A DNA stretch of 64,000 bases. Origin: Ralstonia sp. SET104 (GTDB lineage Bacteria > Pseudomonadota > Gammaproteobacteria > Burkholderiales > Burkholderiaceae). The DNA is taken from contig NZ_BHVX01000001.1 of NCBI RefSeq assembly GCF_003851545.1, positions 434,001-498,000 of the forward strand, read 5' to 3'. The translations under genes and the position numbers were made by a program. Every line of letters starts with the position of its first letter. Position 1 is the stretch's first letter. A model generated the notes under the pieces. It ran no database searches and was not told the DNA's origin. It saw only the letters and a list, made by a program, of their open reading frames with translations. This document shows positions 1 through 64,000 of the stretch, one piece after another.

Positions 1-1107
1 GGCTACTTTCTGTTCGAGATTCCGAGCAACCTCATCATGCAGAAGGTGGGCGCCCGGATCTGGATCGCGCGGATCATGATCACGTGGGGCCTGTTCTCGA
101 TGGCCACGGCGTTTGTGGTTGGCCCCAAGAGTTTTGCCGCCGCGCGGTTCCTGCTGGGCCTTGCCGAGGCCGGCTTCACGCCCGGCATCTACCTGTACTT
201 CACGCACTGGTTTCCGGGCCGCTGGCGCGCCAAGGTGACGGCGGCGTTTCTGGTGGGCATTCCGGTGGCGAACATGATTGGTTCGCCGATTTCCGGTGCG
301 CTGCTGCAATTGGGCGGGCTGCATGGCTTGCGAAGCTGGCAATGGCTGCTGCTGATCGAAGGGCTGCCGGCGGTGGTGCTCGGCATTGCGTGCCTGTTTG
401 TGCTGGCAGACCGGCCTGAAAAAGCCAAGTGGCTGACCGATGATGAAAAAGCCGTGCTCGCGCGCCGCCTTGCGCTGGAACAACGCAACATCGCCAGCAA
501 GCACGGCACCGACCTGCGGGATGCGATGACCAACTGGCGCGTCTTCGTACTGGCGTTCATCAACTTCTGCGGCATCGTCGGTTCCATCGGCGTGGGCCTT
601 TGGATGCCGCAGATCATCAAGCAGTTTGGCGTTGAGCATGCGGTGGTCGGCTGGCTGACGGCCATTCCTTATGCGATGGGCGCGGTAGTTATGCTGTGGT
701 GGGCGCGTGTGGCGAACCGCGCGCAGAACCGCATCCCGTATGTGGCTGGCGCGTTGGTCGTTGCCGCCGTGGCGCTGGCGGCCAGCACGGCGCTGGATGC
801 ACCGGCACTCAAGCTGGCGGCGTTGTGCCTGACGGTGAGCGGCATTCTCGCGTTCCAGGCGACGTACTGGGCGATTCCCTCCAGCTTCCTGACCGGCCGT
901 GCGGCGGCGGGCGGCCTGGCGCTGATCGTTTCCGTGGGCAACCTGGGCGGCTTTGTCGGCCCGTCGATGATCGGTGCCATCAAGCAGTTTTCGCATGGCT
1001 TCACGGCGCCGCTGCTGGCGGTGTCGGCGGTGCTGCTCATCGGTGCGCTGGCTATTGCCTGGCTGGGGGACCCCGGTGCCGATGCCGGTGAAGCGGCGGC
1101 TCATTGA
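1..1107 (+). CDS. MFS transporter, ACS-type (5' end outside window)
   Basis: This is the C-terminal 368 residues of a major facilitator carrier in the inner membrane; the reading frame is open from base 1, so the start lies upstream. The first visible residues (GYFLFEIPSNL) and the following ARIWIARIMITWG segment are typical of the anion:cation symporter (phthalate/tartrate/glucarate permease) branch. About nine or ten hydrophobic helices can be seen, with a charged central loop near residues 125-170. The next gene is a close paralogue with the same ARIWIARIMITWG string, so the pair arose by tandem duplication. The substrate is probably an organic anion; which one cannot be read from sequence. 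Confidence 0.9.
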   Translation, partial: GYFLFEIPSNLIMQKVGARIWIARIMITWGLFSMATAFVVGPKSFAAARFLLGLAEAGFTPGIYLYFTHWFPGRWRAKVTAAFLVGIPVANMIGSPISGALLQLGGLHGLRSWQWLLLIEGLPAVVLGIACLFVLADRPEKAKWLTDDEKAVLARRLALEQRNIASKHGTDLRDAMTNWRVFVLAFINFCGIVGSIGVGLWMPQIIKQFGVEHAVVGWLTAIPYAMGAVVMLWWARVANRAQNRIPYVAGALVVAAVALAASTALDAPALKLAALCLTVSGILAFQATYWAIPSSFLTGRAAAGGLALIVSVGNLGGFVGPSMIGAIKQFSHGFTAPLLAVSAVLLIGALAIAWLGDPGADAGEAAAH

Positions 1108-1193
1108 TGGCCCATTAGCGGCGCGATCGCAGTACCTTTCTTCCTAGACATCCAATAGCGCCGCGCAGCACGCGACGGCGCCAGGAGACACAC

Positions 1194-2528
1194 ATGCAAG
1201 TGACGGGCAGTACCGGTGTCACAGAAATCGAGCAGCAGACCCTGCGCAAGGTGGTCTGGCGGCTCGTGCCATTCCTCATGCTCTGCTACCTGCTGGCCTT
1301 CATCGACCGCGGCAACGTGGGCATGGCCTCGCTGCAGATGAACCATGACCTTGGGCTGACAGCCCGCGTGTTCGGGTTCGGCAGCAGCCTGTTCTTCGTG
1401 TCGTACTTCTTCTTCGAGGTGCCGAGCAACCTGGCGCTGCAGCGCTACGGCGCGCGCATCTGGATCGCGCGGATCATGATCACCTGGGGGCTGATCTCGG
1501 CCGCGACGGCACTGGTGCGCGGCCCGGCGTCGTTCTACGCGCTGCGCTTCCTGCTGGGCGCCGCAGAGGCCGGGTTCTTTCCGGGTGTGCTGCTGTATCT
1601 CTCGTACTGGATTCCGGCAACGCACCGCGCGCGTATCGTGGCGACGTTCATGGTGGCGATTCCGGCGGCAAGCTTCATCGGCTCGCCCATTTCGGCAGCG
1701 CTGCTGCAGATGGATGGTCTGGCCGGGCTGCGTGGCTGGCACTGGCTGTTCATCCTTGAAGGCATTCCCACGGTGCTGCTGGGCATCGCCTGCCTGGGCT
1801 TGCTGACAAATCGGCCGGAAGAAGCCAAGTGGTTGTCGAACGAAGAGCGCCAGTGGCTCACGAACACGCTGGCTGGCGAGGCGCGCGGGCCAAAGAAAGT
1901 TGCGCAGATGCCGCTGGCCAAGCTGTTCTGCAACCGCTACGTGCTGTGCCTCGCACTGGTGGATGTGTGCGCGTCGGCAGCGGGCAGCACGCTGTCGGTG
2001 TGGCAACCACAGTTGCTCAAATCCTTCGGGCTGACCGTCATGCAGACGGGGCTGCTCAACTCGGTGCCGTATGCCGTGGCGTCGGTGCTGATGGTGTATT
2101 GGGGCCGCCGGTCAGACCGCCTGAAGGAGCGCCGCTGGCACACCGCCGTTCCCATGCTGTTGATTGGCCTGGGCCTGTTCGGCACGTCGCTCAGCGGGTC
2201 ATTGGTGCCGACCATGGTGATGCTGTGTGCGGTGCTGGTGGGCGCGTACTCGTTCAAGGGGCCGTTCTGGGCGCTGGCCTCCGGCATGCTTTCGAATAGC
2301 GCCGCCGCCGCCGGGCTTGCAACCATCAACGCGATTGCCAACCTCATTGGCGGCGGCTTGATGGTGAACGTGTACGGTTGGGTCAAGCAGGCCACCGGCA
2401 GCTATGCACTGGCGCTGATGCCGCTGGCCCTGCTGACGCTGGTGAGTGTGACGACGCTGCTGCTGTTGAGCCGCGCAAAGCCGAACGGGCCAGAAGGCCA
2501 GGTGCTGAACAAGACGGAGACCGCCTGA
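1194..2528 (+). CDS. MFS transporter, ACS-type
   Basis: This is a 444-residue, 12-helix inner-membrane symporter of the organic-anion branch of the major facilitator superfamily. The N-terminal helix carries the AFIDRGNVGMA signature, followed by FEVPSNLALQRYGARIWIARIM, and a central charged loop (about residues 205-230) separates the two six-helix halves. The ATG at 1194 follows a good ribosome-binding site (AGGAGA). It is a tandem paralogue of the preceding carrier and lies 2 bp before an exported amidohydrolase, so carrier and hydrolase are probably co-transcribed and handle the same class of carboxylic acid or lactone. That substrate link is inference. Confidence 0.93.
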   Translation: MQVTGSTGVTEIEQQTLRKVVWRLVPFLMLCYLLAFIDRGNVGMASLQMNHDLGLTARVFGFGSSLFFVSYFFFEVPSNLALQRYGARIWIARIMITWGLISAATALVRGPASFYALRFLLGAAEAGFFPGVLLYLSYWIPATHRARIVATFMVAIPAASFIGSPISAALLQMDGLAGLRGWHWLFILEGIPTVLLGIACLGLLTNRPEEAKWLSNEERQWLTNTLAGEARGPKKVAQMPLAKLFCNRYVLCLALVDVCASAAGSTLSVWQPQLLKSFGLTVMQTGLLNSVPYAVASVLMVYWGRRSDRLKERRWHTAVPMLLIGLGLFGTSLSGSLVPTMVMLCAVLVGAYSFKGPFWALASGMLSNSAAAAGLATINAIANLIGGGLMVNVYGWVKQATGSYALALMPLALLTLVSVTTLLLLSRAKPNGPEGQVLNKTETA

Positions 2529-2530
2529 CC

Positions 2531-3460
2531 ATGCCCGCATTCAGCAGAAGGCAGTTCCTGCAGATGGCGGGTGCGGGTGCCGTGGTTAACGCGATGCCCG
2601 CATTCGCCGCAGCGCAAGAGGTGTGGTCCAGCGGCAGCGACAAACCGGCGTTCAAGCCGCCGCCGGGTGCGGTGGACTGCCACATGCACATCTACGATGA
2701 TCGCTTCCCGAGCGCACCGGGCACCACGCTCCGGCCGCCCAACGCGAGCATCGAGCAGTATCGCAAGGTGCAGGCGCGTCTGGGCGTGCAGCGCAACGTG
2801 GTCGTCACGCCCTCGACGTACGGAACCGACAACAGTTGTACGCTGGATGCGCTCAAACGTTTCGGGCCCAACGCGCGCGGTGTTGCGGTGGTCGATACGT
2901 CCGTGACGGATGCGCAGCTTGTGGAGATGAACACGGCGGGCTTCCGGGCCATTCGCTTCAACCTGAGCTATCCCGGCGCAACCACGCTCGACATGCTGGC
3001 TCCGCTGGCATCGCGCATCAACGCACTCGGGTGGCATATCGAGCTGGTGGTGCAGGGCGCGAAGCTGCCTGAACTGGAGCAGCATCTGCTTACGCTGCCG
3101 TGCCCGCTCGTCATCGACCATATCGCGCATGTTCCGCAGCCGGGCGGCATGCAGTCTGACGCGATGCGAACCGCACAACGCCTTGTCGACAAGGGCAACA
3201 CGTGGATTACGCTGTCCGGGCCCTACGTCGATACCAAGACCGGCGCCCCTGCCTATGCCGATGTTGAACCCGTGGCCAAGACGTTCATCAGCATGGCGCC
3301 CGAGCGAACGCTCTGGGGCACCGACTGGCCGCATCCGACTGAAAAAGCGCACAAGCCGGATGATGCCGCGCTGGTCGACACAATCGCCGCGTGGATCGGG
3401 CGAGCAGATTGGCAGCACATGATCTTTGTTGCCAACCCGGTCAAGCTCTACGGTTTTTGA
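2531..3460 (+). CDS. Tat-exported amidohydrolase (PDC hydrolase-like)
   Basis: This 309-residue protein of the amidohydrolase_2 family is related to 2-pyrone-4,6-dicarboxylate hydrolase and sugar-lactone hydrolases. A twin-arginine signal (SRRQFLQ, Arg6-Arg7, then a hydrophobic stretch ending AFAAAQ) predicts folded export to the periplasm. The TIM-barrel metal or substrate motif is CHMHIYDD (His51, His53), and the C-terminal motif is GTDWPHP (Asp265, His268). I chose the ATG at 2531 because it begins exactly at the Tat signal; the frame is open further upstream, but only inside the MFS gene. The likely reaction is opening of a lactone or pyrone ring before uptake by the neighbouring MFS carriers. 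The exact substrate is unknown. Confidence 0.85.
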   Translation: MPAFSRRQFLQMAGAGAVVNAMPAFAAAQEVWSSGSDKPAFKPPPGAVDCHMHIYDDRFPSAPGTTLRPPNASIEQYRKVQARLGVQRNVVVTPSTYGTDNSCTLDALKRFGPNARGVAVVDTSVTDAQLVEMNTAGFRAIRFNLSYPGATTLDMLAPLASRINALGWHIELVVQGAKLPELEQHLLTLPCPLVIDHIAHVPQPGGMQSDAMRTAQRLVDKGNTWITLSGPYVDTKTGAPAYADVEPVAKTFISMAPERTLWGTDWPHPTEKAHKPDDAALVDTIAAWIGRADWQHMIFVANPVKLYGF

Positions 3461-3484
3461 ATGGCTTGATGCTGGAGCTGTTGT

Positions 3485-4870
3485 TCAGGTGTGGTTCACA
3501 CGCGGGCGCACCCACCGAAACACCACCGCCATCGCCGCCAGAAACGGCACGCCCACCACCAGCGTCATGCGGAAATCCGCCATCCAGGCCGTGCTGACAA
3601 TAATGATTGCCATGGCGATGGCGCCAATGATGGTCAGCACGGGGTAGCCCCACATGCGAAAGCGCAGCGCGCGGCCTTCACGCTCGGCAGCACGCCGGAA
3701 GCGCAGATGCGTGACGAAAATGACGAGCCACGTGAACAGCGCCCCGAACATCGCCAGCGACATCATCAGCAGGAACGAGTGCCCCGGCAGCACTACGCTC
3801 AGGACTGCGGCCAATGCCGCGCCGGAACTGGACACCGCCAGCGCGCGCAGCGGCACGCCGTTTTTGCTCACCGCGCCAAGCGCCTTGGGCGCCTGCCCGC
3901 CGCGTGCAAGGCTGAACAGCATGCGCGTTGACACATACAGTTGTGCGTTCATCGACGACAGGGCAGCCGTGAGCACCACGAAGTTCATCACACCGGCGCC
4001 GCCGGCAATGCCCAGGATTTCCATCACCCGCACGAACGGACTCTTGCCGGTGCCGGCCTCTTGCCACGGCACCACAGCCAACATCAGCGCGAGCGTGCAG
4101 AGGTAGAAGAACACCAGTCGGAACAGCGTGGAGCGGAATGCACTGGTGGCCGCGGCTTCAGGCTCACGTGCCTCGCCTGCGGCCACGGCAATCAGTTCAA
4201 TGCCGAAGAAGCTGAAGATGCTGATGACCGCGCCAAACCACACGCCCGACCACCCATGCGGCAGAAACCCGCCCGCGCTCACGTAGTTGTGAAAGCCGAT
4301 GGGTCCGCCATCGGGTGCGCGATAGATGGCGTAGCTCGCCACCGCCAGAAACACGACGATGGCCACCACCTTGATCATCGAGCACCAGTATTCGGCCACG
4401 CCAAATACGTCGACGCTGCTCGCGTTGATCCACACCAGCACGGCTGAAAACCCGACGATCCACACCCATGCCGGCACGCCCGGAAACCAGTACGCCATGT
4501 ACACCGCCACCGCCGTCACCTCTGCGCCGATCACGAAGACGACCGCCGCCCAGTACGCATAGCGCACCAGGAACCCGGCGAGCGGGCTGACGTAGTGCTC
4601 GGCATACGCGCCGAACGAACCGGTCGTAGGGTGTGCGACGACCATCTCGGCCAGGCAGCCCATCAGCAGCAGGGCTATCGCCGCACCGATGGCGTAGCTG
4701 GCAATCACGCCTGGGCCAGCCAACTGGATGGCCGCGCCGCTGCCCAGGAACAGGCCCGTGCCGATCGCGCTGCCAATGGCGATCATGGTGAGCTGTGCAG
4801 AAGACAGGCGGTGTTGCAGGCCGCCCTCGCGTGCGGCCAGCGCTTCGAAGCTGCCGGTGGCCTTGGTCAT
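3485..4870 (-). CDS. APC-family amino acid permease
   Basis: This is a 461-residue inner-membrane amino acid permease of the APC superfamily. The N-terminal TMIAIGSAIGTGLFLGSG is the signature of helix 1, with the unwound GSAIGTG substrate-binding segment. About 12 hydrophobic helices follow, including the FGIELIAVAAGEAREP region of helix 6 that is typical of the AnsP/GabP/ProY group. It is transcribed against the amidohydrolase gene and converges on it with a 24-bp gap. It may be regulated alone, since its only same-strand neighbour is a diguanylate cyclase. The amino acid carried is not determinable here. Confidence 0.92.
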   Translation of the reverse strand: MTKATGSFEALAAREGGLQHRLSSAQLTMIAIGSAIGTGLFLGSGAAIQLAGPGVIASYAIGAAIALLLMGCLAEMVVAHPTTGSFGAYAEHYVSPLAGFLVRYAYWAAVVFVIGAEVTAVAVYMAYWFPGVPAWVWIVGFSAVLVWINASSVDVFGVAEYWCSMIKVVAIVVFLAVASYAIYRAPDGGPIGFHNYVSAGGFLPHGWSGVWFGAVISIFSFFGIELIAVAAGEAREPEAAATSAFRSTLFRLVFFYLCTLALMLAVVPWQEAGTGKSPFVRVMEILGIAGGAGVMNFVVLTAALSSMNAQLYVSTRMLFSLARGGQAPKALGAVSKNGVPLRALAVSSSGAALAAVLSVVLPGHSFLLMMSLAMFGALFTWLVIFVTHLRFRRAAEREGRALRFRMWGYPVLTIIGAIAMAIIIVSTAWMADFRMTLVVGVPFLAAMAVVFRWVRPRVNHT

Positions 4871-4929
4871 GGTGTGAGGTTCCGGTGAAAAAGCCGCGAT
4901 GATACGCTGCGGCCCGGATGGCGGGCCGA

Positions 4930-6444
4930 CTACACCACCGCAAGCCTTGGCCGCTCCTGCCGCGGGATGACGACGTTGCGGCCGGCGGCCTTGGCTTCAT
5001 ACAGCCGCCCGTCGGCCAGGCGAATGAGGTCTTCGAGCGTGTCGTCCTCGTCGGCAATGCCCGAGTGCACGGCCACGCCGATGCTCACTGTCAGCCTGCC
5101 GTACGTGCTGCCCACGTTCGGTTCGTCGGCGGCCAGCACAGCGGTGCGGATGGCCTCTGCCACGCGCATGGCACCGTTCAGGTCGGTGTTCGGCAGCACG
5201 GCGACGAACTCTTCGCCGCCGTAGCGGCCAGCGAAGTCGCCGGGGCGCTTGATGCTGTCGTTCAGGCAGCGCGCCATGGTGCGCAACGCGGTGTCGCCGG
5301 CCGCATGACCGTAGCGGTCGTTGTATTGCTTGAAGTCGTCCACGTCGATCATCAGCACGGCCATTGGCGTGTGATGCCGATTGGCGCGGCGCCATTCCAC
5401 GTCCAGCACAGAGTCCAGCGCGCGGCGCGTGCCGAGCCCGGTCAGGCTGTCGGTATTGGCCAGCAATTGAAGCTGCCGTTCAATCTCCAGACGCTTGCGC
5501 AGTTGCTGGGCAAACAGCACCGACAGCACCATGAACACCGCATCGAGCATCAGCACGATGCCGCCGATCACCCACGCGCGCTGCCACCACTCGGCGTAGA
5601 TGTCTTCGGTGGCCAGGCCTACCGTGACGATCAGCGGGTGGTCGCCGATATGGCGGTAGCTGAACAGGCGCTCGACGTGGTCGGGCGACACTTCCACGTA
5701 CGAACCTTCGGGCGACAGCAGCCGTTTCTGAAACGCCGGGCTTTGCGCGTGGCTGCGGCCGATGACGTCGGCCTCGTAAGGACGGCGCATGAGCACCGTG
5801 CCGTCGGAGCGCATGAGCGTGACCGCTGCGTGGGGGCCAAGGTTGATGCCGTCAAACAGCCTGCGAAAGTAGTTCAGGCGCAGCGTGCCGACCGCCACGC
5901 CGTTGAATTCACCATGCGGCCCATTCAGGCGCCGGCTCAGCCCGAGTGACGCATCCGCGTCGGTAATGCGCGGCTTGAATGGCGCGCTGATGTACAGGCC
6001 GGCGTCTGGTGAGCCCTGCTGCACCCGGAAGTAGTCGCGATCGCCCAGGTTGATGTGCCGGGGCGGCACCGAACGTGAATCGATGACGATGTCGCCCACC
6101 GCGTTGGTCACCAGCAGCGAGCCCAGATCCTGCGCGTTGGTCGAGCGGTCGAACAACACAAGCTGGCGGATGGCGGGCGGCAGCGCAACGATGTCCGGCT
6201 CGCGCAGGCCGTCAATCACGGCCCGCAATGAGAGGTCATACACCTCGATGTTGCGGGCAATGTCGCGCTGCAGGATCAGCGACAGGTTGTCGGCACTGTC
6301 ACGCGCGCGGGCGAGTGCATCGGCGCGCATTTCCTGCAATGACAGCGCAGTCAACGCGGCCAGCACCAGCGACAGCACCGAAGCGCCAAAGATTAATGAG
6401 GACGGCCGGCGCAGGAACGCACCGGTGGCGCGCTGTAAAGGCAT
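4930..6444 (-). CDS. Diguanylate cyclase with periplasmic dCACHE-like sensor
   Basis: This 504-residue membrane protein should make cyclic di-GMP. A transmembrane segment near residues 15-35 and a second near 280-305 bracket an approximately 240-residue periplasmic domain of the double-CACHE type. The C-terminal GGDEF domain has an intact active site, YGGEEF (residues 409-413). It also has an intact inhibitory site, RPGD (400-403), at the correct five-residue spacing, so product inhibition is expected. No EAL domain is present. Motility genes and a PilZ protein elsewhere in this window are possible outputs, but there is no direct link. Confidence 0.92.
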   Translation of the reverse strand: MPLQRATGAFLRRPSSLIFGASVLSLVLAALTALSLQEMRADALARARDSADNLSLILQRDIARNIEVYDLSLRAVIDGLREPDIVALPPAIRQLVLFDRSTNAQDLGSLLVTNAVGDIVIDSRSVPPRHINLGDRDYFRVQQGSPDAGLYISAPFKPRITDADASLGLSRRLNGPHGEFNGVAVGTLRLNYFRRLFDGINLGPHAAVTLMRSDGTVLMRRPYEADVIGRSHAQSPAFQKRLLSPEGSYVEVSPDHVERLFSYRHIGDHPLIVTVGLATEDIYAEWWQRAWVIGGIVLMLDAVFMVLSVLFAQQLRKRLEIERQLQLLANTDSLTGLGTRRALDSVLDVEWRRANRHHTPMAVLMIDVDDFKQYNDRYGHAAGDTALRTMARCLNDSIKRPGDFAGRYGGEEFVAVLPNTDLNGAMRVAEAIRTAVLAADEPNVGSTYGRLTVSIGVAVHSGIADEDDTLEDLIRLADGRLYEAKAAGRNVVIPRQERPRLAVV

Positions 6445-6968
<524 letters not shown>

Positions 6969-7236
6969 AATACGGAATGCGTGTCAACGAATCGGTCACT
7001 TCAGCCGTATTACGTGGACCACAGACACCGTGCGAATCCGGCACCCGCGCCATTTGAGGCCGAGGCGCGCGCAATGAGCCCGCGCCCATAGGCCGGGTCC
7101 AACCCAGATGTCGATACCGCAGGAGCGTGGGCTCAGGCCGTTCGGCTTGCCGCGCTTTCCCGCCCCTGCGTGTTCGGATTCGCATATCGCTTCGACCAGG
7201 CACTCCGCCAAGCCAGCAGGGATTTCGTTTTTCACC

Positions 7237-9894
7237 ATGCCTGACGCCGCGTCCAACGACGCCAGTTCAACCTCGCGCCGATCGTCGGCGCATGCTGCGC
7301 CTGCCGCGCCCGCCACCCCTGCGCGTTCCGATTCGCGCCTGGGCCTTACCGGGTGGATCGTGATCGGGGTGGTGCTGGTGCTTGGCGCGCTGGTGTTCGA
7401 TAGCCTGTACGCGCTGCTCGACCACGTGCACTACGCCGACATGGTCGCCGCGCTGCAGGCAACACCCCGCTCGCACCTGCTGCTGGCCGGGCTGGCCACA
7501 GCGCTGAGTTATGTCGCCCTGACCGGCTACGACGCATCCGGCCTGCGTTATGCAGGCGCGCTCGTGGCGCCCGGTACCGTGGCCACTACCTCGTTCATTG
7601 CTTATGCGCTGGGCAACACCGTTGGTTTGGGCTCGCTGACGGCGGGGGCGGTGCGCACACGCTTGTACACAGCGGCCGGGCTCGACGCTGCGCGTGTGAC
7701 GGAGGCGGTGGCCTTTGACGCGGGTGCGCTGGGCGTGTCCACCACGGCCTTCGGTGCGGTGGGATTGTTGTGGGGCGCGCCGCATATCGCTGCGATTACG
7801 CATCTGCCGGCGGCGTTGCTTGAAGTGGTGGCGCTGCTGGTGCTGACCGGTGTGGTGGCGTTGCTGGTGCTGTGCATGCGGCAGCGCCACGTGACGTTGT
7901 TCGGCCGGTGGGAGATCCGCCTGCCGCCGCCGGGGTTGGCCGCGCGGCAGTTTGCCATCTCGGCGGCGGACATGATTGCGGCTGCGGCAGCGCTGTGGGT
8001 GTTGATGCCGGCCGGTGCCGTTGATCTGCCCACGTTTGTGGCGTTCTACGCGCTGGCCGTCACGCTGGGCGTGCTGAGCCAGAGCCCGGGTGGCCTGGGC
8101 GTGTTCGAGGCCGTCATCCTGCTGGGCTGCAGCGGCCAGGCGCCACCGGCCGAGGTGCTGGCCGCGCTGTTGTTCTACCGCGCGATCTATTTCCTGCTGC
8201 CGCTGGTGGTGGCTGCCGCCATGTTAGGCGTGTTCGAGTTGCGCTCTGGCGCGGGCGCTCCGTTTGCTGCCCCATTCGGCCGTGCCGCGGTCAAGCTGTC
8301 GCCGGGGCTGCTGGCCGCGCTGACGATGGTGGCCGGCGTGATGCTGCTGGTCTCGGGTGTCACCCCGGCCACGGACGAAGCCGAAGACCTCCTGCGCATG
8401 CACGTGCCGCTGTTTGTGGTGGAAGCGTCGCACATGATCGGCAGCGTGGCGGGGCTCATCATGCTGTTTGTCGCGCGCGGGCTGCTGCATCGGCTGGACG
8501 CCGCATGGTGGGCTGCGCTGGTGCTGTCGCTGCTCGCTGGCGTGCTGGCTCTGCCCAAGGGCATCGCCGTGTCGGAGATGGCGGTGCTGGTGACGCTGGC
8601 GGTGCTGCTTGTCATCTCGCGCAGGCAGTTTGATCGGCCGTCGTCGCTGTTCTCGCAGCGGCTGGAGGCAGGGTGGCTGCTCGCCACGGTGTGTGTATTT
8701 GCGGCGTGCGTGTGGATCCTCTTCTTCGCTTACCGCGAGGTGGCCTACGCCAACCAGCTCTGGTGGCAATTCACCTTCGACGGCGATGCACCGCGTTCCA
8801 TCCGCGCGCTGATGGCGGTGGCCGTCACCGGGCTCGGTTTCGGCATGTGGCAGCTCTTTCGCAAGGAGCCCGGCGTTACGACATTCCCGAGCGATGAAGA
8901 ACTCACCCGCGCCGCAGAGATCATCCGCAAGCAACCCGCCGCAGATGCCACGCTCGCGCTGATGGGCGACAAGAGCCTGCTGTTTTCGCCGTCGGGCAAC
9001 GCTTTCATCATGTATGCCAAGCAAGGGCGCTCCTGGGTGGCGCTGTCCGACCCCGTGGGCGCGCAACAGGAATGGCCGGAGCTGATCTGGCGCTTTATCG
9101 AAATGGCCGATGCGCACGGCGGCCGTGCGGCGTTCTACAAGACGCGGCCGCAAACGCTCCCGCTGTATCTCGATGCAGGCCTGCGCGCCTACAAGCTGGG
9201 TGAAGAGGCCTATGTGTCGCTGCCCGAGTTCAGCTTGAAGGGCTCGCGCCGCGCCAACCTGCGCCACGGCGTCACGCGGGGCGAGCGCGAAGGCCTGTCG
9301 TTCGAGATCGTGCCGGCGGCGGACGTGCCCGCCGTGCTTGACGAACTGCGCGCCATCTCCGATGAATGGCTGCGCAACCAGAACGCGCGCGAGAAGGGTT
9401 TTTCGCTCGGCGCGTTTGATGACCGCTACATCTGCCGCCAGCCCGTGGCCGTGGTGCGCGGTGCATCCGACAGACAGGGCGCCATCGTCGCGTTTGCCAC
9501 GCTGATGTGCCCCGATGTGCAGCGCATCGAGGCCAGCGTCGACCTCATGCGCTATCGCAGCGAAGTGCCGCCCGGCACCATGGATTTCCTGTTCGGCAAG
9601 GTCATCCTCCACTTTCAGGCGGAGGGGTATCAGCGTTTCGGGCTAGGCATGGCGCCGATGTCGGGCATGGTCGAGCATCAGCTTGCGCCGCGCTGGCACC
9701 GCTTCGGACGGATGATGTTCCGCCACGGCGCGCGCTTCTACAATTTCCGTGGGCTGCGCAATTTCAAGGACAAGTTCGAGCCGGTGTGGGAAGCCCGCTA
9801 CCTGCTCGCACGCGGCGGCATTGCGCCGCTATTCACATTGACGGACGTCGCTGCATTGATCGGCGGCGGCTTGAAGGGAGTGATCTCCAAATGA
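7237..9894 (+). CDS. mprF: Phosphatidylglycerol aminoacyltransferase/flippase MprF
   Basis: This 885-residue protein has two functional halves. The N-terminal part (about residues 45-560) has multiple membrane helices, the flippase region that exposes aminoacyl-phosphatidylglycerol on the outer leaflet. The C-terminal part is a cytosolic GNAT-fold synthetase (DUF2156) that moves an amino acid from aminoacyl-tRNA to phosphatidylglycerol; segments such as NAFIMYAKQGRSWVALSDPVG and the basic GSRRANLRHG are typical. The product lowers negative surface charge and raises resistance to cationic peptides. The ATG at 7237 gives the usual N-terminus; an in-frame ATG at 7108 would add 43 residues without hydrophobic character. 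It overlaps the acvB start by 4 bp. Lysine versus alanine specificity cannot be read. Confidence 0.93.
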   Translation: MPDAASNDASSTSRRSSAHAAPAAPATPARSDSRLGLTGWIVIGVVLVLGALVFDSLYALLDHVHYADMVAALQATPRSHLLLAGLATALSYVALTGYDASGLRYAGALVAPGTVATTSFIAYALGNTVGLGSLTAGAVRTRLYTAAGLDAARVTEAVAFDAGALGVSTTAFGAVGLLWGAPHIAAITHLPAALLEVVALLVLTGVVALLVLCMRQRHVTLFGRWEIRLPPPGLAARQFAISAADMIAAAAALWVLMPAGAVDLPTFVAFYALAVTLGVLSQSPGGLGVFEAVILLGCSGQAPPAEVLAALLFYRAIYFLLPLVVAAAMLGVFELRSGAGAPFAAPFGRAAVKLSPGLLAALTMVAGVMLLVSGVTPATDEAEDLLRMHVPLFVVEASHMIGSVAGLIMLFVARGLLHRLDAAWWAALVLSLLAGVLALPKGIAVSEMAVLVTLAVLLVISRRQFDRPSSLFSQRLEAGWLLATVCVFAACVWILFFAYREVAYANQLWWQFTFDGDAPRSIRALMAVAVTGLGFGMWQLFRKEPGVTTFPSDEELTRAAEIIRKQPAADATLALMGDKSLLFSPSGNAFIMYAKQGRSWVALSDPVGAQQEWPELIWRFIEMADAHGGRAAFYKTRPQTLPLYLDAGLRAYKLGEEAYVSLPEFSLKGSRRANLRHGVTRGEREGLSFEIVPAADVPAVLDELRAISDEWLRNQNAREKGFSLGAFDDRYICRQPVAVVRGASDRQGAIVAFATLMCPDVQRIEASVDLMRYRSEVPPGTMDFLFGKVILHFQAEGYQRFGLGMAPMSGMVEHQLAPRWHRFGRMMFRHGARFYNFRGLRNFKDKFEPVWEARYLLARGGIAPLFTLTDVAALIGGGLKGVISK

Positions 9895-11651
9895 GTTGGC
9901 AAGCACCGCGCACGCAAGAGGCACGGCATCGGGGAGCGTTACGCAAAGGCTTGCGCTGGGCGGCGCATCTGAGTGCGATCGGCATGGCGCTGACTGCAGC
10001 CTGGGCCATCGCCGCCGATGCACCGGCCAAGCCCACGTCTGTGCAAGGTCCGGTGCTGGTGCCGACCGTCGGCATGACGGGCGCCAGTGGCGTTGCGGCC
10101 GTGCCTGCGCAGGGTGATATGCCGGCGCGCCTGCAGATGAGCGCCGCCGCCGTCACCGCCAACAAGGCCGCCAACGGTGGCGTGCTTTCGCTGCCGGTGG
10201 TGGCGCCGGCCACGCCCGCCGCCGCACCGGGCGCCGCCGAGTTCGTCACGCACGGGCGTTTTCGCGACGTGCCGGTCTACAAGCCGAAGAGCGAAATCCG
10301 CTCCGTCGTGCTGATGCTGTCGGGCGACCTGGGCTGGACGCCCGCCGCATCGCGCATGGCAGAAAGCCTGGCCCAGCAGGGCGCGCTGGTGGCCGGGCTG
10401 TCGACGCCAGCGCTGTTCTCCAGCCTGGAAGCCGACCAGGGCGATTGCGCCTTCCCCGATGGTGACCTGGAAAACTTCAGCCGCTTCTTGCAAGCCTACG
10501 AGAAGGTGCCGGGCTACTACCCGCCCATCCTTGTTGGCGACAACGAAGGCGGTGCGCTGGCCTACGCGATGATCGCGCAGGCGCGCCCGAACATCTTTGC
10601 CGCAGCCATGTCGATGGAGTTCTGCCCGGTGCTGGAGCTGCGCAAGCCGCTGTGCAAGGGTGAAGGCATTCACTTCAGCCGCCGCAAGAGCGAGAGTCGC
10701 ACCACGGCCAAACGTGTCAAACCGCCCGAGAACGCCGGCGTGGTGCTGCTGCCGGCCATGAAGCTGTCGGCGCCGTGGGTGGCGCTGCAATCGCCGGGCA
10801 CGCTGACGTCGTTCGCGCGCCGCTCCGGCCCGCTGTGCGAGGCGCGCGCCACGCAAGCGTTCATCGATACGATTTCCGGGGCGCAATCGGTGGCGTTGCC
10901 AGCCGCTGGCTCGGGTGCCAATGTGCCGCCCATCACAGAGAGCGAGCCTTTTAAAACGGCTTTCGCCAAGCTCGTCGCACAACGCAAGCCGCCGCCCCCG
11001 CCGCCGCCTGCTGCGGTGTCGGACTTGCCGATCATTGAAGTCGCTGCGCAGCCGGGCACGTCGTCGGAGCTGTTTGCGATTTTGCTCTCGGGTGACGGCG
11101 GCTGGGCGGGGCTCGACAAGGAAGTGGCGGCCGCGCTGTCAAAGTCGGGCGTGCCGGTGGTCGGTATTGATTCGCTGCGCTATTTCTGGTCGCCACGCAC
11201 GCCGGCCTCTGCTGCGGCCGACATGGACCGCCTCGTGCGCTTTTACGCCGCGCGCTGGAAGAAGCAGAAGGCGCTGCTGATCGGCTATTCGCAGGGGGCG
11301 GATGTATTGCCTTTCATCGTCAACCGCATGCCGGCGGCCTCGCGCGAGCAAGTGGCGCTGGCCGTGATGATGGGCCTGGGCAAGCGCGCCGATTTTGAAT
11401 TTCACATGACCAACTGGGTGTCGAGCAGCGCGTCTGGCTTGCTGATCCTGCCCGAGGTGCAGAAGTTGCCAGCGGGCCTGGGCATGTGTATCTACGGCAA
11501 GGAAGAGAAGGACACCAACTGCCCCGGTCTGGACCCGAAGCAGGTGCAGCTCGTGAAGCTGCCCGGCGGCCATCACTTTGATGGCGACTACGCCAAGCTG
11601 GCGCGCATCATCCTCGAAGGCGCGCGCGGGCCGGGCAACGCCCCGCGCTAA
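9891..11651 (+). CDS. acvB: AcvB/VirJ-family aminoacyl-phosphatidylglycerol hydrolase
   Basis: This 586-residue periplasmic protein has a signal or anchor helix near residues 24-42. It holds two VirJ-type alpha/beta-hydrolase domains, about 125-340 and 360-580, joined by a Pro-rich linker (QRKPPPPPPPAA). The C-terminal domain keeps the nucleophile elbow GYSQG (Ser467) and a late HHFDGD (His561/562). In the N-terminal domain the elbow is GDNEG (216-220), with Asn in place of Ser. AcvB of Agrobacterium is known to hydrolyse lysyl-phosphatidylglycerol, the product of the MprF homologue LpiA. Here the ATGA overlap with mprF makes a synthesis/removal operon. Confidence 0.88.
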   Translation: MSWQAPRTQEARHRGALRKGLRWAAHLSAIGMALTAAWAIAADAPAKPTSVQGPVLVPTVGMTGASGVAAVPAQGDMPARLQMSAAAVTANKAANGGVLSLPVVAPATPAAAPGAAEFVTHGRFRDVPVYKPKSEIRSVVLMLSGDLGWTPAASRMAESLAQQGALVAGLSTPALFSSLEADQGDCAFPDGDLENFSRFLQAYEKVPGYYPPILVGDNEGGALAYAMIAQARPNIFAAAMSMEFCPVLELRKPLCKGEGIHFSRRKSESRTTAKRVKPPENAGVVLLPAMKLSAPWVALQSPGTLTSFARRSGPLCEARATQAFIDTISGAQSVALPAAGSGANVPPITESEPFKTAFAKLVAQRKPPPPPPPAAVSDLPIIEVAAQPGTSSELFAILLSGDGGWAGLDKEVAAALSKSGVPVVGIDSLRYFWSPRTPASAAADMDRLVRFYAARWKKQKALLIGYSQGADVLPFIVNRMPAASREQVALAVMMGLGKRADFEFHMTNWVSSSASGLLILPEVQKLPAGLGMCIYGKEEKDTNCPGLDPKQVQLVKLPGGHHFDGDYAKLARIILEGARGPGNAPR

Positions 11652-11660
11652 CCTGCTTGG

Positions 11661-13382
11661 CTAGCCGCCGGCCGGTCCGCTGGTGCCGGAGGCCAACGAC
11701 TGCACACACTCGTCTACGCTCAACTCGTGCAGCATTTCAGGCCGCAGCGTGTTGTTTGCGGCGCGTTGCAAGGCCGCCAGCGCGCGCGGCTTGAGCCGCA
11801 CCAGCATCAACTGCAAGCCGCGTGCCGCGCATTCGGCGGCAAAGATGCGCAGCGCCTCGATGGCCGAGCCGTCCACGTCCGGTGTTTCTTCCAGGCTGAG
11901 CATGATGGCGCGCAGCGCGGGCGCGTGCGGTGGTTGCAGCATCGCGCGCACCTTGCCCAGCACGCGTTCTGTGTTGGCGAAGAACAGCGGCACTTCGGGC
12001 CGGACGATCAGCACGCCGGGCAACGGCTTGGCTTCCGGGTGCAAGGACACATCGACGAAATCGTGGCTCTCGCGCAGCCGGCCGAGCACGCTCACGTTGG
12101 GCTCGGAAAGCTTGCGCAGCGTCAGCAGCAGGCTCACACCAATCGCGGCCAGCAGCCCGTGCAGCACGCCCAGCACCAGCACCGCAAGCAGCGCGGCAAT
12201 CACCACGAGACGATCGCGGTGCCACATCCAGTACGGTTTGAACACGGCCGGATGTAGCGAATGGCTGACCGCAAAGATCACGATGGCCGCCAGCACCGGC
12301 TCGGGAATGCGCGCGAGCTGCGGCAAAAACAGCCACACGATCAGCGCGACCACAGCCGCCGCACACAGCCCGGCCAGGCGTGATTGCGCGCCCGCCGCTT
12401 CGTTGGCAGATGTGGCTGAATACCCGGCACCGACGGGCATGCCGTGCAGCAATCCCGAGAGCAGGTTCGCGCAGCCCAGCGCGATGAGGTCACGGTTGGC
12501 AGAGATGCCATCACCGTGTTTGAGCGCGAAGTTGCGGATCGAGCCGTAGGACTCGGCATAGAGAATCAGCATCAATGCAAAGCCGAGTTCGGCGCTTTGC
12601 ATCCATTGCGTGTGGCTCAGGCCGGGCACGCCAAAGCTGATGTTTTGCAAATCGATATGGCCGACCACGGCGATGCCGTAGGTGTGCCAGTCGATCCAGT
12701 AGCCGGCCGCAATGGCCAGCACGATGACGACCAGCGTGGCCGGAATGCGCCCCCAGCGCCCCAGGCCAAACAGCAGGACGAGCGCGATGGCTCCCAACGC
12801 AGTGCTGTATGGGTTGGCATTGGCCGCGCTGGTGATGATGTCGAGTGCCACGCGTGGCGTGTCACTGTGGTGCACCGTCACATCAAGGATCTTGGGCAAC
12901 TGCTTGATGGCAATCGTCAGCGCCAGCCCGAACGTGAAGCCGCGCAGCACCGGCCGCGCGATGAAATCCGACATGCCGCCCAGCCGCGCAGCACCGGCCA
13001 GGATAAACAGCACTCCCGTGGCGATGATGAGCGCCGCTGCCATCGTGAGGGCCGTTGCGCTGTTGGCGCCGGGCTCCGAGAGCACGGTCGCAAACAGCAC
13101 GGCAGCCGACGACGATGTGGCTGAGACGATGGCAAAGCGGCTTGTGCCCACCAGCGAATAGACCACCAGGCCGCAGAGCAGTGCAATCAAACCGGCCTGC
13201 GGCGGCAGGCTGGCAATGCCCGCATAGGCAACGGCTTCGGGCAGCAGCAGACCCGCAATCGAGAACCCGGCGATGACGTCGCGCACCACGCGCTGCTGTG
13301 GCGGCTGGGGTGGCCCTGCCAGCGGCGCGAAGCTCTCCGGGTGTTGCAGGGCGGTGGCGGGATGTTCGTTGCTCGGGGGCAT
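11661..13382 (-). CDS. SulP-family anion transporter with STAS domain
   Basis: This 573-residue inner-membrane transporter is of the SLC26/SulP family. Residues about 25-430 hold the sulfate-transporter membrane domain; the first part contains GLLLPEAVAYAGIASLPPQ, the usual SulP motif. The C-terminal STAS domain (about 455-560) has the characteristic strand-loop DVDGSAIEALR. Substrates in the family include sulfate, bicarbonate and dicarboxylates, and no choice can be made here. The gene converges on acvB with only 9 bp between stop codons. It begins at ATG (complement of 13380-13382). Confidence 0.92.
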   Translation of the reverse strand: MPPSNEHPATALQHPESFAPLAGPPQPPQQRVVRDVIAGFSIAGLLLPEAVAYAGIASLPPQAGLIALLCGLVVYSLVGTSRFAIVSATSSSAAVLFATVLSEPGANSATALTMAAALIIATGVLFILAGAARLGGMSDFIARPVLRGFTFGLALTIAIKQLPKILDVTVHHSDTPRVALDIITSAANANPYSTALGAIALVLLFGLGRWGRIPATLVVIVLAIAAGYWIDWHTYGIAVVGHIDLQNISFGVPGLSHTQWMQSAELGFALMLILYAESYGSIRNFALKHGDGISANRDLIALGCANLLSGLLHGMPVGAGYSATSANEAAGAQSRLAGLCAAAVVALIVWLFLPQLARIPEPVLAAIVIFAVSHSLHPAVFKPYWMWHRDRLVVIAALLAVLVLGVLHGLLAAIGVSLLLTLRKLSEPNVSVLGRLRESHDFVDVSLHPEAKPLPGVLIVRPEVPLFFANTERVLGKVRAMLQPPHAPALRAIMLSLEETPDVDGSAIEALRIFAAECAARGLQLMLVRLKPRALAALQRAANNTLRPEMLHELSVDECVQSLASGTSGPAGG

Positions 13383-13426
13383 GCGATGTGATGGTGGGAC
13401 GATGAGCCGATGGCGCTGAAATGGAA

Positions 13427-13455
13427 GACGCCGCGACCCGGAAGGGCCGCGGCGT
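13427..13455 (-). terminator. GC-rich stem-loop downstream of DUF3761 gene
   Basis: GACGCCGCGACCC (13427-13439) and GGGCCGCGGCGT (13444-13455) form a 12-13-bp stem with one mismatch and a short GGAA-type loop. It sits 22 bp beyond the stop of the leftward DUF3761 gene. There is no clear T-run after it, so it could be a weak terminator or an mRNA 3'-end protector. Confidence 0.5.
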
Positions 13456-13477
13456 GCAGGGTTGCTTCAGGCGTGAC

Positions 13478-14011
13478 TTACTTGGTGCAGGCCTTGTTGC
13501 GGCTCGGGCGCATGCCGGCGGCCTTGGCGTCGGCTTCGGTCATGTATTCGCCTTGCTTGGTTTTGCCGTAGTAGCGATCGCCCGGGCAGTGGTAGACCTT
13601 GGTGCCGGCGTTGGCCCACACCTTGTCAGGGCCGCCGCCGGGGGCAACGGCTGCTGCTGCCGGCTTGGCAGGTGCAGTGGCTGCAGGTTTGGCGGCTGGC
13701 GCCGGTGCGGGCGCAGCGGCAGGCGCAGCAGCCGCGGGTTTAGCCGGTGCCGGTGCAGCAGGCGCTGCCGCAGGCGTAGTCGGCGCGGCAGCCGGAGCAC
13801 TGCCCGTGCTGGCTTTCTTGTCGACGCCGCCATGGCCGCGGCAAGCGCCCTTGAGCGTCGCGCCGCTGTAAGGCGTGCCGTCCTTGCAGACCGCGTGGAC
13901 AGCAGCCGGTGCAGCCGCCGGTGCGGTAGCGGGCGTGGCTGTGCCTTGCGCAAGCGCCGAGGAGCCCATCACCAACGCACCCATCGAAAACATCAACGCA
14001 GACAGTTTCAT
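13478..14011 (-). CDS. DUF3761 secreted protein with Ala/Pro linker
   Basis: This 177-residue secreted protein starts with a signal peptide (MKLSALMFSMGALVMGSSALAQG, likely cleaved near residue 22). A first conserved segment, VCKDGTPYSGATLKGACRGHGG, matches DUF3761. A long Ala/Pro/Lys low-complexity linker follows (about residues 68-125). A second Cys-containing domain begins KVWANAGTKVYHCPG, continues to GEYMTEADAKAAG, and ends with a Cys near the C-terminus. The middle linker is likely flexible or wall-spanning. Function is unknown. It is probably monocistronic. Confidence 0.78.
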   Translation of the reverse strand: MKLSALMFSMGALVMGSSALAQGTATPATAPAAAPAAVHAVCKDGTPYSGATLKGACRGHGGVDKKASTGSAPAAAPTTPAAAPAAPAPAKPAAAAPAAAPAPAPAAKPAATAPAKPAAAAVAPGGGPDKVWANAGTKVYHCPGDRYYGKTKQGEYMTEADAKAAGMRPSRNKACTK

Positions 14012-14236
14012 AACGAGACCTTACGAGGTTAACGAGGCACGAAGATACGTGCGTGACCGATTAACGCCAGCCGACAGCGCGCGTTGACCAAACCGAGGGT
14101 TTGTCTGAAGACAAACGCTGCAACGTTGATCATTTCGCAACAGTTGGCGCCCTGTGATGCGATTTACGGTGCATCGGCGACCATGCGGCGCCGACGCCAT
14201 CCCAGCATAGGCAAGATCACACGCCCAGGCGAGGTT

Positions 14237-15163
14237 TCAGGCAAATGCGTCGACACCCTGCACGAGGCGTTTGGCCAGACGCGGCTGGCGTAGTTGCTCA
14301 AGCCACCATTGGAGGGCGCGGCCCTCGCCATCGACATCGCCGCTGCGCCAGCCGACGTAGAGCAGGTTCGGCTCGCGCGGGTCGGTGGTGTGTTTCTCCA
14401 CCAACTCGCCGCGTGCGAGCAGCGATGCCACGCGGTGCCTCGGCAGCCAGCCGACGCCCAGGCCGTCGCGCTGGGCCAGCGTCTTGGCGCGCATGCTCGG
14501 CACAGCCAGTGTGGGTTGCCCGCTGAGCATGCCGTAGGCGCGGCCGGCGGTGGTTCGTGCCGAGTCGGCCACCACCACGGCGCGGTGCCGCGCGATTTCC
14601 TCACGCGTGAGCGGCGCCTCGATGGCCGCCAGCGGATGACGTGGTGACACGGCAAACACCCACTCCACCACGCCCAGCTCGAACCACCCCAGGTTGGGGA
14701 TGGACGGGGGCTCGTTGGTGGCCCCGATGACAAGATCGGCGCGGCCATCGCGCAGCGCTTCCCATGTGCCGGCCAGCACCTCGTGCGTTACGCGCAGCGC
14801 CACGCCCGATTGCAGCGCATCAAACGCATGCATGACCGGCATGAGCGATTCAAACTCCAGCAACTCGTCCGTCACGATCCACAGCCGGTCTTCCCAGCCG
14901 TTGGCCACCTGCCGCACGCGCTGCGTGATGCGCGACACATCCTGCGCCAGCCGCGCGGCTTCTTCAGTGAGGAGCACTCCCGCACGCGTGAGCTGCAGCC
15001 GGTAGCGGCGCCGGTCAAACAGCAGGGCGTCAAAACGCTGCTCTAGCTGCCGCGCCGCGTACGACACGGTCGAGGGCGCCTTGCCCAACTGCGCCGCCGC
15101 GCGCGACAGGCTGCCCGTCTGGCGAATGGCCTCCAGCAGCGCCAATTCTTCGTCCGTCAACAT
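14237..15163 (-). CDS. LysR-family transcriptional regulator
   Basis: This 308-residue LysR-type regulator has an N-terminal winged helix-turn-helix (about residues 5-62, LLEAIRQTGSLSRAAAQLGKAPSTVSYAARQLE) and a C-terminal effector-binding domain. The ATG at 15163 is chosen because GGA lies about 8 bases upstream; an in-frame TTG two codons earlier is less likely. It is divergent from an SDR oxidoreductase gene, with about 110 bp between, the classic layout for a LysR protein and its target. The gap has ATTCC (15169-15173) and GGAAT (15190-15194) as a weak palindrome that could be its binding site. Confidence 0.92.
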   Translation of the reverse strand: MLTDEELALLEAIRQTGSLSRAAAQLGKAPSTVSYAARQLEQRFDALLFDRRRYRLQLTRAGVLLTEEAARLAQDVSRITQRVRQVANGWEDRLWIVTDELLEFESLMPVMHAFDALQSGVALRVTHEVLAGTWEALRDGRADLVIGATNEPPSIPNLGWFELGVVEWVFAVSPRHPLAAIEAPLTREEIARHRAVVVADSARTTAGRAYGMLSGQPTLAVPSMRAKTLAQRDGLGVGWLPRHRVASLLARGELVEKHTTDPREPNLLYVGWRSGDVDGEGRALQWWLEQLRQPRLAKRLVQGVDAFA

Positions 15164-15275
15164 GTGCAATTCCTTCGAACGTGTTCATCGGAATGATCGT
15201 ATGGCAAACCGCTTGACCGCGTCCACACTGCAGTTACGCGATTGTTCAAGTTCAACGGATCCCATGGAGGACATC

Positions 15276-16037
15276 ATGAATCGCTTTGAAGGCAAGACCG
15301 TTCTGGTCACTGGCGGCAACAGCGGCATCGGCCTGGCAGCCGCCCAGGCATTTGTTAAGGAAGGCGCCCGCGTGGTCATCACCGGGCGCGATGCGGCGGC
15401 GCTGGAAACGGCCCGCGCCGCGCTCGGCACGGTTGGCGGCAACGCGGCCATCGCCATCCGCAATGAAACCGGCACCGTGGCCGCCGCGCGCGAGCTGGCG
15501 CGCCAACTGCAGGAAGCCGGCGTGCGTTTGGATGCCGTGTTCATCAACGCTGGCATGGCCAGGTTTGCAACTGTTCCGGATGTGGATGAGGCCCTGTGGG
15601 ACGCCACCTTCAACGCCAATGTGAAGGGCGCGTTCTTCCAGATTCAGGCGCTGCTGCCGATCCTGAATCCTGGTACATCGATCGTGCTGAACGGCTCGAT
15701 CAATGCGCGTATCGGCATGCCGATGTCGTCGGTGTATGCGGCGAGCAAGGCGGCGCTGATCTCGCTGGCCAAGACGCTGTCGGGCGAGCTGATCGGCTCG
15801 GGCATCCGCGTGAACGTGGTCAGCCCCGGCCCAGTCAGCACACCCCTCTACGGCAAGCTGGGCCTCGATGCCGACACCCTGTCCGCCACGGCGGCGCAGA
15901 TCCAGAGCCAGATTCCGCTGGGCCGCTTTGGCCAGCCCGAAGAGATCGCATCGACTGTGCTGCACCTGTCGGCGCCGGAATCGGCCTTCATTGTCGGCAC
16001 GGAAATCATTGCCGATGGCGGCATGAGCCAGCTTTAA
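15276..16037 (+). CDS. SDR-family NAD(P)-dependent oxidoreductase
   Basis: This is a 253-residue short-chain dehydrogenase with a classic Rossmann fold. The cofactor loop is TGGNSGIG (about residues 12-19). INAGMA replaces the usual NNAG, and the catalytic set is Ser in LNGSINARIG with YAASK (Tyr and Lys). The C-terminal IVGTEIIADGGMSQL is typical of quinone/3-oxoacyl-type SDRs. The start at 15276 follows a strong GGAGG (15266-15270). It is probably controlled by the divergent LysR gene. The substrate cannot be inferred. Confidence 0.92.
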   Translation: MNRFEGKTVLVTGGNSGIGLAAAQAFVKEGARVVITGRDAAALETARAALGTVGGNAAIAIRNETGTVAAARELARQLQEAGVRLDAVFINAGMARFATVPDVDEALWDATFNANVKGAFFQIQALLPILNPGTSIVLNGSINARIGMPMSSVYAASKAALISLAKTLSGELIGSGIRVNVVSPGPVSTPLYGKLGLDADTLSATAAQIQSQIPLGRFGQPEEIASTVLHLSAPESAFIVGTEIIADGGMSQL

Positions 16038-16146
16038 ATCTACCCCTTGCTCTGCCGTTCAGCGCCGCAACTTGTCCCCGCGGACATCCGCGTTGCACGG
16101 CAGAGCCTTCCGTCTTCTGTAGGTGGCAACGCTAAAACAGCACGAT

Positions 16147-16181
16147 ATTGACGAAATGTCAGTAATTGACGTATCGTCAGT
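16147..16181. promoter_or_regulatory. Tandem palindromic operator before YheO-type regulator
   Basis: Two copies of TGAC-N5-GTCA lie at 16149-16161 and 16167-16179, exactly 18 bp apart and each preceded by ATT or AATT. The second is the longer palindrome, TGACG-TAT-CGTCA. The pair ends seven bases before the ATG at 16186. Position and symmetry suggest an autoregulatory operator of the downstream regulator, or of another dimeric repressor. No wet evidence is implied. Confidence 0.55.
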
Positions 16182-16185
16182 GCCC

Positions 16186-16836
16186 ATGAAACCTGCTGAA
16201 GAAAACCGCTTTCTGCTGCGCGAGGGCCGCAAGATTGTCGAGGCGCTGGGCAAGACGCTGGCGCCGCTGGTGGAAGTCGTGCTGCACGACCTGACCGACC
16301 CCGATCATTCTGTCGTTGCCATCGCCAACAACCTGTCCGGCCGCCAAGTGGGCGACGCCGTGACTGAACTGGGCCTTGCGCGCCTGGCTGATCCGGAGTT
16401 TCCGGAAGTCATCGAAAACTACGCCAACCGGTTTCCCGACGGACGCCCGGCCAAGAGCACATCCATCGGCCTGAAGAACAGCCGCGGCCATTACGTCGCG
16501 GCCATCTGCCTGAACATGGACGTTTCCATGTTGAGCGCGGTGACCACCGGCCTGACGCAACTGATGCGCGTCGATGTGGCTGCGCCGCCGGTGGCTGAAT
16601 CGCTGGGCTCGCGCCGCGTGGAAGACGTGCGCACCGCGCTTGAACACTTTGCTGCCGCGCGCAATACCACGCCCATGGCCATGACGCTCGATCTGCGCCG
16701 TGAAGCCATGCGCGAACTGGCCGCCAGCGGCCTGCTGAACCTGCGCCGCGCGTTGACTGAAGTTGCGCAAACGCTGGGCGTGGCGCGCTCCACCGTCTAC
16801 ACCTACCTTCCCGAGAATAACGAGCACATCGCATGA
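16186..16836 (+). CDS. YheO/DauR-type transcriptional regulator
   Basis: This 216-residue regulator begins with a PAS-like YheO domain (about residues 8-120, with VVLHDLTDPDHSVVAIANNLSGR). It ends with a helix-turn-helix of the HTH_22 type (VAQTLGVARSTVYTYL at the C-terminus). Family members include DauR, the D-arginine utilisation repressor. It overlaps the following PLP lyase gene by 4 bp (ATGA), so it very likely controls that operon. The start is uncertain: none of GTG 16123, ATG 16156 or ATG 16186 has a good ribosome-binding site. ATG 16186 is chosen because it follows the tandem operator and matches the family N-terminus. Confidence 0.8.
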   Translation: MKPAEENRFLLREGRKIVEALGKTLAPLVEVVLHDLTDPDHSVVAIANNLSGRQVGDAVTELGLARLADPEFPEVIENYANRFPDGRPAKSTSIGLKNSRGHYVAAICLNMDVSMLSAVTTGLTQLMRVDVAAPPVAESLGSRRVEDVRTALEHFAAARNTTPMAMTLDLRREAMRELAASGLLNLRRALTEVAQTLGVARSTVYTYLPENNEHIA

Positions 16837-17801
16837 GCCTGCCCATCACTTACGAAGACGTTGTTGCCGCGCATGCCCGCCTGCAAGGCGTGGCCCACAA
16901 GACGCCCGTGCTGACGTCGAGCACCGCCAACGCCATGACCGGCGCCGAGCTGTTCTTCAAGGCCGAAAACTTCCAGCGCATGGGCGCGTTCAAGTTTCGT
17001 GGGGCGTACAACGCGCTGTCGCAGTTCACGCCCGAGCAGCGCAAGGCGGGTGTGATCACGTTTTCGTCGGGCAACCACGCGCAGGCGATTGCGTTGTCGG
17101 CCAGGCTGCTTGGCATGCGCGCCGTCATCGTCATGCCCAAGGACGCGCCTGTCGTGAAAGTGGAGGCCACGCGCGGCTATGGCGGTGAGGTGGTGTTCTT
17201 CGACCGCTATACCGAAGACCGCGAAGCCATCGGCCGCAGGCTGGCCGAAGAGCACGGCCTCACGCTGATCCCGCCGTACGACCATCCGCACGTGATGGCC
17301 GGGCAGGGCACGGCCGCCAAGGAGCTGATCGAAGAGGTCGGCCCGCTGGATATGCTGCTCACTCCGCTGGGCGGCGGCGGCTTGCTGTCCGGTTGCGCCA
17401 CGGCAGCGCGTGCGCTGAACCCCGCGTGCAAGATCATCGGCGTAGAACCCGAGGCCGGCAACGACGGCCAACAGAGCTTGCGCAAGGGCGAAATCGTCCA
17501 TATCGACACGCCCAAGACGCTGGCTGACGGCGCGCAGACGCAGCACCTGGGTAACTACACGTTTGCCGTGATCCGCGAGCTGGTGGACGACATCGTCACG
17601 GTGAGCGATGCAGAGCTGGTGAGCGCCATGCAGTTTTTTGCGAGCCGCATGAAGGCGGTGGTCGAGCCCACGGGTTGCTTGGCGGCTGCTGCCGCGCTGA
17701 CCGGCAAGGTGGACGTGGCGGCCAAGCGCGTCGGCGTGATTCTGTCGGGTGGCAATGTGGATTTGCAGCATTTCGCCAAGCTGGTGCTGGGGTCGGTATG
17801 A
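16833..17801 (+). CDS. PLP-dependent hydroxyaspartate/serine/threonine ammonia-lyase
   Basis: This 322-residue enzyme is of the fold-type II PLP family. Lys54 in GAFKFRGA is the expected Schiff-base lysine, SSGNHAQA the substrate/carboxylate loop, and GGGGLLSG the phosphate-binding glycine loop. Length and motifs fit threo-3-hydroxyaspartate ammonia-lyase, serine racemase or a short catabolic threonine dehydratase without an ACT domain. The reaction releases an enamine that rearranges to a 2-oxo acid plus ammonia. It overlaps the YheO-type regulator by 4 bp and RidA by 4 bp. RidA clears exactly this kind of enamine or imine intermediate, which supports the assignment. Confidence 0.88.
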   Translation: MSLPITYEDVVAAHARLQGVAHKTPVLTSSTANAMTGAELFFKAENFQRMGAFKFRGAYNALSQFTPEQRKAGVITFSSGNHAQAIALSARLLGMRAVIVMPKDAPVVKVEATRGYGGEVVFFDRYTEDREAIGRRLAEEHGLTLIPPYDHPHVMAGQGTAAKELIEEVGPLDMLLTPLGGGGLLSGCATAARALNPACKIIGVEPEAGNDGQQSLRKGEIVHIDTPKTLADGAQTQHLGNYTFAVIRELVDDIVTVSDAELVSAMQFFASRMKAVVEPTGCLAAAAALTGKVDVAAKRVGVILSGGNVDLQHFAKLVLGSV

Positions 17802-18187
17802 GCGATGCGCGCTATCTGAATGCGCCGGACTTGCGCCCGCCCGCCGGGCACTACTCACACGCGGTCTGCGCGAATGGCTTTGTGTTCGTGGCCGGGCAGA
17901 TTCCGGTGACGCCCACGGGCGAAAAGCTCGCCGATGCGTCGTTCGAGACGCAGGTGCGGCAGGTGTTGTTCAACCTGGACGCGGTGCTTGCCGCCGCTGG
18001 CACGGACCGCTCGCGCCTGGTGCAGGTGCGCGTGTACGTGACCGACATGGAAACGCATTGGCCCGCATTCGATGCGCTTTACCGCGCATGGATCGGGGAA
18101 CTGCGCCCCGCGCGCGCCGTGGTGCCGGTGCCGACGTTGCACTATGGCCTCGCGGTCGAAATCGAGGCGACCGCGCTGGCAGGCTGA
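17798..18187 (+). CDS. RidA-family enamine/imine deaminase
   Basis: This 129-residue protein is of the YjgF/YER057c/UK114 (RidA) family. These trimeric proteins hydrolyse reactive 2-aminoacrylate-type enamines and imines to 2-oxo acids and ammonia. Arg106, in the segment PARAVVPVPTLH, matches the conserved active-site arginine; FVAGQIPVTPTG near residue 30 is also typical. The ATG at 17798 overlaps the lyase stop (ATGA), indicating translational coupling. Last gene of the regulator-lyase-RidA operon. Confidence 0.9.
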   Translation: MSDARYLNAPDLRPPAGHYSHAVCANGFVFVAGQIPVTPTGEKLADASFETQVRQVLFNLDAVLAAAGTDRSRLVQVRVYVTDMETHWPAFDALYRAWIGELRPARAVVPVPTLHYGLAVEIEATALAG

Positions 18188-18341
18188 CGCAAACGCTTGG
18201 CGTTGATGCACATCACGCCAGGGGTAGCGGATGGTGGTTGATCTTCGCCCGTTTGCGAGCCATTGTTGCAAAATGGCCGGAATGCTCGCCAGGACACATG
18301 CGCTGGCCCGGCTCTAACGTATGCGCCCCCCCTTCAAAACA

Positions 18342-19214
18342 ATGAGCCACCCATCGCGGCAACTCACGCAGGACGACGTACCCATCGGGCAACCGCTGCC
18401 GTTCACCCTGGCAGACAACGCGGGCCGGCTGCTGCTGCCCGCCGGTGTGGTCGTGCCGGATGCCGAAGATGTGCGGTTGCTGTTTCATCATGGCCCGGTC
18501 ATGGCCTTGACCGAAGCCGACGACGCGGCCGCCGCTGAGCCTGTTGACGTGCCCGAAGGCAAGCCGCGCCTGGGCGCAACCGGTCTGGCCATCGGCACCA
18601 TCCTTCAGGTGCAGGAAAAATCCGCACCGCTGCGTGGCCCGCTGCCGTGCCGACTGATCGGCTATATCGAAGGCGAAGCGATTTTCATCACGCAGCCAGC
18701 CGATGGCACGCGCACGTTGCGGCCCGAGGTGCGTGACATCCTGCTGGTGCGCGGTTTCTCGGGCCGGGCGGTGGTCAGCGTGCTGTGCAGCGTGGTGGCG
18801 GTGGGGCAATTTCCGTCACCGTATATCGTGCTGTCGATGCCGACCAAGGTGCACAAGGTGCCGCTGCGGCGGGCCAAGCGCGTGCAGGTGCGCATGGGTG
18901 CCACGGTGCGTGCAGAGGGGCAGCCGGCTTCGCCCGCTGATCGTGTGGCCGTCATTCGCGATATCTGCCTGAATGGCGCGCTAGTGCAGAGCGCCGGTCC
19001 CGCTTTCCATCCGGGGGATCGCCTTGCGCTGGAGTTCAGCGCCTACGTGGACGGACAACAGGAAGACTTCGCCCTGGCAGGCCGGGTGGCCAGCGGCTCG
19101 CCCGCACCGGGGGCATCGCACTTGGCGTTTCCGTCGTTTGGGGTGGAGTTCGCGCTCTCAAAAGAGCAGACGGCGCAGTTGTCGCGCCTGATCATCGAGC
19201 GGTTGGACGAATAG
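18342..19214 (+). CDS. YcgR-like flagellar brake protein with PilZ domain
   Basis: This 290-residue protein has an N-terminal YcgR-type segment (about 75-170) and a C-terminal PilZ domain (about 173-285) that should bind cyclic di-GMP. The RxxxR motif is RRAKR (176-180). The second motif reads DICLNG (207-212), with Cys209 where the consensus D/NxSxxG has Ser. Proteins of this class slow or bias the flagellar motor when the nucleotide is high. An in-frame ATG at 18321 would add seven residues. The gene appears monocistronic; flagellar genes lie far to the right in this window. Confidence 0.83.
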   Translation: MSHPSRQLTQDDVPIGQPLPFTLADNAGRLLLPAGVVVPDAEDVRLLFHHGPVMALTEADDAAAAEPVDVPEGKPRLGATGLAIGTILQVQEKSAPLRGPLPCRLIGYIEGEAIFITQPADGTRTLRPEVRDILLVRGFSGRAVVSVLCSVVAVGQFPSPYIVLSMPTKVHKVPLRRAKRVQVRMGATVRAEGQPASPADRVAVIRDICLNGALVQSAGPAFHPGDRLALEFSAYVDGQQEDFALAGRVASGSPAPGASHLAFPSFGVEFALSKEQTAQLSRLIIERLDE

Positions 19215-19229
19215 GCTTTGGCGCCGGCC

Positions 19230-20126
19230 TTATGCCTTGATCGCGCCGGCAAGCATTGTTTCCAGCAGCCACGCACCGGCCTGGCCAAGCGCACGCTTGC
19301 GAGACCACACCGCATCCACCGGCACATGGCGAGGCCAGCCGCGTGCGCGCACCTCGTGCAGGCGGTCTGCCGCGAAGTGGTCAACCAGCCAGCGCGGCAA
19401 CTCCGTCCAGCCGAAGCCCAGCACGGCCATTTCCAGCAGCATCAGATAGCTCGGCGCAGACCACCGGCGCAGGCCGCGCACGGGCGTTGTCTCTGCGCGC
19501 GGCCCGATCGGGTCGACAAAGGTATTCAGGCGCAGCTCCCGCGCGTCGCGCAGCATCGCATGCGGCACTTCCTTGTCGCCGTATTGCGCGAACGGATGCT
19601 GTCGTCCGACGAACAGGCCGATCTCCGATTGCTCTGCGATGGTTGCCGCGCCAATGTCCGGCGGATACGCGGGCTGCGTAGCCACCAGGCCGAGTTGCGC
19701 GCGGCCCTGCTGGATGATGTCGAGCACGTCTTCGTACTCGGCGATCAGGCACTCGAGCTCCAGTTCGGGAAAGCGCTGTTCGAGCAACGCGAGCGTTTGT
19801 TCGTAGCGATCAGACTGGTACGTATCGGACACCACCAGCGTGAGGCGCGCCTCCAGGCCACCGGCCATCTGTGCGGCAAGGCGGTCCATTTGTTCACTGG
19901 CCTCAAGCACACGGCGCACCTGCGTGAGCATCGCGCGCCCCGCTTCGGTCAGCGTGGGCTGACGCGTGCTGCGGTCAAACAGCGTCAGGCCAAGGTCGAT
20001 TTCCAGATTGCCGATTGCCTCGCTGATGGTCGATTGCCGCTTGCCCAGCTTGCGCGCGGCGGCGGAGAACGACCCGAGCGTGGCGGCCTCGGCAAAGGCG
20101 TGCAGGGCTTCAGGAGAGTGGCGCAT
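19230..20126 (-). CDS. LysR-family regulator divergent from PACE efflux gene
   Basis: This 298-residue LysR-type regulator has the N-terminal HTH SFSAAARKLGKRQSTISEAIGNLE (about residues 16-39) and a C-terminal substrate-binding-like domain. The ATG (complement of 20124-20126) has GGAG seven bases upstream; the frame is open 33 codons further, but those residues look non-coding. It is divergent from a PACE-family efflux gene with about 115 bp between. This is the same layout as Acinetobacter aceR/aceI, where the LysR protein activates the pump in response to chlorhexidine or short-chain diamines. Confidence 0.88.
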   Translation of the reverse strand: MRHSPEALHAFAEAATLGSFSAAARKLGKRQSTISEAIGNLEIDLGLTLFDRSTRQPTLTEAGRAMLTQVRRVLEASEQMDRLAAQMAGGLEARLTLVVSDTYQSDRYEQTLALLEQRFPELELECLIAEYEDVLDIIQQGRAQLGLVATQPAYPPDIGAATIAEQSEIGLFVGRQHPFAQYGDKEVPHAMLRDARELRLNTFVDPIGPRAETTPVRGLRRWSAPSYLMLLEMAVLGFGWTELPRWLVDHFAADRLHEVRARGWPRHVPVDAVWSRKRALGQAGAWLLETMLAGAIKA

Positions 20127-20241
20127 AGGGTGCTCCGGGGGGCGCACGGATTCTCGCAATATATCGGAAAAACCGATGTTATCGAACTGGATAAGCCCGC
20201 TTCCACCGATGAAAATTACGCCCATTCATCGGAGTATCGCC

Positions 20242-20679
20242 ATGCAAGTGCCAGCCAAAACCCCCGTCGAGCGTGTGTTTCATGCGCTGAGCTTTGAGCT
20301 TCTCGCCACCCTCATCTGCGCGCCGCTGTTCAGTTGGATCATGGGTGTGCCCCTCGCGCATATGGGGGCCCTGACGCTCATGTTTGCTGGCGTGGCGATG
20401 GCGTGGAACATGGTGTTCAACGCCATCTTCGAGCGCGTGGAGCATCGCTACAAGCTATCGCGCACCGTGGCCGTGCGCGTGGTGCATGCCGGCCTGTTCG
20501 AGGGCGGCCTGGTCGTGATGCTGGTGCCGCTGGGCGCGTGGTGGCTGAACGTCAGCCTGTGGGAAGCCTTTGTGATTGATATCGGCATCATGCTGTTTTT
20601 CTTGCCGTACACGTTCTTCTTCAACCTTGCCTACGACCATTTGCGCGCCCGCTGGATGTCGCGTCGTGCGCTGGCCTGA
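20242..20679 (+). CDS. PACE-family biocide/polyamine efflux transporter
   Basis: This 145-residue inner-membrane protein has four helices arranged as two tandem bacterial transmembrane pair domains. Glu19 in FHALSFELLATL corresponds to the proton-coupling glutamate (Glu15) of AceI. WNMVFNAIFERVEHR closes the first pair and FNLAYDHLRARW the second; the internal repeat is clearly visible. The ATG at 20242 has GGAG seven bases upstream. The family exports chlorhexidine, acriflavine and diamines such as cadaverine. Regulation by the divergent LysR gene is expected. Confidence 0.9.
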   Translation: MQVPAKTPVERVFHALSFELLATLICAPLFSWIMGVPLAHMGALTLMFAGVAMAWNMVFNAIFERVEHRYKLSRTVAVRVVHAGLFEGGLVVMLVPLGAWWLNVSLWEAFVIDIGIMLFFLPYTFFFNLAYDHLRARWMSRRALA

Positions 20680-20731
20680 CGCGAAGATCGGCCTAGGGCA
20701 AAAAGGGCAGTGCAGGCGGTAGCGCGCTTCC

Positions 20732-20785
20732 TATAATGAAGGCCCTTTCAAGACGGGCGCAGTGGCCGCAAGCCGCTGCGCCCGT
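20732..20785 (+). promoter_or_regulatory. TATAAT promoter and leader hairpin before LuxR-type gene
   Basis: A consensus -10, TATAAT, is at 20732-20737; the -35 region is weak. About 15 bases after it, ACGGGCGCAG (20753-20762) and CTGCGCCCGT (20776-20785) pair perfectly. The inner GGC/GCC bases and a T-G pair extend this to a 14-bp stem with a CGCAA loop. The stem ends ten bases before the chosen ATG and has no T-run, so it may be a structured 5' leader or a terminator of the upstream gene. Confidence 0.5.
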
Positions 20786-20794
20786 ATTGCCTTC

Positions 20795-21436
20795 ATGCTG
20801 CGCCTTTCTGTCACCTCATCCCATGTCTCGGCAACTGTGCTGCGCCAATGCTATGTGGCGGCGTGCGCGGGCGACGCCGTGGGCGTGATGAACGTGCTGC
20901 GCGATGTGTGCGGTGCGGACCACGCCGCAGCCATGATCCGATGGCGCGTGGATGGACGCTGGCACTGGGTGGCATCACGCGGCGCACGCTCGGCCGAGGT
21001 GCTGTTGCACGCGGTACGCGGCGATGGTGTCGACGCCTGGCCGATGGCCGATGCCGAAGTGCGTGGCGCGGTGTGGCTCGATTACCGCAAGGCAGGCGTG
21101 CCGCAGCCCATGCAGCAGCGTGCCGCGCCCGAGACCTTGCTACCGCATTTTGCGCAAGCGCTGCCGCTGTGCTGGCAACGCGTTGCGACGCGTGTTGGCA
21201 TTTCGCCTGCACAGCCGGCCAGCCTGTGGCTGACCGATGCGTTCCACCTCACGCGCCGCGAAGCCGATGTGGCCGATCTGCTGGCAGGCGGCTCTGACCC
21301 CGCGTGCATTGCCCGCACGCTGGGCATTTCACTCGACACGGTGCGCACGCACCTCAAGCACGTTTACCGCAAGACCAACACGCACAGCCAGTGCGATGTG
21401 GTGCGGCTGATGCTGGCGCTGTCTGCGCGCCGGTAG
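20795..21436 (+). CDS. LuxR-type response regulator/transcription factor
   Basis: This 213-residue protein has a C-terminal LuxR-type helix-turn-helix (about 148-210: LTRREADVADLLAGGSDPACIARTLGISLDTVRTHLKHVYRKTNTHSQ). The N-terminal 140 residues do not show a receiver-domain aspartate pattern and are not recognised, so the signal is unknown. The ATG at 20795 has no Shine-Dalgarno; an in-frame GTG at 20762 lies within the leader hairpin. It converges on the DUF488 gene, 26 bp apart. Confidence 0.85.
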   Translation: MLRLSVTSSHVSATVLRQCYVAACAGDAVGVMNVLRDVCGADHAAAMIRWRVDGRWHWVASRGARSAEVLLHAVRGDGVDAWPMADAEVRGAVWLDYRKAGVPQPMQQRAAPETLLPHFAQALPLCWQRVATRVGISPAQPASLWLTDAFHLTRREADVADLLAGGSDPACIARTLGISLDTVRTHLKHVYRKTNTHSQCDVVRLMLALSARR

Positions 21437-21462
21437 GTGCATGCACGTTCCGGGGCCTGCCG

Positions 21463-21861
21463 TCAGTCGGCCACCTTCGCCCCACGCTCATTCAACAATT
21501 CACGCAGCACTGAGCGGTGACAGTGCGCTTCATCTTCGCAATAGCAGCCGACAGACAGATTCGTCTGATGCGACAGCGCGGCCAGCATGTCGAGCAGGCG
21601 TGCGGCATCACCGTCGCGCATTTCGGTGCGGAAGTGCCGCACGAAGGTGTGCCACGCTTTGTCGTCGTGCTCCGCTTGCGCGGCCTGTGCCTGCTTGACC
21701 AGCTCGGGCGTGGGCGAGAGCAGCGGCATCCACACGTCATAGAAATCGCGGCTGGCGAATGCTTCCTTGGGCACGCCGCGCGGCGGCCGCCGCACGGTGC
21801 CGATACGCAAGCCTTCATCAGGATGACGCGGCTCGCCGAGCCGGACGATGCGTAGTGTCAT
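21463..21861 (-). CDS. DUF488 family protein
   Basis: This 132-residue protein of the DUF488/YeaO type contains RIGTVRRPPRGVPKEAF near residue 20, DFYDVWMPLLSPTPEL (about 38-54), and the C-terminal CYCEDEAHCHRSVLRELL, with the Cys/His set common to the family. Length is usual. The biochemical function is not established. It ends 26 bp from the convergent LuxR-type gene and starts about 40 bp downstream of the end of an ABC-transporter operon on the same strand, so it may be a trailing gene of that operon. Confidence 0.82.
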   Translation of the reverse strand: MTLRIVRLGEPRHPDEGLRIGTVRRPPRGVPKEAFASRDFYDVWMPLLSPTPELVKQAQAAQAEHDDKAWHTFVRHFRTEMRDGDAARLLDMLAALSHQTNLSVGCYCEDEAHCHRSVLRELLNERGAKVAD

Positions 21862-21901
21862 GAGATGCCTCCGTGCGGATGCGGGTCGTTGCGCTCAGCG
21901 C

Positions 21902-22930
21902 TTATGAACCTTGCCGGCTCTGCACCGTCGGGAAGAAGACATCCTTCCACGAAGCGGGCTTGTTCTTGAGCGTGCCCACGCGCTGCATGAACTCAGCATA
22001 GTGGCCGACGCCAACCGGCGTGGTCGTGAAGCGCGAATCCGGATCATCGAGGATCTTCTTCACCTCTTCCGGCGAGCTCTTCACCTTCGATTGCGCGATG
22101 TAGATCTGCGCGGCGCGTGTCTTGTCCTTGGCGATGAGCGCATTCGCTTCATCCAGCGCCGCCACGAATGCCGCCGACAATTTTGGGTTGGCCTCGTAGA
22201 ACTTCTTGCTGGTGTAAGTCATGTCCAGCGTGATGTTGCCGAGCACGTCTACGGTATTGAACACGCGGTGCAGGCCAGGTGCAGCGGCCTCGGTGTACGA
22301 GAACGGCGGCGATGCCATGTGGCTGTTGATCTGGCTGCCGCCGGCCAGCATGACGGCAGTGGCGTCCGGGTGCGGCAGCGGCACGGTGATCGGGTCGAGC
22401 TTGTTGAACTGCTTGTCGCCGAAGGTCTTGGCGGCGGCCATCTGCAGCACCACGGCAGGCAGCGAGGTCTTGATGCCGGGCACGGCAATGCGGTCCTTGT
22501 CGGAGAAGTCCGCCAGTGTCTTCACGTTCGGGTTGCGCGTCATCAGGTACATCGACGATGAGCTGAGCGACGACAGGCCGCGCACTTCCATCGCGCTGCC
22601 CCGCGTTTTGTCCCACAGCGTGAGGAAGCCCGGCACGCCCAGCGAGGCAATGTCGAGCGCGCCCGAGAGCATTGCATCGTTGATGACGTTGCCGCCATCG
22701 AGGATGCGGTAGTTGACCTTGACGTCGCCCAGGCCGGCGGCCTTGGCCTGCTTTTCCAGCAGGTGCTCGCTGGCCATCACCATGATGGGCAGGTAGAGGA
22801 TGCCGTAGCCGTGAGAGATGCGGACTTCTTTGGCTTCTGCATGGGCTGCGGAGATGGCACCGCTGAAGAGGGAGGTGGCCAGTGTGGCAGCCATGGTCAG
22901 GCGAAGGATGTTGCGGCGGGTTTGCTGCAT
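21902..22930 (-). CDS. ABC transporter substrate-binding protein (NitT/TauT type)
   Basis: This 342-residue periplasmic binding protein has a twin-arginine-like or Sec signal (MQQTRRNILRLTMAATLATSL, cleavage near AHA at about residue 32). It carries the SsuA/ThiY-like fold with VRISHGYGILYLPIMVMASE at the start of the mature part. It belongs with the permease and ATPase genes upstream on the same strand and should capture a small organic or sulfonate-like ligand. The ligand is unknown: no aryl- or alkylsulfonate monooxygenase, cyanase or thiamine gene is nearby. It is the last structural gene of the set. Confidence 0.9.
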   Translation of the reverse strand: MQQTRRNILRLTMAATLATSLFSGAISAAHAEAKEVRISHGYGILYLPIMVMASEHLLEKQAKAAGLGDVKVNYRILDGGNVINDAMLSGALDIASLGVPGFLTLWDKTRGSAMEVRGLSSLSSSSMYLMTRNPNVKTLADFSDKDRIAVPGIKTSLPAVVLQMAAAKTFGDKQFNKLDPITVPLPHPDATAVMLAGGSQINSHMASPPFSYTEAAAPGLHRVFNTVDVLGNITLDMTYTSKKFYEANPKLSAAFVAALDEANALIAKDKTRAAQIYIAQSKVKSSPEEVKKILDDPDSRFTTTPVGVGHYAEFMQRVGTLKNKPASWKDVFFPTVQSRQGS

Positions 22931-23012
22931 GGGGTGTCTCCTTGTTTTGGTCGATTGTTAGGTTGGTGGGGCATCCTATGTTTCCTCCCCTGCCAGGGTC
23001 GTCCTGATCAGC

Positions 23013-23909
23013 TTAGTTCTGCATGCCCCAGCGCTTGATGGTGCGTGCCTCCAGCGTGCGGAACACGAGGTTCTCCACCAGCAGGCCGATGATGATGACG
23101 GTCAGCAGGCCGGCAAACACTTCCGGAATCTGGAGCTGGTTCTTGTTTTCGTAGATGTACCAGCCGAGGCCGCCTTGGCCGGAGCTGACGCCAAACACCA
23201 GTTCTGACGCAATCAACGTACGCCATGCAAACGCCCAACCAATCTTCAGCCCCGTGAGGATGGACGGGAACGCCGCCGGAATCAGAATCTTGGTCAGGTA
23301 CCCCATGCCCGAGAGCCCGTAGTTGCGGCCTACCATGCGCAGCGTGTTCGATACCGACAGAAAGCCCGCATGCGTGTTGAGCGATACCGCCCACACCACC
23401 GAATGCACGATCACGAAGATCAGGCTGCCGTTGCCCAGGCCGAACCACACCAGTGCGATCGGCAGCAGTGCGATGGCGGGCAACGGGTTGAACATGGCGG
23501 TGAGCGTTTCCAGGAAGTCCTGCTCCAGCCGGTTGCTGATGCCCAGCACAACCAGTGCGCATGACAGCGCCAAGCCCAACGCATAGCCGGCCAGCAGCGT
23601 TTGCATGGAGGTGCCGATGCGTGCAAACAGCGTGCCGCTGGCCAAGCCCGCCCACAGCGCCTGCGCGGTGTCAGAGAACGTCGGCATCAGCAGCGGGTTG
23701 TCGAGCCAGCGCGCGCCGCCTTCCCACACGAGCGCGAGCACGATGAGGATGACCAGCTTGCGCAGCCACGCCTGCTCGTACAAACGTTCGGCAATCGAGA
23801 GCGGCTTTTCCACCACGCCAATGCGCTCGAACGCCACGGGCGTGCCGTAGACGGGCGCGCGATTGCTGATGTCGGCCGGGGCTGGCATGGAAAGGGTTTC
23901 AGTCTGCAT
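23013..23909 (-). CDS. ABC transporter permease (SsuC/TauC type)
   Basis: This is a 298-residue inner-membrane permease with a BPD_transp_1 domain and about six helices. The cytoplasmic EAA-like loop contains FLSVSNTLRMVGRNYGLSG (about residues 190-208). The ATG (complement of 23907-23909) is chosen because its 5' end overlaps the ATPase gene by 11 bp, as is usual in translationally coupled ABC operons; codons upstream are just ATPase sequence in another frame. It pairs with the ATPase at 23899-24693 and the binding protein at 21902-22930. Confidence 0.9.
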   Translation of the reverse strand: MQTETLSMPAPADISNRAPVYGTPVAFERIGVVEKPLSIAERLYEQAWLRKLVILIVLALVWEGGARWLDNPLLMPTFSDTAQALWAGLASGTLFARIGTSMQTLLAGYALGLALSCALVVLGISNRLEQDFLETLTAMFNPLPAIALLPIALVWFGLGNGSLIFVIVHSVVWAVSLNTHAGFLSVSNTLRMVGRNYGLSGMGYLTKILIPAAFPSILTGLKIGWAFAWRTLIASELVFGVSSGQGGLGWYIYENKNQLQIPEVFAGLLTVIIIGLLVENLVFRTLEARTIKRWGMQN

Positions 23910-24693
23910 GGGTTTGCTCCACCGCACGGTCGAACAGCATGTTGTGGATTTCGGCTTCCAGCGCCTTGAAGCGCTCGGGGTCATCATCACCGCGCGCGAG
24001 GCTCGGCAGTTCTGCCCGGACCTGGCCCGGATGCGGCGAGAGAATCAGGATGCGGCTGCCGCAGCGGATCGCCTCCGGAATCGAGTGCGTGACGAACAGG
24101 ACAGTGAAGCGTGTCTCGTCCCACAGTTGCAGCAGTTCGTCCTGCATCTTGCGGCGCGTGAGTGCGTCGAGCGCGGCGAAGGGCTCGTCCATCAGCAGCA
24201 CGTCGGGCTCCATGGCCATGCCGCGTGCAATCGCCACGCGCTGCTTCATCCCGCCCGAGAGCATGTGCGGGTGGTGGTCGGCAAACTTGGTGAGGTTGAC
24301 CTTGTTGATGTAGTGCAGCGCACGTGCTTCGGCTTCACGCACGCCGAGCTTGCCCGTGCTGAGCAGCGGGAACAGCACGTTTTCCTTCACCGTTTTCCAT
24401 GGCAGGAGCTGGTCGAACTCCTGAAACACCATCATGCGATCCGGCCCCGGCTTGGTCACGGGCTGGCCCTTCAGGCGGATCTCGCCTTCGGTGGGCGTGA
24501 GGTAGCCGCCGATGGCCTTGAGCAACGTCGATTTACCGCAGCCCGAAGGGCCCAGCAGGATGTAGCGCTCGCCGGGATAGACCTGGAAGTCGACGCGGTA
24601 GGTGGCCGTGACCAGATGCTGACGTGTCTTGTATTGCAGCGTGACGCCACGTACATCCAGCAATGGGGGCGCTGTCGGCGAGTTGGCCTGCAT
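23899..24693 (-). CDS. ABC transporter ATP-binding protein (SsuB/TauB type)
   Basis: This 264-residue ATPase has Walker A GPSGCGKSTLL (about 54-64), the ABC signature LSGGMKQRVAIAR (about 147-159), Walker B VLLMDEPFAALD and the H-loop VTHSIPEAI. It energises the neighbouring importer. The ATG at 24693 is preceded by GGAGA, which sits directly after a three-copy heptanucleotide repeat (24706-24726). The GntR-type gene lies 60 bp upstream on the same strand and may be co-transcribed. Confidence 0.93.
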   Translation of the reverse strand: MQANSPTAPPLLDVRGVTLQYKTRQHLVTATYRVDFQVYPGERYILLGPSGCGKSTLLKAIGGYLTPTEGEIRLKGQPVTKPGPDRMMVFQEFDQLLPWKTVKENVLFPLLSTGKLGVREAEARALHYINKVNLTKFADHHPHMLSGGMKQRVAIARGMAMEPDVLLMDEPFAALDALTRRKMQDELLQLWDETRFTVLFVTHSIPEAIRCGSRILILSPHPGQVRAELPSLARGDDDPERFKALEAEIHNMLFDRAVEQTHAD

Positions 24694-24705
24694 GGGGTTG
24701 TCTCC

Positions 24706-24726
24706 TGTTTTGTGTTTTGTGTTTTG
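24706..24726 (-). repeat. (TGTTTTG)3 tandem heptanucleotide repeat
   Basis: There are three perfect copies of TGTTTTG (CAAAACA on the transcribed strand) between the GntR-type stop and the ribosome-binding site of the ABC ATPase gene. In the mRNA the A-rich repeat ends next to the GGAGA. Slippage would change spacing upstream of the ribosome-binding site without touching a coding frame. Confidence 0.85.
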
Positions 24727-24753
24727 TGCGTGCCGGTCGGATGCGCGCGAGGG

Positions 24754-25476
24754 CTATCGGATATCGACGTGATACCGGAAGTGCGCCGCCGCGCCGCGCG
24801 AGCGCCGCCATTCCAGCGGCACGCGGTCGTAGCCGCGCGCGATGCGCTCGATGACCATCACCGGATCGCCCGTCTGAATGCGCAACAGGCGTGCATAGGT
24901 AGCGTTGACGGCCTCTGCGGTGAGCGTTTCTTCGGCGCTCGCAATGATCTGGCCGCAGTGCGATTCGTAGAGCGGATAGAGCAGGTCGCCAAACGCTTCA
25001 GGTTCCAGCGTGGCGAGGTCGGCAAAGCGGTCGTGGGGCAGCCAGATTTCTTCGGCCAGCAATGGCGCGCCATCCAGCAAGCGCAGACGCGTCATGCGGA
25101 TGACGGGGGCGCCGGTTTCGATCTGCAGGCCGGCAGCGGGCGCAGACGGTGCATCGAGCACATCGCGCTTGAGGATGCGGCTCTCTGGGATGCGGCGCTC
25201 GCCGGTTTCGCTCTGAAAGCGAAAGAAGCGGAACAGCGAACTGGCAAAGCTGGCCCGGCGCACGAAAGTGCCGCGGCCCTGGAAGCGTTCGAGCAGGCCT
25301 TCGGCCACCAATACATCAACGGCTTTGCGGACTGTGCCGACGGCCACGTTGTAGGTTTTGGCCAACTCGGCTTCGGTGGGAATGGCGTCGCCTGGGCGCC
25401 AGTGCTGCTGGGCGATCTGCGCGGCCAGATCGTCGCGCAATTGCTGGTAGCGGGGCAGGCGGAGATCGGCGGGCAT
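24754..25476 (-). CDS. GntR-family regulator with UTRA domain
   Basis: This 240-residue regulator of the HutC/FarR subgroup has an N-terminal winged HTH (about 10-70, with PTEAELAKTYNVAVGTVRKAVDVLVAEGLLERFQGRGTFV). The C-terminal UTRA effector domain (about 95-235) includes VMVIERIARGYDRVPLEWRRS. It is the first gene of a leftward set ending with an ABC importer, so it most likely represses that importer until its ligand is present. A strong terminator stem lies just upstream, shielding it from norZ read-through. Confidence 0.92.
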   Translation of the reverse strand: MPADLRLPRYQQLRDDLAAQIAQQHWRPGDAIPTEAELAKTYNVAVGTVRKAVDVLVAEGLLERFQGRGTFVRRASFASSLFRFFRFQSETGERRIPESRILKRDVLDAPSAPAAGLQIETGAPVIRMTRLRLLDGAPLLAEEIWLPHDRFADLATLEPEAFGDLLYPLYESHCGQIIASAEETLTAEAVNATYARLLRIQTGDPVMVIERIARGYDRVPLEWRRSRGAAAHFRYHVDIR

Positions 25477-25553
25477 AAGGTGCGGGAAGTGGTCAACTAT
25501 TCATCTATATGACTCGTCATTGTAGGCAGCTTGATGGCGGCGGGCATTACAGG

Positions 25554-25599
25554 AAAACCCGCAGGGCTCGGTCTGACTGACACGAGCCCTGCGGGTTTT
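25554..25599 (-). terminator. Strong stem-loop terminator after norZ
   Basis: AAAACCCGCAGGGCTCG (25554-25570) and CGAGCCCTGCGGGTTTT (25583-25599) form a perfect 17-bp stem with a 12-base loop. A-run and T-run flanks let it work on both strands. It lies 25 bp past the norZ stop and about 80 bp upstream of the GntR-type start, so it ends the norZ transcript. Confidence 0.85.
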
Positions 25600-25623
25600 G
25601 GGAGAACTGCGAGAGGTTAAAGA

Positions 25624-27900
25624 TCAGCGGGTGGCGCGAGCCGAAGCCGGCAACGGTTCCGCTTGCTGGGCTTTCGGACGGCGCAGCAGACGCAGCGCAT
25701 ACCAGGCCAGAACAAGCGCACCGATGGCGAACACGATGTCACCCGGCACACGCAGCCAGACCAGCGTTTCCATCACCTTCGAGTGCACGATCTCTGGCGA
25801 GCGGGCGTACCACATGCCCTTGGTGACGCTGGCCCAGGCCTGGTAGATACCGGCCGGCAGCAGCGACATGAACACCATCATTGCCAAGCCGATGTTCAGG
25901 CCCCAGAACGCGGGCTTGAGCAGGCGGTCAGCATGCAGGCTGCGCGCATACAGGCCACGCAGGCAGAACAGCATCAGGCCGATACCGAGCATGCCGTACA
26001 CCCCGAACAGTGCTGCATGCCCGTGGGCGGCCGTCATGTTCAGACCCTGCACGTAGTACAGCGAAGCCGGCGGGTTGATGGCAAAGCCCAGCAGGCCAGC
26101 GCCAACGGTGTTCCAGAAACCCACGGCCACGAAGCACAGCACCGGCCACTTGTAGGCGATCAGCCACGGCGTGCCTTGCGTGCGGCGATAGTTCTGCAGC
26201 GCTTCCAGGCCGATGAGCGAGAGCGGCACCACTTCCAGCGCCGAGAACACGGCGCCCACCGAGATGATCGAGGTCGGTGTCCCCGTGAAGTACAGGTGGT
26301 GCAGCGTGCCCAGGATGCCGCCGAACAGGAACACGATCGTCTCGGCCACGATGGCGCGGTTGGCGCTGGCGGCACGGATCAGGCCCAGGCGCGTGAAGAT
26401 CAGCGCGATGACGGCGGTGGCGAACACTTCAAAGAAGCCCTCGACCCACAGGTGGACGAGCCACCAGCGCCAGTACTCGATCATCGAATAGTGCGTGTGT
26501 TGGCCCCACACCAGCGAGGTCGAATAGAACCCGCCGATACATGTGGCCGACAGGAACACCATGGCGATCAGCCCGCGCGATTCTGACGGCGTCTTCAGTG
26601 CCGGCCACAGTGCACGGCCGAGCAGCACGACCCAGAACAGCAGCCCGACAAACAGCAGCAGTTGCCACACGCGGCCCATGCTGGTGTATTCCAGGCCCTG
26701 GTTGCCGATCCAGAAGCCGAAGTCCGCACCGCGATGCTGCAGCGTGCCGAGCCAGCCCGTGGCAATGGAACCCACCACGATAAAGATCAGCGCCCAGAAC
26801 AGCACGTCAACACCGAGCTTCTGGAACTTCGGCTCACGCCCCGAGAGCAGCGGCGCGATATACAGGCCCGTGGCCAGCCAAGCGGTGGCAATCCACAGCA
26901 CACCAAGTTGCGTATGCACGGTGCGGCTGATCACGTACGGCAGCACCTGTGCCAGCGGAATCCCGAAGAACGACTCGCCTTCCACCGCATAGTGCGCGGT
27001 GATGGCGCCCATGCCGATCTGCACCAGCATCAGCCCGATCACGGCAAAGAAGTACTTGCGCGTGGCCTTCATCGACGGCGTGGCAACCACGTTGAGGAAC
27101 GGATCGGCCGGCAGAGGCGGCTCTTCCTCTTCGTGCTTGCTGCTGCCGTGCAGCCACAGCATGGCGGCAATACCACCCAGCAGCAGGACGATACTGACCA
27201 TCGACCACACAGCGGCACCGCCGGTCATGGTGTTTCCCACGAGCGGTTCGTGCGGCCAGTTGCTCGTGTACGAGATGTCGGTCTCGCCCGGGCGGTCGGC
27301 GGCGGCGGCCCACGACGTCCAGAAGAAGAACGCTGCCAGTGCTTCACGATCGGCCTGTTCCGGCAGCACGCCGGTGGCCATGGCGTACTGATCGCGCAGC
27401 GTTGCCAGCGTCGGATCGGTGCCGAACAGTGCCTCAAAGTGGTGCGCAACGCTACGGATGGCCTCTGCGCGCTCGCGCGATACGGTCAGGATGTCGTGAT
27501 CCGCATCGTACGTATTGCGGCGCATTTCCTCCTTCACGGTGGCGTCAACGGTGGCTTGTTGCACGGTCGTCAACGGCGCGTCGGTATCGAACTGCTGATG
27601 CGCGCGGATGGCTTGCAGTGCCGTAGCCTCACGGTGCAGCCAATCGGCAGACCAGTCAGGCGCAACGTAGCTGCCATGGCCCCAGACGGTGCCAAGCTGC
27701 TGGCCACCGGCTGCCAGCCAGGCCTCCTGGCCGCGCTGGATCTGCTCGCCAGTAAAGATCACCTCGCCCACAGAGGTGACGACGGCATGCGGAATCGGCG
27801 GTGCTGCCAGATAGATTTGCCGGCCCAGATAGCCCAATGCCCCGAACGACAGGATGAAGATCAGGCCGAGCCACCGCCACAGCCTTTGGTTGGTTTTCAT
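25624..27900 (-). CDS. norZ: Quinol-dependent nitric oxide reductase
   Basis: This 758-residue single-subunit qNOR reduces two NO to N2O with electrons from quinol in the inner membrane. The N-terminal part resembles NorC (one helix, residues about 8-28, then a periplasmic domain without CxxCH). The C-terminal part is the NorB-like catalytic core of about 12 helices with haem and FeB histidine motifs such as HTQLGVLW, HLWVEGFFEVFATAVIALIF and HHLYFTG. The glutamate-rich VEGFFEV segment is typical. The ATG at 27900 begins MKTNQRLWRW; codons upstream have no family match. It is co-oriented with the DUF2249 gene and divergent from nirK. Confidence 0.95.
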   Translation of the reverse strand: MKTNQRLWRWLGLIFILSFGALGYLGRQIYLAAPPIPHAVVTSVGEVIFTGEQIQRGQEAWLAAGGQQLGTVWGHGSYVAPDWSADWLHREATALQAIRAHQQFDTDAPLTTVQQATVDATVKEEMRRNTYDADHDILTVSRERAEAIRSVAHHFEALFGTDPTLATLRDQYAMATGVLPEQADREALAAFFFWTSWAAAADRPGETDISYTSNWPHEPLVGNTMTGGAAVWSMVSIVLLLGGIAAMLWLHGSSKHEEEEPPLPADPFLNVVATPSMKATRKYFFAVIGLMLVQIGMGAITAHYAVEGESFFGIPLAQVLPYVISRTVHTQLGVLWIATAWLATGLYIAPLLSGREPKFQKLGVDVLFWALIFIVVGSIATGWLGTLQHRGADFGFWIGNQGLEYTSMGRVWQLLLFVGLLFWVVLLGRALWPALKTPSESRGLIAMVFLSATCIGGFYSTSLVWGQHTHYSMIEYWRWWLVHLWVEGFFEVFATAVIALIFTRLGLIRAASANRAIVAETIVFLFGGILGTLHHLYFTGTPTSIISVGAVFSALEVVPLSLIGLEALQNYRRTQGTPWLIAYKWPVLCFVAVGFWNTVGAGLLGFAINPPASLYYVQGLNMTAAHGHAALFGVYGMLGIGLMLFCLRGLYARSLHADRLLKPAFWGLNIGLAMMVFMSLLPAGIYQAWASVTKGMWYARSPEIVHSKVMETLVWLRVPGDIVFAIGALVLAWYALRLLRRPKAQQAEPLPASARATR

Positions 27901-27932
27901 GACAAGGTTCCTTGCAGGATGCAGTCGGAAAT

Positions 27933-28223
27933 TCAGGCACCACCACCGCAGCCGCCACAGCAGTGGCCGGCACTGGCGGCAGACGCCACCTTGGTAATGG
28001 CAACACGCCACGTGGCGGGGCCGCGCTCAAGGTAGTCCCAGGAAAACTGCCCCGGGCGCTCGACTTGAAACTGCGACTGCAGCGGGCGCGGATCGTGATC
28101 GTTGATCAGCTCCAGGCTCTGGCCGATGCCGAGTTCCCCAAAGGCGGAGAAGATCAGCGGATGGCGCTCGCGCGGCGCCAGCAAGCGCAGATCAAGCTGG
28201 ATGGACGAGGCGGACTGTGTCAT
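27933..28223 (-). CDS. DUF2249 domain protein with Cys-rich tail
   Basis: This 96-residue protein matches DUF2249 (LDLRLLAPRERHPLIFSAFGELGIGQSLELINDHDPRPL, about residues 9-48). The family is often found next to nitric oxide and denitrification genes. It ends with a short metal-binding-like tail, HCCGGCGGG. The function is not established; a redox or metal-handling role for the NO reductase is inference. The ATG (complement of 28221-28223) begins MTQSASS. It starts about 30 bp upstream of norZ and should be first in the same transcript. Confidence 0.82.
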   Translation of the reverse strand: MTQSASSIQLDLRLLAPRERHPLIFSAFGELGIGQSLELINDHDPRPLQSQFQVERPGQFSWDYLERGPATWRVAITKVASAASAGHCCGGCGGGA

Positions 28224-28254
28224 GGGGATTCCCTCTGTGGGTATCGCATCAATA

Positions 28255-28277
28255 AAGATGCATTGGAGATGCAACTA
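28255..28277. promoter_or_regulatory. NsrR-like palindrome at the norZ-side start
   Basis: The halves AAGATGCATTG (28255-28265) and AGATGCAACTA (28267-28277) are an imperfect 11-1-11 inverted repeat. Seven of eleven positions pair, including the core TGCAT. This resembles the NsrR site AAGATGYATTT-N-AAATRCATCTT. It covers the predicted start (near 28270) of the leftward transcript, the right place for repression relieved by NO. The -10 TACTAT is the complement of 28277-28282. Confidence 0.5.
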
Positions 28278-28280
28278 TAG

Positions 28281-29996
<1,716 letters not shown>

Positions 29997-30012
29997 CCTG
30001 ACATGCACGATC

Positions 30013-30816
30013 ATGGCCCGCCTGACCTTGCGCTCTGCTGCCACGCTCGCAGCCATGCTGATGGCACTGACCAGTGCCGCCGCACAGGGTGCCGACTATG
30101 TGCGGTTGCCCGGCGGCGACTTTGACAGCGTGCTGCCCCAGAACGCACCGGGGCAGCCGCAGCGGGTGCATATCGAGCCGTTTGCGCTGCGTACCACGCC
30201 AGTCACCATTGGCGAGTTCCAGGCCTTTGTGCAAAGCCACGAGGCCTGGCAGCGCGGCCGTGTGCCACAGGTGTTTGCCGGCAAGGCTTACCTTGCAGAC
30301 TGGGCCGACGCGACACACCCTGACGCGCAGGCCTCGCCGCAGGCCCCGGTCACGGGGGTGAGCTGGTTTGCCGCCCGCGCCTATTGCGAAAGCGAAGGTG
30401 CACGGCTGCCGACTTGGCTGGAGTGGGAATCCGCCGCCGCGGCTGACGCCACCCGTGCCGACGCACGTGACGACCCGCAATGGGCGCAGCGCATTCTCGG
30501 CTGGTACGAACGGCCGGCCACGCGTGTGCTGCCACCGGTGGGCGGCCCGGCAGATGTGCACGGCGTGCGCGACCTGCATGGCCTGATCTGGGAATGGGTC
30601 GACGATTTCAACGCGCTGTTCATTGCCGGAGACAGCCGCACCCAGGGCGACCCCGACAAACAGAAGTTCTGCGGTGCCGGTGCCATCAGCATCGTGCGCC
30701 GCGACAGCTACGCCGTGCTGATGCGCGTGGCGCTGCTGTCCTCACTCGAAGGCGCAGATGCCACGGGCAGCCTTGGCTTCCGCTGCGCCCGATCCCTCAA
30801 TGGAGACCATCCATGA
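30013..30816 (+). CDS. nirV: NirV-like SUMF1/formylglycine-type protein
   Basis: This 267-residue protein has a signal peptide (MARLTLRSAATLAAMLMALTSAAAQG) and an FGE-sulfatase (SUMF1) fold. VRLPGGDFDSVLP, TPVTIGEFQAF, VTGVSWFAARAYCESEGARLPTWLEWE and the C-terminal GSLGFRCARS are the family landmarks. NirV proteins sit next to nirK in many denitrifiers and probably help maturation of the nitrite reductase, but the mechanism is not settled. It starts 16 bp after nirK and overlaps the SCO gene by 4 bp, so the three genes form one operon. Confidence 0.88.
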   Translation: MARLTLRSAATLAAMLMALTSAAAQGADYVRLPGGDFDSVLPQNAPGQPQRVHIEPFALRTTPVTIGEFQAFVQSHEAWQRGRVPQVFAGKAYLADWADATHPDAQASPQAPVTGVSWFAARAYCESEGARLPTWLEWESAAAADATRADARDDPQWAQRILGWYERPATRVLPPVGGPADVHGVRDLHGLIWEWVDDFNALFIAGDSRTQGDPDKQKFCGAGAISIVRRDSYAVLMRVALLSSLEGADATGSLGFRCARSLNGDHP

Positions 30817-31403
30817 CTTTCCTGACCTTCATTCGGCGCGCCCTGGTGGCGTTCCTGTTGACCGGTGCGACTGCCGGCGCCATTGCCGCGGGGCCGCCGG
30901 TCACCTCTGGCTCGCTGTATCAGTCAGATGTGGCATTGACCGACCAGAATGGCCACGTCTTTCACCTGGCCGACTTGCGCGGTGAGCCTGTGCTCGTGAG
31001 CATGTTTTATTCATCCTGCCAGATGGTCTGCCCGATGATCTTCGAGACCATCCGTGCCACGCTGGCCAAGGGCGGCAAGCCCGCGCAGGACGGCGTGCGC
31101 GTGCTGATGGTGACGGTGGACCCGGAGCGCGATTCGGTTGCCGTACTCAAGAAAACCGCCGCCGCGCACAATGCCGATGCGCACTGGCAAGTCGCCCGCG
31201 CCAACGCCAGCGGAACGCGCGAAGTGGCTGCGTTGCTGGGCGTGCAGTACCGCCGCCTGGCCGATGGCGATTTCAACCACTCCAGCACGATCCTGTTGCT
31301 GGATGCGGAAGGACGCATCAACGCCCGTACCAACACGCTGGGCGCCGTGGATCCGAAGCTGGTCGATGCCATGCGCAAGCTGGTGGCTGCGCAGCAGCGC
31401 TAA
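30813..31403 (+). CDS. SCO1/SenC-family copper chaperone
   Basis: This 196-residue exported thioredoxin-fold protein has an N-terminal signal or anchor (residues 8-26). It shows the copper-binding Cys69-x3-Cys73 (SSCQMVCP) plus a distant His156 (DFNHSS), the complete SCO ligand set. In this operon it most likely delivers copper to, or reduces cysteines of, the copper nitrite reductase rather than cytochrome oxidase. That role is inferred from position. It is translationally coupled to the nirV-like gene (ATGA). Confidence 0.9.
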   Translation: MTFLTFIRRALVAFLLTGATAGAIAAGPPVTSGSLYQSDVALTDQNGHVFHLADLRGEPVLVSMFYSSCQMVCPMIFETIRATLAKGGKPAQDGVRVLMVTVDPERDSVAVLKKTAAAHNADAHWQVARANASGTREVAALLGVQYRRLADGDFNHSSTILLLDAEGRINARTNTLGAVDPKLVDAMRKLVAAQQR

Positions 31404-31538
31404 GGTCAACCGGCGTTCTCCCGGGCGGAGTCGATGGAACCGCGCGGTTGTGTTGCTGGAGCATCAGTCCCGTCCGGCACAGCGCTTCACGCAGGCATTG
31501 GCCGATGCGGTCATGGCGTCTGCCATGAGAATTTCTTG

Positions 31539-31558
31539 TTGATTGGTCGATCAATCAA
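31539..31558. promoter_or_regulatory. Inverted repeat upstream of AEC carrier
   Basis: TTGATTG (31539-31545) and CAATCAA (31552-31558) form a perfect 7-bp palindrome with a GTCGAT spacer, in an otherwise non-coding 270-bp gap about 115 bp before the AEC carrier gene. It could be an operator; no adjacent regulator gene identifies the binder. Confidence 0.4.
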
Positions 31559-31673
31559 AATTATTGCTGCGACCAGTGCGTGATAGCTTGGCGATGTTCC
31601 TGTTCTTGCCGAGCACCGCCATGCTGTTCCCCGCCTTTCTTCTTGCTTCATCCCGCTGCACCGGAGCCCAGCC

Positions 31674-32627
31674 ATGACCGCCGCGATTCTGTTGGCGCTG
31701 GCGCCGGTGGCGCTCCTCGTTGCGCTTGGATACGGGCTCAGGCACACCGGCTTCATTGCAGACGCCTTCTGGCCGCAGGCCGAGCGCCTCTGCTACTACA
31801 TCCTCTTGCCCGCGCTGTTCATGCATGGCTTGGCGAGTGCGCATGTGCAGGCCTTGCCGGTGCTGCCGCTGGCGGCCACGTTGATTGCGGCAACTGTCAC
31901 CGTCGCCGTGGCGCTGGTGCTGACACGGCGCTGGATGCCCGTAGACGGTGCGGCCTTTACCTCGGTGTTTCAGGGCGCGGTGCGTTTCAACAACTACGTG
32001 GGCGTGTCGCTGGCGGCGGGCATGTTCGGCGCGAAGGGCATCGCGCTGGCCGCCGTGTGCAATGCCGCCATCGTGCCGACCGTCAATCTGCTGTGCGTGC
32101 TGGTGTTTGCGCGCTACGGCACCGTGCGGTTCGGGGGCAAAGCACTGCTGCGGCAGATCGTGACGAACCCGCTGGTGGTGGCGTGCGTGATCGGCATCGG
32201 CATGCAGGCCACAGGCATGCAGGTGCCGGCCCTGATCGAGCCCGCCGTGCGCGCGCTGGGCGTGGCGTCGATGCCGCTTGGCCTGCTGTGCGTGGGGGCC
32301 GCGCTGAACTTCAGTGGTGTGCGTTCGTGGGCGCAGCCGGTGTTCGTGTCGTCGGTCGTCAAGTTCCTGGCCATGCCGGTGCTGACGCTCACGGTGGGCC
32401 ACGTGTTCGGCCTGACGGATGTGGCGTTGCTGGTGGCGTTGCTGTTCCAGGCGCTGCCAACGGCGTCGTCCTCGTACATCATGGCGCGCCAGTTGGGTGG
32501 GGATGCGCCGCTCATGGCTGGCATCACCGCTGCGCAGACGGTGCTCGCCGCCGCCGCAATGCCGGCCGTGATGACGCTGCTGGCGCTCACACGCGGGTTG
32601 CCTCAGGGGCTGCTCTCGGCGCTGTGA
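31674..32627 (+). CDS. AEC-family (auxin efflux carrier type) transporter
   Basis: This 317-residue inner-membrane carrier of the AEC (mem_trans) family has about ten helices in two halves. VALGYGLRHTGFIADAFWPQAERLCYYILLPALFMHG near the N-terminus, FQGAVRFNNYVGVSLA, and QALPTASSSYIMARQLGGD near the C-terminus are typical. Bacterial members export or import malate and related dicarboxylates. A GGAG-type site precedes the ATG. No metabolic partner is adjacent. Confidence 0.9.
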   Translation: MTAAILLALAPVALLVALGYGLRHTGFIADAFWPQAERLCYYILLPALFMHGLASAHVQALPVLPLAATLIAATVTVAVALVLTRRWMPVDGAAFTSVFQGAVRFNNYVGVSLAAGMFGAKGIALAAVCNAAIVPTVNLLCVLVFARYGTVRFGGKALLRQIVTNPLVVACVIGIGMQATGMQVPALIEPAVRALGVASMPLGLLCVGAALNFSGVRSWAQPVFVSSVVKFLAMPVLTLTVGHVFGLTDVALLVALLFQALPTASSSYIMARQLGGDAPLMAGITAAQTVLAAAAMPAVMTLLALTRGLPQGLLSAL

Positions 32628-32678
32628 GGCCGGATGCGGTGATGCACATGCGCATCGCCACCAGCACGCCCTGATGTT

Positions 32679-32756
32679 TCAGAGGCGCACCACATCCAGC
32701 ATGGCTTGCACAGAAGCCTTCGGCGCGGCTTGCGGCAGGTTGTGCCCGATACCGCA
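32679..32756 (-). pseudogene. C-terminal remnant of an alpha/beta-hydrolase
   Basis: Reading left, the frame ends CGIGHNLPQAAPKASVQAML and then DVVRL before its stop. The GHNLPQEAP-like pattern is the C-terminal His segment of 3-oxoadipate enol-lactonase-type hydrolases. Upstream codons in this frame lose all resemblance, so the rest of the gene is missing. Confidence 0.45.
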
Positions 32757-32867
32757 GCCGACGCCAGTCGACCGTTCGTGGTGATCGTGCAAGGCACCTT
32801 TGCCGATGGGGCCAACGTGAAGCTGCTGCTGCAGGCCGGCAAGGTCGTGCTGGCCGGGCAGTTGTGA
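32757..32867 (+). pseudogene. C-terminal remnant of an unidentified protein
   Basis: Reading right, the codons give ADASRPFVVIVQGTFADG and then ANVKLLLQAGKVVLAGQL before a stop. It looks like a real protein tail, but it has no start and no ribosome-binding site. It abuts the hydrolase tail of the opposite strand, so the missing halves of the two genes would occupy each other's space. A deletion or inversion scar is likely. Confidence 0.35.
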
Positions 32868-32874
32868 GGGGGCA

Positions 32875-33579
32875 TCAAGCGCCGTAAGTGCGCAGCCGAT
32901 CAAGGTCCACGACCGTCACGCCGCCGTATTCCAGCCGCACCACGCCGTCCTTTTCCAGCGCCTTGAGTGATTGGTTGGCAACCTGCCGCGTCATCCCCGA
33001 GAGCAAGCCGAGTTCTTCCTGCGTGATCTCCAGATGGTCGCCCGCGCCGGGGTACAGCACCGGGTTGAACAACGACGCAATGCAGCGCGCCAAACGCGGC
33101 GTAACGTCGAGCAGGCGGTCATATTCGAGCAGCGCCATGAAGTGCCCGAGCCGCTCGTTGAGCTGCTGCACCAGAAAGCGGTTGAATGCCACGCTGTTCT
33201 CCACCAGCCACATGAAGGTGGTGCGGTCCATGAACGCCATGCGTGTGTCGCGCAACGCGACGATGTCGTAGCGGCGCGGCTCATTCTTGAGCACCGTGCC
33301 CTCGCCAAACCAGCCGCCGGCAGGCACCCCGGTAAACGTGACGCTGCGGCCCTCCGGCGACACCGTGCCGATCTTGATGAGGCCCGTGACCACGCCCGTC
33401 CAGCTTTCCAGCAGCGTGTTCTTCGGGCAAATGCAGGCGCCGCGTGCGTAGGTTTTTTCAACGATGCCGGCGCAGGCCCGGTCTGCCTCGCCGGCAGGCA
33501 GATCAATCGACCACGCAGCGATATGCGCCAGCCGTGCGCGGCTGATGCCGGGGTGCGAGTTGGTGTCGTGTTCAGCCAC
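32875..33579 (-). CDS. Crp/Fnr-family transcriptional regulator
   Basis: This 234-residue regulator has an N-terminal cyclic-nucleotide-binding-like beta barrel (about 25-145, with PEGRSVTFTGVPAGGWFGEGTVL) and a C-terminal HTH_Crp domain (about 160-230, ITQEELGLLSGMTRQVANQSLKALEKDGVV). The N-terminus lacks the FNR-type four-cysteine set, so it is not an iron-sulfur FNR. It starts at GTG, overlapping the isomerase stop by 8 bp, and is last in the CoA-transferase/isomerase operon. It may sense a metabolite of that pathway. Confidence 0.88.
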   Translation of the reverse strand: MAEHDTNSHPGISRARLAHIAAWSIDLPAGEADRACAGIVEKTYARGACICPKNTLLESWTGVVTGLIKIGTVSPEGRSVTFTGVPAGGWFGEGTVLKNEPRRYDIVALRDTRMAFMDRTTFMWLVENSVAFNRFLVQQLNERLGHFMALLEYDRLLDVTPRLARCIASLFNPVLYPGAGDHLEITQEELGLLSGMTRQVANQSLKALEKDGVVRLEYGGVTVVDLDRLRTYGA

Positions 33580-34207
33580 GCTGTATACCTACCGGCAATG
33601 TGCTCACCCGCTGCGCTTCGGGCGTGGCGAGCCACCCATCACGCAGGCTCTGCAGGAACATGCCGCTAGCGTCTTCGCCCCAGAACAGCTCGCCGTTGTG
33701 CACCAGCGTAGGCACCCCAAAAACGCCAAGCGCGATGGCCGCATCGGTGTGCGCACGCAGGGCGTCTTTTACGGCAGGTTGGTCGACCGCCCTGACGCCT
33801 TCCGAAAACCCCACCGCCTCGCACAGCGCTGCAAAACCTTCGGGCGATGCGACATCGTTGCCCTCGCGCCAGATGTATTGGAACACCGCGCGCACGGCAT
33901 CAAGCGAGCCCCCCATCGCAATCGTCAGCCGCAGTGCCTTGATCGGGTTGAATGGGTGTGCGGGCGGCATGCGAAACGCAATGCCCAGTTGCTGCGCACG
34001 GAACAGCGCATGCCGATACGTGAACACGCGCTTGGAGGCGATCTCGGCCGGGCCCTTCTGGCCCCAGTGGTTCAGCAGCGCGCCCAGCACCAGCGGGCGT
34101 GGGCGGATGACGATGTCGTTGGCCTTCTGCAGCGCGTCCAACTGCTCAAGCTGCAGATAGGCAAACGGTGAGATGACATCGAAGAACCAATCGACAGTGG
34201 TGGACAT
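33572..34207 (-). CDS. 2-hydroxychromene-2-carboxylate isomerase-like (DsbA fold)
   Basis: This 211-residue protein is of the DsbA-like thioredoxin superfamily. The N-terminal WFFDVISPFAYLQLEQL is the signature of HCCA isomerase/kappa glutathione transferases, with Ser13 in the glutathione-activating position and no CxxC. NahD-type enzymes act in naphthalene breakdown, but no ring-cleavage genes are near. It could instead act on another aromatic- or acyl-derived intermediate of the CoA-transferase route upstream. The ATG follows GAGGAG. Confidence 0.85.
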   Translation of the reverse strand: MSTTVDWFFDVISPFAYLQLEQLDALQKANDIVIRPRPLVLGALLNHWGQKGPAEIASKRVFTYRHALFRAQQLGIAFRMPPAHPFNPIKALRLTIAMGGSLDAVRAVFQYIWREGNDVASPEGFAALCEAVGFSEGVRAVDQPAVKDALRAHTDAAIALGVFGVPTLVHNGELFWGEDASGMFLQSLRDGWLATPEAQRVSTLPVGIQRG

Positions 34208-34216
34208 GGACGCTCC

Positions 34217-34244
34217 TCAAGCATCAAGCATCAAGCATCAAGCG
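34217..34244 (-). repeat. (TCAAGCA)3.9 tandem heptanucleotide repeat
   Basis: Three perfect TCAAGCA copies plus TCAAGCG span the end of the CoA-transferase subunit B gene (its stop is at 34231-34233) and the gap before the isomerase. On the transcribed strand the last unit runs into the isomerase ribosome-binding site (GAGGAG). Confidence 0.85.
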
Positions 34245-34914
34245 GTACGGGCATCTGCAGCAGCGACGCCAGCGTGAACGGTGCCGCCGTCATGGCGCGA
34301 ATGTCGTCGAGTGTCGCATGCGAGAGGATTTCACGCAGCACGAGCCCGCTCTCGGTCACATCAAACACGGCGTGCTCGGTCACGATGACTTTCACGCAGC
34401 CTTGGCCCGTGAGTGGCAGCGTGCAGCGTGGCAGGATCTTTGAGTTGCCGTGCTTGTCGGTATGCGCCAGCGCGGCAATCACTTTGCGCGTGCCGTAGCA
34501 CAGGTCCATCGCCCCGCCAATGCCGGGCCACCACTTGCCGTTGCGATCGCACGCCCAGTTGGCGAGGTTGCCCAGCGCATCCACTTGCAGGGCACCAAGG
34601 ATGGTCACATCGATATAGCCGTTGCGCATGGCACCCAGCGAGGTAGCAAGGTCCATGAGCGCGGCGCCGGGTATCAGCGTGATGGGCTCGCAGCCGGCGT
34701 TGGTGAGGTCGCTGTCGATGGCATCCAGCGACGGGCGCCCGCCAAAGCCGAAGGCGCCGTTCTCGGTGTGGAAGATGACGCCGGTATCGGCGTCCAGGTA
34801 GTTGGCCGTGAGCGTCGGAATACCCAGGCCGAGGTTGACGACTTCACCCGCGCGCAATTCCTGCGCGCAGCGGGCGGCGATGCGTTGTTTAGGTGTTTCG
34901 GGCAGCGCGTGCAT
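34231..34914 (-). CDS. 3-oxoacid CoA-transferase subunit B
   Basis: This is a 227-residue beta subunit of a two-subunit CoA-transferase of the ScoB/PcaJ/AtoA group. Glu51 in HTENGAFGFG is the catalytic glutamate that forms the enzyme-CoA thioester. VNLGLGIPTLTANYL and SLGAMRNGYIDVTILGALQVD are family segments. It forms a heterodimer with the product of the gene at 34944-35708 and moves CoA from succinyl- or acyl-CoA to a 3-oxo acid such as acetoacetate or 3-oxoadipate. A gap of about 30 bp separates the two genes. Confidence 0.93.
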   Translation of the reverse strand: MHALPETPKQRIAARCAQELRAGEVVNLGLGIPTLTANYLDADTGVIFHTENGAFGFGGRPSLDAIDSDLTNAGCEPITLIPGAALMDLATSLGAMRNGYIDVTILGALQVDALGNLANWACDRNGKWWPGIGGAMDLCYGTRKVIAALAHTDKHGNSKILPRCTLPLTGQGCVKVIVTEHAVFDVTESGLVLREILSHATLDDIRAMTAAPFTLASLLQMPVPLDA

Positions 34915-34943
34915 GACGGTCTCCTTGTTGTGGTGAGCAGCGG

Positions 34944-35708
34944 TCAGGCTTCAGCGGCAGTGGGCAGGCGGCCGAGCTTGGTCCAGTGCTGCTTGTAGAG
35001 CGCGTGCTGGTCTTCGAGCGACAGCCCCTGCACCACGGCATTGACGAACACGCCTGGGCAGCCGACGCGCTCCGGCGCAATCGTGCCCACCTCCACGATC
35101 TCGTTTACCTCGACGATCGTGTAGTCGCCCGCCATGGCGATATCGCGCTGGTTTTGCAGTGCCGTGCCGCGAAACTCCACGTTGCCGAAAGTATCGGCCC
35201 GCCAGCCCTTGATGATCGACACGTCGGCGCGCAGCGGCGGCTCGACGAAGCAGGTCATGCCGTCCACGGTGAGCGTCGGCTTGGGTGCGCCGCGCGCGGG
35301 GAACATCCCCGGCTGATCGAGGATGCCCACGCCCACCGGCACAAGCGCGCCGCCCAGGCCCAGCGCGCCAGCGCGCACTTTCTCGGCCCAGGTGCCCATC
35401 GGGAAAAACTCGGCCACGCGCACGGCGTCGGTCAGGTAGGCCTGCGTCGATTCATCGGTGGTACCCACGTGCGTGCCAATGAACTCGGCCAATTGGCCCG
35501 AGGCAAACAACCTGGCCTTGAGAAAGCCGCCGCGCAGCCCCGGCGTGTTGGTGATGAGCGTGAGCTGATTGATGCCGCTGGCGAGCAGTGCCTCGATGCA
35601 GCAGGCCGGCTCGCCGGCGCCCACGAATTCGCCCAGCATCAGGCGGGTGCCGCTGCGGATGTGGGCGATGGCCTCGTCCACGGAAAGGACTTTGTTGGCG
35701 TAGCGCAT
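34944..35708 (-). CDS. 3-oxoacid CoA-transferase subunit A
   Basis: This is a 254-residue alpha subunit of the same CoA-transferase (ScoA/PcaI/AtoD type). MLGEFVGAGEPACCIEALLASG replaces the usual GGFGLCG-type loop. MTCFVEPPLRADVSIIKGWRADTFGNVEFRG is the conserved core. The ATG (complement of 35706-35708) has AAGGAG seven bases upstream; the frame stays open 62 codons further, but without family sequence. It is the first gene of the leftward operon CoA-transferase A-B, isomerase, Crp/Fnr regulator. Confidence 0.92.
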   Translation of the reverse strand: MRYANKVLSVDEAIAHIRSGTRLMLGEFVGAGEPACCIEALLASGINQLTLITNTPGLRGGFLKARLFASGQLAEFIGTHVGTTDESTQAYLTDAVRVAEFFPMGTWAEKVRAGALGLGGALVPVGVGILDQPGMFPARGAPKPTLTVDGMTCFVEPPLRADVSIIKGWRADTFGNVEFRGTALQNQRDIAMAGDYTIVEVNEIVEVGTIAPERVGCPGVFVNAVVQGLSLEDQHALYKQHWTKLGRLPTAAEA

Positions 35709-35950
35709 GTGTTGTCTCCTTGGGGCCGCGCTGGAGAGCGGGTCTGCGGCGCAGTGTAGGAGCGGCGCTTCTGCTGCGATGTCTTCTGCATGACATTTGC
35801 TTCGTAAGGTTTGGCGGGTGCCACCCCTTATAGTTGTGACGCCAAGTGAACAAACAGGCGCCACCGTTGTCGCACCAGGGCCGGTCAGGCCCATTCCGCT
35901 GTTCTGCTGTCCAATCCGTTTTCACATCCACATCAACGTCACAGGAACGC

Positions 35951-37168
35951 ATGCACGTCGACACCCCGCTCATCTCCACCATCATCGGCGGCTTGGTGCT
36001 GGCCTTCATCTTTGGCACCATTGCGCAGCGCTTGCGGCTGCCGCCGCTGGTGGGCTACCTGGTGGCGGGCGTGGTGGCGGGGCCGTTCACGCCGGGGTTT
36101 GTGGCAGACCAGAGTCTCGCGCCGCAACTGGCCGAGCTGGGCGTGATCCTGCTGATGTTCGGGGTGGGGCTGCACTTCTCGATGAAGGAGTTGCTGGCGG
36201 TCAAGGCCATCGCCATTCCGGGGGCGATCGGGCAGATCGCGCTGGCCACGCTCATGGGGATGGGGCTGGCGTGGCTGCTCGGCTGGGATGGCGGCCCAGG
36301 GCTGGTGTTCGGCCTGGCGCTGTCGGTGGCGAGCACGGTGGTATTGCTCAAGGCGCTGGAGGATCGTGGCATTGAGAACTCGCACGAAGGCCATATCGCC
36401 GTCGGCTGGCTGATCGTGGAAGACCTCGTGATGGTGGTGACCCTCGTGCTGCTGCCGGCCTTGGCCGGTGCACTGGGCGGCGCCGGCAGCACGGCGGTCA
36501 GCGCGTGGGACATCATCAAGGTGCTGGCGATCACGCTGTCGAAGGTGGTGGCGTTTGCCGCGCTGATGCTGGTGGTGGGCCGCCGCGTGATCCCGTGGAT
36601 GCTGGAGCGCATTGTCATGACGGGCAGCCGCGAGTTGTTCCGGCTGGGCGTGCTGGCCACAGCGCTGGGTGTGGCCTATGGTGCGACGGTGCTGTTTGGC
36701 GTGTCGTTCGCGCTGGGTGCGTTCTTCGCGGGCATGGTGCTGGCGGAGTCGGAGTTCAGCCAACGCGCGGCGGAAGAATCGCTGCCGCTGCGCGATGCAT
36801 TTGCGGTGCTGTTCTTCGTGTCGGTGGGCATGTTGTTTGACCCCCGCGTGCTGATTGAAGACACCTGGGCGGTGCTGGGCACGGTCCTGATCGTCGTGGT
36901 GGGCAAGTCGCTGGCGGCGTTTGCGGTGGTGCGCGCGTTTGGCCACGGCAACCGCACCGCGCTCACGATTTCGGCTAGCCTCGCGCAGATCGGCGAGTTT
37001 TCGTTCATCCTGATCGGGCTGGGGATCAGCCTGGAAATCCTGCCTGACCGTGCGCGTGGGCTGCTGTTGTCAGCGGCGATTCTGTCGATTCTGCTGAACC
37101 CGCTGATGTTCGCCCTGATCAACCGCCTCAAGCGCGAGGTGGCCCCAGAGCCGGCGGCGGTGGACTGA
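35951..37168 (+). CDS. CPA2-family cation/proton antiporter (no RCK domain)
   Basis: This 405-residue inner-membrane antiporter of the KefB/YbaL type has about 12-13 helices. The helix motif LPPLVGYLVAGVVAGPFTPGF near residue 28 and the central VASTVVLLKALEDRG and SFALGAFFAGMVLAESEFS are typical. The gene stops where larger KefB/KefC proteins continue into a TrkA-N (RCK) domain, so nucleotide or glutathione gating is absent. The ATG at 35951 has AGGA five bases upstream. It exchanges K+ or Na+ for H+; which ion is unknown. Confidence 0.9.
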   Translation: MHVDTPLISTIIGGLVLAFIFGTIAQRLRLPPLVGYLVAGVVAGPFTPGFVADQSLAPQLAELGVILLMFGVGLHFSMKELLAVKAIAIPGAIGQIALATLMGMGLAWLLGWDGGPGLVFGLALSVASTVVLLKALEDRGIENSHEGHIAVGWLIVEDLVMVVTLVLLPALAGALGGAGSTAVSAWDIIKVLAITLSKVVAFAALMLVVGRRVIPWMLERIVMTGSRELFRLGVLATALGVAYGATVLFGVSFALGAFFAGMVLAESEFSQRAAEESLPLRDAFAVLFFVSVGMLFDPRVLIEDTWAVLGTVLIVVVGKSLAAFAVVRAFGHGNRTALTISASLAQIGEFSFILIGLGISLEILPDRARGLLLSAAILSILLNPLMFALINRLKREVAPEPAAVD

Positions 37169-37211
37169 GCATCGAGGCCGTTTTGAACTGTTTTGCAAGC
37201 GAGGAGTGTTT

Positions 37212-37766
37212 ATGAGCAATCTGACTATCGGAGTGATCGTCGGCAGCCTGCGCAAGGCGTCGTTCAACCGCCAACTGGCGCAGGCGCTGGTGGGTCTGCT
37301 GCCGTCTGGGGCGACGGCGCAGTTTATCGAGATTGGCGAGCTGCCGCTCTACAACCAGGATCTGGATGCCAACCTGCCTGAGCCCGTGCAGCGCTTCAAG
37401 ACTGCTGTGGCGGGTGTGGACGCCATTCTGTTTGTCACGCCGGAATACAACCGCGGCACGCCGGGCGTGCTGAAGAACGCCATCGACTGGGGTTCGCGGC
37501 CGTATGGCCAGAGCGTGTGGGGCGGCAAGCCGGCGGGCATTGCGGGCGCATCGCCGGGCGCAATCGGCACGGCGTTGTCACAGGCGCAGTTGCGCAATGT
37601 GCTCGCGGCGGTCGGCGTGAAGGTCTTGCCGTTGCCGGAGGTGTTCTTCCACTTTGCGGGGGAGCCCTTCGATGCCCAGGGCGGGGTGACAGATGCGCGT
37701 ACGCGCCAGTTCTTGCAGGGATTTGTCGACCGATTCGTCCAGTGGGCAGGTCAACAGCCAGTCTGA
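37212..37766 (+). CDS. NAD(P)H-dependent FMN reductase (ChrR/YieF type)
   Basis: This 184-residue flavodoxin-fold protein of the FMN_red family has VGSLRKASFNRQLAQAL (phosphate-binding loop, about residues 10-26), LYNQDLD, and FVTPEYNRGTPGVLKNAIDWGS (about 75-96), all conserved in quinone, chromate and azo reductases. The ATG at 37212 follows GAGGAG. A downstream stem-loop ends the gene. A role in two-electron quinone reduction and oxidative stress is likely. Confidence 0.92.
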   Translation: MSNLTIGVIVGSLRKASFNRQLAQALVGLLPSGATAQFIEIGELPLYNQDLDANLPEPVQRFKTAVAGVDAILFVTPEYNRGTPGVLKNAIDWGSRPYGQSVWGGKPAGIAGASPGAIGTALSQAQLRNVLAAVGVKVLPLPEVFFHFAGEPFDAQGGVTDARTRQFLQGFVDRFVQWAGQQPV

Positions 37767-37790
37767 CGAATCGATCAACCGGGTATTCAG

Positions 37791-37821
37791 GGCCGGGCGG
37801 GGAAGGGGTTCCCGCTCGGCC
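37791..37821 (+). terminator. Stem-loop terminator after FMN reductase
   Basis: GGCCGGGCGGG (37791-37801) pairs with CCCGCTCGGCC (37811-37821) with one G-T mismatch, followed by GTTTTG. It lies 25 bp past the reductase stop. Confidence 0.7.
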
Positions 37822-37839
37822 GTTTTGCCTTCTGGAGCA

Positions 37840-37938
37840 TTAGGCCAGGAAGGCGGCGGCGCTGATGAGCCAACCTGCTGCCACGCAGCTTGCAATCCAG
37901 GCGGCCATGACGGCGCCAATATCCAACCATTTCATCAT
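37840..37938 (-). CDS. Small single-helix membrane protein (32 residues)
   Basis: An ATG-ATG start with an excellent ribosome-binding site (AAGGAG, five bases upstream) opens a 32-codon frame. The product begins MMKWLDIGAVMAAWIASCVA and ends AGWLISAAAFLA. After MMKWLD the whole chain is one hydrophobic helix with two small-residue faces and no charged tail, typical of bacterial small membrane proteins. It converges on the FMN reductase gene and its terminator. No family is recognised. An 8-bp-arm palindrome just upstream may control it. Confidence 0.65.
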   Translation of the reverse strand: MMKWLDIGAVMAAWIASCVAAGWLISAAAFLA

Positions 37939-37964
37939 TGTTCTCCTTACAACACTTGCATTGC

Positions 37965-37991
37965 TTGTTCAGGCAATCGATGTCTGAACAA
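37965..37991. promoter_or_regulatory. Perfect inverted repeat upstream of small membrane protein
   Basis: TTGTTCAG (37965-37972) and CTGAACAA (37984-37991) are exact inverted repeats with an 11-base spacer. A second small palindrome, GAACA-GAC-TGTTC, lies at 38043-38055. Both contain GAACA/TGTTC half-sites, so one regulator may bind both. Confidence 0.45.
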
Positions 37992-38159
37992 CTGTTAGGA
38001 AGTTTAGGTGTTGCAGTGCGCCAGAACAATACGATGGCGGGTGAACAGACTGTTCCAAGAGTAACAACAAATTTCAGCGCTTGCGTGAATGGGGCTGCGC
38101 TTGTGCGGCGGGGCAGGCGCGCGGCCTACGCGTGTTGTTGCATTGCAACAATGCAGCGA

Positions 38160-38891
38160 CTATTTCGTGCGGAAAGTCGCAGCCACCAAGTCGGCAAAAC
38201 GCGCCTCTTCGGCAAACTCCACAGGATTGCTGCGCCCCGCGGTGCCGAATATGCGCAGCAGATAAACCGCGCCATTGCCGAAGAAGGCATACCCGCGAAC
38301 CACGACGGTTCTGGCAGCGGACGTGTTCCATTCACCTTCCCAATAGATCACCCGGCGCCCGGCAAGCATCTGCTGCATCGGGGCCTTGCCGCGCACCAGG
38401 CGGGTGGCCCAGGCCGGGCGATCGCCATGCACGCGCGATTCCATGTGATTGAGCAGGATTGCCAGATCGCGCGGGCGCAGGGTTTCCAGATAAGCCGGCG
38501 TGCCTTTGTCGAAATCGGATTTGCGTACCGTGACCAGCGCGAAGCTCTCCGGCGCTACGGTCTGTTGCGCAAATACCAGTCGCGACGGCCCGAACGGCGA
38601 GTTGATGGTGGTGAGAACCGAGGGAATGGGCGTGTCGTTGGTTAGCCGCAACGGGCCCCACGTGCGCGGTACGGCAATGCTCGCACCGGCGTCAATGCGC
38701 TGCGTGACGGGGTAGGCGAACCTGGGCGCCGCCCAAGTGGGGCCCCACGGCGCGATGCCGGCAAGGGCGATCCACGCGGCTGCGCATGCGTACCGGACGC
38801 GGTGGGTGCGGCGGTACCACGCTGTGATTAACGGCGCCACTCGCGGGCTCCTGGCAGAAAAGATGGCGGACAGTTCCGTGGGCGCGTTCAT
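38160..38891 (-). CDS. Hypothetical exported/anchored protein
   Basis: This 243-residue protein is not recognised. A hydrophobic segment (about residues 33-54, YACAAAWIALAGIAPWGPTWA) follows a basic N-terminal stretch, so it is either anchored or exported with a long n-region. The remainder is soluble with repeated beta-strand-like segments, and conserved-looking patches include PSRLVFAQQTVAPESFALVTVRKSDFD and VVRGYAFFGNGAVYLLRIFG. It is a lone gene with non-coding flanks of over 200 bp on each side. Confidence 0.7.
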   Translation of the reverse strand: MNAPTELSAIFSARSPRVAPLITAWYRRTHRVRYACAAAWIALAGIAPWGPTWAAPRFAYPVTQRIDAGASIAVPRTWGPLRLTNDTPIPSVLTTINSPFGPSRLVFAQQTVAPESFALVTVRKSDFDKGTPAYLETLRPRDLAILLNHMESRVHGDRPAWATRLVRGKAPMQQMLAGRRVIYWEGEWNTSAARTVVVRGYAFFGNGAVYLLRIFGTAGRSNPVEFAEEARFADLVAATFRTK

Positions 38892-39130
38892 GCCCCTCTA
38901 CAGCAATGCCTATGCCCGCGCGTATTCGCGGCGCCGAATTGCTCGCCATCAACATATCGACTTGCATGCACGAGCGCCAGCGGCGTGTGGCGGGGCATCG
39001 AATGGATTAATCCGCGTGTGGGGATGTTGGCGTGGCTCTACCCAGGTGTGTTTGCATGGCTCTTTTCATGGAGCCAGCAGATTCGATAGAGTGAACGGCT
39101 CTATGCTGTTTTTCGATCGGGGTTTCACGC

Positions 39131-39838
39131 ATGACCACGCTCAACGCTTATGAGCAGCCCATCGGCACGCCGCTGGCCGGCTGGACTGCCCGCCCGCTAC
39201 CGCCGCACACACCGCTCACTGGCCGCTATTGCCGGCTCGAACCACTCGACGCTGCTCGCCATGCCGAAGCGCTGTTCGAAGCGTTCAGCCAGGCGCCGGA
39301 TGACCGCGTCTGGACATATATGGTGGAAGGCCCGTTTGCCGACATCGCAGCGCATCGCGCCTATATCGAACGCATTGCGGCCAAGCGTGATCCGCTGCAA
39401 TACGCCGTGATCGACGCGCGCACCGATCGCCCTGTCGGCACGCTGGCGCTGATGCGCATCACGCCAGACCACGGCGTGGTGGAGGTGGGGGCGGTTACGT
39501 TCTCGCCGCTGCTGCAACGCACGCCGGCTTCGACAGAGGCGCAGTTCCTGCTGATGAAGCACGTCTTTGAAGACCTGGGCTACCGCCGCTACGAGTGGAA
39601 GTGCGACAGCCTCAATGCGCCATCGCGACAGACCGCGCAGCGGCTGGGTTTCCAGTTCGAGGGCATCTTCCGCCAAGCGGTGGTCTACAAGGCGCGCAGC
39701 CGCGATACCGCGTGGTTCTCGATCATTGATGCGGATTGGCCGTTGTTGCGGGCCGCATTCGAGCAATGGCTGGCGCCGGGCAACTTTGATGCGCAGGGGC
39801 GCCAGCGCGCGTCGCTGGCTGTGTTGCGTTCGGCTTAA
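39131..39838 (+). CDS. GNAT-family N-acetyltransferase (RimJ/RimL type)
   Basis: This 235-residue acetyltransferase of the GNAT superfamily most resembles the RimJ/RimL-like Acetyltransf_3 group. An N-terminal CRLEPLDAARHAEALFEAF segment is followed by GTLALMRITPDHGVVEVGAVTFSP. The acetyl-CoA-binding helix region includes YRRYEWKCDSLNAPSRQTAQRLGFQFEG. The acceptor is unknown. It stands alone and converges with the gene at 39851, 12 bp apart. Confidence 0.88.
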   Translation: MTTLNAYEQPIGTPLAGWTARPLPPHTPLTGRYCRLEPLDAARHAEALFEAFSQAPDDRVWTYMVEGPFADIAAHRAYIERIAAKRDPLQYAVIDARTDRPVGTLALMRITPDHGVVEVGAVTFSPLLQRTPASTEAQFLLMKHVFEDLGYRRYEWKCDSLNAPSRQTAQRLGFQFEGIFRQAVVYKARSRDTAWFSIIDADWPLLRAAFEQWLAPGNFDAQGRQRASLAVLRSA

Positions 39839-39850
39839 GCGTCTTGCTTG

Positions 39851-41449
39851 CTACGCTTCGGCGTACATGCCGCGCAGCGCGAGCGCGCGTTCGGTTTCCG
39901 GCAGCGCGAGGATGGAGCGGGAGAACCCGATCAGCGCCCGGCAGCGTTCGGCCGGCGGCGCGGTGTGGCGCAACGCGGGCAAGGTCAGCACGCGCTGTTC
40001 ATCCAGCGGTAGCGCGGCTACGGCCAGTTGTAGCGCCGGCAGGGTCTGTGCGCGCGTGACAACTGGTGCGTGGTCGGGGTCGGCTGCCTGCATCAGGTCT
40101 GAGAACAAGGCCTGCTCGCGCTTCACCAGCGCGCGCGGCAACCGTGCGGCAGCAGCGCTTGCTCCGGACGTGCCATCCAGGTATGCCACGCAGGCTTCGG
40201 GGCTCACGCGTTGCAGGGCCTGGGCCTGTTCAAGCGTGAGTTGTGCGTTGGCAAAGAGCAGCGCGTTGGGGGCAGTCGGAATCAGCGCGCGATACAGCTT
40301 GCCCGTCTGCCCGCGTAGCAGGGCCTCGGCCTGCGCGTCGGTAGCATTGCGCTGCAGTTCGGGCCACAGTGCGTCGATCAAGCGGCTGAAATGCGCGGGA
40401 TATTTGCGTTCCAGTGCCGCATACAGCGGGGCGCTGCGCAGTTCTGTGGCCAGGGCTTCTCTGGTGCGCAACTGTGTGGCCATGGTTGCGTATTCACCGC
40501 CGGGCGACGTGCGCGTGACGATGTGGTTGGCCAGTAACTCCTGCGCCGTCGGAAACCACATCTGGTCAAACGGCGTGTTTTGCACGCGGCGCACGAAAGC
40601 ATCGGGCAGGCCAGCGTCTGCGTAAGCAAGCCAGAGTTCGCTGTCGATGGCGCCGGGGGTCTGATCGTGGTCGGCGCCAACCGCGCGCGGACGGTGGAAG
40701 CCGATGCGTGCGCCCGGTGCGGCGGCGCGGTCAACGCCTGCCAGGAACGCGATGGTGCAGGCCGAAGCGCAGGCCCGCTCGACATACGTTTGCAGATGGT
40801 GACGGCGGATGACGTCTGCCATCAGCGTGCCTTCGCGCAGCCAGCCGCCTTCGGAGCGCAGCACAACGGCCGTGGCGTTTGGCGCCTTGCGCAGCGCGGT
40901 TTCCAGTGCGTCGGCTGCGCCATCGTTGATGCCGCCATTGAAGAGAATGGCGCGCCCATCGCGCTGCGGGATCACCGTAAACGGAGACGCCGCCTGTTCA
41001 CCCAGCGCCGTGCGCAGGTGCGCGCCCAGGCGCGGGCCATCGCTGATGACGCGCGAGCTTGTGCCCACGGCGCCCAGCACGATCATTACCTTGGCGATCA
41101 GCGGCCACGGGTTCGACAAGCCAGCGCGCCGGCTGCGCGCCTGCTCGCGATCGGCAGAGCGCCAGGTGCCCACCACCGCCCAGATCCACAGCGCCAATCC
41201 CATCACGTAAATCACGAGCAGCGCCGATGAGGCCGCGCGCGCCGGTGCGTTATGCGCCAGCGCATGCGTGACGCCGGCACTGAGCGCCACCATGCCAAAT
41301 TGCATCAGCGCCGTGTGCAGCCAGTACGAGCGCGCAAGGCCGTAATCGCCGCGCCAGTGGCGTGCAAAGAAATTGCGCGATGGTGCGCGTTGCCGATGCG
41401 GATCGGTGGGGACGGTTGGGGGCAGGGCGTCGCTGGCGGCGGAGGTCAT
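39851..41449 (-). CDS. Membrane protein with ClpP/crotonase-fold domain
   Basis: This 532-residue protein has at least three hydrophobic segments in the first 130 residues. A ClpP-like soluble domain follows (about 150-290), with GGINDGAADALETALRKAPNATAVVLRSEGG, ACASACTIAFLAGVDRAA and IGFHRP. The Ser in ASACT and His in GFHRP occupy the places of the ClpP/SppA nucleophile and base. A roughly 230-residue alpha-rich tail of unknown role completes it. Such membrane-tethered serine-protease-like proteins (COG3904-type) have little known function. Confidence 0.7.
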   Translation of the reverse strand: MTSAASDALPPTVPTDPHRQRAPSRNFFARHWRGDYGLARSYWLHTALMQFGMVALSAGVTHALAHNAPARAASSALLVIYVMGLALWIWAVVGTWRSADREQARSRRAGLSNPWPLIAKVMIVLGAVGTSSRVISDGPRLGAHLRTALGEQAASPFTVIPQRDGRAILFNGGINDGAADALETALRKAPNATAVVLRSEGGWLREGTLMADVIRRHHLQTYVERACASACTIAFLAGVDRAAAPGARIGFHRPRAVGADHDQTPGAIDSELWLAYADAGLPDAFVRRVQNTPFDQMWFPTAQELLANHIVTRTSPGGEYATMATQLRTREALATELRSAPLYAALERKYPAHFSRLIDALWPELQRNATDAQAEALLRGQTGKLYRALIPTAPNALLFANAQLTLEQAQALQRVSPEACVAYLDGTSGASAAAARLPRALVKREQALFSDLMQAADPDHAPVVTRAQTLPALQLAVAALPLDEQRVLTLPALRHTAPPAERCRALIGFSRSILALPETERALALRGMYAEA

Positions 41450-41606
41450 GCGTGTTCTCGATGCCGCACACGGGATAGCGGCGCGGCGATTGTCGCTGTC
41501 AGCACCGCAAGCTGGCGTCCCCTCGATGGGAGGGGGTGGCGAAGAGGGCGGTCAGGCATCGGCAATTGGCGCCATCAAGTAAAGGCGGCCGCCGCGTTGC
41601 CTCCGG

Positions 41607-42104
41607 TCAGGCCCTGACGGAAACCAGCGGGGGCTTCGCCGGGGTGATGGCCTCGGCGCTGGCCGGGTGGGCTGACTGCGCGGACTGCGTCGATTGCGCC
41701 TCAGTTGCCTCGCGGGTTTGCAGCCGGGCATCGCTCAGCGTGGACGACCCGGTGACTTTGTCTGTCGTGCGTGCCTTGGCGGCTGCGTCGGTGTTGCCTG
41801 TGCCGGAGGCGCTCTTGGATGTGTTGTGGCGGCTTTCCACCTGGGATTCCGCCTGCTCCAGGCCTTTCTGAGCCTGAAGGCGCGCGATCTGCGCCTGCAC
41901 GATCTGAATCTGCTGGCTGAGCAGTTGCGCCTGCTGGCGGGTTTGGTCGGCAGGCAGATTCTGCGCGGGCAGATCCTGCATCGACTTCTGCAGGTTCTTG
42001 AGCTGACGCTGCAGGCGCTCGATGTCACTGGCCGAGTTGCTCCCGCTGCCCGATGCGCTGGCGGTCGCAGTAGAAACGGAAGAGGAAGAAAGTTGCATGG
42101 CCAT
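41607..42104 (-). CDS. FlxA-like coiled-coil protein
   Basis: This 165-residue hydrophilic protein has a Ser/Thr-rich N-terminus and a strong coiled coil (about residues 25-88, SASDIERLQRQLKNLQKSMQD ... QQAQLLSQQIQIVQAQIARLQAQ). A Ser/Ala/Thr/Gln low-complexity tail completes it. The pattern matches FlxA-like proteins, some of which are under flagellar sigma control. The ATG at 42104 or 42098 is the likely start; neither has a strong ribosome-binding site. It has no signal peptide. Confidence 0.7.
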   Translation of the reverse strand: MAMQLSSSSVSTATASASGSGSNSASDIERLQRQLKNLQKSMQDLPAQNLPADQTRQQAQLLSQQIQIVQAQIARLQAQKGLEQAESQVESRHNTSKSASGTGNTDAAAKARTTDKVTGSSTLSDARLQTREATEAQSTQSAQSAHPASAEAITPAKPPLVSVRA

Positions 42105-42298
42105 CTCGCTGATCAGTACGCCCTTGATCGGATGGCGGGCGGAAAACTTTAGCGTTCTTGCCAACATTCCCGGCGAAATTGGTTTGTTACGAGTTCTTTC
42201 CAGCAGAACAGTATTTTTCTGGAAAGAACAAATTGCGCCGACTAAGCGGCATTGATGTCGGCATGCGTGGCGGATTGATAGGGTTTACGCCCGTTAAC

Positions 42299-42327
42299 TT
42301 GGCAGTGTTTTGCAAATAAAATAGAAC
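42299..42327 (+). promoter_or_regulatory. Candidate promoter of ABC/CoA-transferase cassette
   Basis: TTGGCA (42299-42304) and TAGAAC (42322-42327) are spaced by 17 bp in an AT-rich stretch that stands out from the GC-rich surroundings, about 50 bp before the ABC ATPase gene. The sequence just after it, with two AGAAC copies and TTCCATC, could hold the binding site of the IclR-type regulator encoded in the cassette. Confidence 0.35.
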
Positions 42328-42379
42328 TATATTCCATCAAACAGAACGCATCGAATCAGGCGCGTTCAAGGAGACGCCC

Positions 42380-43201
42380 ATGCTTTCTTCTATTCAGGCC
42401 GCCAGCGGCTGCATCCGCGCCGGGTTGCCGGCGGTTCAGCTCGAACAGGTTTCGGTGCGGTTTGGCAGCTTCACGGCGGTGCAGGGTGTTGACCTGTCGA
42501 TTGGTGAAGGCGAGTTCGTGGCGGTGGTGGGCCCCACGGGCTGCGGCAAGAGCACGTTGCTCAACGCGGTTACGGGGCTGCTCAAGCCGGCTGGTGGCAC
42601 CGTCACCGTGTTTGGCGAGCCGCTCACGGGTTTGAACGGCAGCGCCGGTTTCATGATGCAGCAGGACTCGCTGCTGCCCTGGAAGACGGCGCTGGACAAC
42701 GTCGCGCTGGGCCTGGTGTTCCAGGGCATGCCGGTGGACGAGGCCCGCGAGCGCGCGCGCCCGTGGATGAAGAAGGTAGGGCTGGCGGGTTTCGAGGCGC
42801 GCTATCCGCATCAGCTTTCGGGCGGCCAGAAGAAGCGCATCAGCATGGCGCAGACGCTGATCCTCTCGCCCAAGATCGTGCTGATGGACGAGCCGTTCTC
42901 CGCGCTGGACGTCCACACGCGGCACCTGATGCAAAGCGAGCTGCTGCGCCTGTGGCAGGAAGACCGCAAATCGCTGCTGTTCATTACACATGACCTGGAA
43001 GAAGCCATTGCCCTGGCAGACCGTGTGGTTGTGATGTCGGCCGGGCCCGCCAGCCGCCCGGTTGGCGATGTGGGGATCACGCTGCCGCGCCCGCGCAACG
43101 TGTCTGAAATCAACATGTCCGACGCGTTCATCCGCCTGTATCGCGAGATCTGGTCGATCCTCGGCACTGAAGTGGAGAAGAGCCATGCAGTCCAGCACTA
43201 A
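42380..43201 (+). CDS. ABC transporter ATP-binding protein (NitT/TauT type)
   Basis: This 273-residue ATPase has Walker A GPTGCGKSTLL (about residues 52-62), Q-loop FMMQQDSLLPWK, signature LSGGQKKRISMAQ, Walker B IVLMDEPFSALD and H-loop ITHDLEEAI. The start follows GGAGA. It overlaps the permease gene by 17 bp and opens a run of co-oriented genes extending to 48989. It powers uptake of the compound that the downstream CoA-transferase and lyase presumably break down. Confidence 0.94.
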   Translation: MLSSIQAASGCIRAGLPAVQLEQVSVRFGSFTAVQGVDLSIGEGEFVAVVGPTGCGKSTLLNAVTGLLKPAGGTVTVFGEPLTGLNGSAGFMMQQDSLLPWKTALDNVALGLVFQGMPVDEARERARPWMKKVGLAGFEARYPHQLSGGQKKRISMAQTLILSPKIVLMDEPFSALDVHTRHLMQSELLRLWQEDRKSLLFITHDLEEAIALADRVVVMSAGPASRPVGDVGITLPRPRNVSEINMSDAFIRLYREIWSILGTEVEKSHAVQH

Positions 43202-44015
43202 TACGATGCCTGCCGTGGGCGTGCAGCGCGCCGGTCTCGCGCACAAGACCAAGATCCGCCTGTTTCAACTGGCCGTGGTGGTATTGATGTTTGGCTCGTG
43301 GGAGGGCCTTGGCCGCGCTGGCGTGATCGACCCGTTCTACTTTTCGATGCCGTCGTCCATCGTCGCCCGCATCTGGGAATGGTTCACCGCTGGCGATATC
43401 TACACGCATCTGGCCATTACGCTGGCCGAGACGATTCTCTCGTTTGGCATTGGCACGTTGATGGGCATCAGCCTGGGGTTGTGGCTGGGTTTGTCCAAGC
43501 TGGCGGCCGAGGTGCTGGACCCGTTCATCAAGGTCTTCAACGCGATCCCGCGCATCTTGCTCGCGCCCATCTTTGTGATGTGGTTCGGGCTGGGGCTGAC
43601 CTCCAAGGTGGCGCTGGGCGCGACGATGGTGTTGTTCATCACCTTCTTCAATACGTACCAGGGCGTGCGCGAGGTGAACCCGGTCATCCTGGCCAATGCA
43701 CGCCTGCTCAAGGCCAGCCGCATCAGCCTGCTGCGCCACGTGTATGTGCCATCCGCCACGAGCTGGATTCTCTCCAGCCTGCGCGCCTCCGTCGGCATGG
43801 CGGTAATGGGCGCGATCGTGGCCGAGTACCTGGGTTCGTCCGCCGGCTTGGGCCACCTGATTGCACAGGCCGAGGGCGTGTTCGATGCCACTGGCGTGTT
43901 CTCCGGGATCGTCGTGCTGTCGGCTTTTGTGATCGCGCTGGACCGCAGTGTTGATGCACTCGAAGGCAAGTTGCTGGTGTGGCGCCCGAAGGCCGACCCC
44001 GAAACTGGTGCCTGA
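43185..44015 (+). CDS. ABC transporter permease (SsuC/TauC type)
   Basis: This is a 276-residue inner-membrane permease of the BPD_transp_1 type, with about six helices. The cytoplasmic EAA-like loop is EVNPVILANARLLKASRISLLRHVYVP (about residues 165-191). The ATG at 43185 overlaps the ATPase reading frame by 17 bp. It works with the ATPase upstream and the binding protein 27 bp downstream. Confidence 0.92.
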   Translation: MQSSTNTMPAVGVQRAGLAHKTKIRLFQLAVVVLMFGSWEGLGRAGVIDPFYFSMPSSIVARIWEWFTAGDIYTHLAITLAETILSFGIGTLMGISLGLWLGLSKLAAEVLDPFIKVFNAIPRILLAPIFVMWFGLGLTSKVALGATMVLFITFFNTYQGVREVNPVILANARLLKASRISLLRHVYVPSATSWILSSLRASVGMAVMGAIVAEYLGSSAGLGHLIAQAEGVFDATGVFSGIVVLSAFVIALDRSVDALEGKLLVWRPKADPETGA

Positions 44016-44042
44016 TCCTGAATAACAATGATGGAGACAACC

Positions 44043-45047
44043 ATGAAACGATGGATTTCGGCCCTGCTGTGTGCGGCCGTCTGTACGACAGCCAACGCCG
44101 TTGAACCGGAGAAGAAGGACGTGAGCCTGTCGGTCGGCTCGATGATCCTGAACTACATGCCGGTGCCGCTCACGCAGTCGCTCGGCAACTTCCAGAAGGA
44201 AGGCCTGGACGTCAAGGTGGAGAACTTCCAGGCCGGCGGCAGCAAGGCGCTGCAGGCGCTGATTGCCGGTTCAACCGATGCGGTGGTCGGCTTCTATGAC
44301 CACACCATTCACATCCAGGCGCAGGGCAAGGACATTGTGTCGGTGGCGCTGCTCAATACCACGCCGGGCATTGTGCTGGCGGTGCGGCCCGACCTCGATA
44401 TCAAAAGCGGCAAGGATCTGAAGGGCAAGAAGATCGGCATCACCGCGCCAGGTTCGTCCACCGACTTGTTCGCGCGCTACTACGCCATCCGCAACGGCCT
44501 GCAGGTGAATGACGTGTCGTACATCGCCGTGGGTTCGGGCGCGCCGGGCATGGTGGCGCTCGATCGCAAGGAGATCGACGCGCTGGTCAACTTTGACCCG
44601 GTGGCGAGTCTGCTGGAGAAGCGCCACGCGGCCAGGTTCCTGGTCGATACGCGCACCGATGCCGGCTCCAATACCGTGTTTGGTGGCCGCTACCCGACGG
44701 CCACGCTGTACGTCACGCGCGACTTCATGACCAAGAACCCCGAAACCGTGCAGCGCCTGGTGAACGCGTTCGTGCGCACCCTCAAGTGGATCGACGCGAG
44801 CACGCCCGAAGCCATTGCCGACAAGATGCCCAAGGAGCAGCAAGTGGGCGGCCGCGATGTGTTTGTCGACGCCCTGCGCCACTCCAAGCCGATTTTCTCC
44901 AAGGACGGCCTGATGACCGAAGCGGACGCCAAGGTGGCCCTGACGGTGCTCTCCAGTTACGACGAGAAGATCCGCAATGCCAGGATCGACCTGAGTAAAA
45001 CGTACACTAACCGCTTCGTCGACCAAGCCTTGAAGACGGTCAAGTGA
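44043..45047 (+). CDS. ABC transporter substrate-binding protein
   Basis: This 334-residue periplasmic binding protein of the NMT1/SsuA type has a clear signal peptide (MKRWISALLCAAVCTTANA). The mature part shows FQKEGLDVKVENFQAGGSKALQAL and, later, GSSTDLFARYYAIRNGLQ, typical of the NitT/TauT group. The ATG at 44043 has GGAG at good spacing. It overlaps the IclR gene by 4 bp (GTGA), so regulator and importer are translationally linked. The ligand is unknown; the downstream enzymes suggest a carboxylic acid or lactone. Confidence 0.92.
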   Translation: MKRWISALLCAAVCTTANAVEPEKKDVSLSVGSMILNYMPVPLTQSLGNFQKEGLDVKVENFQAGGSKALQALIAGSTDAVVGFYDHTIHIQAQGKDIVSVALLNTTPGIVLAVRPDLDIKSGKDLKGKKIGITAPGSSTDLFARYYAIRNGLQVNDVSYIAVGSGAPGMVALDRKEIDALVNFDPVASLLEKRHAARFLVDTRTDAGSNTVFGGRYPTATLYVTRDFMTKNPETVQRLVNAFVRTLKWIDASTPEAIADKMPKEQQVGGRDVFVDALRHSKPIFSKDGLMTEADAKVALTVLSSYDEKIRNARIDLSKTYTNRFVDQALKTVK

Positions 45048-45871
45048 ATCGTCTCACTCAACACGTCATGACCGCAGACCGCCAAACCGCCTCAACAGCC
45101 CAGAGCGAGACCACGCTGCCCGCCGCCAATGAAGGCGAGGCCGCGCCTGGGCAGTCAGGTGTGGCCGCGCTGGACCGTGCGTTCTCGATCCTGTTTGCGT
45201 TCCGCCCCGGTGACTACGCGCTCACGCTGGCTGAGCTGGCGGCGCGCACCGGGCTCTACAAGAGCACGATCCTGCGGCTGGCCGGCTCGCTCATCCAGCA
45301 CCGCATGCTGTTCCGTCTGGAAGACGGCCGCTACCAGATTGGCGCTGCGCCGTTGATGCTGGGCGCGCTCTACCAGCGCAGCATGCGCTTGAGCGACGTC
45401 GTGTTGCCGCACATGCGCGCGTTGGCCGAGGCCACGGGCGAGGCCGTGTCGCTCTACATCCGCGAGCGCGACGTGCGCGTTTGCCTGCACCGCGTGGATT
45501 CGAACCATTCGATTCGTGACCACGTGCGCGAGGGCGATGTGCTGCCGCTGGAGCGTGGCTCCGGCGGGCGCGTGCTGTGCGCGTTCTCGGGCATGCAGGG
45601 CGCCACGTACGACGCGATCCGGCGCGACTACTACTACGTGTCGATTGGCGAGCGCGATCGGGAAACGGTCGGCATCTCGGTGCCGGTGTTCGGTGCACAG
45701 CAGGCGCTGCGTGGGGCGCTGTGCCTCGCCGGCCCGGCTTCGCGCATCGACGGGACCTTGCTGCAGTCGTGGCGCGGCCCGGTGCTGGAGCACGCCGCGC
45801 AAATCACTTCCACGCTGGGTGGCGACCCTGCGCCGCTGCGCAATGCTGCTCAGTTGATCTCTAAAACCTAG
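45044..45871 (+). CDS. IclR-family transcriptional regulator
   Basis: This 275-residue regulator has an N-terminal winged HTH (about 40-100, LTLAELAARTGLYKSTILRLAGSLIQHRML) and a C-terminal GAF-like IclR effector domain (about 110-260, with GEAVSLYIRERDVRVCLHRVDS and RETVGISVPVFG). It starts at GTG, overlapping the binding-protein stop; ATG 45068 is the alternative. Its position between the transporter and the CoA-transferase suggests it controls both. Confidence 0.92.
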   Translation: MNRLTQHVMTADRQTASTAQSETTLPAANEGEAAPGQSGVAALDRAFSILFAFRPGDYALTLAELAARTGLYKSTILRLAGSLIQHRMLFRLEDGRYQIGAAPLMLGALYQRSMRLSDVVLPHMRALAEATGEAVSLYIRERDVRVCLHRVDSNHSIRDHVREGDVLPLERGSGGRVLCAFSGMQGATYDAIRRDYYYVSIGERDRETVGISVPVFGAQQALRGALCLAGPASRIDGTLLQSWRGPVLEHAAQITSTLGGDPAPLRNAAQLISKT

Positions 45872-46051
45872 GCTCCGCCATGAATGCTCAGCAAAACGAC
45901 TGCGCGTCCTGATCCTGGTCCTGTGATGCTCGCCGTACTCAAGTGCGGCTGCGCTTCTTGAGCCAACCTCAGACCCTCGCTACGTTTTGCAGAGCATCCA
46001 TCGCCCCAGACGGCGAGGGGCGCAGCCGCTGCAGTTGTAGGAGTTGTTTTC

Positions 46052-47239
46052 ATGGCTTTGCCTCTCGCGGGTTTGCGCGTGCTCGACTTGTCGAACGTGC
46101 TGGCCGGGCCGTTCTGCGGCTATCAATTGGGCTTGCTCGGTGCTGAAGTCATCAAGGTCGAGGTGCCCGGCAACGGTGATCTCGCCCGCCGCCTGGGCGC
46201 TGATCCAGAGCAGGCGCGCCGCAAGATGGGCGCCTCGTTCGTCGCCGTCAATGCGGGCAAGCAATCCGTCACCGTCAACCTGAAGCACCCGGAAGGGCGG
46301 GCGATTTTGCTCAAGCTGGTGGCGCAGGCCGATGCGCTGATCGAGAACTACCGCCCCGGCGTGATGGATCGCCTGGAGCTCGGCTACGACGTGCTGCGCG
46401 AAGTCAACCCGCGCCTCGTCTATTGCGCCATCTCGGGTTTCGGCAAGGACGGCCCGTTGAGCGGGCGCCCGGCCTACGACCAGATCATCCAGGGCATTTC
46501 CGGCGTGATGAGCGTCACGGGCGATGATGAATCCGCTCCACTGCGCGTCGGCTACCCGATCAGCGATACGGTGGGCGGCATCACGGCGGCGCTGGCTGTA
46601 ACCGCTTGCCTGCTCGGCGCGCAACGCACGGGCGAGGGCCAGATGGTCGACGTGTCGATGCTGGAATCGACACTGGCCACCATGGGCTGGGTGGTGTCGA
46701 ACTACCTGAATGCCGGCGTGAGCCCACGCCCGATGGGCAACCAGAACTTCACCGCCGCACCGTCGGGCACGTTCCGTACGGGCGACGGGCTCATTAATAT
46801 CGCCGCCAACGAAGACAAGCAGTTTGCGGCGCTGTGTCGCGTGGTCGGCCATCCGGAACTGGCCATCGATGCGCGTTTTGCCGAGCGCCACGCGCGCAAG
46901 GAGCACCGTCAGGCGCTCAACGATGCGCTGGAAGCTGCGCTGGCTGCACGGCCGGCGGCGCAGTGGGAGCCGATGTTGATCGATGCTGGCGTTCCCGCCG
47001 GGCTGGTGCTCGATGTGCCTGGCGTACTTGCGCACGAACAGGTGACGGGCCGCGGCTTTGTGACCTCGTTCCCGGAAGCGGGGCAGCACGTCACGCGCGC
47101 GGGCTTTCGTCTGTCCGGCGAAGATCCATGCCCGCAGACGCCCGCGCCGCCGCTTTCCGCCCATACCGATCACTGGCTCGTCAAGCTCGGCTACCAGACC
47201 GACCACATTGAAGCGCTGCGCGCGGAAGGCGCCATCTGA
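46052..47239 (+). CDS. CaiB/BaiF family CoA-transferase
   Basis: This is a 395-residue class III CoA-transferase. The N-terminal GLRVLDLSNVLAGPFCGYQLGLLGAEVIKVE is the family start. Asp172 in GYPISDTVGG corresponds to the catalytic Asp169 of formyl-CoA transferase. YRPGVMDRLELGY and GFGKDGPLSGRPAYDQIIQG are also conserved. These enzymes move CoA between carboxylic acids. The next gene, 2 bp after the stop, is a citryl-CoA-lyase-like protein, so the CoA acceptor is probably a substituted di- or tricarboxylic acid that is then cleaved. Confidence 0.93.
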   Translation: MALPLAGLRVLDLSNVLAGPFCGYQLGLLGAEVIKVEVPGNGDLARRLGADPEQARRKMGASFVAVNAGKQSVTVNLKHPEGRAILLKLVAQADALIENYRPGVMDRLELGYDVLREVNPRLVYCAISGFGKDGPLSGRPAYDQIIQGISGVMSVTGDDESAPLRVGYPISDTVGGITAALAVTACLLGAQRTGEGQMVDVSMLESTLATMGWVVSNYLNAGVSPRPMGNQNFTAAPSGTFRTGDGLINIAANEDKQFAALCRVVGHPELAIDARFAERHARKEHRQALNDALEAALAARPAAQWEPMLIDAGVPAGLVLDVPGVLAHEQVTGRGFVTSFPEAGQHVTRAGFRLSGEDPCPQTPAPPLSAHTDHWLVKLGYQTDHIEALRAEGAI

Positions 47240-47241
47240 CC

Positions 47242-48096
47242 ATGACCTCGAATTTCTCCCAAGATGCCGCCGGCCTGGCCGCTGATTACTGGCGGACTGA
47301 CATTATCGACATCGAACCCGGCCGCATCCACGTGCGCGGCTACCCGATCCAGGAGCTGATCGGCCACATCGGCTTTGCCGAGATGATCTGGCTGATGCTG
47401 CGTGGCGAGCTGCCGGGCAAGCGCCAGGCTGCATTGCTGGAAGCGGCGCTGGTGGCGTCCGTTGATCACGGCCCGCATGCGCCGTCCATCGCCATTGCCA
47501 AGATGGCGACGAGCTGCGGCTTGCCGCTCAATGGCGCGATGGCGTCTGCGTTGAACGCGCTGGACGACGTGCACGGCGGGGCAGGGCAGCAGGCCGTGGA
47601 GCTGTTCCACGCTATCGAGGCACGCATGTTCGACGGCGCATCGCCGGAGGCAGCCACCGCAGCGGGCGTTGATGCGTTCATCGCCGCGCATGGCAAGTAC
47701 CTGCCCGGTTTTGGACACCGCTTCCACCCGATCGACCCGCGTGCAGGCCGCTTGCTTGCACTGGTGGATGAAGCCGCACAAGACGGTGTGGTGGGCGGAC
47801 GCTATGCCAGCATCGGCCGCGCCATCGAAGCGCTGCTTGGCCGCCGCAAGGGCAAGCCGATCCCGATGAACATCGACGGTGCCACGGCCATCATCTATGC
47901 GGAGCTGGGCTTTGCAGCGCCGTTGGCGCGGGGCGTGTTTTGCCTGTCGCGCGCGGTCGGCATCCTGGCGCACGCATGGGAACAAAGCGGCCGCGGCGAG
48001 CGCAACAAGGGCCCAATGCCGCGTCAGTTGCCATACCGTTACACCGGCGCCGCCACGCGGCATCTGCCCGAAGCCGAGGCGGCCACTGCGCCATGA
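47242..48096 (+). CDS. Citryl-CoA lyase-like (citrate synthase fold) enzyme
   Basis: This 284-residue protein has the citrate-synthase fold but is much shorter than citrate synthase (about 430), which fits stand-alone citryl-CoA lyases. Active-site elements are retained: DHGPHAPS (His), HGGAGQQAV (His), LPGFGHRFHPIDPR (His, Arg) and NIDGATA (Asp). It should split a citryl-CoA-like thioester into acetyl-CoA and a 2-oxo acid. It sits 2 bp after the CaiB-type gene and overlaps the lactonase gene by 4 bp. Confidence 0.85.
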   Translation: MTSNFSQDAAGLAADYWRTDIIDIEPGRIHVRGYPIQELIGHIGFAEMIWLMLRGELPGKRQAALLEAALVASVDHGPHAPSIAIAKMATSCGLPLNGAMASALNALDDVHGGAGQQAVELFHAIEARMFDGASPEAATAAGVDAFIAAHGKYLPGFGHRFHPIDPRAGRLLALVDEAAQDGVVGGRYASIGRAIEALLGRRKGKPIPMNIDGATAIIYAELGFAAPLARGVFCLSRAVGILAHAWEQSGRGERNKGPMPRQLPYRYTGAATRHLPEAEAATAP

Positions 48097-48989
48097 CTTA
48101 CTTCAACTGGCCCACCGTCGAAACCACCGTCTTTGCGCAGATGCCCGCCGCGCTGCGCCGCCCCGTTCCGACCGAATGGTCGCGCGCCAACAAGGGCGGG
48201 GCGCCGGTCGAGTGCTTTCTGGAAGGCCCGTGCTGGGACGCGCACGGCAATCTCTGGCTGGTCGACATTCCGCATGGCCGCATCCTGCGAGTCTCACCGC
48301 AGGGCGATTGGAGCGTCGTTGCCGAATACGACGGCGAACCGAACGGCCTCGCGCTTCGCCACGACGGCACGCTGCTGATTGCTGACTATAAGAATGGATT
48401 GCTGTCGCTTGACCCAATAACGGGCGTGGTCGCACCGTTGCTCACCCGCCGCAACAGCGAGCGCTTCAAGGGCCCCAACGATCTGATCGTCGCCCGCAAC
48501 GGCGACGTCTATTTCACCGATCAGGGCCAGACCGGCCTGCACGACCCCACAGGCCGCGTGTATCGCCTGCGCACGGACGGCCGGCTCGATTGCCTGCTCG
48601 CCAACGGCCCGAGCCCGAACGGTTTGGCGCTCACCCCAGACGAATCCGCGCTGTTCGTTGCCATGACACGCGACAACGCCGTTTGGCGCCTGCCGCTGCT
48701 GGCCGACGGCAGCACCAGCAAGGTCGGCCGCTTTGCACAGTTCTATGGCACCAGCGGCCCCGACGGCATGGCGATGGATGCCGCGGGCCATCTGTTTGTC
48801 GCGCACGCATCGTTGGGGGCGGTGTTTGTACTCTCGCCGCATGGCGAACCGCTGGCGCGCATCGCGTCGTGCCGCGGGCGTACGACCACCAACGTAGCGC
48901 TCACGCCCGACGGGCAATCGCTGGTCATTACCGAATCTGCCACGGGCGTTGTACTGCGCGCCAACTGGGCACCGCCCCACCACGGCTGA
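48093..48989 (+). CDS. SMP-30/gluconolactonase-family protein
   Basis: This 298-residue six-bladed beta-propeller is of the SMP-30/gluconolactonase/LRE-like family. Metal ligands can be placed: Glu in VECFLEGPCW, Asn in FKGPNDLIVA, and the NGLALTPDE blade. The family hydrolyses sugar and hydroxy-acid lactones. The ATGA overlap with the lyase gene shows it belongs to the operon; it could open a lactone form of the imported acid before CoA activation. It has no signal peptide, so it acts in the cytoplasm. Confidence 0.88.
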   Translation: MTYFNWPTVETTVFAQMPAALRRPVPTEWSRANKGGAPVECFLEGPCWDAHGNLWLVDIPHGRILRVSPQGDWSVVAEYDGEPNGLALRHDGTLLIADYKNGLLSLDPITGVVAPLLTRRNSERFKGPNDLIVARNGDVYFTDQGQTGLHDPTGRVYRLRTDGRLDCLLANGPSPNGLALTPDESALFVAMTRDNAVWRLPLLADGSTSKVGRFAQFYGTSGPDGMAMDAAGHLFVAHASLGAVFVLSPHGEPLARIASCRGRTTTNVALTPDGQSLVITESATGVVLRANWAPPHHG

Positions 48990-49019
48990 GCGCACGCGCG
49001 GGCTGTCGTCGCAGCCCGC

Positions 49020-49550
49020 TGTCCTACAGCTGTCCTACAAGACGGCGGCCCGCCAGATCATCAAAATTCCTTCGTTTTCTCTCCGTGCAGACGGCTATGC
49101 CGCACTTTTTGCGGCACCGCGTCAAACAAAGTGCGGCAGCCGTCCTTTCCAGTCCCGGCAAACTTGCCTGATTGGCGATTTTTGTATCGCTTAGATAGAC
49201 GCGTCTTTTTTAGAAAGACAATACCGTAAGAATCGTCCTACAAAATAACCGTTCGAATGTAGGAGCGATCCTACAAAGTCAGCCAAAAATGGGGCGGAAC
49301 TGTCCTACACGGTGTGTAGGAGCGGGTCAGAAGTGTCCTACAAGCGGTTAACCCGGCATCCGATGCTCACAGTCGCAGAAGTGCGACGCCTTCTTTGTTA
49401 ATTTGCGGCAACTTTAGGCAATTTAATTGCTATCTTTGGCCGAACATTGGGGTAAATACGTGTCAAACGCCCGCTTTAGCGCATCGTCCACTCAGGGCCG
49501 TTGCGTCGGCAAAGGCTTCATTTGCAACGTTTATTAACAGATTTGTAGGA
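49020..49550. promoter_or_regulatory. Array of nine TCCTACA/TGTAGGA boxes before flhDC
   Basis: Forward copies lie at 49022, 49033, 49236, 49269, 49303 and 49336; reverse copies at 49258, 49315 and 49544 (start positions of the 7-mers). Five forward copies read GTCCTACA. The first two are exactly 11 bp apart, one helical turn. 49258-49275 is the palindrome TGTAGGAGCGATCCTACA. By chance far less than one copy would be expected in this length. The simplest reading is a multi-site operator for a regulator of the flagellar master operon. Confidence 0.65.
49090..49144 (+). promoter_or_regulatory. Mutually exclusive hairpins in flhD upstream region
   Basis: GACGGCTATGCCGCACTTT (49090-49108) can pair with AAAGTGCGGCAGCCGTC (49128-49144), leaving a two-base bulge. 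Its inner part, TGCCGCA (49098-49104), can instead pair with TGCGGCA (49110-49116). This is the geometry of an attenuator or terminator/antiterminator switch. It may also simply end the lactonase operon, although no T-run follows. Confidence 0.5.
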
Positions 49551-49849
49551 AATTCGCTTACAAGAAAATGGATTACCTCACCCCTCCGACGTAGGGGTCC
49601 CCCCTTCTTTACTTACCCCCGACGTCAACACACAATGTGTTCAACAGAAAACAACTTCGCCATGTCTTCAGCGACGTGAGTAAGAAGGGGCAGGAAGTGC
49701 CGGCAACGGCGCCCACTGCAGGAACATCCGATCTGTGGGGATTGGTGAGCAGCCCGGCGAGGGTAGGCGCAAAAAAAATAGCGCCAACCGGACATCACCA
49801 TGCGAGATCGGATGCAAGTTGTACTTTTACTGCACACGACGGGATATAC

Positions 49850-50167
49850 ATGGACACGCAAGACATTGTTTCCGAGATCAGCGAGCTGAATCTCACTTAC
49901 TTGATGCTTGCCCAGCAGATGCTGGCCAAGGATCGCGATGCCGCGCTCTTCCGCCTTGGCATCTCTGAAGAATTGGCTGACATCCTGCTGACGATGTCGC
50001 CCGCGCAGATCGTCAAGCTGGCCAGCACGAACATGATGCTGTGCCGCTTCCGCTTTGACGATCACGCCATCCTGGGTCTGGTGACCCAGCCGCACCGTGA
50101 CAAGGGCCTGCAGCAATCGCAAATGTCGATCCTGCTCGCGCGTCAGGCGGTTGAGCAAATTAACTGA
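49850..50167 (+). CDS. flhD: Flagellar master regulator FlhD
   Basis: This is the 105-residue FlhD subunit of the FlhD4C2 complex that activates class II flagellar genes. The start MDTQDIVSEISELNLTYLMLAQQMLAKDRDAALFRLGIS is the family hallmark. The ATG at 49850 is chosen on that basis; the upstream open frame lacks similarity. flhC follows after 78 bp. The exceptionally long upstream region with repeated boxes implies heavy regulation. Confidence 0.95.
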   Translation: MDTQDIVSEISELNLTYLMLAQQMLAKDRDAALFRLGISEELADILLTMSPAQIVKLASTNMMLCRFRFDDHAILGLVTQPHRDKGLQQSQMSILLARQAVEQIN

Positions 50168-50245
50168 ACCGTTTGCGGCGGATGTTCCGCCGGGTTCAGC
50201 CCTTGCACCTTGGATGAGTAGCAGAAGCAAAGCGGGAGCAGTGCC

Positions 50246-50806
50246 ATGCGTCACACCAGCGTCATGAACGAAGTTGAGCAGATCCACCTTGCAGCGGAAT
50301 TGATTTCGCTCGGTGCGCGCCTGCAACTGCTGGAACAGGAAACCACGCTCAGCCGTGAGCGTCTGGTCAAGCTGTACAAGGAAATTCGTGGGGAATCGCC
50401 GCCCAAGGGCATGCTGCCCTTCTCGGCAGACTGGTTCCTGACGTGGTCGCCGAACATCCATTCGTCGATCTTCCTGAACATTTATCGTTTTCTGGGCGAG
50501 AACAGCCGCAGCACCGGTGTGCGCCGCTTGATCTCGGCCTACAAGCTGTACCAGGAACATATTCACGTCCACGACCAGGAAGAGGTGCTCTCGATCACCC
50601 GCGCGTGGATGATGTTGAAGTTCTTCGAGGGGAAGATGCTGCACACCGTGAAGTGCAAGCGCTGCACGGGTCATTTCGTGGCCCACGCAGACGACCTGCA
50701 CCATGATTTCGTGTGCGGTGTATGCCAGCCGCCGTCACGCGCAGGAAAGAAAAAGCGCGTCGCTGCTCCGGTTGATGCGATCGCAGAAAAGACGATCGAG
50801 GCCTGA
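50246..50806 (+). CDS. flhC: Flagellar master regulator FlhC
   Basis: This is the 186-residue FlhC subunit of the master activator. The zinc-binding cysteines are in VKCKRCTGHFVAHADDLHHDFVCGVCQPP (about residues 136-164), as in E. coli FlhC. GMLPFSADWFLTWSPNIHSSIFLNIYRFL is a second signature. GGGAG precedes the ATG at 50246. Two stem-loop terminators lie in the gap downstream, so flhDC is separate from motAB. Confidence 0.95.
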   Translation: MRHTSVMNEVEQIHLAAELISLGARLQLLEQETTLSRERLVKLYKEIRGESPPKGMLPFSADWFLTWSPNIHSSIFLNIYRFLGENSRSTGVRRLISAYKLYQEHIHVHDQEEVLSITRAWMMLKFFEGKMLHTVKCKRCTGHFVAHADDLHHDFVCGVCQPPSRAGKKKRVAAPVDAIAEKTIEA

Positions 50807-51005
50807 TAACGGCATTTGCGGGAACACGGGAACACGGGACTTGCAGAACCGCCGGGGGATGGGCAAAAAAAGGGCGGACGGGAAATACGGGAATGGCAGC
50901 CAGATCGCCAGATAACAATACAAAAGAGCACAAGAGCACAAGAGCAAAGCACGCAGAGCAGCAAAGCACAGGGGCTCAGGCAGGATAAAAGGGGAAGGGG
51001 GTAGG

Positions 51006-51038
51006 CCGGTCGCGGGAAACTGCAGACCGGTTTTTTTT
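51006..51038 (+). terminator. Terminator 1 after flhC
   Basis: CCGGTC (51006-51011) pairs with GACCGG (51025-51030), followed at once by eight T residues (51031-51038). Confidence 0.7.
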
Positions 51039-51069
51039 GCCGCCGCGCATAAAAGAAGATCGAAAAACA

Positions 51070-51098
51070 GGGACGGAAAGCGATTTCCGTCCCTTTTT
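51070..51098 (+). terminator. Terminator 2 after flhC
   Basis: GGGACGGAAA (51070-51079) and TTTCCGTCCC (51084-51093) form a perfect 10-bp stem with a GCGA tetraloop, followed by five T residues. A textbook intrinsic terminator. Confidence 0.9.
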
Positions 51099-51239
51099 CT
51101 TTGGATTGGCGTAGGGATATGCCCTCCCTTGGCCGGGTGGCGCTCAAGCCATCCGTTTTGCTGCCGTTCTTGGTGGAGAAGGGCGTGGTGGCAAGGTTTT
51201 CCAAGCCCTCGCGCGGCAGCAAAACAAGGCGGTCAAGCC

Positions 51240-51266
51240 TTCAGGAAACCGGGGGAATGCCGTTAT
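51240..51266 (+). promoter_or_regulatory. Candidate sigma-28 promoter of motA
   Basis: TTCA (51240-51243), 15 bases, then GCCGTTAT (51259-51266) resembles TAAA-N15-GCCGATAA at eight of twelve positions. It lies 45 bp upstream of the motA start. Confidence 0.4.
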
Positions 51267-51311
51267 TCCCTCTTGTATTGATCGAAGGATCGCCCATTCA
51301 GGAGTTCGCCC

Positions 51312-52172
51312 GTGTTAGTTGCCATCGGTTACATCGTGATTCTCGCCTCGGTGTTCGGCGGCTACATGCTGGCCGGGGGGCACCTCGGGCCTTTGTTCCA
51401 GCCTACTGAGCTGCTGATCATCTTTGGCGCTGGCATCGGCGCGTTTGTGGTCGGCAATGACAAGAAGGCCATTAACGCCACCGTCAAGGCGATTCCGGGC
51501 CTGTTCAAGGGCTCGAAGTACACCAAGGCGCTCTATATGGAAGTGATGGCGCTGCTGTACGTGGTGCTGTCCAAGATCCGCCGCGAAGGGATGATGTCTA
51601 TCGAAGCCGACATCGAAGCCCCGCACGAAAGCACGCTGTTCGCCAATTACCCCGCCATCCAGGCCGATCACCACGCGCTGGATTTCATTTGCGATTACCT
51701 GCGCCTGATGGTGGGTGGCAACCTGAATCCGTTCCAGATCGAAGCGCTGATGGATCAGGAAATCGACACCCACCACCACGAAGCCGAACAACCGGCCCGC
51801 ATCATCACCAAAGTGGGCGACGCCATGCCGGCCTTCGGCATCGTGGCCGCCGTGATGGGTGTGGTGCACACCATGGGCTCGGTCGGCCTGCCGCCGGCAG
51901 AGCTTGGCAAGCTGATCGCGTCTGCGCTGGTCGGCACCTTCCTCGGCATCTTGTTGGCCTATGGCTTTATCGGGCCGCTGGGTTCGCTGCTGGAGCAGCG
52001 CGCCGAAGAATCGACCAAGTTGTTCCAGTGCATCAAGGTGACGCTGCTGGCCAGCATGAACGGCTATGCCCCGGCGATTGCCGTGGAATTTGGCCGCAAG
52101 GTGCTGTTCTCGACCGAGCGCCCCTCGTTTGCCGAACTGGAAGACCACGTGCGTGGCGCCAAGACCGCGTAG
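51312..52172 (+). CDS. motA: Flagellar motor stator protein MotA
   Basis: This is the 286-residue proton-channel subunit of the flagellar stator, with four transmembrane helices (two near the N-terminus, two at about 170-225) around a large cytoplasmic loop that contacts FliG. GDAMPAFGIVAAVMGVVHTMG contains the conserved proline of helix 3. The start is GTG at 51312, with AGGAG eight bases upstream. motB follows after 78 bp. Confidence 0.95.
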   Translation: MLVAIGYIVILASVFGGYMLAGGHLGPLFQPTELLIIFGAGIGAFVVGNDKKAINATVKAIPGLFKGSKYTKALYMEVMALLYVVLSKIRREGMMSIEADIEAPHESTLFANYPAIQADHHALDFICDYLRLMVGGNLNPFQIEALMDQEIDTHHHEAEQPARIITKVGDAMPAFGIVAAVMGVVHTMGSVGLPPAELGKLIASALVGTFLGILLAYGFIGPLGSLLEQRAEESTKLFQCIKVTLLASMNGYAPAIAVEFGRKVLFSTERPSFAELEDHVRGAKTA

Positions 52173-52250
52173 CGCGAACCCATGAGCACAAGAGCGCGGC
52201 CAACGAGTCGCGCCGGATAACCACACAGCACCAACCGACGGGAACGGACC

Positions 52251-53210
52251 ATGAGCAAGTCCAGCACGCCGACCTTCATTGTCATTCGGCGCAACAAGAA
52301 AGGCGGACACGGCCACCACGGTGGCGCGTGGAAGATCGCCTACGCCGACTTCGTGACCGCCATGATGGCGTTCTTCCTGTTGATGTGGCTGCTCAGCTCG
52401 GTGACAAAGGCCGAGCTGTCGTCGGTTGAAACGTATTTCCGCACGCCGCTGAAGGTGGCGCTGTTTGGTGGCGCCGGTTCGGGTGACCAATCGAGCATCC
52501 TGCAGGGCAGCCCGGCCCTCAGGCAGAACGTGCCGCAGCCGAACCCGAGCCCCAGCCCGACGGTGCAGCGCCAGCGCAACATCCGCGACGAATCGGACGA
52601 TGCGGCGCTGAACAAGCTCAAGCAGAAGATTGCCGAGATGGTCGAGACGAACCCGGTGATGAGCCAGTTCAAGCACCAGTTGCTGATCGACATGACCACC
52701 GAAGGCCTGCGCATCCAGATCGTCGACCAGCAGAACCGCCCGATGTTTGCCAACGCCAGCGCCGAAGTGCAGCCCTACATGCGCACCATCCTGCGCGAGC
52801 TGGGCGTGGCCCTGAACGACGTGCCCAACCCGATCAGCCTGTCGGGCCACACCGATGCCACGCAATACGCCACGCAGCACGGCTACAGCAACTGGGAATT
52901 GTCGGCCGACCGCGCCAATGCATCGCGCCGCGAACTGGTGGCCGGCGGCATGAAGCCCGAGAAGGTCAGCCGTGTGGTGGGGCTTGAGGCATCGGTGCCG
53001 CTGGACAAGACCAATATCTATAACCCGATCAACCGCCGCATCAGCATCGTCGTGCTCAACGCACGCGCCGCAGAAGCCGCGCGCTCGGGCGGGGTCGAGC
53101 CAGTGGCCGACCTGCGCAATGACGGCAAAGACACGCTGACCGACGCCGCCGCACGTGCCACGGCGCCTGTTGCAGGTACTGCGGATGCGGTGAGCACGGC
53201 CAAGCCATAA
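52251..53210 (+). CDS. motB: Flagellar motor stator protein MotB
   Basis: This is a 319-residue stator subunit. Asp33 in KIAYADFVTAMMAFFLLMW is the proton-carrying aspartate in the single transmembrane helix. A C-terminal OmpA-like peptidoglycan-binding domain (about 145-270) contains LSGHTDATQYATQHGYSNWELSADRANASRR. The tail after residue 280 is Ala-rich. It works with MotA, the preceding gene. Confidence 0.95.
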   Translation: MSKSSTPTFIVIRRNKKGGHGHHGGAWKIAYADFVTAMMAFFLLMWLLSSVTKAELSSVETYFRTPLKVALFGGAGSGDQSSILQGSPALRQNVPQPNPSPSPTVQRQRNIRDESDDAALNKLKQKIAEMVETNPVMSQFKHQLLIDMTTEGLRIQIVDQQNRPMFANASAEVQPYMRTILRELGVALNDVPNPISLSGHTDATQYATQHGYSNWELSADRANASRRELVAGGMKPEKVSRVVGLEASVPLDKTNIYNPINRRISIVVLNARAAEAARSGGVEPVADLRNDGKDTLTDAAARATAPVAGTADAVSTAKP

Positions 53211-53235
53211 AGAGCGCCGAGGGGAGAACGAGTCA

Positions 53236-53658
53236 ATGAGCGAGAAACACATCCTGGTGGTAGACGATTCCACATCGATCCGCCGCATGATTGCCGCGTG
53301 CCTGCGCGAGTGCGGCTTTGCCGTGACGGAAGCCGGTGACGGCACCGCCGCGCTGGAAGCCGTGCGCACGCTTGCCCAGGGCAGCCACCACCTTGTGATT
53401 ACCGATCAGGTGATGCCGTCAATGGACGGCCTGACTCTTATCCGTGCCCTGCGTACGCTGCCGGCCTACGCTGACACCCCGATCCTGATGCTGACCACCG
53501 AGGCTGACGCCACCATTCGCGACCAGGCACGCGCTGCCGGCGCGACGGGTTTCCTGCCCAAGCCGTTCGACCCCGACGGCCTGACCGATTCGGTGATGCA
53601 GTTGCTCGAATGGCATGCGCAGACTCACGGGTCTGCGTCGACGCATTCCACGCATTGA
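53236..53658 (+). CDS. CheY-like response regulator
   Basis: This is a 140-residue single receiver domain. Asp57 (LVITDQVMP) is the phosphorylation site, with acidic pocket Asp10-Asp11, Thr in LTTEAD and Lys in LPKPF. There is no output domain. It lies between motB and cheA, while a second CheY is encoded at the end of the cluster (63846 onward). One may bind FliM and the other act as a phosphate sink or adaptor. It is separated from cheA by an inverted-repeat element that begins immediately after its stop. Confidence 0.92.
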   Translation: MSEKHILVVDDSTSIRRMIAACLRECGFAVTEAGDGTAALEAVRTLAQGSHHLVITDQVMPSMDGLTLIRALRTLPAYADTPILMLTTEADATIRDQARAAGATGFLPKPFDPDGLTDSVMQLLEWHAQTHGSASTHSTH

Positions 53659-53927
53659 GGGTCTGTCCGCACATGAAACGTACGCACGTTGGCCCGAGCG
53701 GGGGCCCAGATACGCGAAGGGGGCCGCAGCAAAGGGTCATTCCCTTTGCAAGGCAGCCCGACAAAGTAGATGGCCCCCGATCGGGCCAACCCGAAGGGCA
53801 AGGGGAATTTGTGCCGCATGGCGTTGTTGCGGCTGGCTTGCTTGGAATGACCAGGCGGCGCCATCCACGCCTAGCCCTGCGACCCAAATCCCCCTTGCGT
53901 GCGCACGTTTCATGCGCGGACAGACCC
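53659..53927. repeat. 269-bp MITE-like element with 30-bp terminal inverted repeats
   Basis: The left end starts GGGTCTGTCCGC and runs to 53688. The right end (53898-53927) is its reverse complement with only two differences in 30 bases. Inside are further inverted pairs: GTTGGCCCGAGCGGGGGCC against the complement of GGCCCCCGATCGGGCCAAC, and GGTCATTCC against GGAATGACC. No transposase is present. It abuts the CheY-like stop codon, and the cheA frame happens to be open through it. Confidence 0.75.
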
Positions 53928-53944
53928 TACACAGAGACCACGAC

Positions 53945-56125
53945 ATGAATCTCGATCTCAGCCAGTTTTTCGGCGCCTTCTTCGAAGAAGCGGAAGAGCT
54001 GCTTGTCGACATGGAGCGGCTGCTGCTCAACCTCGATGTCGCCAATCCTTCTTCTGACGATCTGAACGCCATCTTCCGCTGCGCGCACTCCATCAAGGGC
54101 GGTGCTGCGACCTTTGGTTTCACGCACATGACTGAACTCACGCATGTGGCGGAATCGATTCTGGACCGCGCCCGCACTGGCACCCTGCAACTGCGCGAGA
54201 ACATGGTAGATGCCTTCCTGGAAACGAAAGACGTGTTGAAAAGCCAACTTGATGCCTACCGGCAAGAGCACCCCATCGATACGGCCACGCTCGAATACAT
54301 GGTGGCCAAGCTCAACAGCCTGACTGCCGAGGATGGCGCCCCCGTTGCCCCTGTTGCCGCCGTCCCCCCTGTTGCCGCCGCTCCGGTGGCGCCTGCCCCC
54401 GAGCCAGTGGCTGCCCCCGAGCCGGTGGCCGAAGCCGGTCCCGCCATCGATGGCGGCCTGGACATCAAGCTCATCAACGTCTCGAATGAAGACTGCGAAC
54501 TGATCGTCACTGAACTCAAGCACCTGGGCACCGTGCTGCGCCACGCGCGCACCGGCCGCAACAGCGACATCGTGCTGCAAAGCACCTGCACCGCCGACGA
54601 CATCATCGCGGTGAGCTGCTTCATCATCGATGCCGACCAGATCGTCATCACGCCGCACGTGGGTGACGTGGCCCCGGCCGGTGCTGAAGCCGCCGTGGCC
54701 GCTGTCACTGCACCTTCTCCGGCTGCCGCGCAAACCGAAGTGCATGCCCCTGCCGCCAACGAAGCCGCACCGATGCAAGGTGCCGTTGCTGCCGCTGCGG
54801 CTGCCCCGACGCTCGCACGTCCGGCCGCTGCAGAGAGCAAACCGACCGTGGCTGCGGAAACGTCGATTCGCGTGGGGGTGGAAAAGGTCGATCAGCTCAT
54901 CAACCTGGTGGGCGAGCTCGTCATCACGCAGGCCATGCTGGCGCAAACCGCGCAAGCCTTTGACCCTGTGCTCAACGAGCGCCTGTTTGCTGGCCTGTCG
55001 CAGCTCACGCGCAATGCACGCGATCTGCAAGAGGCCGCCATGTCCATCCGCATGATGCCGATGGATTATGTGTTCAACCGCTTCCCGCGCCTGGTGCGCG
55101 ACCTGGCGCACAAGCTGGGCAAGCAGGTCGAGCTGTCGACGTTTGGCAAATCGACCGAGCTGGACAAGGGCCTGATCGAGCGCATCATCGATCCGCTCAC
55201 GCACCTGGTGCGCAACAGCCTGGACCACGGCATCGAACTGCCCGAGGCCCGCGTGGCCGCTGGCAAAGACCCCGCCGGCCAGTTGCTGCTCTCCGCTGCC
55301 CACCAGGGCGGCAACATCGTGATCGAGGTGAGCGACGACGGCCAGGGCCTGAACCGCGACAAGATCCTCAAGAAAGCGCGCGAGCGTGGCCTGCCCGTGT
55401 CGGACAACATGACCGACGACGAGATCAACCAGCTCATCTTCGCGCCGGGTTTCTCCACCGCCGATCAGGTGACGGACGTGTCCGGCCGCGGCGTGGGCAT
55501 GGACGTGGTCAAGCAGAACATCCAGTCGATGGGCGGCTATGTCGAGATCCAGTCGCAAAAGGGCAAGGGCACCACGATCCGTATCGTGCTGCCGCTGACG
55601 CTGGCCATTCTGGACGGCATGTCGGTCAAGACCGGCGACGAGGTGTTCATCCTCCCGCTGTCGTGCGTGGCTGAATCGCTGCAACCGCGCCCCGAAGACA
55701 TCAAGGCCGTGCCGGGCGGCGGCCGCCTGCTCAAGGTGCGCAACGAATACCTGACGCTGGTGCCGATGTATGAGCGCTTCCGCATCACGCCCTCGCTGCC
55801 CAATCCGTCGGAAGGCATCGTCGTGATCCTGGATTCGGAAGGCAAGAAGATTGCGCTGCAGATCGACGAACTGGTTGGCCAGCAGCAGGTGGTGGTCAAG
55901 AACCTGGAGACCAACTACCGCCGTGTGCCGGGCATCTCGGGCGCGACCATCCTGGGCGATGGCAGCGTTGCACTGATCGTTGATGTGTCGGCACTGATGC
56001 GCGAGACGCGTGAGACACGTTCTGGCCATTCAGAAAACGCGATGCGTGCCGTTACTGCCGAGAAGCAAGAGCTGGGCGAAGCACAAGGCGGCCGGTTCTC
56101 GACCGAGGCGATGGCCGCAGCATAA
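53945..56125 (+). CDS. cheA: Chemotaxis histidine kinase CheA
   Basis: This is a 726-residue kinase that phosphorylates CheY and CheB. The N-terminal Hpt domain has phospho-accepting His48 (CAHSIKGGAATFGF). A Pro/Ala linker and an IDGGLDIKLINVSNEDCELIV domain (probably CheY/CheB docking) follow. A dimerisation helix pair, an HATPase domain with N-box VRNSLDHGIE, G1 DDGQGLN and G2 GRGVGMDVVK, and a C-terminal CheW-like domain complete it. The ATG at 53945 begins MNLDLSQFF; the frame extends upstream only through the inverted-repeat element. Confidence 0.95.
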   Translation: MNLDLSQFFGAFFEEAEELLVDMERLLLNLDVANPSSDDLNAIFRCAHSIKGGAATFGFTHMTELTHVAESILDRARTGTLQLRENMVDAFLETKDVLKSQLDAYRQEHPIDTATLEYMVAKLNSLTAEDGAPVAPVAAVPPVAAAPVAPAPEPVAAPEPVAEAGPAIDGGLDIKLINVSNEDCELIVTELKHLGTVLRHARTGRNSDIVLQSTCTADDIIAVSCFIIDADQIVITPHVGDVAPAGAEAAVAAVTAPSPAAAQTEVHAPAANEAAPMQGAVAAAAAAPTLARPAAAESKPTVAAETSIRVGVEKVDQLINLVGELVITQAMLAQTAQAFDPVLNERLFAGLSQLTRNARDLQEAAMSIRMMPMDYVFNRFPRLVRDLAHKLGKQVELSTFGKSTELDKGLIERIIDPLTHLVRNSLDHGIELPEARVAAGKDPAGQLLLSAAHQGGNIVIEVSDDGQGLNRDKILKKARERGLPVSDNMTDDEINQLIFAPGFSTADQVTDVSGRGVGMDVVKQNIQSMGGYVEIQSQKGKGTTIRIVLPLTLAILDGMSVKTGDEVFILPLSCVAESLQPRPEDIKAVPGGGRLLKVRNEYLTLVPMYERFRITPSLPNPSEGIVVILDSEGKKIALQIDELVGQQQVVVKNLETNYRRVPGISGATILGDGSVALIVDVSALMRETRETRSGHSENAMRAVTAEKQELGEAQGGRFSTEAMAAA

Positions 56126-56206
56126 GCGTCCACGCTGGCGGAGTGGGATCAACCACCAAAAAAACGAATTCAATCTAGTGGCCCGACGGGCCCGAGGGGA
56201 GCCACA

Positions 56207-56698
56207 ATGGCAGTCAAGGAACATGCGATCGGCGAAGACACCGGCGGAGAGGAGTATCTGGCCTTCACGCTGGGCCGTGAGGAATACGGCATCGACATCC
56301 TGAAGGTGCAGGAAATCCGCGGCTACGAGACCGTTACGCGCATTGCCAATGCGCCCGATTTCATCAAGGGTGTGATCAACCTGCGCGGCATCATCGTGCC
56401 GATCGTTGATCTGCGCATCAAGTTCCAGCTCGATCGCATCGAGTACAACCAGTACACCGTTGTGATCATCCTGAACCTGATGGACCGCGTGGTCGGCATC
56501 GTGGTGGATGGCGTGTCGGACGTGCTGACGCTGCAAAGCCAGCAGATCAAGCCGGCGCCGGAATTTTCGGGCGCGCTGGATACGGAATACATCCGTGGCC
56601 TGGGCTCGATCGATGAGCGCATGCTGATCCTGGTGGACATCGAGCGCCTGCTGATGTCGGCTGACATGGCACTGTGCGACGAAGCAGAAACGGCTTGA
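56207..56698 (+). CDS. cheW: Chemotaxis coupling protein CheW
   Basis: This is a 163-residue Che[55 protein letters not shown] (about residues 17-70) is the family signature. It links CheA to the receptors encoded immediately downstream. A GAGGGGAG ribosome-binding site precedes the ATG at 56207. Confidence 0.96.
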
Positions 56699-56822
56699 TC
56701 GCAAGATGAATCCGGCCGGGCGCGGCGTGCGTGCCCACGGCAAAAGAGGCTGGGCCACAGGGGGTCCGGCAGGGCGACAAGACACCGTGATAACAGGTGC
56801 GGCGCCGTTAGGGGAGGGAAGC

Positions 56823-58673
56823 ATGTTCGGCAAGATGACCATCCGGCTCCGCTTGGGGCTGATGATGGCAGGCATTGGTGTGCTCGCCGTGATCGTGGGT
56901 GTGGCTGGCCTGATCGGCATGCGGCACGCCAACACTCGCGTGCAGGACGGCTACGCCGTGCAACTGGCGGGCACCGTGGCATTGGCTGAGTCCGATTCCA
57001 GCCTGCTGAGCTTTCGCATCGTGCTGGACCGTGCAGCCATGGCGCCCGACGCGCCGGGCATGGAGAAGGCGATCGAGCGCGCCAGGATGTTTCTCGACAG
57101 GTCTGACGCCGCCTGGAAGCGCTATCGCGCGCTGCCCGCCACGGCAGACGGGCGCAAGCTGGCCGATGAGGCCCAGGGCCTGCGGGATGTTTTTCTACGT
57201 GATGGCGCACAGGTGCTGATGCAAGCTCTGCAAGCGCGCGACGAGGCTCGCATCAACAAGACGGTCATGGACGTCATGCCCGCCCTATACCGCCCCCTGG
57301 GCGATAAGGTGACGGCGCTCAACCGCCTGCAGATGGACGAGGCCAAGGCCAGCTACGAAGCCAGCCAGCACGAGCACACCATGCTGAGCACGCTCACCAC
57401 CAGCCTGCTGCTGGGCGGCATTCTGGCGGGTGGGCTGCTGACGTGGGCGCTGCGCCGTTCGATTACGCTGCCGCTGGTGCGCGCCGTCGAACAGGCCGAG
57501 CACATCACGCAAGGCGATCTCACGCACACCATTCGCGTTGGGCGTGCGGATGAAACTGGCCGTCTGCTGCTGGCCCTGCAACGCATGCAGGAAAGCCTGC
57601 AGAAGATGGTGGGGCAGGTGCGCTCGGGCTCCGACTCGATTGCCAGCGCCACGCAGCAGATTGCCTCCGGCAATGCAGACCTCTCGCAACGCACGGAGCA
57701 ACAGGCCTCTGCGTTGCAGGAAACCGCGTCGAGCATGGAAGAGCTGACGAGCATCGTCCGCCAGAACGCTGACAACGCACGCCAGGCCAGCACGCTGGCC
57801 GGCAACGCATCGGACATCGCCGTCAAGGGCGGCGAAGTGGTTGGCCGCGTGGTGGACACCATGGCCGGCATCAACGACAGCAGCAAGAAGATCGCCGACA
57901 TCATCAGCGTGATTGAGGGCATTGCCTTCCAGACCAACATCCTGGCGCTCAATGCGGCGGTTGAAGCCGCACGCGCAGGCGAACAGGGCCGCGGCTTTGC
58001 GGTGGTGGCGGGTGAAGTGCGCAGCCTGGCGCAGCGCTCGGCCACGGCAGCCAAGGAAATCAAGGCGCTGATCAGCGACTCGGTTGGCCGCGTTGAAAAC
58101 GGCACCGCGCTGGTGGCGGAAGCGGGCAACGTGATCGACGAGGTGGTCGTTGCCGTGAAACGCGTGACCGACATCATGGGCGAGATCAGCTCGGCTTCCG
58201 ACGAGCAAAGCGCCGGCATCGAGCAGATCCACCACGCTGTCACGCAGATGGACGAGGGCACGCAGCAGAACGCCGCACTGGTGGAGCAGGCCGCCGCCGC
58301 CGCGACTTCGCTGCAGGAGCAGGCCAGCGGGCTGCGCCAGGCCGTGGCGGCGTTCCGCACGCAAACCGGTACGCAGGCGAATGTGCTGCCGACGGTGCCT
58401 GGGGTTGTCCGGGGCGTTGCCCCAGTCGTTGCCCCAGTCCCTGCCCCACTCGCTGCCAGGCCGGTGCCAAAGGCCCAGGCTGTGCCGCGCCGTGCCGCCC
58501 AGCCGAAGGCCGCAGTCGGAACTGCCGCTGAACCCGCAGTGCGGGCCAGCGCCAAAGAACAACAACGCGAGCGCGCCGCCGCCGTGACGAAAGCGGCCGT
58601 GTCAGCGCCCAAGTTGCCAGTACCCAAGCGCGTTGCCGCAGGCGGCGACGGTAGCGACTGGGAAACCTTTTGA
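56823..58673 (+). CDS. Methyl-accepting chemotaxis protein (Tar/Tsr type)
   Basis: This is a 616-residue receptor. Helix 1 (about 10-32) and helix 2 (about 190-212) flank a four-helix periplasmic ligand domain. A HAMP domain follows, then a signalling domain whose tip reads [35 protein letters not shown]. The protein ends GSDWETF; this xWETF pentapeptide is the tether for CheR and CheB. The ligand is unknown. A strong terminator lies 64 bp after the stop. Confidence 0.95.
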
Positions 58674-58736
58674 CCATGTATGCACGGGATCTTCGCTGCT
58701 CGCGAAAGCTCTCTCGTGTGTGTTTGTGGTGTGCAG

Positions 58737-58763
58737 CCTGCCCTTCGGGGCAGGTTTTTTTTT
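58737..58763 (+). terminator. Terminator after first receptor gene
   Basis: CCTGCCC (58737-58743), a TTCG tetraloop, GGGCAGG (58748-58754) and nine T residues form a textbook intrinsic terminator. Confidence 0.93.
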
Positions 58764-58778
58764 GCCTGGGCGATCACT

Positions 58779-58820
58779 CACTGAAGCTGGGGCGACCCCC
58801 CACTGAAGTGGCATGACCCC
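58779..58820. repeat. Imperfect 20-21-bp direct repeat
   Basis: CACTGAAGCTGGGGCGACCC plus C (58779-58799) is followed after one base by CACTGAAGTGGCATGACCCC (58801-58820). CACTGAAG, TGG and GACCCC are shared. It lies between the receptor terminator and the next promoter; it may be debris of a mobile element or a binding site. Confidence 0.5.
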
Positions 58821-58830
58821 ACGGCGGTTC

Positions 58831-58858
58831 TAAAGGGCCGCCCCCCACGGGCCGATAG
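58831..58858 (+). promoter_or_regulatory. Candidate sigma-28 promoter of second receptor
   Basis: TAAA (58831-58834), a 16-base spacer, then GCCGATAG (58851-58858) matches TAAA-N15-GCCGATAA at 11 of 12 bases with one extra spacer base. It lies 40 bp before the receptor ATG, just after the upstream terminator. Confidence 0.6.
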
Positions 58859-58898
58859 CGGTCAGGGGGCATACAAAAAAGAGGAAGGGGTAGACAAC

Positions 58899-60842
58899 AT
58901 GGGTTGGATCAAGCGTTTGCCGGTGTCCACGGTACTCACCGGCGGTTTCCTGATCGTGGCCGCCATGGGCGCAGCCATTGGCGGGTTGGGCATCTATACG
59001 ATCACGCAGTTGACCAAAGCCAGCGAAGAGCTGGCACAGAAGCAGATGCGCGCCATCACGCAGATGGGCAGCGCGGCCAACAGCCTGGCGCATGCCAGCC
59101 GTGCGCAGACGGCGCTGCTGATTGCCACCACGCTCACCGAGCGCAAGACACTCAGCACGCAGATTGCAGACAGCATGCTGCACCTGAAAGACGGCGTGGA
59201 GAATGTCCGCCCGCTGTTCACGTCGGACGAAGGCAAGAAGATGATCCGTGAGGTCGATGCGATCTACCCCGTCTGGGGCAAGCGCATGACCGACTTCGTG
59301 GCGCTGATGGACAAGCAGGGTCTTGACCCGACCCAGTTCGACAGCCGCGTCACGGCCGAGAACGTTGGCCTGCTGGACGACACCGCCGCCTTTGAAAAGA
59401 CGCTCGACAAGATGGTCAAGCGTGTGGAGGAAGTCTCTGCCGCTTCCACCGCCCGCGCCCGCGATGACGCACAGCGCTCGCGCCTCGTGATGATGGTGAT
59501 GGCCTGCGCGGGCGCGCTGCTTGGCATCGTGTTGGGCATCGTCATCGCACGCCGGCTGTCGCGCCAGTTGGGCGGCGAGCCATCGTACGCGGCCGATATT
59601 GCCCGCCGCATTGCCGCCGGCGATCTGGCCGTGCACGTGCAGACCCGCCCCGGCGACCAGAGCAGCATGCTCTTCGCCATGGCGCAGATGCAGCAGCAAC
59701 TGACCGGCACCATCACCAACATCAAGAGTTCGGCCGACTCCATTGCCAGCGCCACCAAGCAGATCGCGGCCGGCAATGCCGACCTGTCGCAGCGCACGGA
59801 AGAGCAGGCCAGCTCGCTGGAGGAAACCGCTTCCAGCATGGAAGAGCTGACCAGCATCGTGCGCCAGAACGCCGACAACGCGCGGCAGGCCAGCCAGCTT
59901 GCGGGCAGCGCGTCAGACATCGCCGTCAAGGGCGGGCAGGTGGTGGGGCGTGTGGTGGAAACCATGGCCGGCATCAACGCCAGCAGCAAGAAGATCGCTG
60001 ACATCATCGGCGTGATCGAGAGCATTGCGTTCCAGACCAATATCCTCGCCCTGAATGCAGCGGTGGAAGCCGCGCGCGCGGGCGAGCAAGGCCGCGGCTT
60101 TGCAGTGGTGGCGGGTGAGGTGCGCAACCTGGCCCAACGCTCGGCGACGGCGGCCAAGGAGATCAAGGAGCTGATCGGCGATTCGGTTGGCCGTGTGCGC
60201 AACGGTTCGGCCCTGGTGGCCGAAGCCGGCACGGTGATCGAGGAAGTCGTGGTGGCCGTGCGCCGCGTGACTGACATCATGGGCGAGATTTCCGCCGCGT
60301 CGGACGAGCAGACCAGTGGCATCGAACAGGTCAACCAGGCCGTGAACCAGATGGACGAGGTTACGCAGCAGAACGCCGCGTTGGTGGAGCAGGCCGCCGC
60401 CGCCGCGCTGTCGCTGGAAGAACAGGCGCAGATGCTGCGCAATGCCGTGTCGGCCTTCCGCACGGACGCCGCCGAGGAACAGGCGGTGGCGGCGCCGGCT
60501 GTTGTTTCGGCGCCTGCCGTGCGTAGCGAGGTCCGCCCGGAGAAGACCGAGGTGCTGCCCTCCGTGGCCCGCGCCTTGGCTTCGCGCAAGACGGCCAAGC
60601 CGGCAACGGTGCCGGAGCCTGCCACCGAAGAGGTTTGCGCCACTGCTTCTGCCGCCCCGGTTGTTGCACAAGAAGAAAAAGCGCCCCAAGAGCCACACGC
60701 GCCCCAAGAGCCACACCCGCCACACCCGTCACACGCGCCAGTTGCCCCCGTGGTTGCCGCCGTCGTTTCGGCAGCCGTGATTCCCCCGACCCTCAAGCTG
60801 GCAGCCGGTTCTGCCGATGAAGATGACTGGAGCACGTTCTGA
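58899..60842 (+). CDS. Methyl-accepting chemotaxis protein
   Basis: This is a 647-residue receptor. Helix 1 is at about residues 10-34 and helix 2 at about 190-212, with a roughly 150-residue four-helix-bundle periplasmic domain between. HAMP and signalling domains are nearly identical in the tip to the preceding receptor ([23 protein letters not shown]). The tail carries a low-complexity repeat ([16 protein letters not shown]) and ends DDWSTF, a variant of the CheR/CheB-binding pentapeptide. The ATG follows GAAGGGG. Confidence 0.95.
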
Positions 60843-60946
60843 CGCCAGCCTCGTCCGCAGCAAACTTGGCGCGGCACTGCGGTAGCAGTGCCCGCCAACG
60901 ATTGAAAGCGGGCATCAGGACTCGCCAAACACGGGGTTAGTTATCC

Positions 60947-61831
60947 ATGGCAGCACAAAATTTGGCGCCAGTCTCGCCGACGCTCGCTTCGCGCGAGTTT
61001 TCATTCACCGCGGAAGATTTCGGCCGCATCCGCGACCTGATCTATCGCCGCGTCGGTATCTCGCTGTCCGACCGCAAGAGTGAGATGGTCTACAGCCGCC
61101 TGGCGCGCCGCCTGCGCGTAGTTAACCTCGGCTCCTTCCGCGATTACCTCGACGCGCTGGAAAAAGGCCATCTGCCCGACGAGTGGGAAGCCTTTACCAA
61201 TGCGCTCACCACCAACCTGACCGCGTTCTTTCGCGAGCAGCATCATTTCCCGATCCTGGCCGAACACGCCAAGGCCCGCCGCACGCCGTTCACCGTGTGG
61301 TGCTCGGCGTCGTCAACGGGCGAAGAGCCTTACTCGATCGCCATCACGCTGGCCGAAGCCTTTGGCTCGATGTCGCCCAGCCAGGTGAGCGTGGTCGCCT
61401 CCGACGTGGATACGAATGCGCTGGCCCGTGCCCGCGCCGGCATTTATCCGATGGAGCGCGTGTCGGCGCTGTCGCCCGAGCGCCTGAAGAAGTACTTCCT
61501 GCGCGGCACCGGCAAGCAAGAGGGCTATGCCCGCGTGCGGCCCGAGCTGCAGGCCATGATCGATTTCCGCCAGATCAACCTGCTCGATCGCGATTGGCCC
61601 CTGCAGCAGAAATTCGACGTGATCTTCTGCCGCAACGTGATGATCTATTTCGATAAGCCGACGCAGGCCAAGATCCTTGAACACTTTATCGACGTGATGA
61701 AACCCGACGGCCTGCTCTTTGCCGGCCATTCGGAGAGCTTCCTGCAGATCAGCAAGGCGTGGTCATTGCGCGGCAAAACCGTGTACGAAGTCGCGCCCGA
61801 GCTGCGCGCCAGGATGACGGGGGCACGATGA
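60947..61831 (+). CDS. cheR: Chemotaxis protein methyltransferase CheR
   Basis: This 294-residue SAM-dependent methyltransferase methylates receptor glutamates. An alpha-helical N-terminal domain (about 15-85, IRDLIYRRVGISLSDRKSEMVYSRLARRLR) is followed by the catalytic domain with SAM-binding WCSASSTGEEPYSIAI (about residues 123-138) and VIFCRNVMIYFDKPTQ (about 225-240). A TGCCCGC/GCGGGCA stem-loop lies in the 104-bp gap upstream. Its stop overlaps the cheD start (ATGA). Confidence 0.95.
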   Translation: MAAQNLAPVSPTLASREFSFTAEDFGRIRDLIYRRVGISLSDRKSEMVYSRLARRLRVVNLGSFRDYLDALEKGHLPDEWEAFTNALTTNLTAFFREQHHFPILAEHAKARRTPFTVWCSASSTGEEPYSIAITLAEAFGSMSPSQVSVVASDVDTNALARARAGIYPMERVSALSPERLKKYFLRGTGKQEGYARVRPELQAMIDFRQINLLDRDWPLQQKFDVIFCRNVMIYFDKPTQAKILEHFIDVMKPDGLLFAGHSESFLQISKAWSLRGKTVYEVAPELRARMTGAR

Positions 61832-62535
61832 TCGACTTTGGCAAACGGGCGCCCCCGCAATCGGCTGCCGACATTGTGCGCAGCGATAGCGGCACCAGCG
61901 GCATGAGCGCGGGCGCCATGGCCACGCTCGCGCAATCGGCCGCCAGCACCCACGCTTACTACGACACCACCTTCAGCCGGCGCGCCATGAAAGTGCTGCC
62001 CGGCGAGTACTACGTCACCACCGAAGACCTGATGCTGGTGACGGTGCTCGGCTCGTGCGTCTCGGCCTGCGTGCGTGACAAGACCCTCGGCATTGGCGGC
62101 ATGAACCACTTCATGCTGCCCTCGCGCAGCGAGGGCGAATCGATCCTGTCGCCGTCCATGCGCTACGGCACGCACGCCATGGAAGTGCTGCTCAACCAGC
62201 TCTACAAGGCGGGTGCCCGGCGCGAGCGCCTGGAGATCAAGGTGTTTGGTGGCGCCGCCGTGCTGGCCGGCATGAGCACGCTGGACGTGGGCGAACGCAA
62301 CGGCAAGTTCGTGCTCGAATTCCTGCGCAACGAAGGGCTGACGGTGGCCGCCAAAGACCTCTTTGACGTGCATCCGCGCAAGGTGTATTTCGTACCGTCC
62401 ACCGGCCAGATCATGGTGCGCAAGCTGCGCTCGCAAAATTCGGCGGCCGAGCTGGACAGCGAAGCCCAATACGCCAGCAAGCTGTCGAAATCCATCACGA
62501 CGAAACCCGCTTCGCGCCTGCAACTGTTCACGTAA
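61828..62535 (+). CDS. cheD: Chemoreceptor glutamine deamidase CheD
   Basis: This is a 235-residue deamidase that converts receptor glutamines to glutamates. Cys77 in LGSCVSACVRD and His94 in GGMNHFMLP are the catalytic pair, and VFGGAAVL follows later. The ATG at 61828 overlaps the cheR stop by 4 bp, showing translational coupling. It has a longer N-terminus (about 50 residues) than compact CheD proteins. Confidence 0.95.
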   Translation: MIDFGKRAPPQSAADIVRSDSGTSGMSAGAMATLAQSAASTHAYYDTTFSRRAMKVLPGEYYVTTEDLMLVTVLGSCVSACVRDKTLGIGGMNHFMLPSRSEGESILSPSMRYGTHAMEVLLNQLYKAGARRERLEIKVFGGAAVLAGMSTLDVGERNGKFVLEFLRNEGLTVAAKDLFDVHPRKVYFVPSTGQIMVRKLRSQNSAAELDSEAQYASKLSKSITTKPASRLQLFT

Positions 62536-62573
62536 TCCCGCAATCCCCGTAATTCCTGACACTTGCTTCCAAC

Positions 62574-63695
62574 ATGAACGACAAACGCAAGATTCAGGTG
62601 CTGTGCATCGACGATTCCGCACTGATCCGCAGCATCCTGAAGGAGATCATCAACAGCCAGCCGGACATGGAAGTGGTGGGTGTGGCGCCCGACCCGATCA
62701 TCGCGCGCGAGCTCATCAAGCAGACCAATCCGGACGTGCTCACGCTGGATGTCGAAATGCCGAAGATGGACGGCCTCGACTTTCTGGAAAAACTCATGCG
62801 CCTGCGCCCGACGCCGGTGGTCATGATTTCCTCGCTCACGGAGCGCGGCTCGGAAGCCACGCTGCGCGCGCTGGAGCTGGGCGCGGTGGATTTTGTCGCC
62901 AAGCCCAAGCTGGGCATGCGCGACGGCATGAACGAATACGCCGATCAGATTGCCGACAAGATTCGTGCGGCTGCCCGCGCCAAGCTGCGTCCGCGCGCGG
63001 CAGCCCCCGCGGCTGCGCCCGTGTCGGCATCGGCGCCCGGCGCACACGTTCGCGCAGATCATGCACCGGCCGCGCCGGCTCCGGCCCGTACCCATTTCTC
63101 GTCGACGGAAAAGCTCATCATCGTGGGCGCCTCCACCGGCGGCACGGAGGCCATCAAGGATTTCCTGCTGGAAATGCCGCCCGACTGCCCCGGCATCCTG
63201 ATCGTGCAGCACATGCCGGCGGGCTTCACCACGTCGTTTGCCAAGCGGCTGGACGGCCTGTGCCGCATCCGCGTGAAAGAAGCCGTGCACGGTGAACGTG
63301 TGCTGCCTGGCCACGCCTACATCGCCCCGGGCGACATGCACCTGTCGCTGGGCCGCAGCGGCGCCAACTACGTCACCGAGCTGGATCAGGGCCCGCCGGT
63401 CAACCGTCATCGCCCGGCGGTGGATGTGCTGTTCCGCTCGGCCGCGCGCAACGCCGGGGCCAACGCCCTGGGCGTGATCCTGACCGGCATGGGCCGCGAC
63501 GGCGCGGTCGGCATGCTGGAAATGCGCAACGCGGGCGCCTACAACGTCGCCCAGGACGAGGCGTCCTGTGTGGTCTACGGCATGCCCAAAGAGGCCGTGG
63601 CCCATGGCGGCGTGCACGAAGTCCTGCCGCTGTCGCAGATCGGCCCGCATGTTCTGGCCAGGTTGTCAGCCCATGGCCGCGTGACGCGCGTGTAA
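62574..63695 (+). CDS. cheB: Chemotaxis response regulator methylesterase CheB
   Basis: This is a 373-residue two-domain protein. The receiver has Asp59 ([11 protein letters not shown]). An Ala/Pro-rich linker (about 140-175) joins the methylesterase, whose catalytic triad is Ser in GASTGGT, His in QHMPAGFT and Asp in [10 protein letters not shown]. It removes methyl groups placed by CheR and should dock on the xWxxF tails of the two receptors. It begins 38 bp after cheD. Confidence 0.96.
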
Positions 63696-63761
63696 CGCTT
63701 ACCTTTGCGGGTACATTGGTTGCGGGGCGCAGCAGTCAGGCGCCCCGAAGCGTTACGGCGC

Positions 63762-63788
63762 TCAAGAAACAGCCTGGGACGCCGATAA
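63762..63788 (+). promoter_or_regulatory. Candidate sigma-28 promoter of cheY
   Basis: TCAA (63762-63765), 15 bases, then a perfect GCCGATAA (63781-63788) match the sigma-28 consensus at 11 of 12 positions. It lies about 58 bp upstream of the cheY start and just after a GGGGCGC/GCGCCCC stem-loop (63724-63746) that may end the cheB transcript. Confidence 0.65.
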
Positions 63789-63845
63789 CACTGCCAAGGT
63801 AGTCCCGAAACCCCCCATTTCAGTTAGTTTGCGGAGATTGTGTCC

Positions 63846-64000
63846 ATGGACAAGAGCCAGTACCGATTCCTCGTCGTCGACGATTTCCCGACGATGCGCC
63901 GGATCGTGCGTAACCTGCTCAAGGAACTCGGTTTTGCCAACGTCGACGAGGCCGAAGACGGCGCCGCCGGCCTGGCCAAGGTCAAGGAAGGCCGGTTCGA
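63846..64000 (+). CDS. cheY: Chemotaxis response regulator CheY (3' end outside window)
   Basis: These are the first 51 residues of Che[31 protein letters not shown] includes the acidic pocket Asp12-Asp13. The phosphorylation site lies beyond the window. It is closer to enterobacterial CheY than the receiver encoded at 53236. A cheZ gene is expected next, as in other Ralstonia. Confidence 0.93.

Follow-up and report, generated by a model that had tools for sequence, protein, structure and literature searches.

A putative heptamer operator conserved upstream of flhDC in Ralstonia and other Burkholderiales, with a GacA/NarL-class response regulator as its predicted reader

Whether a cell swims or lives sessile is decided at the flhDC operon. 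In Bordetella, the fha promoter has a cooperative array of BvgA upstream, built on inverted and multiple heptamer half-sites (TTTCCTA), and RcsB, with its NarL-type HTH, offers a second point of comparison. In enterobacteria, the response regulator RcsB is reported to control flhDC transcription directly (PMC13432727). UvrY is described as binding an 18-bp TGTAAG-N6-CTTACA repeat, with an extra TGTAGGAGA half-site at csrB (PMC4682653), and TGTAAG-N6-CTTACA is also reported at Pseudomonas rsmY (PMC4353343). For R. solanacearum, the regulators of FlhDC are given as PehSR and VsrBC on the positive side and MotN and VsrAD on the negative side (PMC10653808), VsrAD lowering, and VsrBC and PehSR raising, motility or FlhDC (PMC11960443, PMC10653808). 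The available passages of such Ralstonia papers name flhDC regulators but no mapped site.

The window analysed here is a stretch of Ralstonia DNA of 64,000 nucleotides. In it, a gap of 860 bp separates the end of the preceding ORF (48989) from the ATG of flhD (49850), and nine exact copies of the heptamer TCCTACA/TGTAGGA lie within 529 bp of this gap, six of them forward (49022, 49033, 49236, 49269, 49303 and 49336) and three reverse (49258, 49315 and 49544). The features of the array and the operon are as follows.

49022 to 49039, + strand: tandem heptamers, TCCTACA twice, 11 bp apart, the distal pair (exact match)
49225 to 49242, unstranded: imperfect 18-bp dyad CGTAAGA-N4-TCCTACA (right half 49236-49242 exact, left half 49225-49231)
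49258 to 49275, unstranded: perfect 18-bp dyad TGTAGGA-N4-TCCTACA (exact match)
49303 to 49321, unstranded: everted pair TCCTACA-N5-TGTAGGA (exact match)
49336 to 49342, + strand: single heptamer TCCTACA (exact match)
49544 to 49562, unstranded: promoter-near 19-bp dyad TGTAGGA-N5-GCTTACA, a putative widely conserved operator (from comparison across genomes)
49631 to 49636, + strand: predicted -10 hexamer CACAAT of the flhDC promoter (from the conserved distance to the dyad)
49850 to 50167, + strand: flhD (Pfam FlhD, 144.5 bits)
50246 to 50806, + strand: flhC (Pfam FlhC, 280 bits)

The promoter-near dyad sits 200 bp downstream of the single heptamer at 49336. A recount agreed with the first-pass annotation on the nine copies and their orientations, on the two copies set 11 bp apart (49022/49033) and the perfect 7-4-7 palindrome (49258-49275), and on there being two isolated copies elsewhere in the window, at 35755 and 46036; the array was also correctly placed directly before the flagellar master operon, flhD and flhC being identified by Pfam downstream. 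The copy at 35755 falls inside overlapping ORFs. That at 46036-46042 reads TGTAGGA, nine bases 5' of an ATG at 46052, and resembles a Shine-Dalgarno/ribosome-binding site rather than an operator.

Compared with dinucleotide shuffles, the 11 heptamers of the window (nine in the array plus these two) stand against 1.27 expected, with a maximum of 6 in 100 shuffles. In the stretch 48993-49849 the nine copies stand against a shuffle mean of 0.055, the largest count in 5000 shuffles being 2; the commonest 7-mer of whatever kind reached at most 7 copies in this stretch across 1000 shuffles. The genome holds 78 heptamers in 4.80 Mb, and the expectation for the array stretch from the other 69 copies is 0.008 (Poisson P ~2e-25). 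The perfect dyad at 49258-49275 is the sole match of TGTARGAN{3,6}TCYTACA in the genome.

The first-pass annotation knew of no described regulator with this site, and this has to be modified. The site resembles a known kind: as in the GacA/UvrY boxes of csrB, csrC, rsmY and rsmZ, as far as the cited passages describe them, the half-site is TGTARG and the site lies far upstream of the promoter, the perfect Ralstonia dyad TGTAGG-N6-CCTACA has the same inverted 18-bp geometry, and csrB too has an extra half-site. The novelty lies in its flhDC target, in the array, and in the pseudo-receiver of Ralstonia discussed below. Unlike those boxes, the promoter-near dyad has an N7 spacer and a length of 19 bp, the half-site is TGTAGG, nine half-sites are present in Ralstonia, and the predicted target is flhDC, often joined by the operon of the regulator itself, rather than the Csr/Rsm RNAs. 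Both heptamer and targets differ from those of BvgA. The likeness to RcsB lies in a response regulator acting, here by prediction, on flhDC; Rcs, however, represses, and does so through a different phosphorelay. In openly licensed papers, represented mostly by titles or passages, we found no earlier description of the site, and among the matches listed for a literature search with the heptamer letters, none concerned a bacterial flhDC operator by its title.

Within Ralstonia, 12 distinct flhD upstream sequences were aligned. The six central heptamers, the single one at 49336 among them, are exact in all 12, and the promoter-near left heptamer is exact in 10/12 and one base off in 2/12, its right half reading GCTTACA or GCCTACA. 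The distal tandem is the least conserved part, with both copies exact in 6/12, one in 4/12 and none in 2/12. At 49225-49231, where the window has the left half CGTAAGA, the other aligned sequences read GGTAGGA (9/11) or AGTAGGA (2/11). Overall, 44 of 63 heptamer columns are invariant vs 364 of 862 outside (p=3e-5). The relaxed dyad TGTARGAN{4,5}NCYTACA has matches in 14 of 15 Ralstonia genomes, every one of them upstream of flhD; the reversed control pattern has 11 matches in the same 15 genomes.

Beyond the genus (genera carry g-labels here, g1 being Ralstonia), what is kept is the dyad. The family set comprised 150 genomes, 106 of them with a FlhD hit, and 104 entered the dyad and co-occurrence counts (without G134 and G144); where a genome has several flhD copies, one or two were read. 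The strict dyad TGTAGGAN{3,6}TCCTACA gives 39 sites in 38 of the 150 genomes, and 36 of the 39 are at most 1 kb upstream of flhD. Allowing up to 2 mismatches, 84 of 104 Burkholderiaceae genomes have the 19-bp dyad in front of flhD, and G144, whose contig stops short and which was read apart, has TGTACGA-N5-GCCTACA. At this threshold there is no flhD dyad in g3 (13/13), g13 (2/2, both with a 4-mismatch form), two g10 genomes, G116, G036 and G143. The commonest forms outside Ralstonia fit TGT(A/C)(A/G)GAAAAATTCCTACA. Two named Paraburkholderia loci (L047, L051) carry the dyad and a third (L045) a 3-mismatch form, with p-values from mononucleotide shuffles. In other Burkholderiales families, 17 of 27 scored flhD upstreams carry the dyad at p<=0.04 and 10 do not, the 27 being drawn from 37 matching genomes outside the family and the p-values again coming from mononucleotide shuffles. 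When 300 genomes of the order were searched for the exact dyad, 21 sites came up in 20 genomes, 6 at flhD, 14 elsewhere and one further site in G288, so that beyond the family exact dyads also occur away from flhD. To judge from these sequences, the part conserved across genera is a single promoter-near dyad, and the distal copies are a Ralstonia elaboration. This comparison, within Ralstonia and beyond it, upholds the first-pass annotation in reading the copies as an operator; that the array is cooperative, as was also proposed, we infer from copy number and spacing.

The distance from the end of the dyad to an nACAAT-like -10 hexamer is 66-69 bp in most matched genera (g1, g5, g11, g12, g16, g18, g21 and g25). 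The search pattern for the hexamer found no match in g7, g10, g13, g14, g17 and some g12, g16 and g21 sequences; in g10, GACAAT is seen by eye at a similar place. From the conserved distance, the flhDC start is predicted near 49643, which would centre the dyad near -90. A sigma-54 enhancer of the PehR-like kind was considered for the distal array, and by eye no conserved GG-N10-GC element was found there.

Two other elements were noted in this region. Between the array and the promoter dyad, a conserved palindrome-like stretch at 49412-49437 (TTTAGGCAATTTAATTGCTAT) is perhaps the site of a second regulator. A long inverted repeat, CCTTCTTTACTTAC (49604-49617) and GTGAGTAAGAAGG (49677-49690), strongly conserved in Ralstonia, flanks the predicted -10, and the 250 nt at 49600-49849 fold well as RNA (z -2.8). 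The CCTTCTTTACTTAC arm would fall 5' of the predicted start, so that transcription either begins further upstream or the repeat works as DNA.

The regulator now has a leading candidate, a response regulator of the GacA/NarL type that we label RR-X and whose binding is predicted. It was reached from L208, an intact GacA-like regulator of Ralstonia (G000 C17:10722-11351), 47-51% hits of which lie 54-75 kb from flhD in g11, g25, g17 and g7. RR-X is present at >=64% identity in 75 of the 150 family genomes, and a divergent form occurs in 14/14 Ralstonia (92-100% identical) and in g5 (50%). Counting RR-X together with this form, regulator and flhD dyad are both present in 84 genomes and both missing in 17; in 3 genomes (G116, G036 and G143) RR-X stands without a dyad of up to 2 mismatches, and in none does the dyad stand without RR-X, 'absent' here meaning below the score cut-offs, as g3 and g13 do have GacA-like proteins that are more distant. 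The dyad is thus found in 84/87 genomes with the regulator and in 0/17 without it (Fisher 8e-17, a figure that ignores shared ancestry, the independent losses behind the co-occurrence being about three, in g3, g13 and g10). In g10, G009 (two flhD copies read) and G047 (one) lack RR-X and dyad alike. By Pfam, RR-X (g11) and its Ralstonia orthologue both consist of Response_reg and GerE; the best NCBIfam family for RR-X, L208 and the Ralstonia protein is UvrY/SirA/GacA, with scores (188 bits for RR-X of g11, 189 for L208, 109 for the Ralstonia protein) below the equivalog cut-off of 280 bits.

The surroundings of the RR-X gene vary. In the regions read of g7, g11, g17 and g16 and in three Ralstonia (L383, L452, L453) it adjoins a flagellin gene, identified by Pfam in Ralstonia (L383) and by reading elsewhere; in those of g10, g12, g14, g21 and g25 it lies between reductase-like and permease-like genes, not beside fliC. 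In 22 of 28 loci the heptamer precedes the kinase gene, 1.08-1.37 kb before the start of RR-X and often within a dyad, the rest of these loci being without it. By genus the figures are 8/9 in g12, 2/3 in g14, 8/8 in g21, 4/4 in g25, 0/3 in g17 and 0/1 in g18. The 28 come from 30 loci (L387-L416, without L393 and L412), in three of which (L396-L398) the motif script missed the kinase; L427-L431 were left out of this count, and L431 also out of the receiver comparison and the tree. There is no heptamer upstream of RR-X in g11 (0/11) or of the Ralstonia gene (0/10 parsed loci). Other NarL-type regulator genes, too, have a dyad with at most 1 mismatch close to their 3' side (L132, L133, L193, L199, L201 and L369, in g12, g25 and another family), 2-mismatch dyads lie likewise near NarL-type regulator genes in g21 (L191, L192), and the related L208-type and FixJ-type clades have similar sites near their genes as well.

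In Ralstonia the RR-X orthologue (G000 C14:116898-117530) is an orphan, with no kinase motif recognised beside it in 10 parsed loci. Its receiver has, in 14/14 genomes, EP in place of the DD acidic pair, S for the phospho-acceptor Asp and M for the Lys, and its HTH is 62-68% identical to that of RR-X. It joins RR-X in a tree at 99/97; its branch is long (2.27), and the program warns of long-branch joins, which calls for caution. Ralstonia is thus the genus with the enlarged operator and also the one with a phosphorylation-incompetent regulator, and we infer that the two are linked. The lost receiver residues, together with the lack of a recognised adjoining kinase, make it likely that the array is read by this orphan.

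The explanation we favour, and consider probable, is that each heptamer serves as a half-site for a GacA/UvrY-like response regulator of the NarL/FixJ superfamily, with RR-X reading the ancestral dyad and the orphan reading the Ralstonia array. According to this model, the ancestral state would be one 19-bp dyad, centred some 90 bp before the predicted flhDC start and occupied by an RR-X dimer; the RR-X gene lies in several genera beside fliC or less than ~80 kb from flhD, often behind a HisKA_3-type kinase gene and with the same operator, so that in many relatives RR-X may also control its own operon. A dimer at about -90 would most likely activate the weak flhDC promoter. Activation is suggested by the position of the dyad upstream of a weak -10; it is the weakest step of the model, and repression is possible. 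In Ralstonia the operator would have gained eight half-sites, which lie ~300-620 bp before the predicted start; the orphan would fill this cooperative upstream array, perhaps jointly with its intact relative L208. One may go further and speculate, tentatively and with somewhat more doubt than belief, that a flagellin-linked regulator has here become a kinase-free pseudo-response-regulator and its operator a nine-half-site enhancer, that control of swimming has moved from phosphorylation to protein level and cooperative occupancy, and that the dyad regulon is about one operon per genome.

A different reader of the Ralstonia array, the intact L208 instead of the orphan, is rather unlikely, yet it is the rival with most in its favour. 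The L208 gene lies near a membrane sensor kinase gene (CHASE3-type by reading) and a receiver-only gene, a locus that may be vsrAD. The protein is 100% identical (rounded) over 210 aa in 14/14 Ralstonia (scores 441.8-444.5), and one heptamer, TGTAGGAC, is retained on the 3' side of the gene in 14/14 Ralstonia, in g5 and in 2/12 g3 loci read, lying in the spacer between L208 and the receiver-only gene (L226 6720-7490 and 6176-6616, G000 C17). In g21, the left half of the dyad is TGTA in 7/7 genomes with an L208 orthologue vs 2/6 without. VsrAD is, moreover, reported to control swimming negatively in R. solanacearum (PMC11960443, PMC10653808). As to its identity, the kinase near L208 has its His at 256 or 261 vs 258 for the phospho-His given for VsrA, no locus tag matched in the passages available, and one paper names a response regulator, RSc0291, apart from VsrD, which could be the L208 gene (PMC12993560); L208 may be VsrD or a neighbour of VsrD. 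Against L208 as the reader of the site, its presence does not track the flhD dyad, with 49 genomes having and 17 lacking the dyad where L208 is present and 35 and 3 where it is not, and g3 has L208 (86-92%) yet no flhD dyad of up to 2 mismatches in 13/13. L208 was therefore rejected as the general binder, and it may contribute at the Ralstonia array.

An oxygen-sensing system of the FixLJ type is improbable as the binder of the site and controller of flhDC. Two g12 genomes do have exact dyads flanked by the gene of a FixJ-like regulator and one of FNR/Crp type (names by reading), and Burkholderia dolosa offers a FixJ-type system that changes flhD expression, flhD being reported as down 2.9-fold in a fixLJ deletion and 10.9-fold higher with the evolved than with the ancestral fixL allele (PMC5234846, PMC8406202). 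That effect may be indirect, however, and the FixJ-like protein here is a putative counterpart of B. dolosa FixJ. The FixJ-like proteins form a clade apart from RR-X in the tree and are patchy with respect to the flhD dyad: the regulator is missing at E<=1e-60 from several perfect-dyad genomes (e.g. G092, G095, G109, G125 and G136), no dyad of up to 2 mismatches occurs in 38 kb around its closest G000 homologue, and among 20 regions around FixJ-type regulators 5 have such a dyad and 15 do not. This distribution does not support it as a general binder. Still further from likely, to the point that we give it hardly any weight, is that the heptamers are a dispersed repeat, a mobile-element remnant or an RNA-level element. 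Inverted copies can form hairpins, and CsrA binds GGA motifs; but heptamers of either orientation occur before the predicted start, with their columns conserved, and a scan of 48800-50300 gave no Rfam hit at gathering thresholds. Nowhere else in the genome are the heptamers dense: 9 of the 78 copies are in the array and the rest are scattered, with a group of three as the only other loose cluster, and on these counts, with those of the dyad, a dispersed repeat was rejected. A LuxR quorum box, EvgA and BvgA were considered as leads and set aside as direct identities.

A conserved operator and a co-occurring regulator, which often has the same operator upstream of its own operon, form a testable pair for much of the Burkholderiales. 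The Ralstonia branch would add to this a natural case in which a response regulator loses phosphorylation while its operator expands.

Some smaller observations concern sites away from flhD. The one other loose heptamer cluster in the genome list, three copies within 770 bp (L053 2163-2926, G000 C15), was followed as a lead; the region was read and led nowhere. In two g30 genomes, exact dyads (L373 1501, L374 1501) lie between acyltransferase-like and RpfF-like enoyl-CoA hydratase genes, named by reading. In three genomes of another family, an exact dyad (L358, L359 and L360, each at 1501) adjoins a conserved small protein gene, and in L358 and L359 it also adjoins the gene of an OmpR-type regulator.
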